43,961 nt of DNA. Source: Bacteroidales bacterium. Lineage in GTDB: Bacteria > Bacteroidota > Bacteroidia > Bacteroidales > UBA932. The position numbers and the translations under genes were made by a program. The notes beneath the pieces are model-generated. The model did not search any database. It worked only from the letters and a program-made list of their open reading frames with translations, and was not told where the DNA came from. Below, one piece after another: positions 1 to 43,961 of this stretch (its first letter is position 1; each line of letters opens with the position of its first letter). The stretch spans positions 1 to 43,961 of the forward strand of contig JAFUVY010000017.1 in assembly GCA_017477335.1 (NCBI GenBank), read 5' to 3'.

Positions 1-5
1 AAAAA

Positions 6-405
6 AACCGAGTGATCACTAAAATGCTCTGGGAGGCCGATTTTGCCCTTCTTGTCCAATTTAAATCCGGGGAGAAGTGCAAAAACCCCATCCTGTGACA
101 AAAAACGTACACTCACTTTTTCTTGATCCATTCACTTATGTTTTTTTTGTAATAGCGTCGGAAGAGGATGAGACTTCGGACGGCGTAGCCGCCCGTGGCT
201 TTGTGAACGGGAGGGACCCGCTGCCGGAGGCAGTGGGGGGGATAGGACCGTAGGTCCGTACCAGGCCGAAGTCTTACCTCTTCCGGATGACTCCACACAA
301 AGCCTAGTGAGCACTCGCTTCTCCTTCCAGGGTCACTACTGAAATTTCAGGGGGCAGAAAAAAGGGCCGATACCCTCTGAAATTCCAGCAGTGCCCTGTC
401 AGACT
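6..405 (-). repeat. Palindromic intergenic repeat R1, inverted copy of R2, interrupted by a multi-hairpin element
   Basis: This non-coding stretch matches the repeat at 35371-35579 in inverted orientation. Two blocks align: 6-125 and about 320-405. The first holds the palindrome AGTGATCACT (11-20) and an inverted repeat built on GAAGTGCAAAA with a central ATTTAAAT. The second (329-397) is one long hairpin, with arms AATTTCAG and CTGAAATT near the loop. Between the blocks R1 has about 195 bases where R2 has about 10. That extra segment contains the multi-hairpin element at 159-285. I see no gene in 1-440. The function is unknown; a non-coding RNA or a non-autonomous mobile repeat are both possible. 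Confidence 0.75.
159..285 (+). repeat. Multi-hairpin element E1 (cloverleaf-like)
   Basis: An outer stem pairs CGGAAGAGG (159-167) with CCTCTTCCG (277-285), and after a small internal loop GACTTCGG (172-179) with CCGAAGTC (266-273). Four hairpins sit inside. CGGC-GTA-GCCG is at 181-191. CCCGT and ACGGG enclose a 10-base loop at 192-211. CCCGCTGCC-GGA-GGCAGTGGG is at 217-237. GGACC-GTA-GGTCC is at 245-257. The order and loop sizes match the element at 35224-35348. It lies inside R1 and is missing from R2, so it may be an insertion. Function unknown. Confidence 0.7.
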
Positions 406-428
406 AAATTACTCAGGGAAAAAATTTG

Positions 429-436
429 TATATTTG
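429..436 (+). promoter_or_regulatory. Bacteroidota -7 promoter element before the SUI1-family gene
   Basis: TATATTTG fits the Bacteroidota -7 consensus TAnnTTTG. It ends 7 bases before the ATG at 444, so the transcript would be leaderless or nearly so. I see no convincing -33 TTTG at the usual spacing. Confidence 0.5.
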
Positions 437-443
437 TGGTGTT

Positions 444-779
444 ATGGATTGGAAAGACAGACTGGGGGTGGTGTATTCCACTAATCCCGATTTTGAATAC
501 AAGACTCAGGAGGTCCGGGAGGGGGAAACGCTTCCGCCCGGGAAGCAGAAACTTATAGTGGGGATTGACCGCCGGAACAGGGGCGGCAAACAGGTCACGT
601 TGGTGAGCGGATTTGTGGGGACGGCAGATGACCTCAAGGAACTTGGAAGGACCCTTAAGACAAAATGCGGAGTGGGAGGAAGCGCAAAGGACGGGGAAAT
701 TACCGTTCAGGGAGACTTCCGTGACAAGGTGGTGGAGATTCTCCGCTCCATGGGGTATAACGCAAAGAGAGGGAACTGA
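444..779 (+). CDS. SUI1/YciH-family translation initiation factor
   Basis: This encodes a 111-residue protein of the SUI1 (eIF1-like, YciH) family, which is thought to act on start-site fidelity at the small ribosomal subunit. The conserved core is visible: GIDRRNRGGKQVTLVSGF near residues 40-57, then a KTKCGVGGSAKDGEI segment, and a C-terminal GDFRDKVVEIL helix. The length is normal for bacterial members. I chose ATG 444 because homologs begin near MDWKDRLG and an in-frame upstream start at 426 would overlap the promoter. The stop overlaps the next start as TGATG. The family assignment is firm; the role in bacteria is less well known. Confidence 0.9.
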   Translation: MDWKDRLGVVYSTNPDFEYKTQEVREGETLPPGKQKLIVGIDRRNRGGKQVTLVSGFVGTADDLKELGRTLKTKCGVGGSAKDGEITVQGDFRDKVVEILRSMGYNAKRGN

Positions 780-1402
780 TGCCATTAGGTTATAGTATAA
801 CGGCCCTTGCGGTGGCGGTGTTGGTTCTGGCATATCTGGAATCATTTACACAGATGGTGCCGCTGGTTGTGGACAGCCTTTTACGCGAGAGGAGCAGCAA
901 CGAGATAGAAGGGAGCATCAAAAAGAGCAGGGACAGGAATTTCCTCTGTCTGACCATGGTCCTTGCCCTGGTGCTGCTCAGTTACAGATACTCGCTGGTT
1001 TCTCCCGCCTTCATTGCAGAATATGAGCCGGAAATTCAATTCCTTATGACGGCGGGCCTGGTGCTGGGATATGCTCTCCTGCACGTTGTCCTATATGTCC
1101 TCCTGAAGCCCCGCCGCGGGTCTGAGTATTACAGGAGGTCAAACAACACGGGATACAATTTCTTCATAGTTGCCGCTTTGCTGATGTCCCTCACTGCTGC
1201 TGTGATGTCCCTTACTCCTTTATCCGATCTTGCTGTGCGCCGCACCCTGTACATTGAAATGCTGGTGTTTTACGTCCTGATGATAGGTCGTCGTGCACAA
1301 ATTTTGCGCTTGAATTGCAGACTTTTACCAACTTTTTTGTATCTTTGCGCCCTCGAATTCTTGCCGTTGGCATTGTTGATTTGCACGGCAGTTTTATTGT
1401 AA
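779..1402 (+). CDS. DUF4271-like integral membrane protein
   Basis: This 207-residue protein is strongly hydrophobic, with about five predicted membrane segments (near residues 3-22, 55-70, 85-110, 125-145 and 155-205). It has no signal-peptide cleavage site and no recognisable catalytic motif. Its place directly before hemD, rnpA and yidD fits the DUF4271 family seen in that order in Bacteroidota; I assign it from topology and context more than from residues. It shares one base with the upstream stop. A TATCTTTG promoter element lies inside its 3' end. The function is unknown. Confidence 0.65.
   Translation: MPLGYSITALAVAVLVLAYLESFTQMVPLVVDSLLRERSSNEIEGSIKKSRDRNFLCLTMVLALVLLSYRYSLVSPAFIAEYEPEIQFLMTAGLVLGYALLHVVLYVLLKPRRGSEYYRRSNNTGYNFFIVAALLMSLTAAVMSLTPLSDLAVRRTLYIEMLVFYVLMIGRRAQILRLNCRLLPTFLYLCALEFLPLALLICTAVLL
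1315..1347 (+). promoter_or_regulatory. Candidate promoter for hemD inside the upstream gene
   Basis: TATCTTTG at 1340-1347 fits the -7 consensus. A TTG at 1315-1317 could be the -33 element, though the 22-base spacer is longer than the usual 19. It would give hemD a leader of about 65 bases. Confidence 0.4.
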
Positions 1403-1417
1403 CGCGAAGAGAAAAAA

Positions 1418-2158
1418 ATGAGTATAAAGAATATTCTTATTTCCCAGAACGCTCCAAGAGTTCTGACACAGTATCAGGCGGTCAGCGAGAAGTTTGGCAC
1501 CCAGTTTACCTTCAGGCCGTTTTTCTGCTCCATGCCGCTTTCTTCCAGGGAGTTCAGAGCACAAAGAATCAATATTCCCGATTACACAGCAATAGTATTT
1601 TCGTCCCGTCACACAATAGACGCTTTCTTTGCACTTGCGGAGGAACTTCGCTGCAAGATTCCCGAGACAATGAAATACTTCTGCACCACGGAGGCCGTGG
1701 CCATGTATCTGCAGAAGCACATAGTTTACCGCAAGAGAAAAATCTTCTACGGAAACGGGACGCCGGAAAGTGTCCTGGACCTTATCGGCCCCAAACACAA
1801 GGGGGAGAAATTCCTTGTGACCATGAGCGACACGTCGTCTTCCAAGTCCCTCACAACCCTTATGGAGCAGGCGGGCCTGGACTATGCCAGCGGAATCTTT
1901 GTAAAGTCCGTGAGCAATGACATCAAGGATCTGGACCTTCATTCATTTGATATGATTGTCCTTTACAATCCGGCCGATGTGCGTTCCCTCAGGGAAAACT
2001 TCCCGGACTTTGTCCAGGGAGACATCAAGATGGTCTCTTACGGCCGCTCCGTGGTCAAAGCCATGGAAGAGGACGGCCTTGTCATTTCCGTGAAGGCTCC
2101 CTCTCCGGAGGCCCCCTCCGTCGCCCGTGCCATAGAACTGTATCTGGGATCGCTGTAA
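1418..2158 (+). CDS. hemD: Uroporphyrinogen-III synthase
   Basis: This 246-residue protein resembles uroporphyrinogen-III synthase, which closes hydroxymethylbilane into the first tetrapyrrole ring of heme synthesis. It shows the two-lobed HemD layout: an N-terminal IKNILISQN strand, a DYTAIVFSSRHTIDAFF segment near residues 55-71, a hinge, and a second lobe with FDMIVLYNPADVRSLRENF near 175-193. HemD proteins are poorly conserved, so the call also rests on the DUF4271-hemD-rnpA order. The stop overlaps the rnpA start by one base (TAATG). Confidence 0.85.
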   Translation: MSIKNILISQNAPRVLTQYQAVSEKFGTQFTFRPFFCSMPLSSREFRAQRINIPDYTAIVFSSRHTIDAFFALAEELRCKIPETMKYFCTTEAVAMYLQKHIVYRKRKIFYGNGTPESVLDLIGPKHKGEKFLVTMSDTSSSKSLTTLMEQAGLDYASGIFVKSVSNDIKDLDLHSFDMIVLYNPADVRSLRENFPDFVQGDIKMVSYGRSVVKAMEEDGLVISVKAPSPEAPSVARAIELYLGSL

Positions 2159-2520
2159 TGTCCGAGGGCCTTACCAAGCAGGAGAGGCTCTTCGGTAAAA
2201 CTGCCGTGGGAGCGCTGTTCGTGCAAGGCCAGACCGGCCAGCACGGCTGCATCAGGTACAGGTTTATCCAAAGCGGGGAGGACCGTCTGCCCAGGATAGT
2301 GGTTTCCGTTCCCAAGCGAAACTTCAAGCGGGCCGTCAAAAGGAACCTCCTCAAACGCCGGATCAGGGAGTCCTACCGGCGCCTTAAAACCATCCTTCCC
2401 CCCGGACTGGACATTCTTTTCATATACACTTCCCGCGAAGTCCTTCCATACGAGGCTGTTTATGCCGATATGGAAGCCACCCTTGGATCAATAGCCGGTA
2501 AAGATGAAGGAAACGATTAA
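2158..2520 (+). CDS. rnpA: Ribonuclease P protein component
   Basis: This 120-residue basic protein is the protein subunit of RNase P, which helps the catalytic RNA trim the 5' ends of tRNA precursors. The signature RNR motif is clear ([17 protein letters not shown], near residues 60-76). N-terminal KQERLFGK and a C-terminal [11 protein letters not shown] strand also fit. In many bacteria rnpA neighbours rpmH; here it lies between hemD and yidD, and the rnpA-yidD pairing is conserved widely. Its 3' end overlaps yidD by 17 bases. Confidence 0.95.
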
Positions 2521-2737
2521 GAAAATACTCATCTTCCCCTTTGTCCTGCTGATTAAGTTCTATCAGCTGTGCATAAGCCCGTTCACTCCGCCCAGTTGCC
2601 GGTTCACTCCCACCTGCTCTCAGTATGCCCTGGAGGCGTTCCGCAAGCACGGTCCTTTCAAGGGCTTGTATCTTACCGTAAGACGTTTGCTTCGCTGCCA
2701 TCCCTGGGGCGGCAGCGGTTATGACCCCGTACCATGA
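2504..2737 (+). CDS. yidD: Membrane protein insertion efficiency factor YidD
   Basis: This 77-residue protein is a YidD family member, a small membrane-associated protein thought to assist YidC-dependent insertion of inner-membrane proteins. The family core is nearly complete: an N-terminal amphipathic or hydrophobic helix ([19 protein letters not shown]), then [20 protein letters not shown], and the C-terminal [14 protein letters not shown]. It overlaps both neighbours, rnpA by 17 bases and the methyltransferase by 4 (ATGA), so the three are probably translated together. Confidence 0.95.
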
Positions 2738-3426
2738 CAGATACCCGAAAGATGTTTGACGACATCGCACCCTCCTACGATGCCCTCAATCACATAATGT
2801 CCGTCAACGTTGACAAATCCTGGCGCAGCAGGGCAATAAAAGAACTTACGGAGGGGGGAGAGCCGCACACTTTCCTTGACGTGGCATGCGGAACTGGAGA
2901 TTCCACCATAGCCATAGCAAAGGCCGCAGGGCCGGAGGCGAAAGTCACCGGCGTGGACATATCGGCCGGCATGATGGAACTGGTTTCCGGAAAAGCCGCG
3001 AAAGAGGGCGTCCTGGACCGTATCACCCTCCGCCTTGCAGACGGCGAAAACCTCCCCTACGCTGACGGCTCCTTCCAAAGGGTTTTCTGCGCCTTTGGAA
3101 TACGCAATTTTACGCACAAGGACAAAGGTCTGGAGGAGTTCAGAAGAGTGCTTGTCCCCGGCGGCAAGGCGGTTATCCTGGAACTCTCCGTCCCGCAAGG
3201 CAAAATTCTCCGCGGACTGTACGACATCTACTTCATGCACGTGCTTCCTTTCATCGGCGGAGTCATTTCCGGCAACAAAAAGGCCTACAGGTACCTTCCG
3301 GCGTCCGTCCATGCATTCCCCGCTCCGGAGCGTTTCTGTGCCATGATGAAAGAGGCCGGGTTCGAAAATGTCCGTTACCGTACCATGAGCCTGGGTCTTT
3401 GCCGTATGTTCATAGGGGAAAAGTAA
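2734..3426 (+). CDS. menG: Demethylmenaquinone methyltransferase
   Basis: This 230-residue class I SAM-dependent methyltransferase belongs to the UbiE/MenG family, which carries out the last step of menaquinone synthesis. The N-terminal [17 protein letters not shown] and the SAM-binding [14 protein letters not shown] (near residues 49-62) are family hallmarks. They are followed by VTGVDIS and by [23 protein letters not shown]. Bacteroidales generally use menaquinone rather than ubiquinone, so menG is the better symbol than ubiE. It overlaps yidD by 4 bases. Confidence 0.93.
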
Positions 3427-3437
3427 GGAAAAATTGC

Positions 3438-3445
3438 TATCTTTG
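3438..3445 (+). promoter_or_regulatory. -7 promoter element before the DUF2723 gene
   Basis: TATCTTTG fits TAnnTTTG. It ends 7 bases before ATG 3453, the same spacing as at 429-436, again suggesting a leaderless or near-leaderless transcript. Confidence 0.5.
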
Positions 3446-3452
3446 AAGGCTT

Positions 3453-6400
3453 ATGGATAACAAGACTTTCAAAAAGTGGAATCTGGGCGTTGCCATTGCC
3501 GTTTTGGCTGTGTCAGCCTTCACATATCTGTCCACCATAGAACCCACGGCAAGTTTTTGGGACTGTGGGGAATTTATAGCATCGTCATACAAACTTGAGG
3601 TGGGTCATCCGCCGGGAAACCCTGTTTTCCAGCTGTTGGCCCGCTTTTTTACCATGCCCTTCGGGGCAGATAAGGCCGCCGTCGCCGTCAATGCCATGAA
3701 CGGCATCCTGAGCGCCCTCACCATTTTCCTGCTCTACTTTACGATTGTCTTTTTTGCAAAAAGGCTCATCAAAGGCGGGAAGGACGGTGAATACTCGCTG
3801 CCCCAGGCAATTGCAATCATGGCAAGCGGAGCCGTAGGCGCTCTGGCTTACTGCTTCTCGGACACCTTCTGGTTCAGTGCGGTGGAGGGCGAAGTCTATG
3901 CGATGTCGTCCCTTTTCACGGCCCTTGTATTCTGGGCCATGTGCCAGTGGTATGACCAGGCAGACCGCCCTCACGCCAACCGCTGGATAGTCCTCATCGC
4001 CTTCCTGATGGGCCTGTCCATCGGCGTCCATCTTCTGAACCTGCTCACCATCCCGGCCTTCGTGTTCATGTACTATTACCGCATGAATGAGGACAAAAAG
4101 CTCAAGCCGGGCAGGCTCGTCGGTATATTTGCCATAGGCGTGGTGATAGAATTCCTCCTGGTTTACATCTTCATTCCTTACCTTCCCAAGCTGGCCGCCT
4201 GGTTCGACCGCCTCTTTGTCAACGGCCTGGGCCTTCCCTACAACAGCGGCGCCCTGTTTTTCATGGTCGCTCTCATCGGCCTGTGCTTCTGGGCCCTGTT
4301 CCGCACACTCAGGGAGGGAAAGGTGTTCTGGAATACGGTTATCCTCTGTGTGACCACCCTGGTCATGGGCTTTTCGCTCTTTGCCATAGTGATAATCCGC
4401 TCCGGCGTAAAAACCCCCACCAACGAGTACCAGCCTGACAACCCCTACACCCTGGTGCGTTACCTGAGCCGCGAACAGTACGGCTCCACGCCCCTCCTTT
4501 ACGGCCAGTACTTTGACGCCCCCTACGACCTCGCCAGCTCCAAATACTGGGCACCCCTGGACGGCAGGTATGTAAAGGCCGACGGTCCCACGGACGCATC
4601 CTACCGCCCGGAAGGAAAGATGCTTTTCCCCAGGATGTGGTCTTCTGCGGATCCCCGCTACATCAAGTTCTATGAGAACTACACCGACGGCAAGGGAACC
4701 CGAGTCAAGGGTGCCAGGTACAGAAAGCCCAGCTTTGGGGCCAACCTGTCCTATTTCTTTGACTATCAGCTTAACTGGATGTACTGGAGGTACTTCATGT
4801 GGAACTTCGTGGGCCGCCAGAACGACATCCACAGCCCCACTCCCGGGGAACTTTTCTACGGAAACTGGGAGAGCGGAATCGGCCCTCTGGACAAGCTGCG
4901 CCTGGGGGACCAGTCCTACGCTCCGGCACCTCTGTCGGAGAACAAAGGCAAGAACCATTACTTTTTCCTGCCCCTGCTGCTTGGCCTCCTGGGCCTGGTG
5001 TTCCAGTTTGACAGGGACCGCCGCGGCAGCTGGATAGTTTTCCTGATGTTCTTCATGACGGGAATCGCCATAGTGCTGTACCTCAACCAGCCGCCTTACC
5101 AGGTCAGGGAAAGGGATTATGCCTATGCCGGGTCCTTCTATATGTTCTGCATCTGGATAGGCCTTGGAGTTGCGGCCCTTTACGAGTGGCTGGCGGCAAA
5201 GTCTTCGCCCGGGGCCAGGAAGATAACGGCCATAGCCGTATCGGCCCTGAGCCTTGGCGTACCGGCTCTCATGGCGGAGGAAAACTGGGACGACCACGAT
5301 CGCTCCGGCCGTCGCACCGCCGTGGAAATGGCAAAGAACTACCTTAATTCCGTGGGCAGAAACGGTATTCTGATAACCCATGGAGACAACGATACCTTCC
5401 CCCTGTGGTATGCCCAGGAGGTGGAGGGAGTCCGGACGGACGTACGTGTCGTGAACACCTCGCTCCTTGGAACCGACTGGTACATAGACCAGATGAAATG
5501 GGCCATCAACGAGAGTGCACCGCTCAAGCTTTCCATAGGCCAGCGGCAGTATCTTTACGGCACAAACGAGTATGTGTTCATTGACGAGGAGTACGATACG
5601 CCCCGATACCTGTCGGATGTCATGGCGGATTTCCGCAATCCCCGGCACAAACTGCGTATGCAGGACGGATCGGCCCTGGACTATATCGGCTGCCGCAAAC
5701 TCATAATTCCGGTGAACAGGGAGAACTGCCTTGCAAGCGGAATCGTCCCCGCCTCCATGGCCGACGAAATCCCTTCGGAGATTATCCTCACCATTTCCCC
5801 GGACAAGAATTACGTTTCCAAGCCGGAGCTCTTCCTCCTGGACTTCCTTTCCACTTACGAGTGGGACCGTCCGGTGAACATGCTCAGCCTGGGCGGAGAC
5901 CTTAACATAGGCATCAAGGATTATCTCATGTACGACGGCTTCTCATCGCATCTTACCCCTATCCGGAATACCATCAAGAATACGGATGCAGGCAAGGTGG
6001 ATGCCCTGGAGCTGTACCGTAAGATGAAGGAGGATTACACCTGGGATGCAGTGAGCAGCACAGGCTGGTTCGTGGATTACCAGAACCTCTATACCTTCAT
6101 CGGCGTAATATCCCAGCGTCAGCTGTACCTTACCGTAGCCAACGCCCTCATAGATGCCCGGGAGTATGACAAGGCACTTGAAATAATGGAGCTTTGCGGC
6201 CGGAATTTCCCGGAAGAGAATTTCCCTCTGGAGAGCATATGCATCGGCTTTGCAGGCAATGACTACATGGTGGCCCAGATGGTGGAGAACTTCTACTACC
6301 TTGCCGGGGCTGTCTCCCGGGACGAGGATGCCATGCGTTCCCTGGTGGAGGCCCGCCGGCTTTCCGCCGAGATGGGCAACGCCCTGCTGGACTCCATTGC

Positions 6401-6554
6401 CTTCTATCTGGGGTGGGGCCGGTACACGAAGAGCGAACTGGAAACCGCAACCAGCGTTTACCTTTATATAGCAGATGTATGCAAGACCTACGGCGACACT
6501 GAGATTTCCGAATCCATGGAAGCCGCCCTTGACTCACTTGTAAAACCTCAATAA
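3453..6554 (+). CDS. DUF2723-family multi-pass membrane protein (probable glycosyltransferase)
   Basis: This 1033-residue protein starts with a membrane helix followed by EPTASFWDCGEFIASSYKLE and VGHPPGNPVF (near residues 31-60), the DUF2723 signature. Many membrane segments follow to about residue 600, then a soluble C-terminal half with ILITHGDNDTFPLWYAQEVEGV near 640. DUF2723 proteins resemble GT-C O-mannosyltransferases, with an acidic residue in the first periplasmic loop; that glycosylation role is inferred. Residues 870-1033 look helical and repeat-like, perhaps TPR. The gene stands alone between menG and the ligase gene. Confidence 0.85.
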   Translation: MDNKTFKKWNLGVAIAVLAVSAFTYLSTIEPTASFWDCGEFIASSYKLEVGHPPGNPVFQLLARFFTMPFGADKAAVAVNAMNGILSALTIFLLYFTIVFFAKRLIKGGKDGEYSLPQAIAIMASGAVGALAYCFSDTFWFSAVEGEVYAMSSLFTALVFWAMCQWYDQADRPHANRWIVLIAFLMGLSIGVHLLNLLTIPAFVFMYYYRMNEDKKLKPGRLVGIFAIGVVIEFLLVYIFIPYLPKLAAWFDRLFVNGLGLPYNSGALFFMVALIGLCFWALFRTLREGKVFWNTVILCVTTLVMGFSLFAIVIIRSGVKTPTNEYQPDNPYTLVRYLSREQYGSTPLLYGQYFDAPYDLASSKYWAPLDGRYVKADGPTDASYRPEGKMLFPRMWSSADPRYIKFYENYTDGKGTRVKGARYRKPSFGANLSYFFDYQLNWMYWRYFMWNFVGRQNDIHSPTPGELFYGNWESGIGPLDKLRLGDQSYAPAPLSENKGKNHYFFLPLLLGLLGLVFQFDRDRRGSWIVFLMFFMTGIAIVLYLNQPPYQVRERDYAYAGSFYMFCIWIGLGVAALYEWLAAKSSPGARKITAIAVSALSLGVPALMAEENWDDHDRSGRRTAVEMAKNYLNSVGRNGILITHGDNDTFPLWYAQEVEGVRTDVRVVNTSLLGTDWYIDQMKWAINESAPLKLSIGQRQYLYGTNEYVFIDEEYDTPRYLSDVMADFRNPRHKLRMQDGSALDYIGCRKLIIPVNRENCLASGIVPASMADEIPSEIILTISPDKNYVSKPELFLLDFLSTYEWDRPVNMLSLGGDLNIGIKDYLMYDGFSSHLTPIRNTIKNTDAGKVDALELYRKMKEDYTWDAVSSTGWFVDYQNLYTFIGVISQRQLYLTVANALIDAREYDKALEIMELCGRNFPEENFPLESICIGFAGNDYMVAQMVENFYYLAGAVSRDEDAMRSLVEARRLSAEMGNALLDSIAFYLGWGRYTKSELETATSVYLYIADVCKTYGDTEISESMEAALDSLVKPQ

Positions 6555-6568
6555 CATCAAAAAATATT

Positions 6569-8065
6569 ATGACATCACAAGAGTATTTTCACAGAATGCT
6601 CCCCAAAGAGGAGTTTGAGAGAATCAAGTATGTTCCCGATATGGGACAGTTTGTGGACTGGTTTACTGCGGAGTACGCAGATATGCCTGCAATCTCCGAC
6701 CAGACTAATACCATCACCTATGCTGAATTTGGCAAACGTATAGCACGCCGCCGTGCATATATCCAGGGCCTGGGCCTTCCCAAGGGCGCTCACATAGCAA
6801 TCTTCGACCGCAACAGCCAGGATGCTATAGAGCTCTTCCTTGCAGTGACCTCCGCCGGTTACGTGGCAATGAACTTCCCCGCTTCCCTGGTGGAGCAGGC
6901 CGTTATCGGCTGCTGCATGAGGTTTGACGTTGCCGCCATCTTCGTGCGTGACGAGTTCAAGCCCCTCACCGAAAAGCTTCAGGGCGTGAAGGTATGCCCC
7001 GCATCGGCCATTGCCGATACGGAGGCTCCCACCGCCGCCATCGACCCTGAAAGCCCCGCCGCAATCTTCTTCACCGGCGGCACCACAGGTGCTCCCAAGG
7101 GTGCAGTCCTGAGCCACAGGGCCCTTATGAGAGGTAACTACAACGCCATCTTCAAACCTGGAAAGGTTATCGGCGTACACCGTTACATCGCCCTTCTTCC
7201 CCTCAGCCATATATTCGGCCTGGTCGCCGGCACCATGGGCTGCTTCTACACCGGAAACCTCCTCTACACCTGCGAGGACATGAAGGCCACCGTGGGCAAA
7301 CTCCCGGTGCTCAAACCCACCGTTCTGGTCATTGTCCCCGGTATCTGCGACATCCTCGCCGGCCTGGTGAAGATGTACGGTCCCGGCTTCCTTGGCGGAG
7401 AACTCCGTCTGATTATCTCCGGTGCCGCCAACGTTCCTCCGCGCCTTGTGGACATCTTCACCAAGCTTGGTGTGGAATTCTGCTTTGGCTACGGCCTCAC
7501 GGAAGGTGCCAACCTGACTTCGGCCAATGCCGACGCCATCACGCATCCCACCTCCATCGGCAGGATTTATCCCGGCCAGGAGACCAAGATCGTGGACGGC
7601 GAACTCTGGATCAAAGGTGACAACGTGTTTTCCGGCTATTACAAGGATCCCGAGAAGACCGCCGAGGCCCTTACGCCCGACGGCTGGTTCCGCACCGGAG
7701 ACCTCTGCAGCTTTGACGAGGACGGTTTCCTTTATATCACCGGCCGCATCAAGAACCTCATCATCCTCTCCAACGGTGAGAATGTGAGCCCCGAAAGCCT
7801 TGAGGCTCCCTTCTATGCCGATCCTTGCGTCCGCGACGCCATGGTCAAGGAGGACGAGGTCAACGGACACCCCGTCATCGCCGTGGAAATCCTTCCCTTT
7901 ATGCCCGCCTTTGACGGCAAGCCCTGGGAGGAGGTTGAGGCTTACATGAACATCCTGGTGAAGAAGATCAATGCCGACCTTCCTTCCACTCATCAGATTC
8001 GTAAGGTAACCGTACGCACTGAGGATTTCAAGCGTACCGGCAGCATGAAAGTTTCACGCGTATGA
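6569..8065 (+). CDS. AMP-binding acyl-activating enzyme (acyl-CoA/acyl-ACP synthetase type)
   Basis: This 498-residue adenylate-forming enzyme would activate a carboxylic acid as an acyl-AMP and pass it to CoA or a carrier-protein thiol. The family motifs appear in order: the phosphate loop FFTGGTTGAPKG (about residue 170), GYGLTEG (about 308), DGWFRTGDL (about 374), YITGRIKNLI (about 390), and a C-terminal KRTGSMK with the expected catalytic lysine. The next gene, overlapping by 4 bases, encodes a carrier protein, so acyl-ACP loading is the likely reaction. The substrate cannot be read from the sequence. Confidence 0.85.
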   Translation: MTSQEYFHRMLPKEEFERIKYVPDMGQFVDWFTAEYADMPAISDQTNTITYAEFGKRIARRRAYIQGLGLPKGAHIAIFDRNSQDAIELFLAVTSAGYVAMNFPASLVEQAVIGCCMRFDVAAIFVRDEFKPLTEKLQGVKVCPASAIADTEAPTAAIDPESPAAIFFTGGTTGAPKGAVLSHRALMRGNYNAIFKPGKVIGVHRYIALLPLSHIFGLVAGTMGCFYTGNLLYTCEDMKATVGKLPVLKPTVLVIVPGICDILAGLVKMYGPGFLGGELRLIISGAANVPPRLVDIFTKLGVEFCFGYGLTEGANLTSANADAITHPTSIGRIYPGQETKIVDGELWIKGDNVFSGYYKDPEKTAEALTPDGWFRTGDLCSFDEDGFLYITGRIKNLIILSNGENVSPESLEAPFYADPCVRDAMVKEDEVNGHPVIAVEILPFMPAFDGKPWEEVEAYMNILVKKINADLPSTHQIRKVTVRTEDFKRTGSMKVSRV

Positions 8066-8301
8066 CAAAGGAAGAAGTATTCGCAGGCCTCAAGGAGGTG
8101 ATTGCCGTCATCAGGCCCCAGACGGACCTGACAAATGTAAATTTCGATACCGAGCTCATCACCGGGCTTGGTATCGATTCACTCACGATGCTTCTCCTCT
8201 CACTTGCCGTGGAAGAGAAGTTCCATATGCGCTTCCCGGACGGGCAGGCCGCACCAACTACCGTGGGCGAGGTCTGCGACAGCGTCCTTAAAGCTCTTTA
8301 A
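8062..8301 (+). CDS. Acyl carrier protein
   Basis: This 79-residue protein is a phosphopantetheine carrier. GLGIDSLTMLLL (near residues 36-47) contains the DSL serine that receives the 4'-phosphopantetheine arm. Length and helix spacing fit a free-standing ACP. It overlaps the AMP-ligase gene by 4 bases and so is probably its partner. It is unlikely to be the main fatty-acid AcpP, because that core is usually DSLDTVE and sits with fab genes. The 3' end overlaps the convergent GNAT gene by 14 bases. Confidence 0.9.
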   Translation: MTKEEVFAGLKEVIAVIRPQTDLTNVNFDTELITGLGIDSLTMLLLSLAVEEKFHMRFPDGQAAPTTVGEVCDSVLKAL

Positions 8302-9412
8302 CGTAGGAACGGCGGCGCTGATAGGGCAGCGGATTGTAGTCTCCGAACAGCGTCTGCACCTTGTGATTATCCTCCAGTTGGGGATTCAGGAGAAGTCTCT
8401 TGATGCCCAGCCGGAGGTAATTTTCATGCAGGTACTTGAACATCAGAAGGGCTGCTCCCTTGGCCTGATATTCGGGCAGCGTGCCTATCAGAAGGCCTTC
8501 GGCCACATGGTTTTTCTTTGCGTTCAGCTCCGGCAGGATGTGAATCCATCCGAAGGGGAAGATACGGCCCTTTGCCTTGCGCACGCCGGCCGAGATGTGC
8601 GGCATGGTAACGGTGAAGGCAACCAGCTTGTCCTCGGAGTTCACCACAAAGGCAACCAGGTCCTTGTTCAGAACGGGGACGTACTGCTTTACATATCCGT
8701 CAATCTGCTCGTCCGAGAGTTTGGAGTACTCGTACAGCCCGGCGAATGCCTCGTTAAGGACGTAGAACATTTCCTTGCCCCTTTTTGCGAGTTGGGACAG
8801 AGTCTTGGGACGCACTACCTTGAGGCCGTAACGCTGCTCCACCAGGGAGGCGTACTTCATCATGGGCGGCAGCTCGCCTGAAAAGTCTATGAAACGCTGG
8901 GTCCAGTCCGCGTCCTTGGTAAAGCCCATCTTCTCCAGGAACTCACCGTAGTAGGGGTAGTTGTAGATTACGGTAAAGGGGCTTTCGTTCTCGAACCCTT
9001 CCACAAGAAGGCCTTCGCGGTCCATGTCGGAAAAACCAAGGGGACCTTTAATCTTGGTGCAACCCTTTTCACGGCCCCATGCAGCTACGGTTTCCACCAG
9101 GTCGCAGGCTACCTGGAAGTCGTCAATGACGTCGAACCAGCCGAAGCGGACCACTTCCTCGCCCCATTTCCGGTTTGCCTTGTGGTTGATGATTGCGGCT
9201 ATGCGGCCTTTGATTTTACCGTCGTCCCCATAGGCGAGATACAGCTCCCTCTCGCAGAATTCCAGGGAGGGGTTGTCTGGACCGAGGGCCTTGAGCTCGT
9301 CGTCTTCGAAGGCGGGCACCCACTTGTCGCAGTCTTTGTAAAGGTCAATGGGGAAGTTTATGAATGTCTTGAGCTCTTTTTTGCTCCGGACGGTCTTGAT
9401 TTGAGTTTTCAT
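8288..9412 (-). CDS. GNAT-like acetyltransferase-fold protein
   Basis: This 374-residue protein resembles a family with a C-terminal GNAT fold. Recognisable parts are FINFPIDLYKDCDKWVP near residue 17, GRIAAIINHKANRKWGE near 68, GPLGFSDMDREGLLVEGFE near 122, and a C-terminal IGTLPEYQAKGAALLMFKYLHE that aligns with the acetyl-CoA binding loop. No substrate is known to me for this family. Its start overlaps the lgt stop (ATGA), so it is co-transcribed with lgt. It converges on the ACP gene with a 14-base overlap and no room for a terminator. Confidence 0.75.
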   Translation of the reverse strand: MKTQIKTVRSKKELKTFINFPIDLYKDCDKWVPAFEDDELKALGPDNPSLEFCERELYLAYGDDGKIKGRIAAIINHKANRKWGEEVVRFGWFDVIDDFQVACDLVETVAAWGREKGCTKIKGPLGFSDMDREGLLVEGFENESPFTVIYNYPYYGEFLEKMGFTKDADWTQRFIDFSGELPPMMKYASLVEQRYGLKVVRPKTLSQLAKRGKEMFYVLNEAFAGLYEYSKLSDEQIDGYVKQYVPVLNKDLVAFVVNSEDKLVAFTVTMPHISAGVRKAKGRIFPFGWIHILPELNAKKNHVAEGLLIGTLPEYQAKGAALLMFKYLHENYLRLGIKRLLLNPQLEDNHKVQTLFGDYNPLPYQRRRSYVKEL

Positions 9413-10293
9413 TTGCTGAGTGGTTTAGCGTAATGCGTCTCGGTTTTTTTCACCGGCTTGTTCTCCGGCCTGGTTGCCCTGGCGGGTATCTTTTTGACAA
9501 ATGCGTATATAAGGAATCCTATTCCCAGCAGGACGAAGGGGATGGATAGCAACTGTCCCATGTTAAGGAGCATCCCTTCCTCAAATTCCACCTGGGGATT
9601 CTTTATGAATTCTATGAGTATGCGGCTCCCGAAACAGCCGATAAGGAAAACTCCCACGTAGGTGCCGCGGTATGTCCTGTCAAGGCAGAAGTGGTAGAGG
9701 GTAAAGAGGACGATGCCAAGGGCAAGGTAGGTCCCGGCCTCGTAAAGCTGGGTGGGATGGCAGGGGAGAGTCTCTCCGTTACGGAGGAATACAAAGCCCC
9801 ATGGAAGGTTCGTGGGACCGCCGTAAATCTCTGAGTTGAAGAGGTTTCCAAGCCTTATGAAGCAGGCGGCGAAAGCTACCGGAATAACCAGGTGGTCCAG
9901 CAGCCAGACGTAGTCAAAGCCGTTCCTGGGACCGTATTTCTTTGCAAACCACCATATCCCAAGGAGTATGGCAATGGTGCCGCCGTGGCTTGCAAGTCCG
10001 CCCTTCCAAGGCATGAAGATTTCCAGGAAGCCTTCCCAGCTGCCAAGATAGTAGTCCGGCTGATAGAAAAGGCAGTGTCCCAGCCTTGCTCCCACGATGG
10101 TGCAGATAAGCAGGGTGTAAAGGAGCGGGTCCAGCAGTTTGGTGTCCACTTTTTCCTTCACGAAAAAGTGTTTCATGATATACCAGCCCAGGATGAAGCC
10201 GGAAACGAACAGGATGGAGTACCATCTGAGTTCAAATCCGCCGATGCGAAGGATGGCGGGATCTACGTTCCAGTTTACGAAAAGTGTTTCCAT
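9409..10293 (-). CDS. lgt: Prolipoprotein diacylglyceryl transferase
   Basis: This 294-residue inner-membrane enzyme attaches diacylglycerol from phosphatidylglycerol to the lipobox cysteine of prolipoproteins. It has about seven membrane segments. The Lgt features include GARLGHCLFYQPDYYL (near residue 68, with the conserved HCLFY region), WKGGLASHGG (near 95), and IRLGNLFNSEIYG (near 140, the GNxxN-E signature). Window lipoproteins with lipoboxes, such as 14186 and 35186, would be substrates. It overlaps the GNAT gene downstream and the methyltransferase gene upstream. Confidence 0.95.
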   Translation of the reverse strand: METLFVNWNVDPAILRIGGFELRWYSILFVSGFILGWYIMKHFFVKEKVDTKLLDPLLYTLLICTIVGARLGHCLFYQPDYYLGSWEGFLEIFMPWKGGLASHGGTIAILLGIWWFAKKYGPRNGFDYVWLLDHLVIPVAFAACFIRLGNLFNSEIYGGPTNLPWGFVFLRNGETLPCHPTQLYEAGTYLALGIVLFTLYHFCLDRTYRGTYVGVFLIGCFGSRILIEFIKNPQVEFEEGMLLNMGQLLSIPFVLLGIGFLIYAFVKKIPARATRPENKPVKKTETHYAKPLSK

Positions 10294-11243
10294 TACCTTT
10301 TAAGTCTTACGTAAATGCTCAGCGGGAGTACTTTGCCGAAGGAATCCCTGAAGGCCAGTTCCCCTGAGGTCATTTCCTTGAAATTACCTTTGAACGCCTC
10401 CCTTGTCACAGTTTCTCCAAGAGCGGCGCTATAACCGTTGGAATACAGGTTCAGGACCATGAAAGAGTCCCTTTCCCCAAGTATTGCGGCAACGTTCTGT
10501 AGCAGGCCGAACAGGAGCTGGTCAAGTTTCCATTTCTCTCCGTCCGGGCCGTGTCCGTATGCCGGTGGATCCAGGATGATGCCGTCGTACCTGTTGCCGC
10601 GACGGGCTTCCCTTGTCGCAAATTTGAGGGCGTCCTCCACAACCCAGCGTATGCCGTCCTGGAAGCCGCTGCGTTCCATGTTCTCGCGGGCCCAGTTAAC
10701 CACCTGCCTCACCGAGTCAAGATGTGTCACCTCCGCTCCGGCGCAGCGTGCTGCAAGGGATGCGGCTCCGGTATATGCAAACAGGTTCAGTACGCGGGGA
10801 GCGGGAAGTCCGTTGGCTTTGTGGATGCGTGCTATGCGGGATGTCTCCCTGTAGATGAACTCCCAATTCGGAGCCTGCTCCGGAAATACGCCCACGTGTT
10901 TGAAGGAGGTGAGCCCCAGGCGCAGGCCGATGTGAAGGTCGCTGGCGGCGTGGGTTTCAGGGTCTTCGGCACCGTTGTAGCTTATGGACCACTGGTCTTC
11001 CATCCTTCCCGTCTTTTCCCAGGTGCCGCTGTCTTCCTTTCCGGCTTTGCCGAATCCGCTGCCGGGGCGGAAAACCACGTTGGCGGCTTTCTTCCACTCG
11101 TTTTCTGTCATGGACGGCGTCCAGAGGGCTTTGGGCTCCGGTCTCCGGAGTATGTATTTTCCGAACCTTTCAAGCTTCTCTCCGCTTCCGGAATCCAGGA
11201 GCTGATAGTCTTTGAAATAGTCCGCAGGAAATTCAACGGCCAT
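10293..11243 (-). CDS. Class I SAM-dependent methyltransferase, RlmI/RlmK-like
   Basis: This 316-residue protein has a SAM-binding Rossmann core: VLNLFAYTGAASLAARCAGAEV (near residues 145-166), then THLDSVRQVVNWARENM, and the catalytic-type motif IILDPPAYGHG (near 222). That set matches the C-terminal methyltransferase half of RlmI/RlmK-type 23S rRNA cytosine or guanine methyltransferases. The PUA domain of RlmI is not evident, so the target is uncertain. It diverges from pgk, with both promoters in the short shared spacer. Confidence 0.8.
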   Translation of the reverse strand: MAVEFPADYFKDYQLLDSGSGEKLERFGKYILRRPEPKALWTPSMTENEWKKAANVVFRPGSGFGKAGKEDSGTWEKTGRMEDQWSISYNGAEDPETHAASDLHIGLRLGLTSFKHVGVFPEQAPNWEFIYRETSRIARIHKANGLPAPRVLNLFAYTGAASLAARCAGAEVTHLDSVRQVVNWARENMERSGFQDGIRWVVEDALKFATREARRGNRYDGIILDPPAYGHGPDGEKWKLDQLLFGLLQNVAAILGERDSFMVLNLYSNGYSAALGETVTREAFKGNFKEMTSGELAFRDSFGKVLPLSIYVRLKR

Positions 11244-11251
11244 TTTTTAGT

Positions 11252-11282
11252 TTTGATATTTGTGCAAAGATAGTTAAATTTG
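11252..11282 (+). promoter_or_regulatory. pgk promoter
   Basis: TTTG at 11252-11255 and TAAATTTG at 11275-11282 are separated by 19 bases, matching the Bacteroidota consensus exactly. The leader to ATG 11316 would be about 28 bases. Confidence 0.75.
11265..11272 (-). promoter_or_regulatory. Divergent -7 element for the methyltransferase-lgt-GNAT operon
   Basis: On the minus strand TATCTTTG fits TAnnTTTG and lies 21 bases before the ATG at 11243. It is nested within the pgk promoter spacer, so the two divergent promoters probably exclude each other. No clear -33 element is seen. Confidence 0.5.
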
Positions 11283-11315
11283 CGGACTTGTTGAAAACTT
11301 ATACCTATTAATAAT

Positions 11316-12569
11316 ATGCAGCAATTTATTGACAAGTACGACTTCACCGGCAAAAAAGCCATCGTACGCGTAGATTTCAACGTTCCCCTGAACGAAAACT
11401 TCGAAATCACTGACGACACCCGTATCCGCAGGGCTATGCCCACCCTCAAGAAGGTTCTCGCAAGCGGCGGCGCCGTCATTATCATGTCCCATCTTGGCCG
11501 TCCCAAGAAAGTGGATCCCAAATTCTCCCTCAAGCACATCGTGGCCCACGTGAGCGAATGCCTTGGCGTTCCCGTCCAGTTTGCCGATGACTGCCAGAAG
11601 GCCAAGGCCCAGGCCGACGCCCTCAAGCCCGGCGAGGCCCTCCTCCTTGAAAACCTCCGCTTCTATGCAGAGGAAGAAGGCAAACCCCGCGGACTCGCAG
11701 AGGATGCAACCGAAGAAGAGAAGAAGGCCGCAAAGGCAGCTGTCAAGGCTTCCCAGAAGGAGTTCGTAAAGACCCTCGCAAGCTATGCGGACTGCTATAT
11801 CAACGACGCCTTCGGCACCGCACACCGCGCTCATGGTTCAACCGCACTCATTGCTGAGTACTTCCCCAACGACAAGATGTTCGGCTACCTCATGGAAGGT
11901 GAGATCAAGGCTATTGACAACGTTCTCAAGAACGCACAGCGTCCCCTTACCGCTATCATCGGCGGTTCCAAGGTCAGCTCCAAGCTCGCAGTCCTGAAAA
12001 ACCTCGTCGGCAAGGTGGACAACCTCATCATCGGCGGCGGCATGGGTTATACCTTCATCAAGGCCCAGGGCGGCAAAATCGGTCTCTCCCTGCACGAGGA
12101 CGAACTCATTCCCGATGCACTGGAGATCCTGGAGACTGCGAAGCAGAAGGGCGTAAACGTTTCCCTCTCTGTCCAGACCGTTGCCGGCCAGGCTTTTGAC
12201 AACGATACGCCCCAGCGTATCTTTGACACCCACAACATCGACCCCGAGTGGGAAGGCATGGACGCAGCTCCCGCATCCCTGGAGAACTGGAAGAAGATCA
12301 TTCTCAGCTCCAAGACCATCCTCTGGAACGGTCCCGTGGGTGTTTTTGAACTTCCCAACTTTGCAAAGGGCACTCTTCAGATTGCAGAGGACCTTGCAGA
12401 GGCTACCAAGAACGGCGCTTATACCCTCGTTGGCGGCGGTGACTCCGTCGCAGCCGTTACCCAGATGGGTTACGCAGACAAGGTGAGCTACGTCTCCACC
12501 GGCGGTGGTGCCATGCTCGAGGCCATTGAAGGCAAAGTTCTTCCCGGTATCGCCGCAATTCAGGACTAA
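11316..12569 (+). CDS. pgk: Phosphoglycerate kinase
   Basis: This 417-residue glycolytic enzyme transfers phosphate from 1,3-bisphosphoglycerate to ADP. The N-terminal VRVDFNVPL, the substrate-loop [21 protein letters not shown], the mid-protein [14 protein letters not shown] and the nucleotide-binding [13 protein letters not shown] are all present. A lysine-rich insert near residues 125-150 ([18 protein letters not shown]) is within normal variation. The gene has its own promoter and terminator, and its bias toward C-ending codons fits high expression. Confidence 0.98.
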
Positions 12570-12603
12570 TTACAAGTTCCTGATTTACAATGAGTAAATC
12601 TCT

Positions 12604-12638
12604 ATCCCCGGGGCATGTAAGCCCTGGGGATTATTTTT
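12604..12638 (+). terminator. Rho-independent terminator of pgk
   Basis: An 11-bp stem (12604-12614 with 12621-12631, including one G-T pair) encloses a 6-base loop and is followed by a T-rich run. It lies 35 bases after the pgk stop. Confidence 0.85.
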
Positions 12639-12697
12639 ACCGGCTCGGGGCATGATTTTTGCTAGTAGTCGCAGATTTTGATAGTTAGTTAGTGTAT

Positions 12698-14179
12698 ATG
12701 TCATTTATTAAAAAAATCCTTCTGCCATTGGCTATTATTGTGCCTATGGCAGCGTCTGCCCAGAGTGCCCCGGATTCCACGCTGGTACTCTCCCTGGACG
12801 ATGCGCTGAAGATAGCCCTCAGCGAGAACGTCTCCGTGAAGGTGGCCGATCTGGAGGTAAGGCGCAGCCGATACGCAAAAGCCGGCACATACGCCTCCCT
12901 TTTCCCGCAGATCAATGCTTCGGGCTCTTTCCAGCACACGATTGAGAAGCAGACCATGTATATGGGAGGCTCTGGCAGCGGCTCTTCCGGCGGAGGTATG
13001 TCCTCCATGTTTGCGGCGGCGTTCGAGCCCATTAATTACTATATCACGGAGCTCATGAAGCAGCATCCCGGAGCCATCGCCCCCTATACCCCCGCTCCAG
13101 AACCCGAGACGGATGACAGTGACGGCGGCATCAAGGTTGGACGTTCCAACACATGGTCTGCCGGCATCAACGCAAGCATGCCCATCGTGAACGCCCAGCT
13201 CTGGCAGAGCCTTGGCCTTTCCGGCGATCAGGTTGAACTTGCAGTGGAAAAGGCAAGGGAATCCCGCCTTGGAATGGTGTCTTCCGTAAAGCAGGCCTAC
13301 TATTCAGTCCTGATGGCCAAAGAATCCTACAAGGTCTATGAGGCGGTTTTCCAGAATGCGGTGGAAAACTACAAGCTTACCGAGATGCGTTACAACGCCC
13401 AGAAAGCTTCCGAACTGGACTTCACCAGGGCCAAATCCTCCCTGGCGTCGGCCATCCCCAACGTTTACAACTCCCTTAACGCCATTCAGCTGGCTCTGTG
13501 GCAGCTGAAGGCGGTGATCGGCCTGGACCTGGACAGGGATATAGACGTATCCGGCAGCTTTGATGATTATGCGGACCTGATGTTCCGCGACATCCACGAA
13601 CTCTCGGACACCGCTTCCCTGGACGGCAATACCCAGCTGCGTCAGCTAAGCGCCCAGGCGGAGATGCTTTCCCGCCAGATCCGCATGCAGCAGGCTGCCT
13701 ACATCCCTACGCTAAGCCTGGCTTTCGCCTATAACTACAACGCCATGGCGGAGAATTTCGACTTCAGCACCTATCGCTGGACTCCTTATTCCTACGTAGG
13801 CCTTCAGCTCAATATCCCCATCTTCTCCGGCGGACAGCGTTTCCACACGATAAAGCAGACCCGCGTCCAGAAGGAAGAGCTTGAGCTTCAGAGGATTAAT
13901 GCAGAAAGGCAGATTCGCATAGCCATACGTCAGAGCCTTTCCACCATGGATACGGCAATGAAGACTTACGATGCCGCCAAAGACGCCCTTGAGAGCGCGG
14001 AAAAGGCTTATGACATTGCCTCCAAGAGCTACCAGGTGGGCAAGAGCACCCTTACGGACCTTAACAACACGGAACTGGTCCTTACCCAGACCCGCATGCA
14101 GCTCCTGCAGTCCGTTTACAACTTCCTCAATGCCAAAACCGGTCTTGAGCAGACCCTCGGTTACGATTATAACGAATAA
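12698..14179 (+). CDS. TolC-family outer membrane efflux protein
   Basis: This 493-residue protein has an N-terminal signal peptide ending near AASAQ (residues 1-21) and the duplicated helical-barrel pattern of TolC/OprM channels. SLDDALKIALSENVSVK (near 32) and the C-terminal SYQVGKSTLTDLNNTELVLTQ region are typical. A glycine/serine and proline-rich insert lies near residues 90-145. ATG 12698 is preferred over GTG 12692 because it starts directly at the signal peptide. It is first in an operon with a membrane-fusion protein and an RND pump. Confidence 0.92.
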   Translation: MSFIKKILLPLAIIVPMAASAQSAPDSTLVLSLDDALKIALSENVSVKVADLEVRRSRYAKAGTYASLFPQINASGSFQHTIEKQTMYMGGSGSGSSGGGMSSMFAAAFEPINYYITELMKQHPGAIAPYTPAPEPETDDSDGGIKVGRSNTWSAGINASMPIVNAQLWQSLGLSGDQVELAVEKARESRLGMVSSVKQAYYSVLMAKESYKVYEAVFQNAVENYKLTEMRYNAQKASELDFTRAKSSLASAIPNVYNSLNAIQLALWQLKAVIGLDLDRDIDVSGSFDDYADLMFRDIHELSDTASLDGNTQLRQLSAQAEMLSRQIRMQQAAYIPTLSLAFAYNYNAMAENFDFSTYRWTPYSYVGLQLNIPIFSGGQRFHTIKQTRVQKEELELQRINAERQIRIAIRQSLSTMDTAMKTYDAAKDALESAEKAYDIASKSYQVGKSTLTDLNNTELVLTQTRMQLLQSVYNFLNAKTGLEQTLGYDYNE

Positions 14180-14185
14180 AAATAT

Positions 14186-15202
14186 ATGAAATCCGGAATT
14201 TACGTAATTCTTGCCGCAGCGTTTCTTGCGGCTTCATGTGCAGGCAACAACTCTGGCGAGAAAACAACTGTCAAGGAAGCACCTGTGCCCAATGTGGAAG
14301 TAGCTCAGGCCCAGGCCCGTGCGGTTCCTCAGGAAAGTCTGTATTCCTCTACGGTAGAGGCTTTTGCCGTTAACAATATCATGCCCCAGGCTGGCGGCCG
14401 TATCCGCAAGATCAACGTGGAGGTAGGCGACTATGTCCAGGCCGGGCAGGTGCTTGCAGAGATGGACCGCCTCCAGATGGAACAGCTGGAGCTCCAGATA
14501 AAGAACGACGAGGACGAGTACCAGCGTCTGAAGACTCTGTATGAACAGGGCGGCGTTGCAAAGAGTGACTTCGAGGCCGCCGAACTGGGCTACAAAGTCC
14601 GTAGGTCCAACTACGAGAATGTAAAGGAAAACACCATCCTGCGCAGCCCGGTGACCGGTTTCGTGTCGGCCCGTAACTTTGACCAGGGAGACATGTTCGG
14701 CATGTCGGCCCCCATCTTCACCGTCCAGCAGGTGGTTCCCGTGAAACTCCTGGTGGGTATCTCGGAGAGCGAGTATTCCAAGGTTAAGAAAGGCGACGTT
14801 GTCACCATCACCGCCGATGCCATCCCCGGCCGCACCTTTACCGGCAAGGTGGAACGCATCTATCCCACCATCGACGCGTCCACCCGCACTTTCAAGGTGG
14901 AGGTGAAGGTCCCCAATGCCGACAAGGCCCTCCGCCCCGGCATGTACGCCCGCGTGAAGGTGAACTTTGGCGACCGCAACAGCGTGATTGTCCCGGACCG
15001 CGCCATAGTAAAGCAGGAAGGTACCGGAACCCGCTTCATCTATGTGCTCCGTGAGGACGGCACCGTAAGCTATGTGCCCGTTACGGTTGGCCGTCACATC
15101 GGCAAGGAATATGAGGTTGTCGACGGCCTTGCAGCCGGCGAGACGGTTGTGGTGAAGGGCCAGGCATCGCTCAAGGACGGCGTTAAGGTGAACGTGCTAT
15201 GA
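14186..15202 (+). CDS. RND efflux periplasmic adaptor lipoprotein
   Basis: This 338-residue membrane-fusion protein links the inner-membrane pump to the TolC-like channel. The signal peptide ends in LAASC, so it is a lipoprotein anchored at Cys18. The lipoyl halves are visible as GGRIRKINVEVGDYVQAGQVLAEMD (near 67-91) and NTILRSPVTGFVS (near 150), with a short hairpin between. A beta-barrel and the membrane-proximal domain follow (RPGMYARVKVNF). It overlaps the pump gene by 4 bases. Confidence 0.93.
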   Translation: MKSGIYVILAAAFLAASCAGNNSGEKTTVKEAPVPNVEVAQAQARAVPQESLYSSTVEAFAVNNIMPQAGGRIRKINVEVGDYVQAGQVLAEMDRLQMEQLELQIKNDEDEYQRLKTLYEQGGVAKSDFEAAELGYKVRRSNYENVKENTILRSPVTGFVSARNFDQGDMFGMSAPIFTVQQVVPVKLLVGISESEYSKVKKGDVVTITADAIPGRTFTGKVERIYPTIDASTRTFKVEVKVPNADKALRPGMYARVKVNFGDRNSVIVPDRAIVKQEGTGTRFIYVLREDGTVSYVPVTVGRHIGKEYEVVDGLAAGETVVVKGQASLKDGVKVNVL

Positions 15203-18200
15203 GTATCTACCGCACATCAGTTGAACATCCGGTAACCACTTGCCTGCTGTTCCTGGCTTTTGCCATCATGGGCGTGTTTGCCCTGACCCGCCTGCCTGTC
15301 GATAACCTTCCGGACATTGAGTCCAACACCATCATGGTGATGAGCTCCTATCCCGGGGCGTCGGCAGAAGACGTGGAAAACAACCTTACCAAGGTGCTGG
15401 AAAACCAGCTCAATGGTGTCCAGGACCTGAAGAACATCACTTCCAACTCCAGGGAGAACATCTCCATCATCACCCTCGAGTTCCAGTACGGAACGGATAT
15501 AGACGAGGCCACCAATGACGTCCGTGACAAACTGGACATGGTGTCGCAGCGCCTGCCCGACGGAGCATCGGCCCCTTACCTGTTCAAGTTCAGCGTGGAC
15601 GACATGCCCATCATGATCATGGCCGCCACGGCAACCCAGAGCGTCAGCGCCCTGGACAAGATTCTGGATGACAAGGTGGCAACCCCGCTTGCCCGTGTTT
15701 CCGGCGTCGGCCAGGTTACCATTGCCGGCGCTCCCAAGCGCGAGATTCAGGTTTACTGCGACCCTGCAAAGCTGGAAGCTTACAACCTCTCCATATCGGC
15801 CATTGCCGGGGTCATCGCCCAGGAGAACAGGAATGTCCCTTCCGGAAGCATCGACATTGGCTCCGATACCTATACCCTCCGCATCAAAAAGGAATTCCAG
15901 GACCCGTCCGAACTCCTTGACGTGGTGCTTGGATACCGCGGCGGATCGGCAATCTACCTCAGGGACGTAGCCCGCGTGGACGACACCCTGGAGGAGAAGT
16001 CCCAGGAATCCTTCACCAACGGTGTCCGCGGCGCACAGATCATTATCCAGAAGCAGAGCGGATACAATACCGTGGAGGTTATCGGCAAGATAAAGAAGGA
16101 GATGGAAAACATAAGCAGGACGCTGCCTTCCGATATCCAGATTACCCAGGTGGTGGATAACTCGGAGGACATTCTCCTTACCATCAAGTCCCTGAGGGAT
16201 ACAATAGCCATCACCTTCCTGGTGGTCATGCTGGTGGTCTTCCTGTTCCTGGGCCGCCTCAAGGGTACGCTTATCGTCATCCTGTCCATCCCCATCGCGC
16301 TGCTGGCTTCGCTGCTGTACCTCTTTGCGACAGGCAACACGCTCAATATCATTTCCATGAGCGCGCTTGCCATTGCCATAGGTATGGTAGTGGACGACGC
16401 CATCGTGGTCCTGGAAAACGTGACCACTCACCTGGAAAGGGGAGAGAAGCCCGTCGAGGCCGCAGTGCACGGCACTTCCGAGGTGGGTATTTCCGTTATC
16501 GCCTCCACCCTTACCATGCTGTGCGTGTTCCTGCCCCTGACCATGATTTCCGGCATGACCGGCATCATGTTCAAGCAGCTGGGCTGGATTGTCTCCATCA
16601 TCATGATAGTCTCCACCACGGCGGCTCTGACCCTTGTCCCCACGCTGTGCTCCCTGCTCATGGACAACACGCCGGTGACCAACAAAATCTACAAGGCTGT
16701 CTTTGTCCCTGTGAACAAGGTCCTGGATGCCATTTCCCACGGATATTCCCGCCTCATCGCCTGGTGCATGACCAGAAAGAAGTGGATCCTTGCCGGAGCG
16801 GCAGTGATTTTTGCAGTCGTGATGTACGTCTTCTTCCCGCACATGCGTACGGAATTCTTCCCGCAGCAGGACGAGGGCCGCATCTCCGCCACCATTGAAC
16901 TGCCGATAGGAACCGCCCAGGAGGTGACCGGCGACGTAGCAGCCCGCATCTTCGAGCGTCTCAGCGCCGATATCCACGAAATCAAGGTGCTCAGCTACCG
17001 CTTTGGCCAGGCCGATTCGGAGAATGCCTTCGCCTCCATGCGTCAGAACGGTACCTACCTCATTACCATGAATATCAACGTAGGTCCCAAGTCTTCCCGC
17101 AGCCGCGGAGTGGCCCAGCTGGCCGATATCGTCCGTGCCGACCTCCGCGATTTCCCGGAGCTCAACCGTTTCAATGTTACGGAAGGCGGAATGGGTATGG
17201 GCGGCAGGGCCAATGTCCAGGTGGAAATCTACGGTTACGACTTTGAAGAGACCGAGACCGAGGCCCGCCGCGTAAGGGCAGCCCTCATGGAGTCGGGCTA
17301 CTTTACCCAGGCCATACTTTCCCGTGACCAGTACACCCCCGAGTACGAGGTTGACTTTGACCGCGAGAAACTTGCCCTGAACGGACTCTCGTCCGCATCG
17401 GCGGCAGCTGCCGTATCGGCCGCAATGTCCGGAACCGTAGCCTCCTACTTCCGCGAAGACGGTGAGGAATACAATATACGCGTGCGTTACGCCCCTGAAT
17501 TCCGTGCCGGAACCGAGGATATAGAGAATATCGTTATCTACAACAATTCGGGACGCGGTATCCGCGTGAAGGACCTTGGAAGCATCGTAGAATCCAAAGT
17601 TCCTCCCACCATCCAGCGCAAGAACCGCGACAGGTACATTACCGTAACCGGCATGATGGCCTCCGGAAAGGCCCTCAGCGAAGGCGTCCAGGTGGTACAG
17701 GAACTCATGGAGTCCGACCCGCTGCCTTCACACATGAGCTGGCGTATAGGCGGTGACTACGAAGAGCAGCAGAAGTCCTTCGGGGACATGCTCCTTCTCA
17801 TTGTCCTCATCATCATCCTGGTTTACATGGTGATGGCCTCCCAGTTTGAATCCCTGCTCGGACCTTTTGTAATCATGTCTTCCATACCCTTTGCGTTTGT
17901 GGGTGTGGCCCTTGGCAGCATGGTCCACGGCTGGATGCCTGTCAGCATGATGGGTATGGTTGGTATCATCATCCTCCTGGGTATCGTGGTTAAGAACGGT
18001 ATCGTGCTCATAGACTATACCATCCTGTGCCAGGAAAGGGGAATGAGCGTGCGCGATGCATCCGTCACTGCTGCAAAGAGCCGTCTGAGGCCCATCCTCA
18101 TGACCACCCTCACCACTGTCCTGGGTATGCTGCCCATGGCCTGGGGTACCGGCGAAGGCGCAGAGCTCTGGCGCGGCCTTGGCATTACGGTTGCCTGGGG

Positions 18201-18300
18201 TCTGTCCATTTCCACAGTCATCACCCTTGTCATCATTCCCGTCCTGTACTGCGGCTTCACCGAGCACCGTGCCCGCCGTAAAGCACGCAGGCAAAAATAA
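15199..18300 (+). CDS. RND (AcrB/HAE1-type) efflux pump
   Basis: This 1033-residue inner-membrane transporter uses the proton gradient to expel hydrophobic compounds. It has the typical 12-helix layout with two large periplasmic loops. The proton-relay motif AIAIGMVVDDAIVVLENV is in TM4 (near residues 391-408). The second half carries GIIILLGIVVKNGIVLIDY (near 920), and R/K residues expected in TM10-11 are in place. The family is confident, but drug specificity is not readable. A PII-like protein gene follows after 10 bases. Confidence 0.95.
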   Translation: MSIYRTSVEHPVTTCLLFLAFAIMGVFALTRLPVDNLPDIESNTIMVMSSYPGASAEDVENNLTKVLENQLNGVQDLKNITSNSRENISIITLEFQYGTDIDEATNDVRDKLDMVSQRLPDGASAPYLFKFSVDDMPIMIMAATATQSVSALDKILDDKVATPLARVSGVGQVTIAGAPKREIQVYCDPAKLEAYNLSISAIAGVIAQENRNVPSGSIDIGSDTYTLRIKKEFQDPSELLDVVLGYRGGSAIYLRDVARVDDTLEEKSQESFTNGVRGAQIIIQKQSGYNTVEVIGKIKKEMENISRTLPSDIQITQVVDNSEDILLTIKSLRDTIAITFLVVMLVVFLFLGRLKGTLIVILSIPIALLASLLYLFATGNTLNIISMSALAIAIGMVVDDAIVVLENVTTHLERGEKPVEAAVHGTSEVGISVIASTLTMLCVFLPLTMISGMTGIMFKQLGWIVSIIMIVSTTAALTLVPTLCSLLMDNTPVTNKIYKAVFVPVNKVLDAISHGYSRLIAWCMTRKKWILAGAAVIFAVVMYVFFPHMRTEFFPQQDEGRISATIELPIGTAQEVTGDVAARIFERLSADIHEIKVLSYRFGQADSENAFASMRQNGTYLITMNINVGPKSSRSRGVAQLADIVRADLRDFPELNRFNVTEGGMGMGGRANVQVEIYGYDFEETETEARRVRAALMESGYFTQAILSRDQYTPEYEVDFDREKLALNGLSSASAAAAVSAAMSGTVASYFREDGEEYNIRVRYAPEFRAGTEDIENIVIYNNSGRGIRVKDLGSIVESKVPPTIQRKNRDRYITVTGMMASGKALSEGVQVVQELMESDPLPSHMSWRIGGDYEEQQKSFGDMLLLIVLIIILVYMVMASQFESLLGPFVIMSSIPFAFVGVALGSMVHGWMPVSMMGMVGIIILLGIVVKNGIVLIDYTILCQERGMSVRDASVTAAKSRLRPILMTTLTTVLGMLPMAWGTGEGAELWRGLGITVAWGLSISTVITLVIIPVLYCGFTEHRARRKARRQK

Positions 18301-18310
18301 AGTATATAGT

Positions 18311-18604
18311 ATGAAAGCATTGTTTGTAGCTTATAATCAGGCATATAATCAGGAGATAGCGCAGCTCCTGGAGGGACTCGGCCAGACCGGATATACCGTG
18401 TGGCAGGAGATTGGCGGAAGGGGAAGCGAAGGCGGAGAACCCCACCTCGGAAACCATGCCTGGCCCACCCAGAATCATGCCATTTTCTCCGTCATGGACG
18501 ACGCCAGGGCCGCCGAAGCCCTTGAAAAGCTCCGTGCTACGGATGCCGCAAATCCCCTTCTGGGCCTGCGCGCCTACCTGCTCCCGGTTGATGCCGTACT
18601 GTAG
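18311..18604 (+). CDS. Small PII/CutA-like protein linked to RND efflux
   Basis: This 97-residue protein lacks a signal or membrane segment. KALFVAYNQAYNQEIAQLLEGLG and GYTVWQEIGGRGSEGGEPHLGNHAWPTQNHAIF look like the ferredoxin-like fold of PII-type regulators, with the tightly conserved GxGSxxGEPHxG-HxWPxxN patch. I believe similar proteins follow RND operons in other Bacteroidales. Function is unknown; sensing a ligand to modulate the pump is only a guess. Confidence 0.6.
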   Translation: MKALFVAYNQAYNQEIAQLLEGLGQTGYTVWQEIGGRGSEGGEPHLGNHAWPTQNHAIFSVMDDARAAEALEKLRATDAANPLLGLRAYLLPVDAVL

Positions 18605-18620
18605 CATTGCCGGAATGGAG

Positions 18621-18648
18621 TTGGAATTGTAAAAAATTGTTATATTTG
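18621..18648 (+). promoter_or_regulatory. trxA promoter
   Basis: TATATTTG at 18641-18648 fits the -7 consensus and a TTG at 18621-18623 can serve as -33 with a 17-base spacer. The ATG is at 18674. Confidence 0.6.
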
Positions 18649-18673
18649 CAATGTTGTATAAAAGTATCTGATT

Positions 18674-18988
18674 ATGGCAAAAGTAGCAACTAACGATAAT
18701 TTTGACCAACTCATCAAGAGTGACAAACTGGTCATTGTGGATTTTTGGGCAACCTGGTGCGGTCCGTGCCGTATGCTCTCTCCCGTGCTGGATGAGGTTG
18801 AGGCGGAACTTTCGGATAAATTAGAGGTTGTGAAGGTGAATGTGGACGATGCAGACGAGGTAGCCGCACGTTACCGCATCATGAGCATTCCCACCCTTCT
18901 TTTCTTCAAGAACGGAGAGATCGTGGACAAGACCGTAGGTGCCATGCCCAAGAACGTGCTTCTTGAGAAGATAACCCCTAATCTCTGA
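18674..18988 (+). CDS. trxA: Thioredoxin
   Basis: This 104-residue cytoplasmic redox protein reduces disulfides in target enzymes. The active site WCGPC (near residues 30-34) is set in FWATWCGPCRMLSPV, and the cis-proline loop IPTLLFFKNGE (near 75) is intact. It has no signal peptide. It is followed after 4 bases by an outer-membrane protein gene. Confidence 0.97.
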   Translation: MAKVATNDNFDQLIKSDKLVIVDFWATWCGPCRMLSPVLDEVEAELSDKLEVVKVNVDDADEVAARYRIMSIPTLLFFKNGEIVDKTVGAMPKNVLLEKITPNL

Positions 18989-18992
18989 TATT

Positions 18993-19655
18993 ATGAAAAA
19001 GCTGCTAGCCCTCCTGGCTGTCCTTGTTGCAACAACAGGGATTGCCTCTGCTCAGTTCGGTATCATCGCCGGCCTTACTTCTTCTACGGCCGCAATTGAC
19101 ACCAAGGACCTCGTGAGCAATGTCAAAAGCGTAAACCAGTATCACGTAGGTATTGCTTACCAGGCAGATCTTCCGCTGGGATTCGGAATTCAGCCCCAGC
19201 TTATGTATCAGGTGAAAGGTGCAAACCTTAATGATGTGGTTCAGCCCGGAGAGTCCGGTGCCACCAACCTGAATCTTCAGACCAAGACGGGATTCATAGA
19301 GCTCGGGCTGGGAGTTCAGTGGGGCATAGACCTTATGGTGTTGCGTCCTTTCGCCCTTGTCCAGCCTTTCGTTGGATACAGGCTCAGTGAAAACAGGATT
19401 TCAACGGCGGATGGAGATGTGGGCCAGCAGATTAAGGACATTGCCAACGATGTCAAGGACCGTCTTGAGTACGGCTTTGCAATAGGCGCCGGTCTGGAAC
19501 TCCTGGATTTCCTTCAGCTCTCCGTGAAGTGGTACAAGAACCTTGGTAACGTGGCCGGTTCCAATATTGCGGACAACGTCAGCCAGAACTGGAGCTTCAA
19601 TACCAATACCTATCAGGGCTGGCAGGTGACTTTGGGTGTGTTCTTTGGCAAATGA
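18993..19655 (+). CDS. PorT-like outer membrane beta-barrel protein
   Basis: This 220-residue protein has a clear signal peptide (MKKLLALLAVLVATTG to ASAQ, cleavage near residue 21) and then alternating amphipathic strands such as GIAYQADLPLGFGIQPQLMYQV and FIELGLGVQWGIDL, ending in VTLGVFFGK with a hydrophobic penultimate pattern. This fits the small PorT/OMP_b-brl_2 barrels of Bacteroidota. The role is unknown. Its stop overlaps the next start (ATGATG). Confidence 0.75.
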   Translation: MKKLLALLAVLVATTGIASAQFGIIAGLTSSTAAIDTKDLVSNVKSVNQYHVGIAYQADLPLGFGIQPQLMYQVKGANLNDVVQPGESGATNLNLQTKTGFIELGLGVQWGIDLMVLRPFALVQPFVGYRLSENRISTADGDVGQQIKDIANDVKDRLEYGFAIGAGLELLDFLQLSVKWYKNLGNVAGSNIADNVSQNWSFNTNTYQGWQVTLGVFFGK

Positions 19656-20647
19656 TGCATTCGGAATCCGAAGTCTCACAGATTAAGCAGTCACTCCATC
19701 CGTTTTTGCAGCGGGTGGAGTGCCTTATTGAAGAGTCCCTGCGCAGTGACGTGGGGCTTCTGGACTCTGTAAACCGTTTTCTCCGGGAAAGGCCCGGAAA
19801 AATGATGCGCCCGATACTGGCAATCCTTTGTGCCGGGGCATGCGGAAGCGTCGGCGAAGACACCCTGTCCTTTGCGGCGGCCGCGGAGCTGCTTCACAAC
19901 GCCACGCTCCTTCATGACGACGTGGTGGACGACGCTCCGGAGCGAAGAGGCCGTCCCACAGTGTCTTCAATCCTTGGAGGCAGAGCTTCCGTCCTTATAG
20001 GGGACTACTGGCTGGTCCGCTGCATGCAACTCGCCATCAAGGCGGATCACTTCGGGAACCGCGTCATAAATATCTTCGCCAAGACCCTGGCTGATCTTGC
20101 CCAGGGCGAAATGCTCCAAATGGAGAAAGCTTCATCGGCCGATACCACCCTGGACGACTACCTGCGGATAATTTACTGCAAGACAGCGTCCCTTTTTGAA
20201 ACTGCCGCCCTGTCCGGCAGCATATCTGCGGGAGCCTCCGAAGAGGTTTGCAAGGCACTTGCCGGCTATGCCGCAGCCCTTGGAATAGCCTTTCAGATAA
20301 AGGACGATATTTTTGATTACGGCACGGGCGGCTCGTCTCTTGGAAAGCCCGTGGGACAGGATATACTTGAGCAGAAAATCACTCTTCCCCTGCTCTGTGC
20401 CATGGATGAGGTGCCGGAAAGTGAGCAGACCAAAATCCGCAGCCTTGTGGCCGGAATTGCAGACAACCCTTCCGATGCGGGCAAGATAGTTGAGTTTGTC
20501 AGCTCTCACGGGGGAGTGGAAAAGGCCGTCGAATTCCTGGACAGACAGATAGAAAAGGCAGTTTCCTATCTTGACGTGCTTCCGGAATCCAATGAAAAAT
20601 CGTATCTTGTGACGTTTGCCCGCTATGTGGGTTCAAGGAACAACTGA
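19652..20647 (+). CDS. Polyprenyl diphosphate synthase
   Basis: This 331-residue trans-prenyltransferase condenses isopentenyl units to make the side chain of menaquinone or a similar lipid. The first aspartate-rich motif DDVVDD lies in LLHDDVVDDAPERRGRPT (near residues 88-105) and the second in FQIKDDIFDYG (near 213). GKMMRPILAILCAG near 50 is the substrate-binding region. Octaprenyl or similar chain length is likely but cannot be set from the sequence. ATG 19655 is an equally possible start. Confidence 0.9.
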   Translation: MMHSESEVSQIKQSLHPFLQRVECLIEESLRSDVGLLDSVNRFLRERPGKMMRPILAILCAGACGSVGEDTLSFAAAAELLHNATLLHDDVVDDAPERRGRPTVSSILGGRASVLIGDYWLVRCMQLAIKADHFGNRVINIFAKTLADLAQGEMLQMEKASSADTTLDDYLRIIYCKTASLFETAALSGSISAGASEEVCKALAGYAAALGIAFQIKDDIFDYGTGGSSLGKPVGQDILEQKITLPLLCAMDEVPESEQTKIRSLVAGIADNPSDAGKIVEFVSSHGGVEKAVEFLDRQIEKAVSYLDVLPESNEKSYLVTFARYVGSRNN

Positions 20648-21633
20648 TGATAAAGGTCTATGGTAATACGGAGCTTACTTCCGCCCTCCACTCCATGGTG
20701 GAAAGCGGCAGGCTGCACCATGCCATCCTCCTTCATGAGGATGACGGCGGCGGCGCCCTTCCCATAGCCCTTAACTTCCTTGAAGAACTCTACGGCGGCG
20801 GTACCCGCGTGGAACGCCTCATTCATCCGGACGTTCACTTTGTGTACCCCGTTGCCGGGCCAAAGGACCCTGTCTCCGTGCAGTTTATCCACGAATTCCG
20901 GGATCTGGTGGCCAGGAACCCCTATTTCTACGAGAGCGAACTCTATTCCGCCCTGGGAATCGAGGGCAAGCAGGTGAATATCTCCGTCAGCGAGTCCAGG
21001 GGCCTTATAGACAAACTCTCGCTGTCGGCCGTTGAGGGCGGTTACGTGACCGTTGTCATGTACCTTCCGGAGAAGATGAACGCCCAGGCGGCCAACGCCC
21101 TTCTGAAACTGGTGGAGGAACCTCCGGCAAAGACTCTGTTCCTCATGATAACCCATGCTCCGGAAAAGGTGCTCACCACCATATCTTCCCGTTGCCTTCA
21201 CATGAGGGTGCGTCCCCTGTCCCCGGAGGAGGGCCGCCTTGTACATCAGGCGGAAAGCGAAGAGCAGTCCTCCCTGAGGGACCTTTTCCGCGACATGCTG
21301 GGGGCCCTCATTCAAAAGGACCTGCTGTCCGCCATACAGTCGGCAGAGGCCGTGGCCGATATCAAAGACCGCGAAAGGCAGAAGAGTTTCTGCGCCCTGG
21401 CTTCCGACGACCTCCGCAATATTTTTCTCCTCCAGCAGGGGCTTGACTCCCTGTGTACTTTTCCGCCGGAAGAAGAATCCTGGTTCCGGGGAGCGGCAGG
21501 GGGACTGCGCAAATCCTTTCCCCGGCTTGCCCTGGCGGAGCTTTCAACCGCCAAACAGCTCCTGGAGAGAAACGTAAACCAGAAAATCCTTTTCACCGAC
21601 TTTGTCGGTAAACTATATATGCGAAACCAATGA
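20647..21633 (+). CDS. holB: DNA polymerase III subunit delta'
   Basis: This 328-residue protein matches the delta' clamp-loader subunit. GRLHHAILLHEDDGGGALPIA (near residues 21-41) occupies the Walker A position but lacks the GKT, as expected in an inactive stator subunit. NAQAANALLKLVEEPP (near 144) and TISSRCLHMRVRPLS (near 181) are the usual sensor-like motifs. The four zinc-binding cysteines of typical delta' proteins are not seen. Its ends overlap or abut both neighbours. Confidence 0.88.
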   Translation: MIKVYGNTELTSALHSMVESGRLHHAILLHEDDGGGALPIALNFLEELYGGGTRVERLIHPDVHFVYPVAGPKDPVSVQFIHEFRDLVARNPYFYESELYSALGIEGKQVNISVSESRGLIDKLSLSAVEGGYVTVVMYLPEKMNAQAANALLKLVEEPPAKTLFLMITHAPEKVLTTISSRCLHMRVRPLSPEEGRLVHQAESEEQSSLRDLFRDMLGALIQKDLLSAIQSAEAVADIKDRERQKSFCALASDDLRNIFLLQQGLDSLCTFPPEEESWFRGAAGGLRKSFPRLALAELSTAKQLLERNVNQKILFTDFVGKLYMRNQ

Positions 21634-22769
21634 CAGAATACGATAACGAAAACATACAGTTCGACTGCTTCCGAGGCTGCACGGTCTGTACGGACGAGCA
21701 GACAGGAGAGAGGGACATCCGCTACCACCGCGGCTGCTGCAAACTGGAGGTCTATGACTATCTGGGAGGCATCCGCCAGGAGCAGTTTGACAATCTTTAC
21801 GAGGTGCGTTTCAAGAATACCCGCAAGGGAATTTACGAAAATGCGTCGGACCAGAGCATCAAAACCGGGGACATCGTGGTTGTGGAAGCCGCTTCCGGTC
21901 ACGATGTTGGCATAGTGACTCTGGAAGGCCCCGTGGTGGGACGCCAGATGAAATGCAAGGGCGTGGATCCGGCCAAGCAGCCCCTCAAGAAGATTTACCG
22001 CAGGGCCCGTCCCTTTGATATCCAGCGCTGGCAGGAAGCCATTGCCCGCGAGCAGGAAACCATGATCCGTGCCCGCGTTCTGGCCGCCAACCTTGGCCTG
22101 GAAATGAAAATAGGCGATGTGGAGTTCCAGGGGGACGGCACCAAGGCCATCTTCTACTATATCGCCGATGGCCGCGTGGACTTCCGCCAGCTCATCAAGG
22201 ATTTTGCCGAGGAGTTTCACATCCGCGTGGAAATGAAGCAGATAGGCGCCCGTCAGGAGGCCGGTCTCATAGGCGGCCTTGGCGTTTGCGGGCGGGAACT
22301 CTGCTGCGCCAACTACATCACCGAGTTCAAATCCATCTCCACCCAGGCGGCCCGCGTCCAGGACCTTTCCCTGAACCCCCAGAAACTTGCAGGCCAGTGC
22401 GGCAAACTCAAGTGCTGCCTGAACTACGAAGTGGAAGCCTACCTGGACGCCCAGTCCAAGATCCCCCATGTTCACGAGCCGCTTGAATTCCTGGATGGTC
22501 CGGCATGGCTGGTAAAGACAGACATCCTTTCCCGCACCATGTATTTCTCTTACGAGAAGGGTTCCCTTACAAACATCTATGCGCTTTCTGCCGATGAGGT
22601 CCGTGACATCCAGGCTCTTAACAGGCGTGGGGAAAAACTTCCCACCCTCAAGAAGGAGGATGTCTCCGTCCCCGAATTCGTGTCCGCGGTAGGGGACGAC
22701 GCCATAAACCGTTTTGACTCCGAGAAGAAAAAGCACCGCAGAAACCGTAACCGTAACAAGAAGCAGTAA
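21630..22769 (+). CDS. PSP1/RicT-family regulatory protein
   Basis: This 379-residue protein has the PSP1 C-terminal core: FYYIADGRVDFRQLIKDFAEEF (near residues 170-191) and the cysteine cluster GLGVCGRELCCANY plus AGQCGKLKCCLNYE (near 215-270), which in the RicAFT complex binds iron-sulfur clusters. An acidic N-terminus holds extra cysteines (FRGCTVCTDE, HRGCCKLE). The C-terminal end is a basic tail (KKKHRRNRNRNKK). RicT acts on RNA processing in Bacillus; the role here is inferred. Confidence 0.85.
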   Translation: MTEYDNENIQFDCFRGCTVCTDEQTGERDIRYHRGCCKLEVYDYLGGIRQEQFDNLYEVRFKNTRKGIYENASDQSIKTGDIVVVEAASGHDVGIVTLEGPVVGRQMKCKGVDPAKQPLKKIYRRARPFDIQRWQEAIAREQETMIRARVLAANLGLEMKIGDVEFQGDGTKAIFYYIADGRVDFRQLIKDFAEEFHIRVEMKQIGARQEAGLIGGLGVCGRELCCANYITEFKSISTQAARVQDLSLNPQKLAGQCGKLKCCLNYEVEAYLDAQSKIPHVHEPLEFLDGPAWLVKTDILSRTMYFSYEKGSLTNIYALSADEVRDIQALNRRGEKLPTLKKEDVSVPEFVSAVGDDAINRFDSEKKKHRRNRNRNKKQ

Positions 22770-23584
22770 TGGGGCACGGAAAACTTAAAAAGTTTGCGGA
22801 AAACCTTGGTTTCCATTGCCTTCTCCAACCGTCGGCCGCCGATGTGCTGGTGAAGGAGGAGGGCCAGCGCGAACTTAAACTCCGCTCCCACGCCATACGA
22901 GGCAACTGGAACCGCGACATGTTTGAAAAACCGGCCCCCATTGTCCTGGAACTGGGATGCGGAAAGGGAGATTACACCATTGCCCTTGCCAAAAGGCATC
23001 CGGAGATGAACTTCATAGGCGTGGACATAAAAGGGGCAAGGCTGTGGAGCGGGGCCAAAACCGCAACCGGGGAAGCCCTTCCCAACGTGGCCTTCCTGCG
23101 TACCAGGGTGGAATTCCTGGAAGCCTTCTTCGCTCCCGGGGAAGTGTCGGCCATCTGGCTCACTTTCTCCGACCCCCAGCTTCACGGCTCTGAAAACGCC
23201 AGGCTATCCTCCCATATGTTCCTGGAACGCTACCGCAAATTCCTGAGTGAGGACGCCGTGATTCACCTCAAGACGGACTCCCGCTTCCTGCATGAATATA
23301 CCATGTCCGTGATACGGGCAAACAGGCTCAGGGTGCTTGCGAAAGGAACCGATATTTACGGCACCGGCCTCACCGTCCGTCCTGAAAACGAGGAGGGCTG
23401 GGACCTTGACGCCGTGTTCCAGGTGCAGACCTTCTACGAAAAGATGTTCCTTCAGATGGGCCTTCCCATAACCTATCTGGCTTTCTCTCCCGCACACGAG
23501 GGCCCTTATGTCCCCGCTGCGGACTTCGATAAAGACTACTGGCTTGAGGCAGAAGGCCCCAGGCGAAGCTTCTCTCATCAATAA
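22769..23584 (+). CDS. trmB: tRNA (guanine-N7-)-methyltransferase
   Basis: This 271-residue SAM enzyme methylates G46 in tRNA. VLELGCGKGDYTIALAKRHPEMNFIGVDIKG (near residues 57-87) is the SAM site; below 20 residues, GCGKGDYT is the key core. IWLTFSDPQL (near 130) corresponds to the FPDPW catalytic motif in variant form, lacking the W and the usual following K-H. HLKTDS and a YE-type C-terminal segment fit. The motif variant is worth noting but is seen in Bacteroidota. Confidence 0.85.
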   Translation: MGHGKLKKFAENLGFHCLLQPSAADVLVKEEGQRELKLRSHAIRGNWNRDMFEKPAPIVLELGCGKGDYTIALAKRHPEMNFIGVDIKGARLWSGAKTATGEALPNVAFLRTRVEFLEAFFAPGEVSAIWLTFSDPQLHGSENARLSSHMFLERYRKFLSEDAVIHLKTDSRFLHEYTMSVIRANRLRVLAKGTDIYGTGLTVRPENEEGWDLDAVFQVQTFYEKMFLQMGLPITYLAFSPAHEGPYVPAADFDKDYWLEAEGPRRSFSHQ

Positions 23585-23586
23585 TT

Positions 23587-23904
23587 ATGGCAAAACTTTT
23601 ATACACAATCGGCGAGACGGCCGAGATTCTGGGAGAAAACGTATCTGCGGTACGTTACTGGAGCAATTACTTTGAAAAGTTTGTCCACCCGGCCAAGAAC
23701 GGCAAGGGGAACCGGCTCTTCCATCCGGAAGACATAGAGGCACTCAAGCAGATAAAGTTCCTCCTTAAGGACCAGGGACTCACGCTTGAAGGCGCTGCCC
23801 AGAGGCTCAGGGACGACCGCCGCAAAGTATCCGGCAGGGTAAAGGCCCTGGAGTCTCTCCGTGAAATTAAGGCCCAGCTGGAAGCTGTAAGGGATTTGCT
23901 ATGA
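23587..23904 (+). CDS. MerR-family transcriptional regulator
   Basis: This 105-residue protein is a MerR winged helix-turn-helix (LYTIGETAEILGENVSAVRYWSNYFEKF, with key YTIGE...VRYW) and a short coiled-coil tail. It has no ligand-binding C-terminal domain, which is common in Bacteroidales MerR proteins of this length. It overlaps the Nif3-like gene by 4 bases. The target is unknown. Confidence 0.88.
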   Translation: MAKLLYTIGETAEILGENVSAVRYWSNYFEKFVHPAKNGKGNRLFHPEDIEALKQIKFLLKDQGLTLEGAAQRLRDDRRKVSGRVKALESLREIKAQLEAVRDLL

Positions 23905-24683
23905 AAGTAAAGGATATCGTCTCCGCGATAGAGCGCTTCGCCCCGCTTTCCCTGCAGGAATCCTGGGACAACAGTGGCCTTCTTGTGGGCTCCCCTGAAG
24001 ACGAGGTGCACGGCGTCCTGGTGGGCTTTGACTGCACCGCAGCCCTGATAGACGAGGCCGTGGAGCGCGGCTGCGACATGGTGGTAACCCATCACCCCCT
24101 CATATTCAAGGGCATAAGGAAGATAAATGCCGATGACCCCGTGGGCGCCGCCGTCATGAAAGCTGTCCGCGGCGGGGTGGCCGTATATGCCGCCCACACC
24201 AGCGCCGACAAGACTCCCGGCGGAGTCAGCGCCGCAATGGCCGCCCGCCTGGGCCTTACGGACGTGGAGGTCCTCATCCCGGAAGGCGAAGGCTGTGCCG
24301 GGCTCGGCTGCGTGGGAAATCTCCCAAGAACGATGGATGGGGAGGAGGCCGTGGCCTACGTGAAGGAAAAATTCGGCCTTGCAGGGCTTCGGGCATCGGC
24401 CCCTCTGAAGGAAAAATTTTCCAGGGTGGCGGTCCTTGGAGGCAGCGGCGGAGGAGAAATTGCCGACGCTCTCCGCAGCGGAGCCTCCCTGTATATCAGT
24501 GCGGACTTCAGCTACCACAGTTTTTTTACTCCCGCAGGCTTTATGATCATGGACATCGGCCACTTTGAGAGCGAGGTGGAAATCGTGGATATATTATTGG
24601 CGGAGATACGGAAAAAATTTCCTAACTTTGCAAGTTGCAAATCCGCCTGTCTCGCACAGGCTAATCCTGTAAGGTATTATTGA
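23901..24683 (+). CDS. Nif3-like dinuclear metal center protein (DUF34)
   Basis: This 260-residue protein matches the Nif3/DUF34 family. Metal ligands are visible in VVTHHPLIFKG (near residues 61-71), HTSADKTPGGV (near 100) and the C-terminal GHFESE (near 220). SWDNSGLLVGSP near 20 is also a family mark. Some members act as GTP cyclohydrolase I-like or tRNA-associated enzymes, but the function remains open. The next gene encodes a zinc-ribbon protein, a pairing often conserved in Bacteroidota. Confidence 0.88.
   Translation: MKVKDIVSAIERFAPLSLQESWDNSGLLVGSPEDEVHGVLVGFDCTAALIDEAVERGCDMVVTHHPLIFKGIRKINADDPVGAAVMKAVRGGVAVYAAHTSADKTPGGVSAAMAARLGLTDVEVLIPEGEGCAGLGCVGNLPRTMDGEEAVAYVKEKFGLAGLRASAPLKEKFSRVAVLGGSGGGEIADALRSGASLYISADFSYHSFFTPAGFMIMDIGHFESEVEIVDILLAEIRKKFPNFASCKSACLAQANPVRYY
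24623..24630 (+). promoter_or_regulatory. Possible -7 element before the zinc-ribbon gene
   Basis: TAACTTTG within the 3' end of the Nif3-like gene fits TAnnTTTG. A TTG at 24597-24599 would give a 23-base spacer, longer than normal. A minor internal promoter is possible. Confidence 0.3.
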
Positions 24684-24703
24684 CAAAAACAATTGATTTA
24701 TAT

Positions 24704-25522
24704 ATGGCAAGTACCAAAAAAAACAGCGCCGCGCAGGCGACCCCTATCGACCAGAGGGAAACCTTCGTCTCCCTTCAGAAGAATTTCGCAGATTCCGAAA
24801 TCTCTGTAGCGGAGAAGCTAAAAACCCTTTATTCCCTTCAGGAGGCCGATTCGGAAATTGACAAGATAGTTCAGCTTCGTGGCGAACTTCCCGCAGAAGT
24901 GGAAGCCCTGGAGCAGGAAATCGCATCCATGAAAGAGCGCAGCGCCGCCCTTACCGCAGAGATTGACCAGCTCAGCCGCAACATTGCAGAGGCAAAGCTC
25001 TCCATCGCAGAACACGAGAGCAATGTGGAGCGTTATCAGGGTCAGCTGTCCAATATTTCCAATTCCCGTGAATACGGTTCCCTTGAAAAGGAGATTGAGA
25101 ACGAGCGCCTGCTTGTTCAGATTTCCGAAAAGGTTATCAACGATACCCGCGTGGAGATAGCCACCAGGAAGGCGGATCTGGAAGACCTCAAGAGCTATCT
25201 TGACACCCGCACCGAAGACCTGGCCGCCAAGAAGAGCGAACTGGAGACCATAGTGGAATCCACCGCCAAGGAAGAGCAGGCCCTCAAGGCCCGCAGGGAA
25301 GAGTGCGCCGCAAAGATTGACGAACGCACCATGAGCGCTTACGAGCGTATCCGCGCCAGCGTGAACAACCATCTGGCAGTTGTAGGTATCTACAACGGCG
25401 ACTCCTGCGGAGGCTGCTTCAGCACCATCACTCCCCAGAGGAGAGTGGAGATCTCCGACAACCGCAAGCTCGTCATCTGCGAACACTGCGGCCGTATCAT
25501 CATCAACCCCGACTTCGAGTAG
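24704..25522 (+). CDS. Coiled-coil protein with C-terminal C4 zinc ribbon
   Basis: This 272-residue protein has a long coiled coil (about residues 30-215, rich in E, K, A and L) and a C-terminal zinc ribbon with GDSCGGC and CEHCG about 22 residues apart. This is the CdsZ/zf-RING_7 type layout. I chose ATG 24704; a TTG at 24680 is in frame but less likely. The exact role is unknown to me, with a nucleic-acid or tRNA link suggested by the Nif3 neighbour. Confidence 0.8.
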   Translation: MASTKKNSAAQATPIDQRETFVSLQKNFADSEISVAEKLKTLYSLQEADSEIDKIVQLRGELPAEVEALEQEIASMKERSAALTAEIDQLSRNIAEAKLSIAEHESNVERYQGQLSNISNSREYGSLEKEIENERLLVQISEKVINDTRVEIATRKADLEDLKSYLDTRTEDLAAKKSELETIVESTAKEEQALKARREECAAKIDERTMSAYERIRASVNNHLAVVGIYNGDSCGGCFSTITPQRRVEISDNRKLVICEHCGRIIINPDFE

Positions 25523-25525
25523 CAG

Positions 25526-27007
25526 ATGCCTCCCCGCAAGAATTCCGCTAAGAAAGAAGATGCCGCTTCCATAGACGCCCTGATGGGGAAGAAACCCCCG
25601 CAGGCCGTGGATGTGGAAGAGGCCGTTCTTGGTGCCATGCTTGTGGAACCAAGTGTCATAGACGAGGCCATGGAGGAACTTTCTCCGGACTGCTTCTATG
25701 ACCAGCACAACCGTATGGTCTTTGAGGCCATGGCATCCCTTGTCAACGAGCACGTTGCCATAGACCTTATTACCGTGAGCGGCAAGATGCGACAGCAGGG
25801 GACTCTGGAAACCATAGGCGGTCCGGTGGTCCTTGCACGTCTGTCGCAGAATATCGGCGCCGCGGCCCATATTGAGTATTACATCAAGATACTCAAACAG
25901 AAGACCATACAGAGAGACCTCATCACTGCCTCTTATGACATCCTGAATCAGTCCTATGACGAGTCCACGGACGTAGACGAACTCATAGACAACGCCCAGA
26001 CCAAGGTCTTTGCGGCCATTCAGAACAATGTGAAAAGGGATGTCCAAGATATAGGCTCCATCATCAACTCCGTATTGGACAACCTGCAGGAACTCCAGAG
26101 CATGACCGGTCTTTCGGGCGTTCCTTCCGGTTTCCCTTCCATAGACCGCGTGACACAGGGGTGGCAGAAGAGTGACCTCATTATCCTTGCCGCCCGTCCC
26201 TCCGTGGGTAAAACGGCTTTCGCCCTGAACGTTGCAAGAAACGCCGCCGTGGAGGCCAACATGCCGGTTGCCGTCTTCTCCCTGGAAATGTCTGCCGACC
26301 AGCTTGGCAAACGTCTGATTACCACCGAGTCCGGCCTCTCCGGAGAAAAGATAAAAGGTGGCGTGAAACTGGAGCAGTACGAGTGGGTTCAGCTTGAAGA
26401 CACGCTCAAGCGTCTTGCCAAGGCTCCCCTTTACATAGACGACACCCCGGGCATTCCCATCATGGAGTTCAGGACCAAGGCAAAGCGCCTCGTAAAGCAG
26501 AAGGGTGTCCGCCTGATAGTAGTGGACTACCTTCAGCTGATGCAGGGTCCTGTGGAGGTAAGGGGTATCCGTGAACAGGAAGTTGCCGCAATCTCCAGAA
26601 CCCTCAAGGCCACGGCAAAGGAACTGGACATTCCCATCATAGCCCTGTCCCAGCTGTCCAGAAATGCCGTCCAGCGTACAGGCGGCTCCGGAAAGCCCCA
26701 GCTGAGCGACCTTCGTGAATCCGGTTCAATCGAGCAGGATGCCGATATGGTAATCTTTATACACAGGCCGGAATTCGTGGGCCTTTCCGACAATCCGGAA
26801 GATAAGGAGAAGGCTATCATCGTCATAGCCAAGCACCGTAACGGCGAGGTCTGTGACATAGACATGAAATATAAGGCAGCCCAGGTCAAGTTTGTGGAAC
26901 CGGACCAGAGCCTGGACGTATATGCGTCGCAGGAACCGGTGGCAAGTTCCATCAATGGTACGGTTTCTGATTCCTCCTACGATTTCGACGCCAACGACAG
27001 CTTTTAG
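25526..27007 (+). CDS. dnaB: Replicative DNA helicase
   Basis: This 493-residue hexameric helicase unwinds DNA at the fork. The N-terminal primase-interacting domain begins at AVDVEEAVLGAMLVEPSV (near residue 27). The RecA-like core has Walker A ARPSVGKTAFALN (near 227), VFSLEMSADQL (near 252) and Walker B LIVVDYLQLM (near 330), then LSQLSRNAVQ and the arginine-finger region. There is no intein, which some dnaB genes carry. It is followed after 2 bases by a DUF3108 gene. Confidence 0.97.
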   Translation: MPPRKNSAKKEDAASIDALMGKKPPQAVDVEEAVLGAMLVEPSVIDEAMEELSPDCFYDQHNRMVFEAMASLVNEHVAIDLITVSGKMRQQGTLETIGGPVVLARLSQNIGAAAHIEYYIKILKQKTIQRDLITASYDILNQSYDESTDVDELIDNAQTKVFAAIQNNVKRDVQDIGSIINSVLDNLQELQSMTGLSGVPSGFPSIDRVTQGWQKSDLIILAARPSVGKTAFALNVARNAAVEANMPVAVFSLEMSADQLGKRLITTESGLSGEKIKGGVKLEQYEWVQLEDTLKRLAKAPLYIDDTPGIPIMEFRTKAKRLVKQKGVRLIVVDYLQLMQGPVEVRGIREQEVAAISRTLKATAKELDIPIIALSQLSRNAVQRTGGSGKPQLSDLRESGSIEQDADMVIFIHRPEFVGLSDNPEDKEKAIIVIAKHRNGEVCDIDMKYKAAQVKFVEPDQSLDVYASQEPVASSINGTVSDSSYDFDANDSF

Positions 27008-27009
27008 TT

Positions 27010-27828
27010 ATGTTCAGGAGGATAGTAGCAGCCCTATTTCTTGCAGGGATTTCCCTGCTTGCACAGGCTCAGGCCTGCATACCCCGTAAAAATGACAATC
27101 CCTTCAAACCGGGAGAAACCCTGCAATATGACATCCTGTACAAATGGGGTGCAGTGAACACTGTGGTTGCCAAGGCCAATTTTTCCCTGGATGAGGTGAA
27201 TTACAACGACAGCCCGGTCTTCCATTCCCTGCTTACTGTGAAGTCCGCGCCCTTTTTTGATATGTTCTTCAAGATGAGGGAGCATTTCGAGGGCTGGATG
27301 ACAGAGGACGACATCCGTCCGGTAAAGTTTGTCCGCGATACCCACGAGGGAGCCTACGCCGCCACCAACCTCTTCTATTACGACTGGGATCAGCGTATCA
27401 TTCATGCCGATGTGAATTACGAAAGCCGCGGCCCCGAGCACATAGAGATTCCGCTTAAGGACTGCGTGACGGACATTGGCTCCATACTCTACTATACACG
27501 CGGAATGGATACTTCCGCACTGAAGGTTGGAAGCAGCTATCCGCTCCGCTTTGCAATTGACGATACCATCTTTGACATCCATCTTACTTATAAAGGCAAG
27601 GAAACGGTGGCTCGCCGCAGGTTCGGATCTTTCCGCTGCCTCAAGTTTTCCTGTTCCGTGGTTGCCGGTGCCATGTTTGACGGCACCGAGGACTTCCTTA
27701 TCTGGATTTCCGATGACGGGAATCTTCTTCCCGTCACCTTCCGTGTGCCCCTCAGGGTTGGGGCCATGCGTGGATGGATCAATGCGTGGGGTGGCCTCAA
27801 ATACGATTTCTCATCTTTTACGGAATGA
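27010..27828 (+). CDS. DUF3108-family secreted protein
   Basis: This 272-residue protein has a signal peptide ending near LAQAQA (residue 21) and a DUF3108 pattern: FKPGETLQYDILYKWGAVN (near 30), then FEGWMTEDDIRPVKFVRDTHEG and a C-terminal DGNLLPVTFRVPLRVGAMRGWI. The fold is a predicted periplasmic beta-rich domain without catalytic residues. The stop overlaps the RseC-like start as ATGA. The function is unknown. Confidence 0.8.
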   Translation: MFRRIVAALFLAGISLLAQAQACIPRKNDNPFKPGETLQYDILYKWGAVNTVVAKANFSLDEVNYNDSPVFHSLLTVKSAPFFDMFFKMREHFEGWMTEDDIRPVKFVRDTHEGAYAATNLFYYDWDQRIIHADVNYESRGPEHIEIPLKDCVTDIGSILYYTRGMDTSALKVGSSYPLRFAIDDTIFDIHLTYKGKETVARRRFGSFRCLKFSCSVVAGAMFDGTEDFLIWISDDGNLLPVTFRVPLRVGAMRGWINAWGGLKYDFSSFTE

Positions 27829-28241
27829 AGGAAAGCGTAAGTCATACAGGCCGGATAGTAAGAATCACACCGCAGACCACAACCGTAGCAATCGAGCAGC
27901 ACAGCGCCTGCTCACAATGCCACGCGGCCGGCCTTTGCGGGATGTCCGAGGTTAAGGACAAGGCGGTTGAGGTTCCTACCAGTCCCTATTCTTCATATAA
28001 GGTAGGGGATACCGTGGAAGTGGTACTCAAGGCCTCCATGGGTATGAAGGCGGTTTACATCGCTTATCTTGGTCCGCTGCTGGTGATGCTGGCAGTAATC
28101 CTGGGCCTTGTTGGCCTTGGGGTTGGGGAGGTGGCCGCCGGATTGTCCGGAATTGCCGCCGTGGGTGTATATTACCTGCTGCTATGGCTTTTCCGGGACA
28201 AACTCAGGAATGAATATGTATTTACAATAAAGGAATTATGA
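27825..28241 (+). CDS. RseC/MucC-like positive regulator, first gene of the rnf operon
   Basis: This 138-residue protein has a soluble N-terminus with CSQCHAAGLCGMSE (near residues 26-39), two membrane segments (about 77-97 and 100-122) and a short cytoplasmic end. This is the SoxR-reducing RseC/MucC layout. RseC-like proteins often precede the Rnf complex in Bacteroidota and may help its assembly or redox signalling. ATG 27825 starts within the previous stop. The next gene overlaps by 4 bases. Confidence 0.85.
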   Translation: MKESVSHTGRIVRITPQTTTVAIEQHSACSQCHAAGLCGMSEVKDKAVEVPTSPYSSYKVGDTVEVVLKASMGMKAVYIAYLGPLLVMLAVILGLVGLGVGEVAAGLSGIAAVGVYYLLLWLFRDKLRNEYVFTIKEL

Positions 28242-29131
28242 CAGAGACTATTATTTGGACTGTCGCAGTCATTACCGTGCTCGGCCTTGTGCTCTCGCTT
28301 GTCCTTTATCTTGTTGCAAAGCGCTTCAAGGTAGAGGAAGACCCGCGTATAGACCTGGTGGAAAAGGCCATGCCCGGTGCCAACTGCGGCGGTTGCGGTT
28401 TTGCCGGCTGCCGTGCTTTTGCAGAGGCTGCCGTCAAGGCTCCCAACCTGGACAACAATTACTGCCCGGTGGGAGGTAACGACACCATGTCAAAGGTGGC
28501 CGAAATCCTGGGCTATGAAGTCAAGGCCAAGGCCCCGGAAGTGGCTGTGGTACGTTGCAACGGCAGCTGTGCCGCCCGTCCCCGCATAAACAATTACGAC
28601 GGCTACGCCTCCTGCAAGGTCAAGGCTGCACTGTACAGCGGAGACACCGGATGCTCTTATGGCTGCCTGGGATGCGGAGACTGCGTCGAGGCCTGCCAGT
28701 TTGGCGCCATCCACATGGATGCGGAGACCGGACTTCCCGTAGTGGATCAGGACAAGTGCACCGCCTGCGGTGCCTGTGCCAAGGCTTGCCCCAAGAACAT
28801 CATCGAGCTCAGGCCCAAGGGACCCCGCGGAATGCGTGAGTTCGTATCCTGCGTGAACAAGGACAAGGGCCCCGTTGCAAAGAAGGCCTGTGCTTCCGCC
28901 TGCATCGGCTGCGGAATCTGCCTGAGAACCTGCACCCACGGAGCCATAGAGTTCCACGACAATATCGCATACATCGACGTTTCCAAGTGCAAACTCTGCC
29001 GCGAATGCGAGGCCGTTTGCCCTACCGGTGCCATCCACGGAGTCAATTTCCCCAAGCCCCTGGACAAGGAGGCCGTCAAGGAGCGTATCAAACTGCGTCA
29101 GCAGAAAAAGGAGGACAAGAAAGATGAGTAA
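28238..29131 (+). CDS. rnfB: Rnf complex subunit B (iron-sulfur)
   Basis: This 297-residue subunit has an N-terminal membrane helix, then ANCGGCGFAGCRAFAEA (near residues 46-62, the 4Fe-4S domain characteristic of RnfB). Two or more ferredoxin-type clusters follow, as CTACGACAKACP (near 172) and CIGCGICLRTC plus CKLCRECEAVCP. Rnf couples reduced ferredoxin oxidation to NAD+ reduction with ion pumping. The tail overlaps rnfC by 8 bases. Confidence 0.95.
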   Translation: MTETIIWTVAVITVLGLVLSLVLYLVAKRFKVEEDPRIDLVEKAMPGANCGGCGFAGCRAFAEAAVKAPNLDNNYCPVGGNDTMSKVAEILGYEVKAKAPEVAVVRCNGSCAARPRINNYDGYASCKVKAALYSGDTGCSYGCLGCGDCVEACQFGAIHMDAETGLPVVDQDKCTACGACAKACPKNIIELRPKGPRGMREFVSCVNKDKGPVAKKACASACIGCGICLRTCTHGAIEFHDNIAYIDVSKCKLCRECEAVCPTGAIHGVNFPKPLDKEAVKERIKLRQQKKEDKKDE

Positions 29132-30482
29132 AAGGACGTTCTCTATCGGCGGTGTTCATCCGCACGACAATAAAATCTCCCGCGAATGTGCCCTGGAGCA
29201 GCTTCCGCTTGCTCCCAAGGTGTACATCCAGCTGTCCCAGCATATTGGCGCTCCCGCAAAGCCTGTAGTGGCAGTCGGGGACAAAGTCAAGGTGGGGCAG
29301 CCCATCGCTGAACCCGGAGGCTTTGTATCCGCCTTCATCCACTCTTCCGTGAGCGGAACCGTAAAGGCCATCGGCCCGGTGAAGGACCTTGCCGGTAACA
29401 GCCAGATGTGCGTGGAAATAGAGGTGGAAGGCGACGAGTGGGCCGACGGTATCGACACCACCCCCACCCTGGTTACCGAAATTCCCGCCGACAACAAGGC
29501 CATCATTGAGAAGATACGCCTGGGCGGTGTCGTGGGTCTTGGCGGAGCTACCTTCCCCACACATGTGAAACTTTCCCCGCCTCCCGGATCCACCTGCGAG
29601 AGGGTTATCATAAACGGCTGCGAATGTGAGCCTTACCTCACTTCCGACTTCCGCACTCTCCTGGAAAAAGGCGAGCAGGTGGTAGTTGGAGCGGCTATCC
29701 TCCGTCAGGTGATGGGAAATGTCCCCTGCACCATTGCGATAGAGGAGAACAAGCCGGAGGCCATCGCCCATATCCGCGAGGTTATTGCCCGGCTGGGATA
29801 TCAGGGCATTGAGGTGATGTCCATGAAGATGAGGTATCCCCAGGGCGGTGAAAAGCAGCTTATCGACGCTGTCATGCGCCGTCAGGTAGGTTCCGGAGCC
29901 CTTCCCATCAGCGTAGGCGCCGTGGTGCAGAACGTTGCAACCGCACTTGCAGTGTATGAGGCCGTTCAGAAGAACAAGCCCGTGGTGGACAACTCCGTTA
30001 CCGTGACAGGCGAATGTTTCCCCCGCCAGGCCAACCTCATCGTCCGCGTAGGTACGCCCCTTAAGTACATCATCGACTACCTGGGAGGTGTCCCTGCCGA
30101 TGCCGTCAAGGTCATCAGCGGCGGCCCCATGATGGGACGTGCCGTGGCAAATCTGGACGCCCCTACGCTCAAGGGTACATCGGCCCTGCTCTTCCTTACG
30201 GAAAAGCAGACCAAACGCGCCCCCGCAAGCGCCTGTATCCGCTGTGGAAAATGTGCCGACGCCTGCCCCATGGGTCTGGAACCCTTCCTGCTCAACAGGC
30301 TTGCCAAGGCCAGCGACATGGAGGCCCTGGAAAACAACGCAGTGCAGGACTGCATAGAGTGCGGCTGCTGCCTGTACAGCTGCCCGGCAAACATTCCGCT
30401 TCTTGATAATATCCGCATCGCCAAAGGCCAGGTGCTGGGAGCCATCCGAGCCCGTGCCGCAGCTGCGCAAGCCAAAAAGTAA
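29124..30482 (+). CDS. rnfC: Rnf complex subunit C (NADH/flavin-binding)
   Basis: This 452-residue subunit is thought to hold the NADH and FMN site of Rnf. GGVVGLGGATFPTHVKLS (near residues 133-150) and VIINGCECEPYLTSD (near 162) are the RnfC/NQRA-like motifs. Two 4Fe-4S clusters are coordinated by CIRCGKCADACP (near 370) and CIECGCCLYSCP (near 409). ATG 29124, inside the end of rnfB, is chosen because SKRTFSIGGVHP matches family starts. Confidence 0.95.
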   Translation: MSKRTFSIGGVHPHDNKISRECALEQLPLAPKVYIQLSQHIGAPAKPVVAVGDKVKVGQPIAEPGGFVSAFIHSSVSGTVKAIGPVKDLAGNSQMCVEIEVEGDEWADGIDTTPTLVTEIPADNKAIIEKIRLGGVVGLGGATFPTHVKLSPPPGSTCERVIINGCECEPYLTSDFRTLLEKGEQVVVGAAILRQVMGNVPCTIAIEENKPEAIAHIREVIARLGYQGIEVMSMKMRYPQGGEKQLIDAVMRRQVGSGALPISVGAVVQNVATALAVYEAVQKNKPVVDNSVTVTGECFPRQANLIVRVGTPLKYIIDYLGGVPADAVKVISGGPMMGRAVANLDAPTLKGTSALLFLTEKQTKRAPASACIRCGKCADACPMGLEPFLLNRLAKASDMEALENNAVQDCIECGCCLYSCPANIPLLDNIRIAKGQVLGAIRARAAAAQAKK

Positions 30483-30488
30483 AAGACT

Positions 30489-31466
30489 ATGAGTACACTT
30501 ACAGTTTCTCCGTCTCCCCATATCCATTCCAAGGATTCCACCCGCAGCCTCATGCTGGACGTGGTGATTGCCCTTATTCCGGCGGTCATCTGCTCCTTCG
30601 TGTTCTATGGCTGGAGGGAAATCCTCCTTATGGCAGTGAGCGTATGCTCCTGCGTAGTCCTGGAATGGGCCATAACCAAATACATGCTTGGGAAGTCCTC
30701 CACCATCGGCGACCTTTCCGCCGTTGTTACGGGTATTCTCCTTGCTCTCAACCTGCCCTATTCCACTCCCGTGTGGGTGGTGTTCATCGGGGCCGTCGTC
30801 GCCATCGCCGTCGCAAAAATGACTTTCGGCGGCCTTGGACAGAACATCTGGAATCCCGCCCTTGTGGGCCGAGTGTTCCTTCTGGTGTCCTTCCCCGGCT
30901 ATATGACCACCTGGGGTGCTCCGCAGGGTGTCGTGGATGCCGTTTCCGGCCCTACGCCCCTTGGTGCAATCCAGGAAGGCCTGGCCCAGGGAGCTTCCGT
31001 TTCAGAGATCATGGCCACCCGGGGCTACGACTATTCCCAGATTTTGTTTGCTAACCTTGGCGGCAGCGCCGGTGAAGTCTGCGCCCTGGCTCTCCTTGCA
31101 GGCTTTGTGTATCTTTGCGTCCGCAAGGTCATCAAGCCCTGGATTACCCTTTCTATCTTTGCAACCGTGGCCCTTACCTCGCTCGTTTTCTGGGGCATCA
31201 ACCCTGAGCGTTTTACGGATCCTGCATTCAACCTTCTCACCGGCGGTCTGGTCCTGGGCGCCTGCTTCATGGCTACGGACTATGTGACATCTCCCATGAG
31301 CGTATGGGGCGGCGTGGTGTTTGGCGTGGGCATCGGCTTCCTTACCATGATGATCCGTTACTTCGGCTCATATCCGGAAGGCGTTTCCTTTGCCATCCTC
31401 ATCATGAACTCCCTGGTTCCCCTTATCAACATGGCTTTCAAACAGAAGAAATTCGGGAGGAAATAA
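30489..31466 (+). CDS. rnfD: Rnf complex subunit D
   Basis: This 325-residue membrane subunit has about ten transmembrane segments. DAVSGPTPLGAIQ (near residue 155) contains the SG-x-T motif whose threonine carries covalent FMN in RnfD/NqrB. LTGGLVLGACFMATDYVTSPM (near 250) is the second family signature. It follows rnfC by 6 bases. Confidence 0.95.
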   Translation: MSTLTVSPSPHIHSKDSTRSLMLDVVIALIPAVICSFVFYGWREILLMAVSVCSCVVLEWAITKYMLGKSSTIGDLSAVVTGILLALNLPYSTPVWVVFIGAVVAIAVAKMTFGGLGQNIWNPALVGRVFLLVSFPGYMTTWGAPQGVVDAVSGPTPLGAIQEGLAQGASVSEIMATRGYDYSQILFANLGGSAGEVCALALLAGFVYLCVRKVIKPWITLSIFATVALTSLVFWGINPERFTDPAFNLLTGGLVLGACFMATDYVTSPMSVWGGVVFGVGIGFLTMMIRYFGSYPEGVSFAILIMNSLVPLINMAFKQKKFGRK

Positions 31467-31469
31467 ATT

Positions 31470-32087
31470 ATGGCTGCTAAATCCAATCTTACAAATATGG
31501 TTCTGGTGTTGGGCGTGACCTGCCTTCTTTGCTCAGCAGTCCTGGGCGGAGCTTATGTCCTTACGGAAGAACCTATCGCAAATGCCCAGGTGGAAAAGAC
31601 CAACAAGGCCATCTCCAAGGTGCTTCCTGAGTTCCAAAGCGTTCAGGAAAAGGAAATTTCAGGAGTCAAGTATTATGAGGCATGGTCCGGTGAGACTCTT
31701 GTCGGATATGCCATAGAATCCACTGCGGGCGGCTTTGGCGGTCCCCTTGTACTCCTTGTGGGCATCACTCCGGACAGGATAGTCTGCAACACATCCGTGC
31801 TCAGCCACAGTGAAACCCCCGGCCTGGGCGCCAAGTGCACCACTGACGCCAAGTTCATGTCCCAGTGGAAGAACTTCAACCCCAAAGGCAAGAAAATGAC
31901 TGCCGGCCCCGGCGGAGACATCGACGCAATTACCGCATCCACAATTACGTCCAACGCTTATGCAAAGGCGGTTGACTCCGCCGTGAAGGTGTTTGACACC
32001 ATCGTGGGCGGGCAGTCATCGGCCGATGCAATTACCGGCGCATCTTACGTAAACAAAAACAACGGAGGACAGGAAGATGGCGAGTAA
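31470..32087 (+). CDS. rnfG: Rnf complex subunit G (covalent flavoprotein)
   Basis: This 205-residue subunit has one N-terminal membrane helix and a periplasmic FMN-binding domain. DAITASTITSNAYAKAV (near residue 151) is the flavinylation motif, in which a threonine is modified by ApbE. A second DAITGAS near 190 resembles it but is shorter. ETPGLGAKC (near 114) is also typical. No apbE gene lies in the window. Confidence 0.94.
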   Translation: MAAKSNLTNMVLVLGVTCLLCSAVLGGAYVLTEEPIANAQVEKTNKAISKVLPEFQSVQEKEISGVKYYEAWSGETLVGYAIESTAGGFGGPLVLLVGITPDRIVCNTSVLSHSETPGLGAKCTTDAKFMSQWKNFNPKGKKMTAGPGGDIDAITASTITSNAYAKAVDSAVKVFDTIVGGQSSADAITGASYVNKNNGGQEDGE

Positions 32088-32664
32088 ACTCAAACTTATT
32101 ACCGACGGACTGGTTAAGAACAATCCCACGTTCGTCCTTCTGCTGGGCATGTGCCCCACGCTGGCAACAACCACATCGGCCATAAACGGCCTGTCCATGG
32201 GACTTGCAACGCTGTTTGTGCTGGTGCTTTCCAACATGGCCATTTCCCTCATCGCTCCGGTGGTGCCGGATAAAGTCCATATCCCCGTTTATATTGTTGT
32301 GATTGCAACCTTCGTGACTCTTCTGCAGTTCATCATGCAGGCCTATACTCCTGCAATGTACGAGACTTTGGGCCTGTTTATCCCGCTCATCGTGGTTAAC
32401 TGCATTGTCCTTGGACGTGCAGAGGCTTTTGCCAACAAACACGGAGTCCTGGAGAGCGCATGCGACGGTCTTGGCGTAGGTCTTGGTTTCACCTGCTCCC
32501 TCACGGTCCTGGGCCTTGTGCGCGAACTGCTGGGTGCCGGTTCCCTCTTCGGACACAACATCATCGGCGGAAACGACGGCATGCTCCTCTTTGTGCTTGC
32601 CCCCGGTGCCTTCCTCTGCCTTGGTTACCTCATGGTTCTGTTTAACAAGTTATTCAAGAAATAG
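32077..32664 (+). CDS. rnfE: Rnf complex subunit E
   Basis: This 195-residue membrane subunit has about six helices. LLGMCPTLATTTSAINGLSMG (near residues 18-38, key CPTLA) and LIVVNCIVLGRAEAFA (near 106-121) are RnfE/NqrD motifs; the cysteines coordinate an iron centre between RnfE and RnfA. It overlaps rnfG by 11 bases. Confidence 0.95.
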   Translation: MASKLKLITDGLVKNNPTFVLLLGMCPTLATTTSAINGLSMGLATLFVLVLSNMAISLIAPVVPDKVHIPVYIVVIATFVTLLQFIMQAYTPAMYETLGLFIPLIVVNCIVLGRAEAFANKHGVLESACDGLGVGLGFTCSLTVLGLVRELLGAGSLFGHNIIGGNDGMLLFVLAPGAFLCLGYLMVLFNKLFKK

Positions 32665-32667
32665 GCT

Positions 32668-33267
32668 ATGGAATACTTCCTTATAATTATATCGGCGATA
32701 TTTGTCAACAATATTGTCCTTTCACAGTTCCTCGGAATCTGCCCTTTCCTGGGCGTGTCCAACAAACTGTCCACCGCAAGCGGTATGTCCATGGCTGTGT
32801 GCTTTGTCATAACCCTGGCAACTCTGGTGACTTATCTCATCAACCAGTATCTGCTGGTTCCCTTCAAGATTGAGTTCCTTCAGACCATTGCCTTCATCCT
32901 GGTTATCGCGGCACTTGTGCAGATGGTGGAGATTGTCCTCAAGAAGGTCTCTCCCTCACTGTATCAGGCACTTGGCATCTTCCTTCCGCTTATCACCACC
33001 AACTGCGCCGTGCTTGGCGTAGCCCTTAACGTGGTTACCAAGGAGTTCTCTTTCGTGGAGGGAGGTATGCTCAACCTGGGCCAGGCCCTGGTGTATGCAT
33101 TTGCGACATCGCTCGGCTACGGCCTTGCAATGGTAATCTTTGCCGGCATACGCGAGCACCTTTCCCTGAGTGACGTGCCCAAGTCCTTCAAGGGCGTTCC
33201 CATTGCCGTAATCAGCGTGGCCATCCTTGCAATGGCCTTCATGGGATTCTCAGGAATGGTGAAGTAA
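32668..33267 (+). CDS. rnfA: Rnf complex subunit A
   Basis: This 199-residue membrane subunit is homologous to RnfE and pairs with it. [20 protein letters not shown] (near residues 11-30) and [13 protein letters not shown] (near 109) are RnfA/NqrE hallmarks, with cysteines for the intramembrane iron site. It is the last gene of the rseC-rnfBCDGEA operon, which ends at a terminator just downstream. Confidence 0.95.
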
Positions 33268-33270
33268 ACT

Positions 33271-33975
33271 CTACTTGGAAATAAGTTCCGTGAACCGTTG
33301 CATCCCCTTGGTTGCAACGGTTTTTATATGTGTGATGCGGCGGTCGCTTACGGGAACGTCGGCCGGGTCTATAATGTAGATCGGGGCCGATTCGGGGGCG
33401 TAGCGGTAAAGCCCGGCGGCGGGGTACACTTGGAGGGATGTGCCGACGATGAGGAGGATATCGGCCCGGGAAACCAGGTCTATGGCACGCTCTATTGCGG
33501 GGACGGCCTCCTCAAAGAATACGATGTGGGGCCTGAGCTGGCGGCCGTTGGGGGCAAGGTCTCCCAGGGAAACGCTGTCGTAGCCGATGTCAAAGACTTC
33601 TTCCTCGCTGCCTGTGATGTCATAAATGCCTTTTTCCGGACGCACTTTGGTGAGTTCTCCGTGGAGATGGAGGACCCTGGTGGATCCGGCCCGCTCGTGC
33701 AGATTGTCCACGTTCTGGGTGATTACGTCCACGGAATAATCCTTTTCCAGCGATGCTATGATTTCATGGGCGGCATTGGGCTTTGCGTCTTTAAGCTGGC
33801 GCCGACGCTCGTTGTAAAAGTCCAGGACCAGGCCTGGATTCCTTACCCAGCCGCTGTGGGAGGCCACATCCTCCACGTTGAACTGCTCCCAGAGCCCGCC
33901 GCTGTCACGGAATGTAGCGAAGCCGCTTTCTGCGCTTACGCCGGCTCCGGTAAGCACCACTATATGCTTTTTCAT
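33271..33975 (-). CDS. cobB: Sir2-family NAD-dependent deacylase
   Basis: This 234-residue sirtuin removes acyl groups from lysines with NAD+. VLTGAGVSAESGFATFRDSG (near residues 7-26) is the NAD site, and TQNVDNLHERAG (near 97) and LHLHGEL (near 113) give the catalytic histidine. The four zinc cysteines seen in many sirtuins are absent, as in class III-like bacterial CobB. It overlaps the lipoprotein gene by 4 bases. Its 3' end contains the rnf operon terminator. Confidence 0.9.
   Translation of the reverse strand: MKKHIVVLTGAGVSAESGFATFRDSGGLWEQFNVEDVASHSGWVRNPGLVLDFYNERRRQLKDAKPNAAHEIIASLEKDYSVDVITQNVDNLHERAGSTRVLHLHGELTKVRPEKGIYDITGSEEEVFDIGYDSVSLGDLAPNGRQLRPHIVFFEEAVPAIERAIDLVSRADILLIVGTSLQVYPAAGLYRYAPESAPIYIIDPADVPVSDRRITHIKTVATKGMQRFTELISK
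33293..33327 (+). terminator. Terminator of the rnf operon, inside the sirtuin 3' end
   Basis: A perfect 10-bp stem AACCGTTGCA / TGCAACGGTT (33293-33302 with 33313-33322) and a T-run follow the rnfA stop by 25 bases. The hairpin encodes the last residues of the convergent sirtuin gene. Confidence 0.8.
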
Positions 33976-35186
33976 TTCAGTATCTTTTGAATTCTTTCAA
34001 GTTTTCCGTCAACCTTTTCCGGCTTGACTCCAAGCAGTTTGCAGAGCATGGGATATAGGTCCGTATTGTGGAAGGCGCTGTTTTCTCCTTCCGTATAGGG
34101 TGCCTCGTATCCGGTCTTGAAGTCAGGTCCAACTGCACGGAATGCCACCATCATGTCTATTTCCCTGGAGTCGAATCCATGTGCTCCATGGTTTTTCCCG
34201 GGAGCAAAATTGAACTGCCAGCCAAGTTCGGGGCTCACTATGATGTCTCCCAGTCTGTTGGAGGTGCCGTAGCAGAGTTCCTCGGGAACCTCTCCGTGTC
34301 TCCAGACGTTAAGGTGCTCCACGCCTGACAGTTTGTTGTACAGGCTGTCCGCATAGCCTTCCTTGGCCCAGATGCTTGTGGGAAGATTACCCACGATCCT
34401 CTCCACCCATTCCTGCGGAACCACGTCCTTCCAGCCGATAAACCTTTCGGGGGAGATCTCTTCCATACCGTGGTCGCCGGCAAGGATGAAGTTCACTTTG
34501 CTTCCGTGGGGAAGGGCCTTGATGCGGAGGTACAGGTTGTGCATGAGGGAGTCCATTTTCTCTGCCATGACTTTTGTCTCCGGGGAGATGGGGCCGTGAA
34601 CGTGCCCCTGATGGTCCGGTTCGTCAAAGTATGCCATCACAAGGCGGGGCCTTTCATCTTCCGGCAGGCTTAGCAAGCGGATCACCTCGTCGCAGCGCTG
34701 GGCAAAATTCCAATGCGGCTCCTCATTCCAGTTCCTGTAGTAGGTGGGGTACTCGCCCTTGATTGCGATGTCGGATCCCACCCAGTAAACCACTCCGCAC
34801 TTGACTCCCTGCTTCTGGGCGGTGATCCATATGGGTTCCCCAAGATAGTAGCGGGGGTCAAAGCGGGATTCGTTGTCCCTGATGCTGTAGCCATGCTGAG
34901 TGTCCGGGTTCCAGAAGGAGTTGTTTACCAGCCCGTGATGGTCCGGAACCAGCCCCGTTGCCATGGTATAGTGGTTGGGGAAGGTGGAAGAGGGGAAAGA
35001 CGGCTCCATCCTGGCCTTTACGCCAACAGTGGCAAGCGAGTCAAAAAACGGCATCTCATAGTACTCCGGATAGTCCCATCGGTTCCCGTCCAGAGATATA
35101 ATGACAGTGTAGTTCTCCGACTTGCATCCTGAGAGGCAGACCGTTGCAGCCGCCGTGGCCACAACCCATAAGACAAACTTTCGCAT
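33972..35186 (-). CDS. Alkaline phosphatase superfamily phosphodiesterase/pyrophosphatase lipoprotein
   Basis: This 404-residue protein has a lipoprotein signal (residues 1-20, LSGC) and an NPP-type catalytic core. SLDGNRWDYP (near 31) gives the first metal ligand, SSTFPNHYTMATGLVPDHHG (near 65-84) the threonine nucleophile, and LAGDHGMEEIS (near 235) and NHGAHGFDS the other metal ligands. This is like ectonucleotide pyrophosphatase/phosphodiesterases, acting on nucleotide or lipid phosphodiesters outside the inner membrane. I chose ATG 35186, as the lipobox follows directly; the longer in-frame reading up to 35309 runs into a repeat. Confidence 0.88.
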   Translation of the reverse strand: MRKFVLWVVATAAATVCLSGCKSENYTVIISLDGNRWDYPEYYEMPFFDSLATVGVKARMEPSFPSSTFPNHYTMATGLVPDHHGLVNNSFWNPDTQHGYSIRDNESRFDPRYYLGEPIWITAQKQGVKCGVVYWVGSDIAIKGEYPTYYRNWNEEPHWNFAQRCDEVIRLLSLPEDERPRLVMAYFDEPDHQGHVHGPISPETKVMAEKMDSLMHNLYLRIKALPHGSKVNFILAGDHGMEEISPERFIGWKDVVPQEWVERIVGNLPTSIWAKEGYADSLYNKLSGVEHLNVWRHGEVPEELCYGTSNRLGDIIVSPELGWQFNFAPGKNHGAHGFDSREIDMMVAFRAVGPDFKTGYEAPYTEGENSAFHNTDLYPMLCKLLGVKPEKVDGKLERIQKILK

Positions 35187-35206
35187 ATTCGTTTTTATTT
35201 CTCCTG

Positions 35207-35214
35207 CAAATTTA
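35207..35214 (-). promoter_or_regulatory. -7 element for the phosphodiesterase-sirtuin operon
   Basis: TAAATTTG on the minus strand lies 20 bases before the ATG at 35186. The matching -33 position falls in the left arm of repeat element E2, with no clear TTTG. Confidence 0.45.
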
Positions 35215-35223
35215 GTAAATATT

Positions 35224-35348
35224 AAAAAATAACCTGTTCCATTTTTATCGCCCATGGCCACCCTCGGCCGTGTAAGAGGGAGGGGCCCACGAAGTGGGAG
35301 GGGTCGCACCTTGTGCGACGGCAGGAAAAATGGAATAGGTTATTTTTT
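35224..35348 (+). repeat. Multi-hairpin element E2, same architecture as E1
   Basis: A 23-bp outer stem pairs 35224-35246 with 35326-35348, with one G-U in an otherwise perfect match. Inside are GCC-CAT-GGC (35250-35258), CCCTC and GAGGG around a 10-base loop (35261-35280), CCCAC-GAA-GTGGG (35286-35298) and GTCGCAC-CTT-GTGCGAC (35303-35319). The order matches E1 at 159-285. The 10-base loops are GGCTTTGTGA in E1 and GGCCGTGTAA here. No gene is present. Confidence 0.75.
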
Positions 35349-35370
35349 TGTATAAGAAGAAGTACAATAT

Positions 35371-35579
35371 AGTCTGACAGGGCACTGCTGGAATTTCAGA
35401 GGGTATCGGCCCTATTTTTTACCCTCTGAAATTTTAGTAGTGACCTGGAAGGAGATGTTATGGGAAAAAGTGAGTGTACGTTTTTCGACACAGAATAGGG
35501 TTTTTGCACTTCTCGAGCGATTTAAATTGGGGGAGAAGTGCAAAATCGGCCTCTCAGAGAAAAAAGTGATCACTCGGTT
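35371..35579 (+). repeat. Palindromic intergenic repeat R2
   Basis: This is the uninterrupted copy of the repeat at 6-405, in the other orientation. It has three palindromes. The first is a long hairpin at 35379-35446 whose inner 14 bp are perfect (AATTTCAGAGGGTA at 35392-35405). The second is TTTTGCACTTCTC / GAGAAGTGCAAAA at 35502-35545 around a central ATTTAAAT. The third is AGTGATCACT at 35565-35574. In the outer arms of the first hairpin several differences are G-T pairs, which suggests selection at the RNA level. It encodes no protein that I recognise. Confidence 0.75.
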
Positions 35580-35636
35580 ACAAGCTTTCAGCCACCCCCG
35601 GGAGTGCCTTCCCATCCTCCTCCCAACTTCAAGGGT

Positions 35637-35724
35637 GCTACTGACGGACCAAATGATGGGACGATAGTAGCGAAAAAGGGGGTAAAATGACACTGACGGT
35701 ACATTAAGTGGGACGTTAGTAGCA
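35637..35724 (+). repeat. Two direct palindromic units, 52-base period
   Basis: ACTGACGG followed 18 bases later by GGGACGnTAGTAGC occurs twice (35640-35671 and 35692-35723). Each unit is an imperfect palindrome, and the inner pairs differ in a compensating way (CC/GG and AC/GT). The function is unknown. Confidence 0.6.
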
Positions 35725-35820
35725 CCTGGGCAGTGATAGAAACAAAAAAAGGGGGGACCGAGATTCCGCCGGCCTGCGGCCGTCGCTATCTCGTGCGCTC
35801 CCGCGGGGGCGCTTAAACCC

Positions 35821-35941
35821 GGAATGGCATTGCGGTCACGACGTTCCCTCTGTGCCTTTTGCTGTCCAGCCCTTACGAAAACAGGGTTTTCGACGGGCCG
35901 GACATCAAAAAAGCACCGCAGCTGCGCTGCGATGCCATTCC
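35821..35941 (+). repeat. Hairpin element E3 beside tRNA-Ser
   Basis: A 13-bp outer stem pairs 35821-35833 with 35929-35941 (one G-U). Inside, 35852-35916 forms a long hairpin with arms GTCC/GGAC, GCCC/GGGC and CGAAAAC/GTTTTCG, followed by GCAGC-TGC-GCTGC (35918-35930). Just upstream, 35757-35812 also holds small GC-rich hairpins. It differs from E1 and E2 in detail. It could be a terminator-like region after tRNA-Ser or a separate repeat. Confidence 0.5.
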
Positions 35942-35949
35942 TTGGTTTG

Positions 35950-36037
35950 CGGAGAGACCGAGATTCGAACTCGGGATACGCTTTTGGCGTATACACGCTT
36001 TCCAGGCGTGCCTCTTAAGCCACTCGAGCATCTCTCC
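35950..36037 (-). tRNA. tRNA-Ser (anticodon GGA)
   Basis: The minus strand folds as a serine tRNA. The acceptor arm pairs GGAGAGA with TCTCTCC. The anticodon stem CACGC/GCGTG encloses CTGGAAA, so the anticodon is GGA. A long variable arm (ATACGC/GCGTAT) is present, and the T arm reads GTTCGAATC. The CCA end is not encoded. It reads serine UCC/UCU codons. Confidence 0.96.
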
Positions 36038-36065
36038 AATAAAAACCCGCCGTAAAACGGGACTG

Positions 36066-36096
36066 CAAAGGTAGTTATTTTTTGTAAACTTGCAAA
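36066..36096 (-). promoter_or_regulatory. tRNA-Ser promoter
   Basis: On the minus strand TTTG (36093-36096) and TACCTTTG (36066-36073) are separated by exactly 19 bases, a full Bacteroidota consensus promoter. Confidence 0.75.
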
Positions 36097-36115
36097 AAAA
36101 TGTACATATTTGTGT

Positions 36116-37060
36116 ATGAAAAAAATTGTGACGTTTCTATGTGCCGTGCTTGCCGGCCTTGCGTTGGGGGCAAGTGAGATCAGAAGCAATTACACTCTCT
36201 CCGGCACAACGCATATATCTACGGAATTTGAGCAGGTTCAGCAGGACCTTCCCCTTAGGGCAGGCCTGGAGGAAGTCAGTTTTTCCGACGGTTCCATAAT
36301 TTACCTCCTGCATCTCAAGACAGGTGATTCAAAGCCGGTTCCAAAGGGCGTGAAGATGGCCGTGAACTTTACGGGAGGCGGTTTTATCAGGCTGGAGCAG
36401 ATAGGAAAGGATATTCCCGGAAGGCTCAAGTATGCGATGGAGCCTGAGGACCTTGAAAAAATTCTGGGAGAGGTGAGTTCGCTTGATATAATCACCGGCT
36501 GGAATCCGGAAGACTATCTTCAGATGTCTTTCAAGGGTAATTCCTTCTCCTCCCTGCTGAAATCCCATCTGGAGACAATACGGAATGCCCATGGCTCTAC
36601 GGTGACTCTGGAGGCGTCGCTGGCCGGGTATGAGACTACGGCAACTTCCATTATAACTGCGGCAAAACCCATTATTGCAAAGGGGCAAAGCTATATATAT
36701 AATGTAATCCTCAGCCAGATTCATTACAAAAACGGAAGCGGAGAGGACTTTGACCTGTCTTTCCTGGTAGGCACGGACAGCAAAATCCGCATCCCTTACG
36801 ATGCTACGGTGCGTTTTACCCTCAGGGACGGCAGCGTGACAGACCTTGTCAGCACCAGGGAAGAGGTGAATTTCGTCTATGTGTATCCGGAAAAGGACCA
36901 GCTCCGCCGTATGTCCATGGTTGGTGTGGCTTCACTTGCCGTCATAAGCGAGGGGGAGACAGTTCTGGAAGACGTTTTCCCGGAAGGGAAGGAGGATTTT
37001 TCACATGCCTTGAGACAGGAATCGGAACTTCTTTTGAGCCTGGAAGGGAATATATTTTAA
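36116..37060 (+). CDS. Hypothetical secreted protein
   Basis: This 314-residue protein starts with a signal peptide ([20 protein letters not shown], likely cut near residue 20). The mature part is mixed alpha/beta with no motif I recognise. A hydrophobic or threonine-rich middle (SIITAAKPIIAKGQSYIYN, near 178-196) and beta strands such as DSKIRIPYDATVRFTLRDGS follow. It may be a periplasmic or surface protein. It stands alone between the two tRNA genes. ATG 36116 is preferred, as it begins directly at the signal peptide. Confidence 0.7.
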   Translation: MKKIVTFLCAVLAGLALGASEIRSNYTLSGTTHISTEFEQVQQDLPLRAGLEEVSFSDGSIIYLLHLKTGDSKPVPKGVKMAVNFTGGGFIRLEQIGKDIPGRLKYAMEPEDLEKILGEVSSLDIITGWNPEDYLQMSFKGNSFSSLLKSHLETIRNAHGSTVTLEASLAGYETTATSIITAAKPIIAKGQSYIYNVILSQIHYKNGSGEDFDLSFLVGTDSKIRIPYDATVRFTLRDGSVTDLVSTREEVNFVYVYPEKDQLRRMSMVGVASLAVISEGETVLEDVFPEGKEDFSHALRQESELLLSLEGNIF

Positions 37061-37077
37061 AATCCGTCAAATTTATT

Positions 37078-37085
37078 TAACTTTG
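37078..37085 (+). promoter_or_regulatory. -7 element for tRNA-Arg
   Basis: TAACTTTG fits TAnnTTTG and lies 17 bases before the tRNA. No clear -33 TTTG is seen. Confidence 0.5.
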
Positions 37086-37102
37086 CAGTCCCAAATTGGT
37101 TT

Positions 37103-37179
37103 GGTTCCGTAGCTCAGTTGGATAGAGCAACAGCCTTCTAAGCTGTGGGTCTTGGGTTCGAATCCCAACGGGACTACCA
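37103..37179 (+). tRNA. tRNA-Arg (anticodon TCT)
   Basis: This folds as a standard cloverleaf with CCA encoded. The acceptor pairs GGTTCCG with CGGGACT, including G-U pairs at the end and one inside. The anticodon stem ACAGC/GCTGT encloses CTTCTAA, giving anticodon TCT. The T arm contains GGGTTCGAATCCC. The neighbouring tyrosine recombinase implies that its 3' end is the attachment site of the element. Confidence 0.96.
37155..37179 (+). other. Probable attL core (3' end of tRNA-Arg)
   Basis: Tyrosine recombinases next to a tRNA usually use its T arm and 3' end as the crossover site. The second copy, attR, is not in the window, so the element runs past 43961. This is inferred from context. 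Confidence 0.5.
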
Positions 37180-37193
37180 ATTTAAGGAAAGCG

Positions 37194-37308
37194 CTGGCCG
37201 TCAGCTTCTTACGACGGCCAGCCGACTTCCAACCAGAGGTCATTATCCTCAAAAAAAACCGAAATAATGTCCATTTTCGTCCATTTTTGTCCAATTACGG
37301 CCAAAAAG
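37194..37308 (+). repeat. attL-flanking hairpin and four 10-base phased repeats
   Basis: A 9-bp inverted repeat CTGGCCGTC / GACGGCCAG (37194-37221) is followed by repeats spaced exactly 10 bases apart starting at 37269: GTCCATTTTC, GTCCATTTTT, GTCCAATTAC and GGCCAAAAAG. Phased sites between a tRNA and an integrase are typical of arm-type integrase or excisionase binding. Confidence 0.5.
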
Positions 37309-37340
37309 ACGTGCAAGTTTCGGTGCAATTTTTCAAGGAT

Positions 37341-38600
37341 ATGGCCGTATCATTTTACCTCGACACCAGAGCTTGCCAGAAAGGGAAGCCCGCGCCCCTG
37401 AAGGTCGCCATCCGGCGCAAGGGAACAACATCATTCATTCCCACAGAAATCAAGGTCCTGCCTGACGATTGGGACCCGGCCCGCCAGCAGGTCAAGGCCA
37501 CCAACACCAACGCCAAGCGTATAAACGTCATCCTGAACAAAAAACGCCTCGACGTTGAGACGGCCATCCTCCGGCTCATGGAAGCCCAGGAGCTGACCGG
37601 CCTCAACGCGGCCCAGCTCCGCGAGAAGGTGACGGCGCTCATCGACCCGGACGCTGCCAAGAGAGCTGCGGAAGCCCGGCTCTTCCTGGCACGGTTCAAG
37701 CGCTTCATGGAGCTGAAGGATAACGACGGCACCAAGGGCCTGTATGCGTTCACGCTCCGCAAGATGGAGGCGTTCGACAAGAAGCTGCACCTGTACACCT
37801 TCGAGGACATCACCCGAGACTGGCTCCAGAACTTCGAGAAGCACCTCTCCAAGACCGAAGCGAAGAATACCCGCAACATCCACCTGCGGAATATCCGGGC
37901 CGTGTTCAACGACGCGATAGATTCTGGCATCACCACCTGCTATCCCTTCAGGAAGTTTACCGTGAGACCGGAAGCGACGAAGAAGAAGGCCCTGACGGCG
38001 GACCGGCTGCACGACCTCGCCACCCGGACCTGCGAGCCCTACCAAGTCCAGTACCGCGACTTGTTCCTGCTGATGTTCATGCTCCGGGGCATCAACATCG
38101 GCGACATGCTCAAGCTCAAGAAATCCGATATCAGGGACGGTCGCCTGGACTACCGGCGCTCCAAGGTGGGCACGCTGTTCTCCGTCAAGATAGAGCCGGA
38201 GGCGCAGGCCATCATCGACCGCTACAGGGGTAAAAAATACCTCCTGAATCCGCTCGATACATACAAGAACTATCGAGACTACCTCCACCACCTCAACGAC
38301 GCGCTGAAGGCCATAGGAAGGACCGTAGGGAAGCACGGCAAGGCCGAGGACGACGGCAAGTTTCCTGGGCTGTCCTCAAACTGGGCCCGACATACCTGGG
38401 CCACGGTCGCCTCGTACATCGACATTCCCAAGGAGGTAGTGAGCAAGGCGCTGGGGCACGGCATCGGCCTGACGGTGACAGATATCTACATTGATTTCGA
38501 CAGCTCCAAGGTGGACGAAGCGAACCGGCGCATCATCGACTTCATCCTGTATGGGAAAGATTACCGCAAGAATAGAGATATAAATAAACCTTCGGAATAG
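37341..38600 (+). CDS. Tyrosine recombinase (phage integrase)
   Basis: This 419-residue recombinase would insert and excise the element at tRNA-Arg. An arm-binding N-terminus (AVSFYLDTRACQKGKPAPLK) is followed by a SAM-like core domain (about 110-215) and the catalytic domain. Visible active-site residues are Arg249 (MLRGINIGDML), a lysine near 275, Arg350 in NWARHTW, His373 in LGHG and Tyr383 in TDIYID. The first position of the HxxR box is Asn, which is within the variation of Bacteroidota integrases. I chose ATG 37341; an in-frame reading back into the tRNA at 37152 cannot be the start. Confidence 0.92.
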   Translation: MAVSFYLDTRACQKGKPAPLKVAIRRKGTTSFIPTEIKVLPDDWDPARQQVKATNTNAKRINVILNKKRLDVETAILRLMEAQELTGLNAAQLREKVTALIDPDAAKRAAEARLFLARFKRFMELKDNDGTKGLYAFTLRKMEAFDKKLHLYTFEDITRDWLQNFEKHLSKTEAKNTRNIHLRNIRAVFNDAIDSGITTCYPFRKFTVRPEATKKKALTADRLHDLATRTCEPYQVQYRDLFLLMFMLRGINIGDMLKLKKSDIRDGRLDYRRSKVGTLFSVKIEPEAQAIIDRYRGKKYLLNPLDTYKNYRDYLHHLNDALKAIGRTVGKHGKAEDDGKFPGLSSNWARHTWATVASYIDIPKEVVSKALGHGIGLTVTDIYIDFDSSKVDEANRRIIDFILYGKDYRKNRDINKPSE

Positions 38601-38631
38601 TTGTTTATTTATAAATAAATTCTTATATTTG
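38601..38631 (+). promoter_or_regulatory. Rightward promoter after the integrase
   Basis: TTG (38601-38603) and TATATTTG (38624-38631) are 20 bases apart. The transcript would run into a region also read leftward from 38858. Confidence 0.45.
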
Positions 38632-38659
38632 TTAAGCGGTTGAGTTCTTTGAAATAGAA

Positions 38660-38852
38660 AGGTGAAGGGGTGACACCTCTTTGCAGAAAGTTCACCCCAT
38701 AAGTTTTACCTTGCAAAAACCCGATTGCCTTATGTATCGCAAGTGCATCTGGAAGGTCTGGAGAATCCGCATAGAGTTTGCCGTCAGGCTCTCTTTTAGG
38801 CTTCTTTAGCACCTTGGGTGAGGCTCGCACCCTCACCCCTTTCGGGTTTTGT
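38660..38852 (-). ncRNA. Candidate small RNA, or a short hypothetical gene, between integrase and lysis operon
   Basis: A full-consensus minus-strand promoter (38858-38888) reads into this stretch. The transcript would start with CCC-GAAA-GGG and an 8-bp hairpin GGGTGAGG/CCTCACCC (38813-38835 area), and end near a GGGGTGA/TCACCCC hairpin (38667-38699). The frame is also open for about 70 residues from a GTG (KKPKREPDGKLYADSPDLPD), but any ATG upstream lies before the promoter. I cannot decide between RNA and protein. I see no gene in the remaining part, 38890-39050. Confidence 0.35.
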
Positions 38853-38857
38853 TTATG

Positions 38858-38888
38858 CAAAGGTAGCAAAATATCCTGAATCACCAAA
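38858..38888 (-). promoter_or_regulatory. Strong leftward promoter
   Basis: TTTG (38885-38888) and TACCTTTG (38858-38865) on the minus strand are separated by exactly 19 bases, the best consensus match in the phage part. Confidence 0.7.
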
Positions 38889-39052
38889 CAACCGCTGGCG
38901 TTCGATTATTACGCTAAAATGTACGATTTCCGCAGGAAATTGTGCCAAAACACCCCATTTTTGTTCTATTCGCCGGAATTTCCGTACAGGTGCCAGAGAT
39001 TTCCATATCCGCGCGGTTTATTTCCAGAAAGCCCCTGAAAATTTCCATCAGG

Positions 39053-39089
39053 AATAAAAAGAACCCCGGATGTCTCGCGACAGCCGGGG
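39053..39089 (-). terminator. Terminator of the leftward phage operon
   Basis: On the minus strand a stem CCCCGG plus TGTC / GACA plus CCGGGG around a GCGA loop is followed by TTCTTTTTATT. It lies about 125 bases after the last phage gene. Confidence 0.8.
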
Positions 39090-39215
39090 AGCCATGAACA
39101 AGAAATTCAAATTGCAGATTTCGGGACTGCACCCGTTGAAGGCCTCCGCTACTCGTTAGCATATCGCCATCGCATTTTCAAATGTTCGGCGTGGGTACTT
39201 TCGCGGAGTGAGATT

Positions 39216-39518
39216 CTAAACGAAGATTACCTGCTGGCCATAGCCAATGGCAATCCAGACAAAGACCTGCACGACCAGTCCGCCGAGAACTGTCGCCAGA
39301 AGGTCTATCCAATCGAAATTGCCGTCCTGCCAAACGTCGATAAACTCCTTGATGAAGGCCAGGAAGAGAACAGGCCAGATGCAGACGTACATCTTCAGTA
39401 TGATGAGGCAGAATGCAGCTGCAATCATGCCTGCGATGAAGTGATAGAGCCGGTCCCTGCGAATCTTGTTCAGGATGCCGACCAGCCAATTCCAGATTTT
39501 GTAGATGAACTGTTTCAT
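39216..39518 (-). CDS. Small phage membrane protein
   Basis: This 100-residue protein has three likely membrane segments (near residues 29-43, 44-60 and 72-97). A basic N-terminal helix (WLVGILNKIRRDRLYHFIAG) precedes them, and KEFIDVWQDGNFDWIDLLATVLGG lies between the second and third. It is last in the lysis-type operon. A holin-like or spanin-like role is possible but not shown. I do not recognise the family with confidence. Confidence 0.55.
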   Translation of the reverse strand: MKQFIYKIWNWLVGILNKIRRDRLYHFIAGMIAAAFCLIILKMYVCIWPVLFLAFIKEFIDVWQDGNFDWIDLLATVLGGLVVQVFVWIAIGYGQQVIFV

Positions 39519-39523
39519 ACTCT

Positions 39524-40195
39524 TTACTTTTGGATGATGTTGAACTTGATTTTTGCACCCCCGTAGAATCCCCGCGAGAGCTGATTGTTAGCATAGATAA
39601 AGGCATATCCCGCCTCTGGAACAAATCGCCAGCGACCGTTTGCACTGATTGAAATATCCGCTCCGATTCCGGCCATGGCACCAACAGCTCCAGCTCCGGC
39701 GAAAACTCCGGCCGTCGGGTACAGGGTCCAGCGGTAAGGCCGGTATTCCACTTGCGGAATGTAGGCTGTCTTCGGGAAAGATTTATGCCAGAGTAAGGAT
39801 ACATTATAGCCGTTCACCGCGAACTCGTAGGTATCGTGGTCAGTGAACGTGAAATCGGACATAGGGACGGCAATGTGGGTTGTGTCGCCAATATCCACAA
39901 GCGCCGGAATGCGATTGAGGCTGTCGCGATACAGGGCCACAAGGCCCTCATAGGATTTCAGGCGCTCTTTGGTACCGGCCACTACCAACTCATAGCCCTT
40001 CGGAATCGTCGTTTTCTCCCCGCTGGTCGTTGTCACTGTGTCCCGGACCCAAACCGTATCTTTCTGGGGCAAAGCGCTGGCCCCGCCTTTCATGGCCCTT
40101 CTTGAGCCAAGGAAGAAACCGCCGAGGAACAGCGCCAGGCAAATGATGCCGAACGCTGCTCCAAGGACGATTCTTTCTATCCGCTGCGTTACCAT
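39524..40195 (-). CDS. Hypothetical phage membrane-anchored protein
   Basis: This 223-residue protein has one N-terminal membrane helix (about residues 10-30), then VWVRDTVTTT, IPKGYELV, a coiled segment, and a C-terminal beta-rich part (YRPYRWTLYPTAGVFAGAG, RWRFVPEAGYAFIY) with a barrel-like strand pattern. Similar proteins with a TVxVRDT stretch are found near phage lysis genes in Bacteroidota. A role in outer-membrane disruption (spanin-like) is a guess. It overlaps the endolysin gene by 7 bases. Confidence 0.5.
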   Translation of the reverse strand: MVTQRIERIVLGAAFGIICLALFLGGFFLGSRRAMKGGASALPQKDTVWVRDTVTTTSGEKTTIPKGYELVVAGTKERLKSYEGLVALYRDSLNRIPALVDIGDTTHIAVPMSDFTFTDHDTYEFAVNGYNVSLLWHKSFPKTAYIPQVEYRPYRWTLYPTAGVFAGAGAVGAMAGIGADISISANGRWRFVPEAGYAFIYANNQLSRGFYGGAKIKFNIIQK

Positions 40196-40752
40196 ACGAT
40201 TTCACTGCCATCGGCTTTATAAAGGCGGTCGTAATGGAATCCTTCCCATTTACGGAGCCAGCCGTCAAGGTACTTTGCGTTATTCCGCTTCTGGGCTGCG
40301 GTGAGGTACTGCATCCCGCGCTCGGCCTTGATGTGGTTGAAGACGAAGCGATAACCGTAAAGCCTGTGGCTCTTGTTGAGGGCAGCAAGCGTCACGGAGC
40401 CCACCACGCCATCAGCCTTGAGGCCGAGGGCCTTTTGAACGGCCTTGATACCGCTAATGACACCGGCTCCCCATCCCCAATTAACGCAGATATTCGCCAC
40501 GGCCTGGGACTTGATTTCGTCGGCCCTCCACGGGTCCCAATACATGGTCTTGAAGATGTCCCACCACTCCGCATCGGTCAATTTCTTGAGGTCCTCGACC
40601 GTCGGGGCCTTTCGGCCCTTCAGCTTGCAATAGGATGTGTAGGTCCCGATGGTGATGCCGCGCATGGTTGCGCCGCCAGCATCGTCGGGGTCGTTGACGA
40701 AACCGCCCTCCCAGCTACGAAGAGCGGTCCCCAGAATCTTGAAATCAGCCAT
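40189..40752 (-). CDS. GH108-family endolysin with peptidoglycan-binding C-terminus
   Basis: This 187-residue muramidase would cut the cell wall at lysis. SWEGGFVNDPDDAGGATMRGIT (residues 13-34) is the GH108 signature, and Glu15 is the expected catalytic acid. A WWDIFKTMYWDPWRADEI stretch near 83 and a KADGVVGSVTLAALN (near 133) peptidoglycan-binding segment follow. It overlaps the holin gene by 8 bases. The absence of a signal peptide fits release through the holin. Confidence 0.9.
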   Translation of the reverse strand: MADFKILGTALRSWEGGFVNDPDDAGGATMRGITIGTYTSYCKLKGRKAPTVEDLKKLTDAEWWDIFKTMYWDPWRADEIKSQAVANICVNWGWGAGVISGIKAVQKALGLKADGVVGSVTLAALNKSHRLYGYRFVFNHIKAERGMQYLTAAQKRNNAKYLDGWLRKWEGFHYDRLYKADGSEIVW

Positions 40753-41227
40753 TTTCTTCCGGTTTTACTTGGTTACGTTCGAGAATCTTTTCAAGAATAT
40801 CCTTGAAATCATCTTTGTTGAGCATCTGGGTAAGAATCTCAACAGCTTCGCGCTGGTGCTTCTTTGTTTTTTCGTCGGCCTTTTCCCGCACGGACATGAA
40901 CTCCACGACGAGAAGGAACAGTCCGACAACCAGTGCAAAGACAGGGACGCCTACAAGGATTTCAAGGTGAATGAGAGCAAAGAACCGGCTGAAATAGACA
41001 ATGACATCGGCCATCGTCGCAATCATCAGGCCTCCTTCGTAGGAAATAAACTTCGTGAGTGAGCGACGTAGAGCTTCGCTCCGGCGAGCCTCACCCCTGA
41101 GCTTTGCTTTGTAAAGACCAGCTCCGAGGTCAATGCTCATGGCCAGAAGTACAAAAAACATAACCAGGACGGAAATCAGTAACATTCCACTGGCATTGTT
41201 AAGCAGAGATTCCATGATAGTGCGCAT
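40745..41227 (-). CDS. Phage holin-like protein
   Basis: This 160-residue protein has membrane segments near residues 14-36, 65-82 and 90-112, an amphipathic basic linker (KAKLRGEARRSEALRRSLTK) and a charged helical tail. The layout and the adjacent endolysin fit a Bacteroidota phage holin family. ATG 41215 is an alternative start. Confidence 0.8.
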   Translation of the reverse strand: MRTIMESLLNNASGMLLISVLVMFFVLLAMSIDLGAGLYKAKLRGEARRSEALRRSLTKFISYEGGLMIATMADVIVYFSRFFALIHLEILVGVPVFALVVGLFLLVVEFMSVREKADEKTKKHQREAVEILTQMLNKDDFKDILEKILERNQVKPEENG

Positions 41228-41241
41228 TTTTGTTCCGCCGA

Positions 41242-41655
41242 TTAGGATTCAACTTCTTCCGCAAGAAGAGCATCCGCAATGTCCTTGCAGGCTTCGGCGA
41301 AGTCATTGTAAGAATTGAACTCGGCCACCTTTGTGTCGCGCTGGCGCTGGATGGCCAGCTCGTCATCAATGGTAAGGCCCGGCGCGCTCACGTCTTCGCC
41401 GTCCTTGGTATAGTCGGCTCCATGCCGAATAATGGCGGTGATGAGGCTGTCGCGCGTCACTTCTCCTGCAACGTCAGCATAGCGGGCGTTCCAGGTAGGG
41501 AGGATTTCGGGGTCACCTTCGCTGCCGTCCTCTTTCTGGGTAGGATTGACAAAAGGTTCACCCTCTTTGACATTGTAGTAGAAGCGAGTTCCACCGTTGG
41601 GGAGTTTCTCGCACTTTGGCGGCTGTGCGCCCATGAATTTTACTTTGTTGTTCAT
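41242..41655 (-). CDS. Hypothetical phage protein coupled to the reverse transcriptase
   Basis: This 137-residue soluble acidic protein has no motif I recognise. The middle is LPTWNARYADVAGEVTRDSLITAIIRHG (key WNARYADV), and a helical end (FNSYNDFAEACKDIADALLAEE). Its ATG overlaps the RT stop as ATGA, so it is translated with RT. It could be a tail-fibre accessory protein, but nothing in the sequence shows it. Confidence 0.6.
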   Translation of the reverse strand: MNNKVKFMGAQPPKCEKLPNGGTRFYYNVKEGEPFVNPTQKEDGSEGDPEILPTWNARYADVAGEVTRDSLITAIIRHGADYTKDGEDVSAPGLTIDDELAIQRQRDTKVAEFNSYNDFAEACKDIADALLAEEVES

Positions 41656-43214
41656 ACAAATAATGGTTTGAAAGTTGCTTTTGTATATTCCTGATTGAAG
41701 TCAAAGACGTAGCGAACCGGCGAAGCACGAAGCGTCCTGTCAAGCATCTTCCACTCATTGAAGTGGCTGAAATACCCGAGGTAGGAGTTGAACGTGGAGT
41801 GCCAGCCGTTGAAATCGACGTCCGGCCACCTGGCCATGCCCATTTCGCAGCCAGCCACGAAACGGTGGAACCGTGCCACGGTCTTGTTATCAGCGTAGCG
41901 CCGGAAGGGCTTGATGGCCGCTCCAAGGAAGCCGTTCGTGTCCCGGGTGGAGGTGATGGTAGTCTTATTGGGGTGGAGCGTCAGCTGGAGCCGTTCTTTC
42001 AGGAACTGCGCCGATGCCAACTTCACTTCCTCAAGGAAAGCATAGTCCCTGCTCAAGATTCGGCCATCGTCAACATATCGGTTGGTGTAGCGGCAATGGA
42101 GTTCCCGCTTCAAGTATTGGTCGAAGGGATTCAGGTAGATATTGCTGTAGAGCTGGCTCATAACGTCGCCGATGGTCAAGCCCACGCCCGGCGGCATGTT
42201 GAACATGCTCTTGTTGGCCGGTAGCGGGTCCCAATCGGACGGGGAGCCGAGAATGGTGCAGTTCTTCACCGGGTCGCGGAAAAGCTGCGCCCGCAGGAGG
42301 AAATCAACAAGGTCGAAATCAATGATATCTTCCCAGCGTTCGTGACTTCCCCTGTGCGTCCAGTCGTGGCGGCGCTTCTCTATCTCCGAATGGATATAGT
42401 CATAGAGAATCTCTTTGACTATGTGCATAAAGTAGCCGGAGATATCGAGGTTGAGGATGAAAGCCTCATACCTGTAGTTGTCGGTGACGCTCCTGATGTT
42501 ATGTTCAAATCGGTCTATACCCACCAGAGTACCTTTTCCGAGGCGGCAGGAATAGGTGTCATAGACGAACGTCCGTTCAAAGAACGGGTACAGCATCCCA
42601 AACAGGAGGTGGCTCACAACGCGGTCACGAAACCTCGGTGCGAAAACCTCCCTAACTGTCGGCTCGGTGATGATGAAGCATTCTGGCGGCAGTACCACGT
42701 AAGTGCGGTTCCATATCTCATCTGTGAGGACGTTTATCTTGCGCTCCGATTCAATCTCAAAGCGCAGCTGGGAGGTCTTGTTACGCTCGTTCTTTCTGGC
42801 CTCCAGATAAGCGTCGGTCAGCAGCTCATGGAGCCTGGCCTTTGTTAGTTGCACGTCTGAATAAAAAAAGCGGAAGGAATGACGATGTATAAATGCTTGG
42901 ACGGGGCGCACGCTGAACCCGTTAGCGCGGTTGTTGTTGTTGAGCGGGTTAACGTTGCCGGAATTGAAGTTCAGGTTGCGGCCATTGGAAGGGCTGTTCG
43001 GACCGGCAACCCAGAAGTTGCCGTTGCTGCCGACATTGTTGAACGCCCCAGAACCGTTGTTGCGGTAGCCGCCTGCGGCCCCTGAAAGGAAGGAAGGTAG
43101 TGCTCCGTTGCTGAACATCGTAGCGGATGGCACTCCAAACGCAGCGATGGACTGTACTGACAGCATTGCCGCCGCCAGCACATTTATTACCCTATGAAGA
43201 AACGATTTCCGCAT
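41652..43214 (-). CDS. DGR reverse transcriptase with in-frame template repeat at its N-terminus
   Basis: This 520-residue reading frame ends in a reverse transcriptase of the DGR type. LNLDISGYF (residues 255-262, motif A), LTIGDVMSQ (346-354, the SQ typical of DGR enzymes) and YVDD (380-383, catalytic) are all intact. The enzyme copies template-repeat RNA to an A-mutagenised cDNA that replaces the variable repeat. Residues 1-45 look like a signal peptide plus linker, odd for a cytoplasmic RT. Residues about 49-106 are the translated template repeat. No ATG lies between the repeat and residue 207, so either the repeat is translated or a non-ATG start is used (a GTG at 42854 is one candidate). 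Confidence 0.85.
   Translation of the reverse strand: MRKSFLHRVINVLAAAMLSVQSIAAFGVPSATMFSNGALPSFLSGAAGGYRNNGSGAFNNVGSNGNFWVAGPNSPSNGRNLNFNSGNVNPLNNNNRANGFSVRPVQAFIHRHSFRFFYSDVQLTKARLHELLTDAYLEARKNERNKTSQLRFEIESERKINVLTDEIWNRTYVVLPPECFIITEPTVREVFAPRFRDRVVSHLLFGMLYPFFERTFVYDTYSCRLGKGTLVGIDRFEHNIRSVTDNYRYEAFILNLDISGYFMHIVKEILYDYIHSEIEKRRHDWTHRGSHERWEDIIDFDLVDFLLRAQLFRDPVKNCTILGSPSDWDPLPANKSMFNMPPGVGLTIGDVMSQLYSNIYLNPFDQYLKRELHCRYTNRYVDDGRILSRDYAFLEEVKLASAQFLKERLQLTLHPNKTTITSTRDTNGFLGAAIKPFRRYADNKTVARFHRFVAGCEMGMARWPDVDFNGWHSTFNSYLGYFSHFNEWKMLDRTLRASPVRYVFDFNQEYTKATFKPLFV
42896..43070 (-). repeat. DGR template repeat (TR)
   Basis: This stretch, read on the minus strand, encodes an asparagine-rich C-type-lectin-like end (18 Asn codons, AAC or AAT) that finishes in RANGFSVRPVQ. 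AAY codons are the favoured sites for adenine mutagenesis. Its last 35 bases match the variable repeat at 43927-43961 with one difference, T at 42923 (A on the minus strand) against A at 43954 (T on the minus strand). The 5' limit is approximate, because the rest of the variable repeat lies outside the window. Confidence 0.85.
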
Positions 43215-43248
43215 ATCGGTGGAACACTGAATTTATAAATGCACGCCC

Positions 43249-43671
43249 TCAGTCCGTTACGACTTTACGCAGGACGGTAGAGGCTCTGGCGGTCATTACC
43301 TTCCGCTTGCCTGTAGTATCTTCGTCTCCGTATGGATTAGCCAACCAACCCTTCAGCTGGCTCTCAAGGTTCCCCTCGTAGCCGGAAATGGAATTAAGGC
43401 CCTTCTTCGTAATGTAGCGGAGGTCATACAGACACCGCACTTGAATCCGAATCCTCGAAAGCTTTTTCAGGGCGCTTTTGAGAAATTCTTCCCGCGTGCC
43501 GAAGTTCTCTTCGTTGGCATCTGCGATGTCCACCATAATATCCAGGGCGCTGTTTATCATTTCGGCGACCGTGGTATATTTCACGGTCCTGGGCACCTTC
43601 TGGGTGCTCTCGGAAAGTTGCTTAACAAGGTCCCGGGCCTTCTTATAGGATGGCAGCTGATGGTTTTCCAT
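43249..43671 (-). CDS. DGR accessory variability determinant (Avd-like)
   Basis: This 140-residue helical protein fits the Avd family, a pentameric four-helix bundle that binds the DGR reverse transcriptase and template RNA. LPSYKKARDLVKQLSEST (near residues 5-22), VPRTVKYTTVAEMINSALDI (near 26-45) and LSRIRIQVRCLYDLRYITKK (near 75-94) follow the usual helix pattern. It is positively charged, as expected. It sits between the target gene and the template/RT gene. Its start is one base after the stop of the 54-residue gene. Confidence 0.82.
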   Translation of the reverse strand: MENHQLPSYKKARDLVKQLSESTQKVPRTVKYTTVAEMINSALDIMVDIADANEENFGTREEFLKSALKKLSRIRIQVRCLYDLRYITKKGLNSISGYEGNLESQLKGWLANPYGDEDTTGKRKVMTARASTVLRKVVTD

Positions 43672-43672
43672 A

Positions 43673-43837
43673 CTATCGTTTCTTGGTAAGGATTCTCTTC
43701 AGCCGGGCCAGAAAGTGCATACAATCCACCGGCGTTGCGTTTGCAAGGTCGAACTGTTTCACAAGTTTTTCTGCGGGGCTGTTCTCGCCCACAATCACAA
43801 TGGAGTTTTTGATTTTGATGTTCACTTTCTGGTCCAT
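43673..43837 (-). CDS. 54-residue protein between DGR target and avd
   Basis: This short gene encodes MDQKVNIKIKNSIVIVGENS at the start and a basic helix (FLARLKRILTKKR) at the end. It has one predicted beta hairpin and one helix, and no recognised domain. It is packed into the DGR operon, with one base to avd. It could be a DGR accessory protein or a target chaperone; neither can be shown from the sequence. Confidence 0.5.
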   Translation of the reverse strand: MDQKVNIKIKNSIVIVGENSPAEKLVKQFDLANATPVDCMHFLARLKRILTKKR

Positions 43838-43874
43838 GCTAAAGAGGATTTTTTACGCACAAGGCCCTCCCGTC

Positions 43875-43902
43875 GGGCGCGGGCCTCAAGATGGCCGCGC
43901 CC
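43875..43902 (-). other. GC-rich hairpin downstream of the variable repeat
   Basis: GGGCGCGGCC and GGCCCGCGCCC pair with one bulge around a 7-base loop (43875-43885 with 43893-43902), starting 20 bases after the target-gene stop. DGRs such as that of phage BPP-1 need a hairpin just past the variable repeat for retargeting, so this may be that element. A transcription terminator is another reading, though no strong T-run follows. Confidence 0.5.
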
Positions 43903-43921
43903 CCTGGAAAGGATAAAAAGA

Positions 43922-43961
43922 TTATTCTTGGACGGGGCGCACGCTGAACCCGTAAGCGCGG
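43922..43961 (-). CDS. DGR target protein, 3' end only
   Basis: Only the last 12 codons are inside the window, RAYGFSVRPVQE and then TAA. They match the end of the template repeat except for Tyr in place of Asn. The GFSVRPV ending is typical of C-type-lectin-like or FGE-like DGR targets, such as phage tail or surface proteins. The rest of the gene is outside the window. Confidence 0.75.
   Translation of the reverse strand, partial: RAYGFSVRPVQE
43927..43961 (-). repeat. DGR variable repeat (VR), 3' end
   Basis: The 35 visible bases equal the 3' end of the template repeat (42896-42930) apart from one position, which is an adenine in the template strand and a thymine here. The identical last 25 bases correspond to the initiation-of-mutagenic-homing region. 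Confidence 0.88.

What the first reader, a model, noticed from the sequence alone, without database searches (positions are those of the whole stretch)
42896..43961. A diversity-generating retroelement with adenine-specific mutation visible at the window edge
The variable repeat (43927-43961) and template repeat (42896-42930) match at 34 of 35 bases. The only mismatch is an A in the template strand changed to T in the target strand, which turns Asn (AAC) into Tyr (TAC). An Avd-like gene and a DGR-type reverse transcriptase (SQ and YVDD motifs) lie between or beside them. This is the diagnostic A-to-N signature, though with a single visible event.
Basis: partly seen in the sequence, partly recalled or inferred. 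Interest (0 to 1): 0.9.

Follow-up and report, generated by a model that had tools for sequence, protein, structure and literature searches.

The report
Prophage mutation cassette with MutS tail
A prophage in an uncultured gut bacterium carries a known kind of cassette that rewrites part of one gene at random, and beside it lies a tiny protein that resembles the clasp by which the mismatch-repair protein MutS joins itself, so the cassette may have a link to DNA repair.

Summary
In detail: 43927-43961 and 42896-42930 match at 34 of 35 bases, the one difference being a template A read as T. One event at 1 of 5 template adenines does not show adenine specificity by itself. The rest of the cassette does: a DGR-type RT, an Avd, and relatives (RTs 23-43% identical) whose repeats differ at template A (552 of 1408) far more than at C, G or T. 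It is a diversity-generating retroelement, beside a lysis cassette and an integrase at a tRNA-Arg in an uncultured Bacteroidales genome. The contig ends inside the target's variable repeat, so the target is not seen.

The new part is a 54-residue ORF between target and avd (43673-43837). It matches the C-terminal end of Msl, a known MutS-like DGR accessory, without Msl's MutS domain I. That end matches the extreme C-terminus of chromosomal MutS, the tetramerisation tail. I read it as a stand-alone MutS-tail accessory, possibly a handle on host MutS. The homology is well supported; the function is inferred, and a non-working leftover is not excluded. Verdict: a new variant of a known kind.

The parts
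43922..43961 (-). 3' end of the target gene (RAYGFSVRPVQE, stop at 43922-43924); the visible VR is 43927-43961; the rest is off the contig
43875..43902 (-). GC-rich hairpin 24 nt past the VR, possible target-site hairpin; loop 7 nt, not the 4-nt GRNA loop reported for phage DGRs
   Evidence: 25 of 200 shuffles of the stretch fold as well, z -1.29; comparison with PMC3240598 passages
43673..43837 (-). 54-residue ORF, homologous to the C-terminal module of Msl and to the MutS tetramerisation tail; its stop lies one base before the avd ATG
43249..43671 (-). Avd (140 residues)
   Evidence: phrog_3206 6e-15; NF033474 7e-11, below its cut-off; PF05635 above its cut-off, bAvd below
42896..43082 (-). 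template repeat; the 42896 end is fixed by the match to the VR, the 43082 end is inferred from relatives' TRs
41652..42854 (-). DGR reverse transcriptase, likely start GTG 42854; the same frame is open up to ATG 43214 through the TR
41242..41655 (-). ORF of 137 residues overlapping the RT stop, no family above cut-off
39216..41227 (-). phage lysis region: holin-like (40745-41227), GH108 lysozyme (40189-40752), DUF6808 protein (39524-40195), small ORF (39216-39518)
37152..38600 (+). tyrosine integrase; the ORF overlaps the tRNA, so the real start is probably later
37103..37179 (+). tRNA-Arg, likely attachment site

Best explanation
A prophage-borne, BPP-1-type diversity-generating retroelement cut by the contig end, with one extra part. 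Shown: template and variable repeat, RT and Avd are present in BPP-1 order, and relatives' repeats differ mainly at template adenines. Inferred from BPP-1: the RT-Avd complex copies the template RNA, misreads its adenines, and the cDNA replaces the 3' end of the target gene, probably with a C-type-lectin-like variable end. Shown by sequence: the 54-residue ORF between target and avd is the C-terminal module of the accessory Msl without its MutS domain I, and that module is homologous to the C-terminal tail of MutS, which in E. coli is the tetramerisation domain. Inferred: it is a made protein that oligomerises, either to hold the Avd-RT complex together (about 0.4) or to bind host MutS through its tail and so blunt or steer mismatch repair of the A-mismatched heteroduplex (about 0.3). 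A non-working leftover of msl is the remaining option (about 0.3).
For: Repeat and A-to-T change. RT: 8ub7 5e-21, next hit a maturase 9e-07 (8ub7 recalled as the BPP-1 DGR RT), phrog_1423 1.5e-74. Avd. Relatives: 29 of 38 loci gave a repeat pair without base filter, 23 of 29 with at least 0.80 of mismatches at template A. Tail: a profile of MutS tails only ranks the window ORF third of 25,176 six-frame ORFs, E 5e-4; a profile of Msl tails without the window finds it at 7e-10; hhalign of Msl tails against MutS tails 96.6%, 0 of 300 permuted decoys as good, window alone 81.7% and 0 of 300. Position: where full Msl stands in relatives, just before avd. Model: helix, turn, helix with mean pLDDT 93-97 over residues 21-50. 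L269 has a similar tail-only ORF before avd; L030 fuses the MutS_I-like half to Avd.
Against: Only one variable site is seen; the target and the other attachment site are not in the assembly. Pair by pair the window ORF and the host's own MutS tail are only weakly alike: 22 of 2000 shuffles score as well against the tail, 79 of 500 against the whole MutS part. The tail profiles do not find a MutS entry in the PDB, and the structure comparison of the 54-residue model listed no MutS. Pfam, PHROGs and NCBIfam give nothing for the ORF. Six of the 29 unfiltered repeat pairs are not A-biased. No binding or expression data.
Confidence: 0.85

Rival explanations
1. An ordinary DGR in which msl has decayed: a deletion removed MutS domain I and the 54-residue ORF is a non-working leftover, kept open perhaps because its end overlaps the avd start region.
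For: Full Msl stands in this place in relatives; in L268 the two halves are split by an in-frame stop; L269's contig starts 85 nt before its tail ORF, so its lack of domain I is less sure.
Against: The ORF is intact from ATG to stop and keeps the consensus of the module; against L030's tail the differences over 36 codons are 16, 10 and 24 at codon positions 1, 2 and 3, which suggests selection on the protein but includes L030's own branch; the tail-only form recurs in L269.
Confidence: 0.3
2. The resemblance to the MutS tail is a chance likeness of short helical segments.
For: The module is about 35 residues, and the pair-wise score with the host's own tail is weak.
Against: Independent profiles agree in both directions; 0 of 300 decoys in each test, reversed profile 0.3%, Msl N-part 0.1%; in full Msl the module is joined to a MutS-domain-I-like half.
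Confidence: 0.07
3. The template is translated as the N-terminal part of the RT, starting at ATG 43214, so the RT is a template-RT fusion with a signal-peptide-like start.
For: The frame 41652-43214 is open, and no ATG lies in frame between template and RT; L060 and L061 also run through the template without an ATG after it.
Against: A GTG at 42854 stands where relatives' RTs begin, and a TTG stands there in L060 and L061; the part before the template is not alike in the other loci shown; a template in the target's frame is open by design and falls in the RT frame one time in three.
Confidence: 0.1
4. A degenerate, inactive DGR in a defective prophage.
For: The target and the rest of the phage are not in the assembly; one variable site is seen.
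Against: RT with SQ and YVDD, Avd, template and VR end are open; the contig breaks just before the stretch that in the template reads four AAC codons, which would fit a mixed VR in the population (inference).
Confidence: 0.1

Closest known systems
Bordetella phage BPP-1 DGR (mtd, avd, TR, brt)
   Same: Order target-VR, avd, TR, RT; Avd; RT with DGR motifs; a hairpin past the VR (BPP-1 features from PMC6642488, PMC3240598 and PMC12875486 passages)
   Different: A 54-residue MutS-tail ORF stands between target and avd; the hairpin loop is not GRNA; the spacer between TR and RT is short and the RT frame runs through the TR
DGR of Bacteroides phages Bacuni F1, F2 and F4 (PMC8143477, passages seen)
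   Same: Bacteroidales phage DGR with Avd and TR beside the RT; RTs 32-35% identical; targets with DUF1566 or Fib_succ_major
   Different: No match to the 54-residue ORF or to two Msl queries in 50,697 phage records at the limits used
MSL (MutS-like) accessory of DGRs, PF01624 (PMC10053308, passages seen)
   Same: Same place before avd; the same C-terminal module, by profile
   Different: The window's form lacks the MutS-domain-I half
MutS C-terminal tetramerisation domain (PDB 2OK2, 3ZLJ chain C)
   Same: About 50 residues; aligned TP motif, Pro36 at the place of E. coli Pro839; predicted helix-turn-helix
   Different: Free-standing, inside a phage mutagenesis cassette; oligomerisation not tested

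Membership tests
Diversity-generating retroelement | RT of the DGR type | tested here: met
   phrog_1423 1.5e-74; 8ub7 5e-21, recalled as BPP-1 RT; SQ and YVDD read
Diversity-generating retroelement | Template and variable repeat, near-identical | tested here: met
   34 of 35 bases of the visible end
Diversity-generating retroelement | Mismatches at template adenines | tested here: inconclusive
   In the window one event, at an A; in relatives A 552/1408, C 66/1155, G 45/1098, T 72/1013 over 29 of 38 loci
Diversity-generating retroelement | Target gene with the VR at its 3' end | tested here: inconclusive
   12 codons and a stop are visible; the rest is off the contig
Diversity-generating retroelement | Avd accessory | tested here: met
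Diversity-generating retroelement | Activity (VR varies between copies, TR does not) | not testable with these tools
   No reads held
Msl (MutS-like DGR accessory) | MutS domain I (PF01624) | tested here: not met
   No match in the 54-residue ORF and only about 80 nt between it and the target's stop; 6 of 8 intact Msl of relatives scanned match at 0.2 to 4e-06, one above the cut-off
Msl (MutS-like DGR accessory) | C-terminal module and place before avd | tested here: met
MutS tetramerisation tail | Sequence homology to MutS C-termini | tested here: met
MutS tetramerisation tail | Forms dimers or tetramers, or joins MutS | not testable with these tools
   Needs protein work
MutS tetramerisation tail | Fold of 2OK2 / 3ZLJ | tested here: inconclusive
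Prophage | Integrase at a tRNA, phage genes, second attachment site | tested here: inconclusive
   Integrase, tRNA-Arg and lysis genes present; no second copy of the tRNA 3' end in the assembly; similarity in the genus ends within 7 bases of the tRNA 3' end

The most novel reading that the evidence does not exclude
The cassette encodes a free copy of the MutS oligomerisation tail that joins host MutS and locally disarms or steers mismatch repair, so that adenine-derived mismatches made during mutagenic homing survive. DGRs would then carry their own handle on the host's mutation-correcting machinery, and Msl (MutS domain I plus tail) would be the fuller form of the same device.
Probability: 0.25. 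Interest if true: 0.8.

Novelty: new variant of a known kind. Interest (0 to 1): 0.5.

Why it matters
How the mutated cDNA replaces the VR, and how its mismatches escape repair, is open: PMC12875486 (passages seen) calls the homing step incompletely understood and deleted mutS to help preserve DGR substitutions. A cassette with a stand-alone MutS tail next to Avd makes a link between DGRs and mismatch repair testable with one 54-residue protein, and gives the Msl accessory a second MutS-derived part that I did not find described.

Tried and rejected
Extending the target: contig C3 ends at 43961; template DNA and peptide searched in the whole genome matched only C3; 58 end stretches of the other 29 contigs gave no overlap of 8 bases or more with the contig end, and only weak matches to the template (best blastn E 0.11, best tblastn E 4.5). 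Close relatives in viral contigs by RT and by Avd: none; in genome contigs by RT: none. Viral contigs by the lysozyme gave 80 loci, useful for context.

Template-RT fusion protein: set aside as the likely product, see rival 3.

The Msl profile in a phylum-wide sample found, of 385 genomes at E up to 1e-05, only the window and one 903-residue ORF matched at the profile's C-terminal end. The tail profile in 295 genomes of the class matched 3 at E up to 1e-4: the window, L268's and L269's genomes.

Full report
What is there. The window is the whole contig C3 of an incomplete genome (952,737 bases, 30 contigs, completeness 60.26). A host gene (33975-35189) is nearest to uncultured Bacteroidales or Bacteroidia, best 82-83% identical; 7 of the 18 named loci are titled after goat, buffalo, deer or reindeer guts, so a ruminant host is likely, not shown. 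At 37103-37179 stands a tRNA-Arg, followed by a tyrosine integrase, and on the minus strand a lysis region (GH108 lysozyme, holin-like) and the cassette of this finding. In 54 of 60 other genomes of the genus the query 36150-37240 matches, mostly over the tRNA, and no match goes more than 7 bases past its 3' end. I take this as the edge of a prophage; a second attachment site was not found.

The observation. On the minus strand the contig end (43961-43927) matches the template at 42930-42896 at 34 of 35 bases; the difference is template A to T. The next-best 35-mer of the contig, both strands, matches 22 of 35. The template part has 5 A, so one event on an A would occur by chance about 0.14 of the time.

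Relatives. RT relatives were found in 14 of 61 near genomes at E up to 0.001 and in 23 of 393 of the order at E up to 1e-50, the window's own included in both. I fetched flanks of 38 loci; their RTs are 23-43% identical, 26 of 38 above 36%. With a filter for A-biased pairs, 28 of 38 loci have at least one. Without any base filter, taking the repeat nearest the RT, 29 of 38 gave a pair, 23 of the 29 with at least 0.80 of mismatches at template A; the other 6 (L067, L069, L073, L074, L076, L084) gave 0.21-0.40 and are other repeats or unclear. Pooled over all 29: A 552/1408, C 66/1155, G 45/1098, T 72/1013. For L069, L073, L074 and L084 another pair is A-biased. VR ends of some targets (GFSVRPVRQN in L061, NGFSVRCVQE in L029) resemble the visible RAYGFSVRPVQE. 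Of 6 such target ORFs scanned, 2 have fimbrillin-like and 4 protein-kinase domains, the 4 with an Lcl_C match near or below its cut-off and one fimbrillin-like with a weak Fib_succ_major match. The window's own target is unknown.

RT and Avd. The RT's best solved relative is 8ub7, listed only as 'Reverse transcriptase' and recalled as the BPP-1 DGR RT (5e-21; the next, a maturase, 9e-07); phrog_1423 1.5e-74. SQ and YVDD are read in the translation; the SQ motif as a mark of the DGR clade is discussed in PMC3521204 (passages seen). Avd: phrog_3206 6e-15, NF033474 7e-11 below its cut-off, PF05635 above its cut-off and bAvd below.

The tail is a MutS tail. A profile of seven C-terminal pieces (window included), searched in 393 genomes of the order, matched 28 at E up to 0.01. 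Of the 30 rows, 11 are ORFs whose match lies 0 to 3 residues from the C-terminus and which carry a MutS-like GPNM motif (four read in full); 13 are full Msl, one is the window, one the stand-alone ORF of L242/L261, and 4 are something else. In the reverse direction, a profile of MutS tails alone (12 tails, 11 distinct, the host's own included) searched against 25,176 six-frame ORFs of 125 fetched loci plus the window ranked the window ORF third (E 5e-4); all 17 ORFs down to E 2.9 are Msl C-termini, the window, the tail-only or split forms of L269 and L268, or L261. A profile of 14 Msl tails without the window finds the window ORF at 7e-10; of the 19 ORFs at E up to 1e-3, 14 are those it was built from, and the other five are L029's Msl, L268, L269, the window and L261. 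hhalign of 19 tails (window included) against 9 MutS tails gives 96.6%, E 5e-10; a rerun gives 96.1% with and without the window and 81.7% for the window alone, 0 of 300 column-permuted decoys as good in either test, 0.3% for the reversed profile and 0.1% for the Msl N-part. Against this: pair by pair the window ORF and the host's tail are weakly alike (22 of 2000 shuffles as good; 79 of 500 against the whole MutS part), and the tail profiles find no MutS entry in the PDB.

What that tail is. The isolated E. coli MutS tail is in the PDB as 2OK2 (a fusion) and 3ZLJ chain C, 53 residues. PMC4521584 (passages seen) states that MutS D835R variants do not form tetramers, and 6i5f is titled a P839E dimer mutant. 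Counting back from the E. coli end shown, Pro839 is the Pro of the TP motif; it aligns with Pro36 here, the only column with 90% or more identity in 19 sequences. The window model is a helix (21-28), a turn and a long helix (36-53), with mean pLDDT 93-97 over residues 21-50.

Domain arrangements. Of 71 fetched loci with an RT ORF (window included), 17 have an Msl part near the RT: 13 with both halves by profile; L081 with the N half by profile and the tail by the MutS-tail profile; L268 with the halves split by an in-frame stop; and two with the tail only, L269 and the window. Four of the 71 (L263, L264, L268, L269) were fetched because they matched the tail profile, and some viral loci are near-duplicates, so these are not frequencies. 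L269's contig begins 85 nt before its tail ORF frame, so its lack of domain I is less sure. In L030 the N half is fused to Avd (in-house profiles 2e-20 and 4e-10; Pfam saw neither), which ties Msl to the Avd-RT complex.

Mechanism. From BPP-1 (PMC12875486 and PMC3240598, passages seen): RT and Avd copy the template RNA, misread adenines, and the cDNA replaces the VR, aided by a hairpin past it. Here a GC-rich hairpin lies 24 nt past the VR (43875-43902), but it is not beyond shuffles and its loop is not GRNA. The tail has three readings: an oligomerising part of the Avd-RT complex (about 0.4), a handle on host MutS (about 0.3), or a remnant (about 0.3). The host has a MutS with the same kind of tail, and PMC12875486 deleted mutS to help preserve DGR substitutions; both make the second reading reasonable, neither shows it.

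In print. MSL as a MutS-domain-I accessory is known. I found no description of a MutS tail in it in the listings of searches or the passages opened; PMC8144416 holds none of the terms MutS, accessory, Msl or Avd. The main DGR survey (gkx1150, recalled) is not held, so this is not a claim that it is unpublished.

Verdict. The DGR itself is ordinary for Bacteroidales and their phages. The stand-alone MutS tail makes it a new variant.

Noticed in passing
window 41652-43214 (-): The RT frame is open upstream through the whole template to an ATG with a signal-peptide-like start; no ATG lies between template and RT (GTG at 42854). L060 and L061 also lack an ATG there and have a TTG.
   Followed up: partly
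L030:9797-10531 (-): An ORF that joins a MutS_I-like Msl half to an Avd half (in-house profiles 2e-20 and 4e-10; no Pfam match).
   Followed up: partly
A4 (16 Msl proteins), residue F26 of L067: Msl keeps an invariant Phe at the place that I take, from recall, for the mismatch-reading Phe of MutS (GxFxE), while the Glu two residues on is mostly a basic residue in the aligned Msl.
   Followed up: no
L261:5721-5852 (+): A free-standing 43-residue MutS-tail-like ORF near a contig end, with no RT found in the 5.9 kb contig.
   Followed up: partly
L060, L061: The two closest RT relatives each have two A-biased VRs, in genes that join a protein kinase to a variable end with an Lcl_C match.
   Followed up: partly
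L120 (IMGVR_UViG_3300012016_000280): A viral contig with the same lysis region (lysozyme 81% identical) but a distant DGR-like RT (22% identical): the lysis genes and the RT seem to have different histories.
   Followed up: partly
window 43961: The contig ends in the VR just before the stretch that in the template reads four AAC codons, as if the assembly broke on a mixed VR (inference).
   Followed up: no
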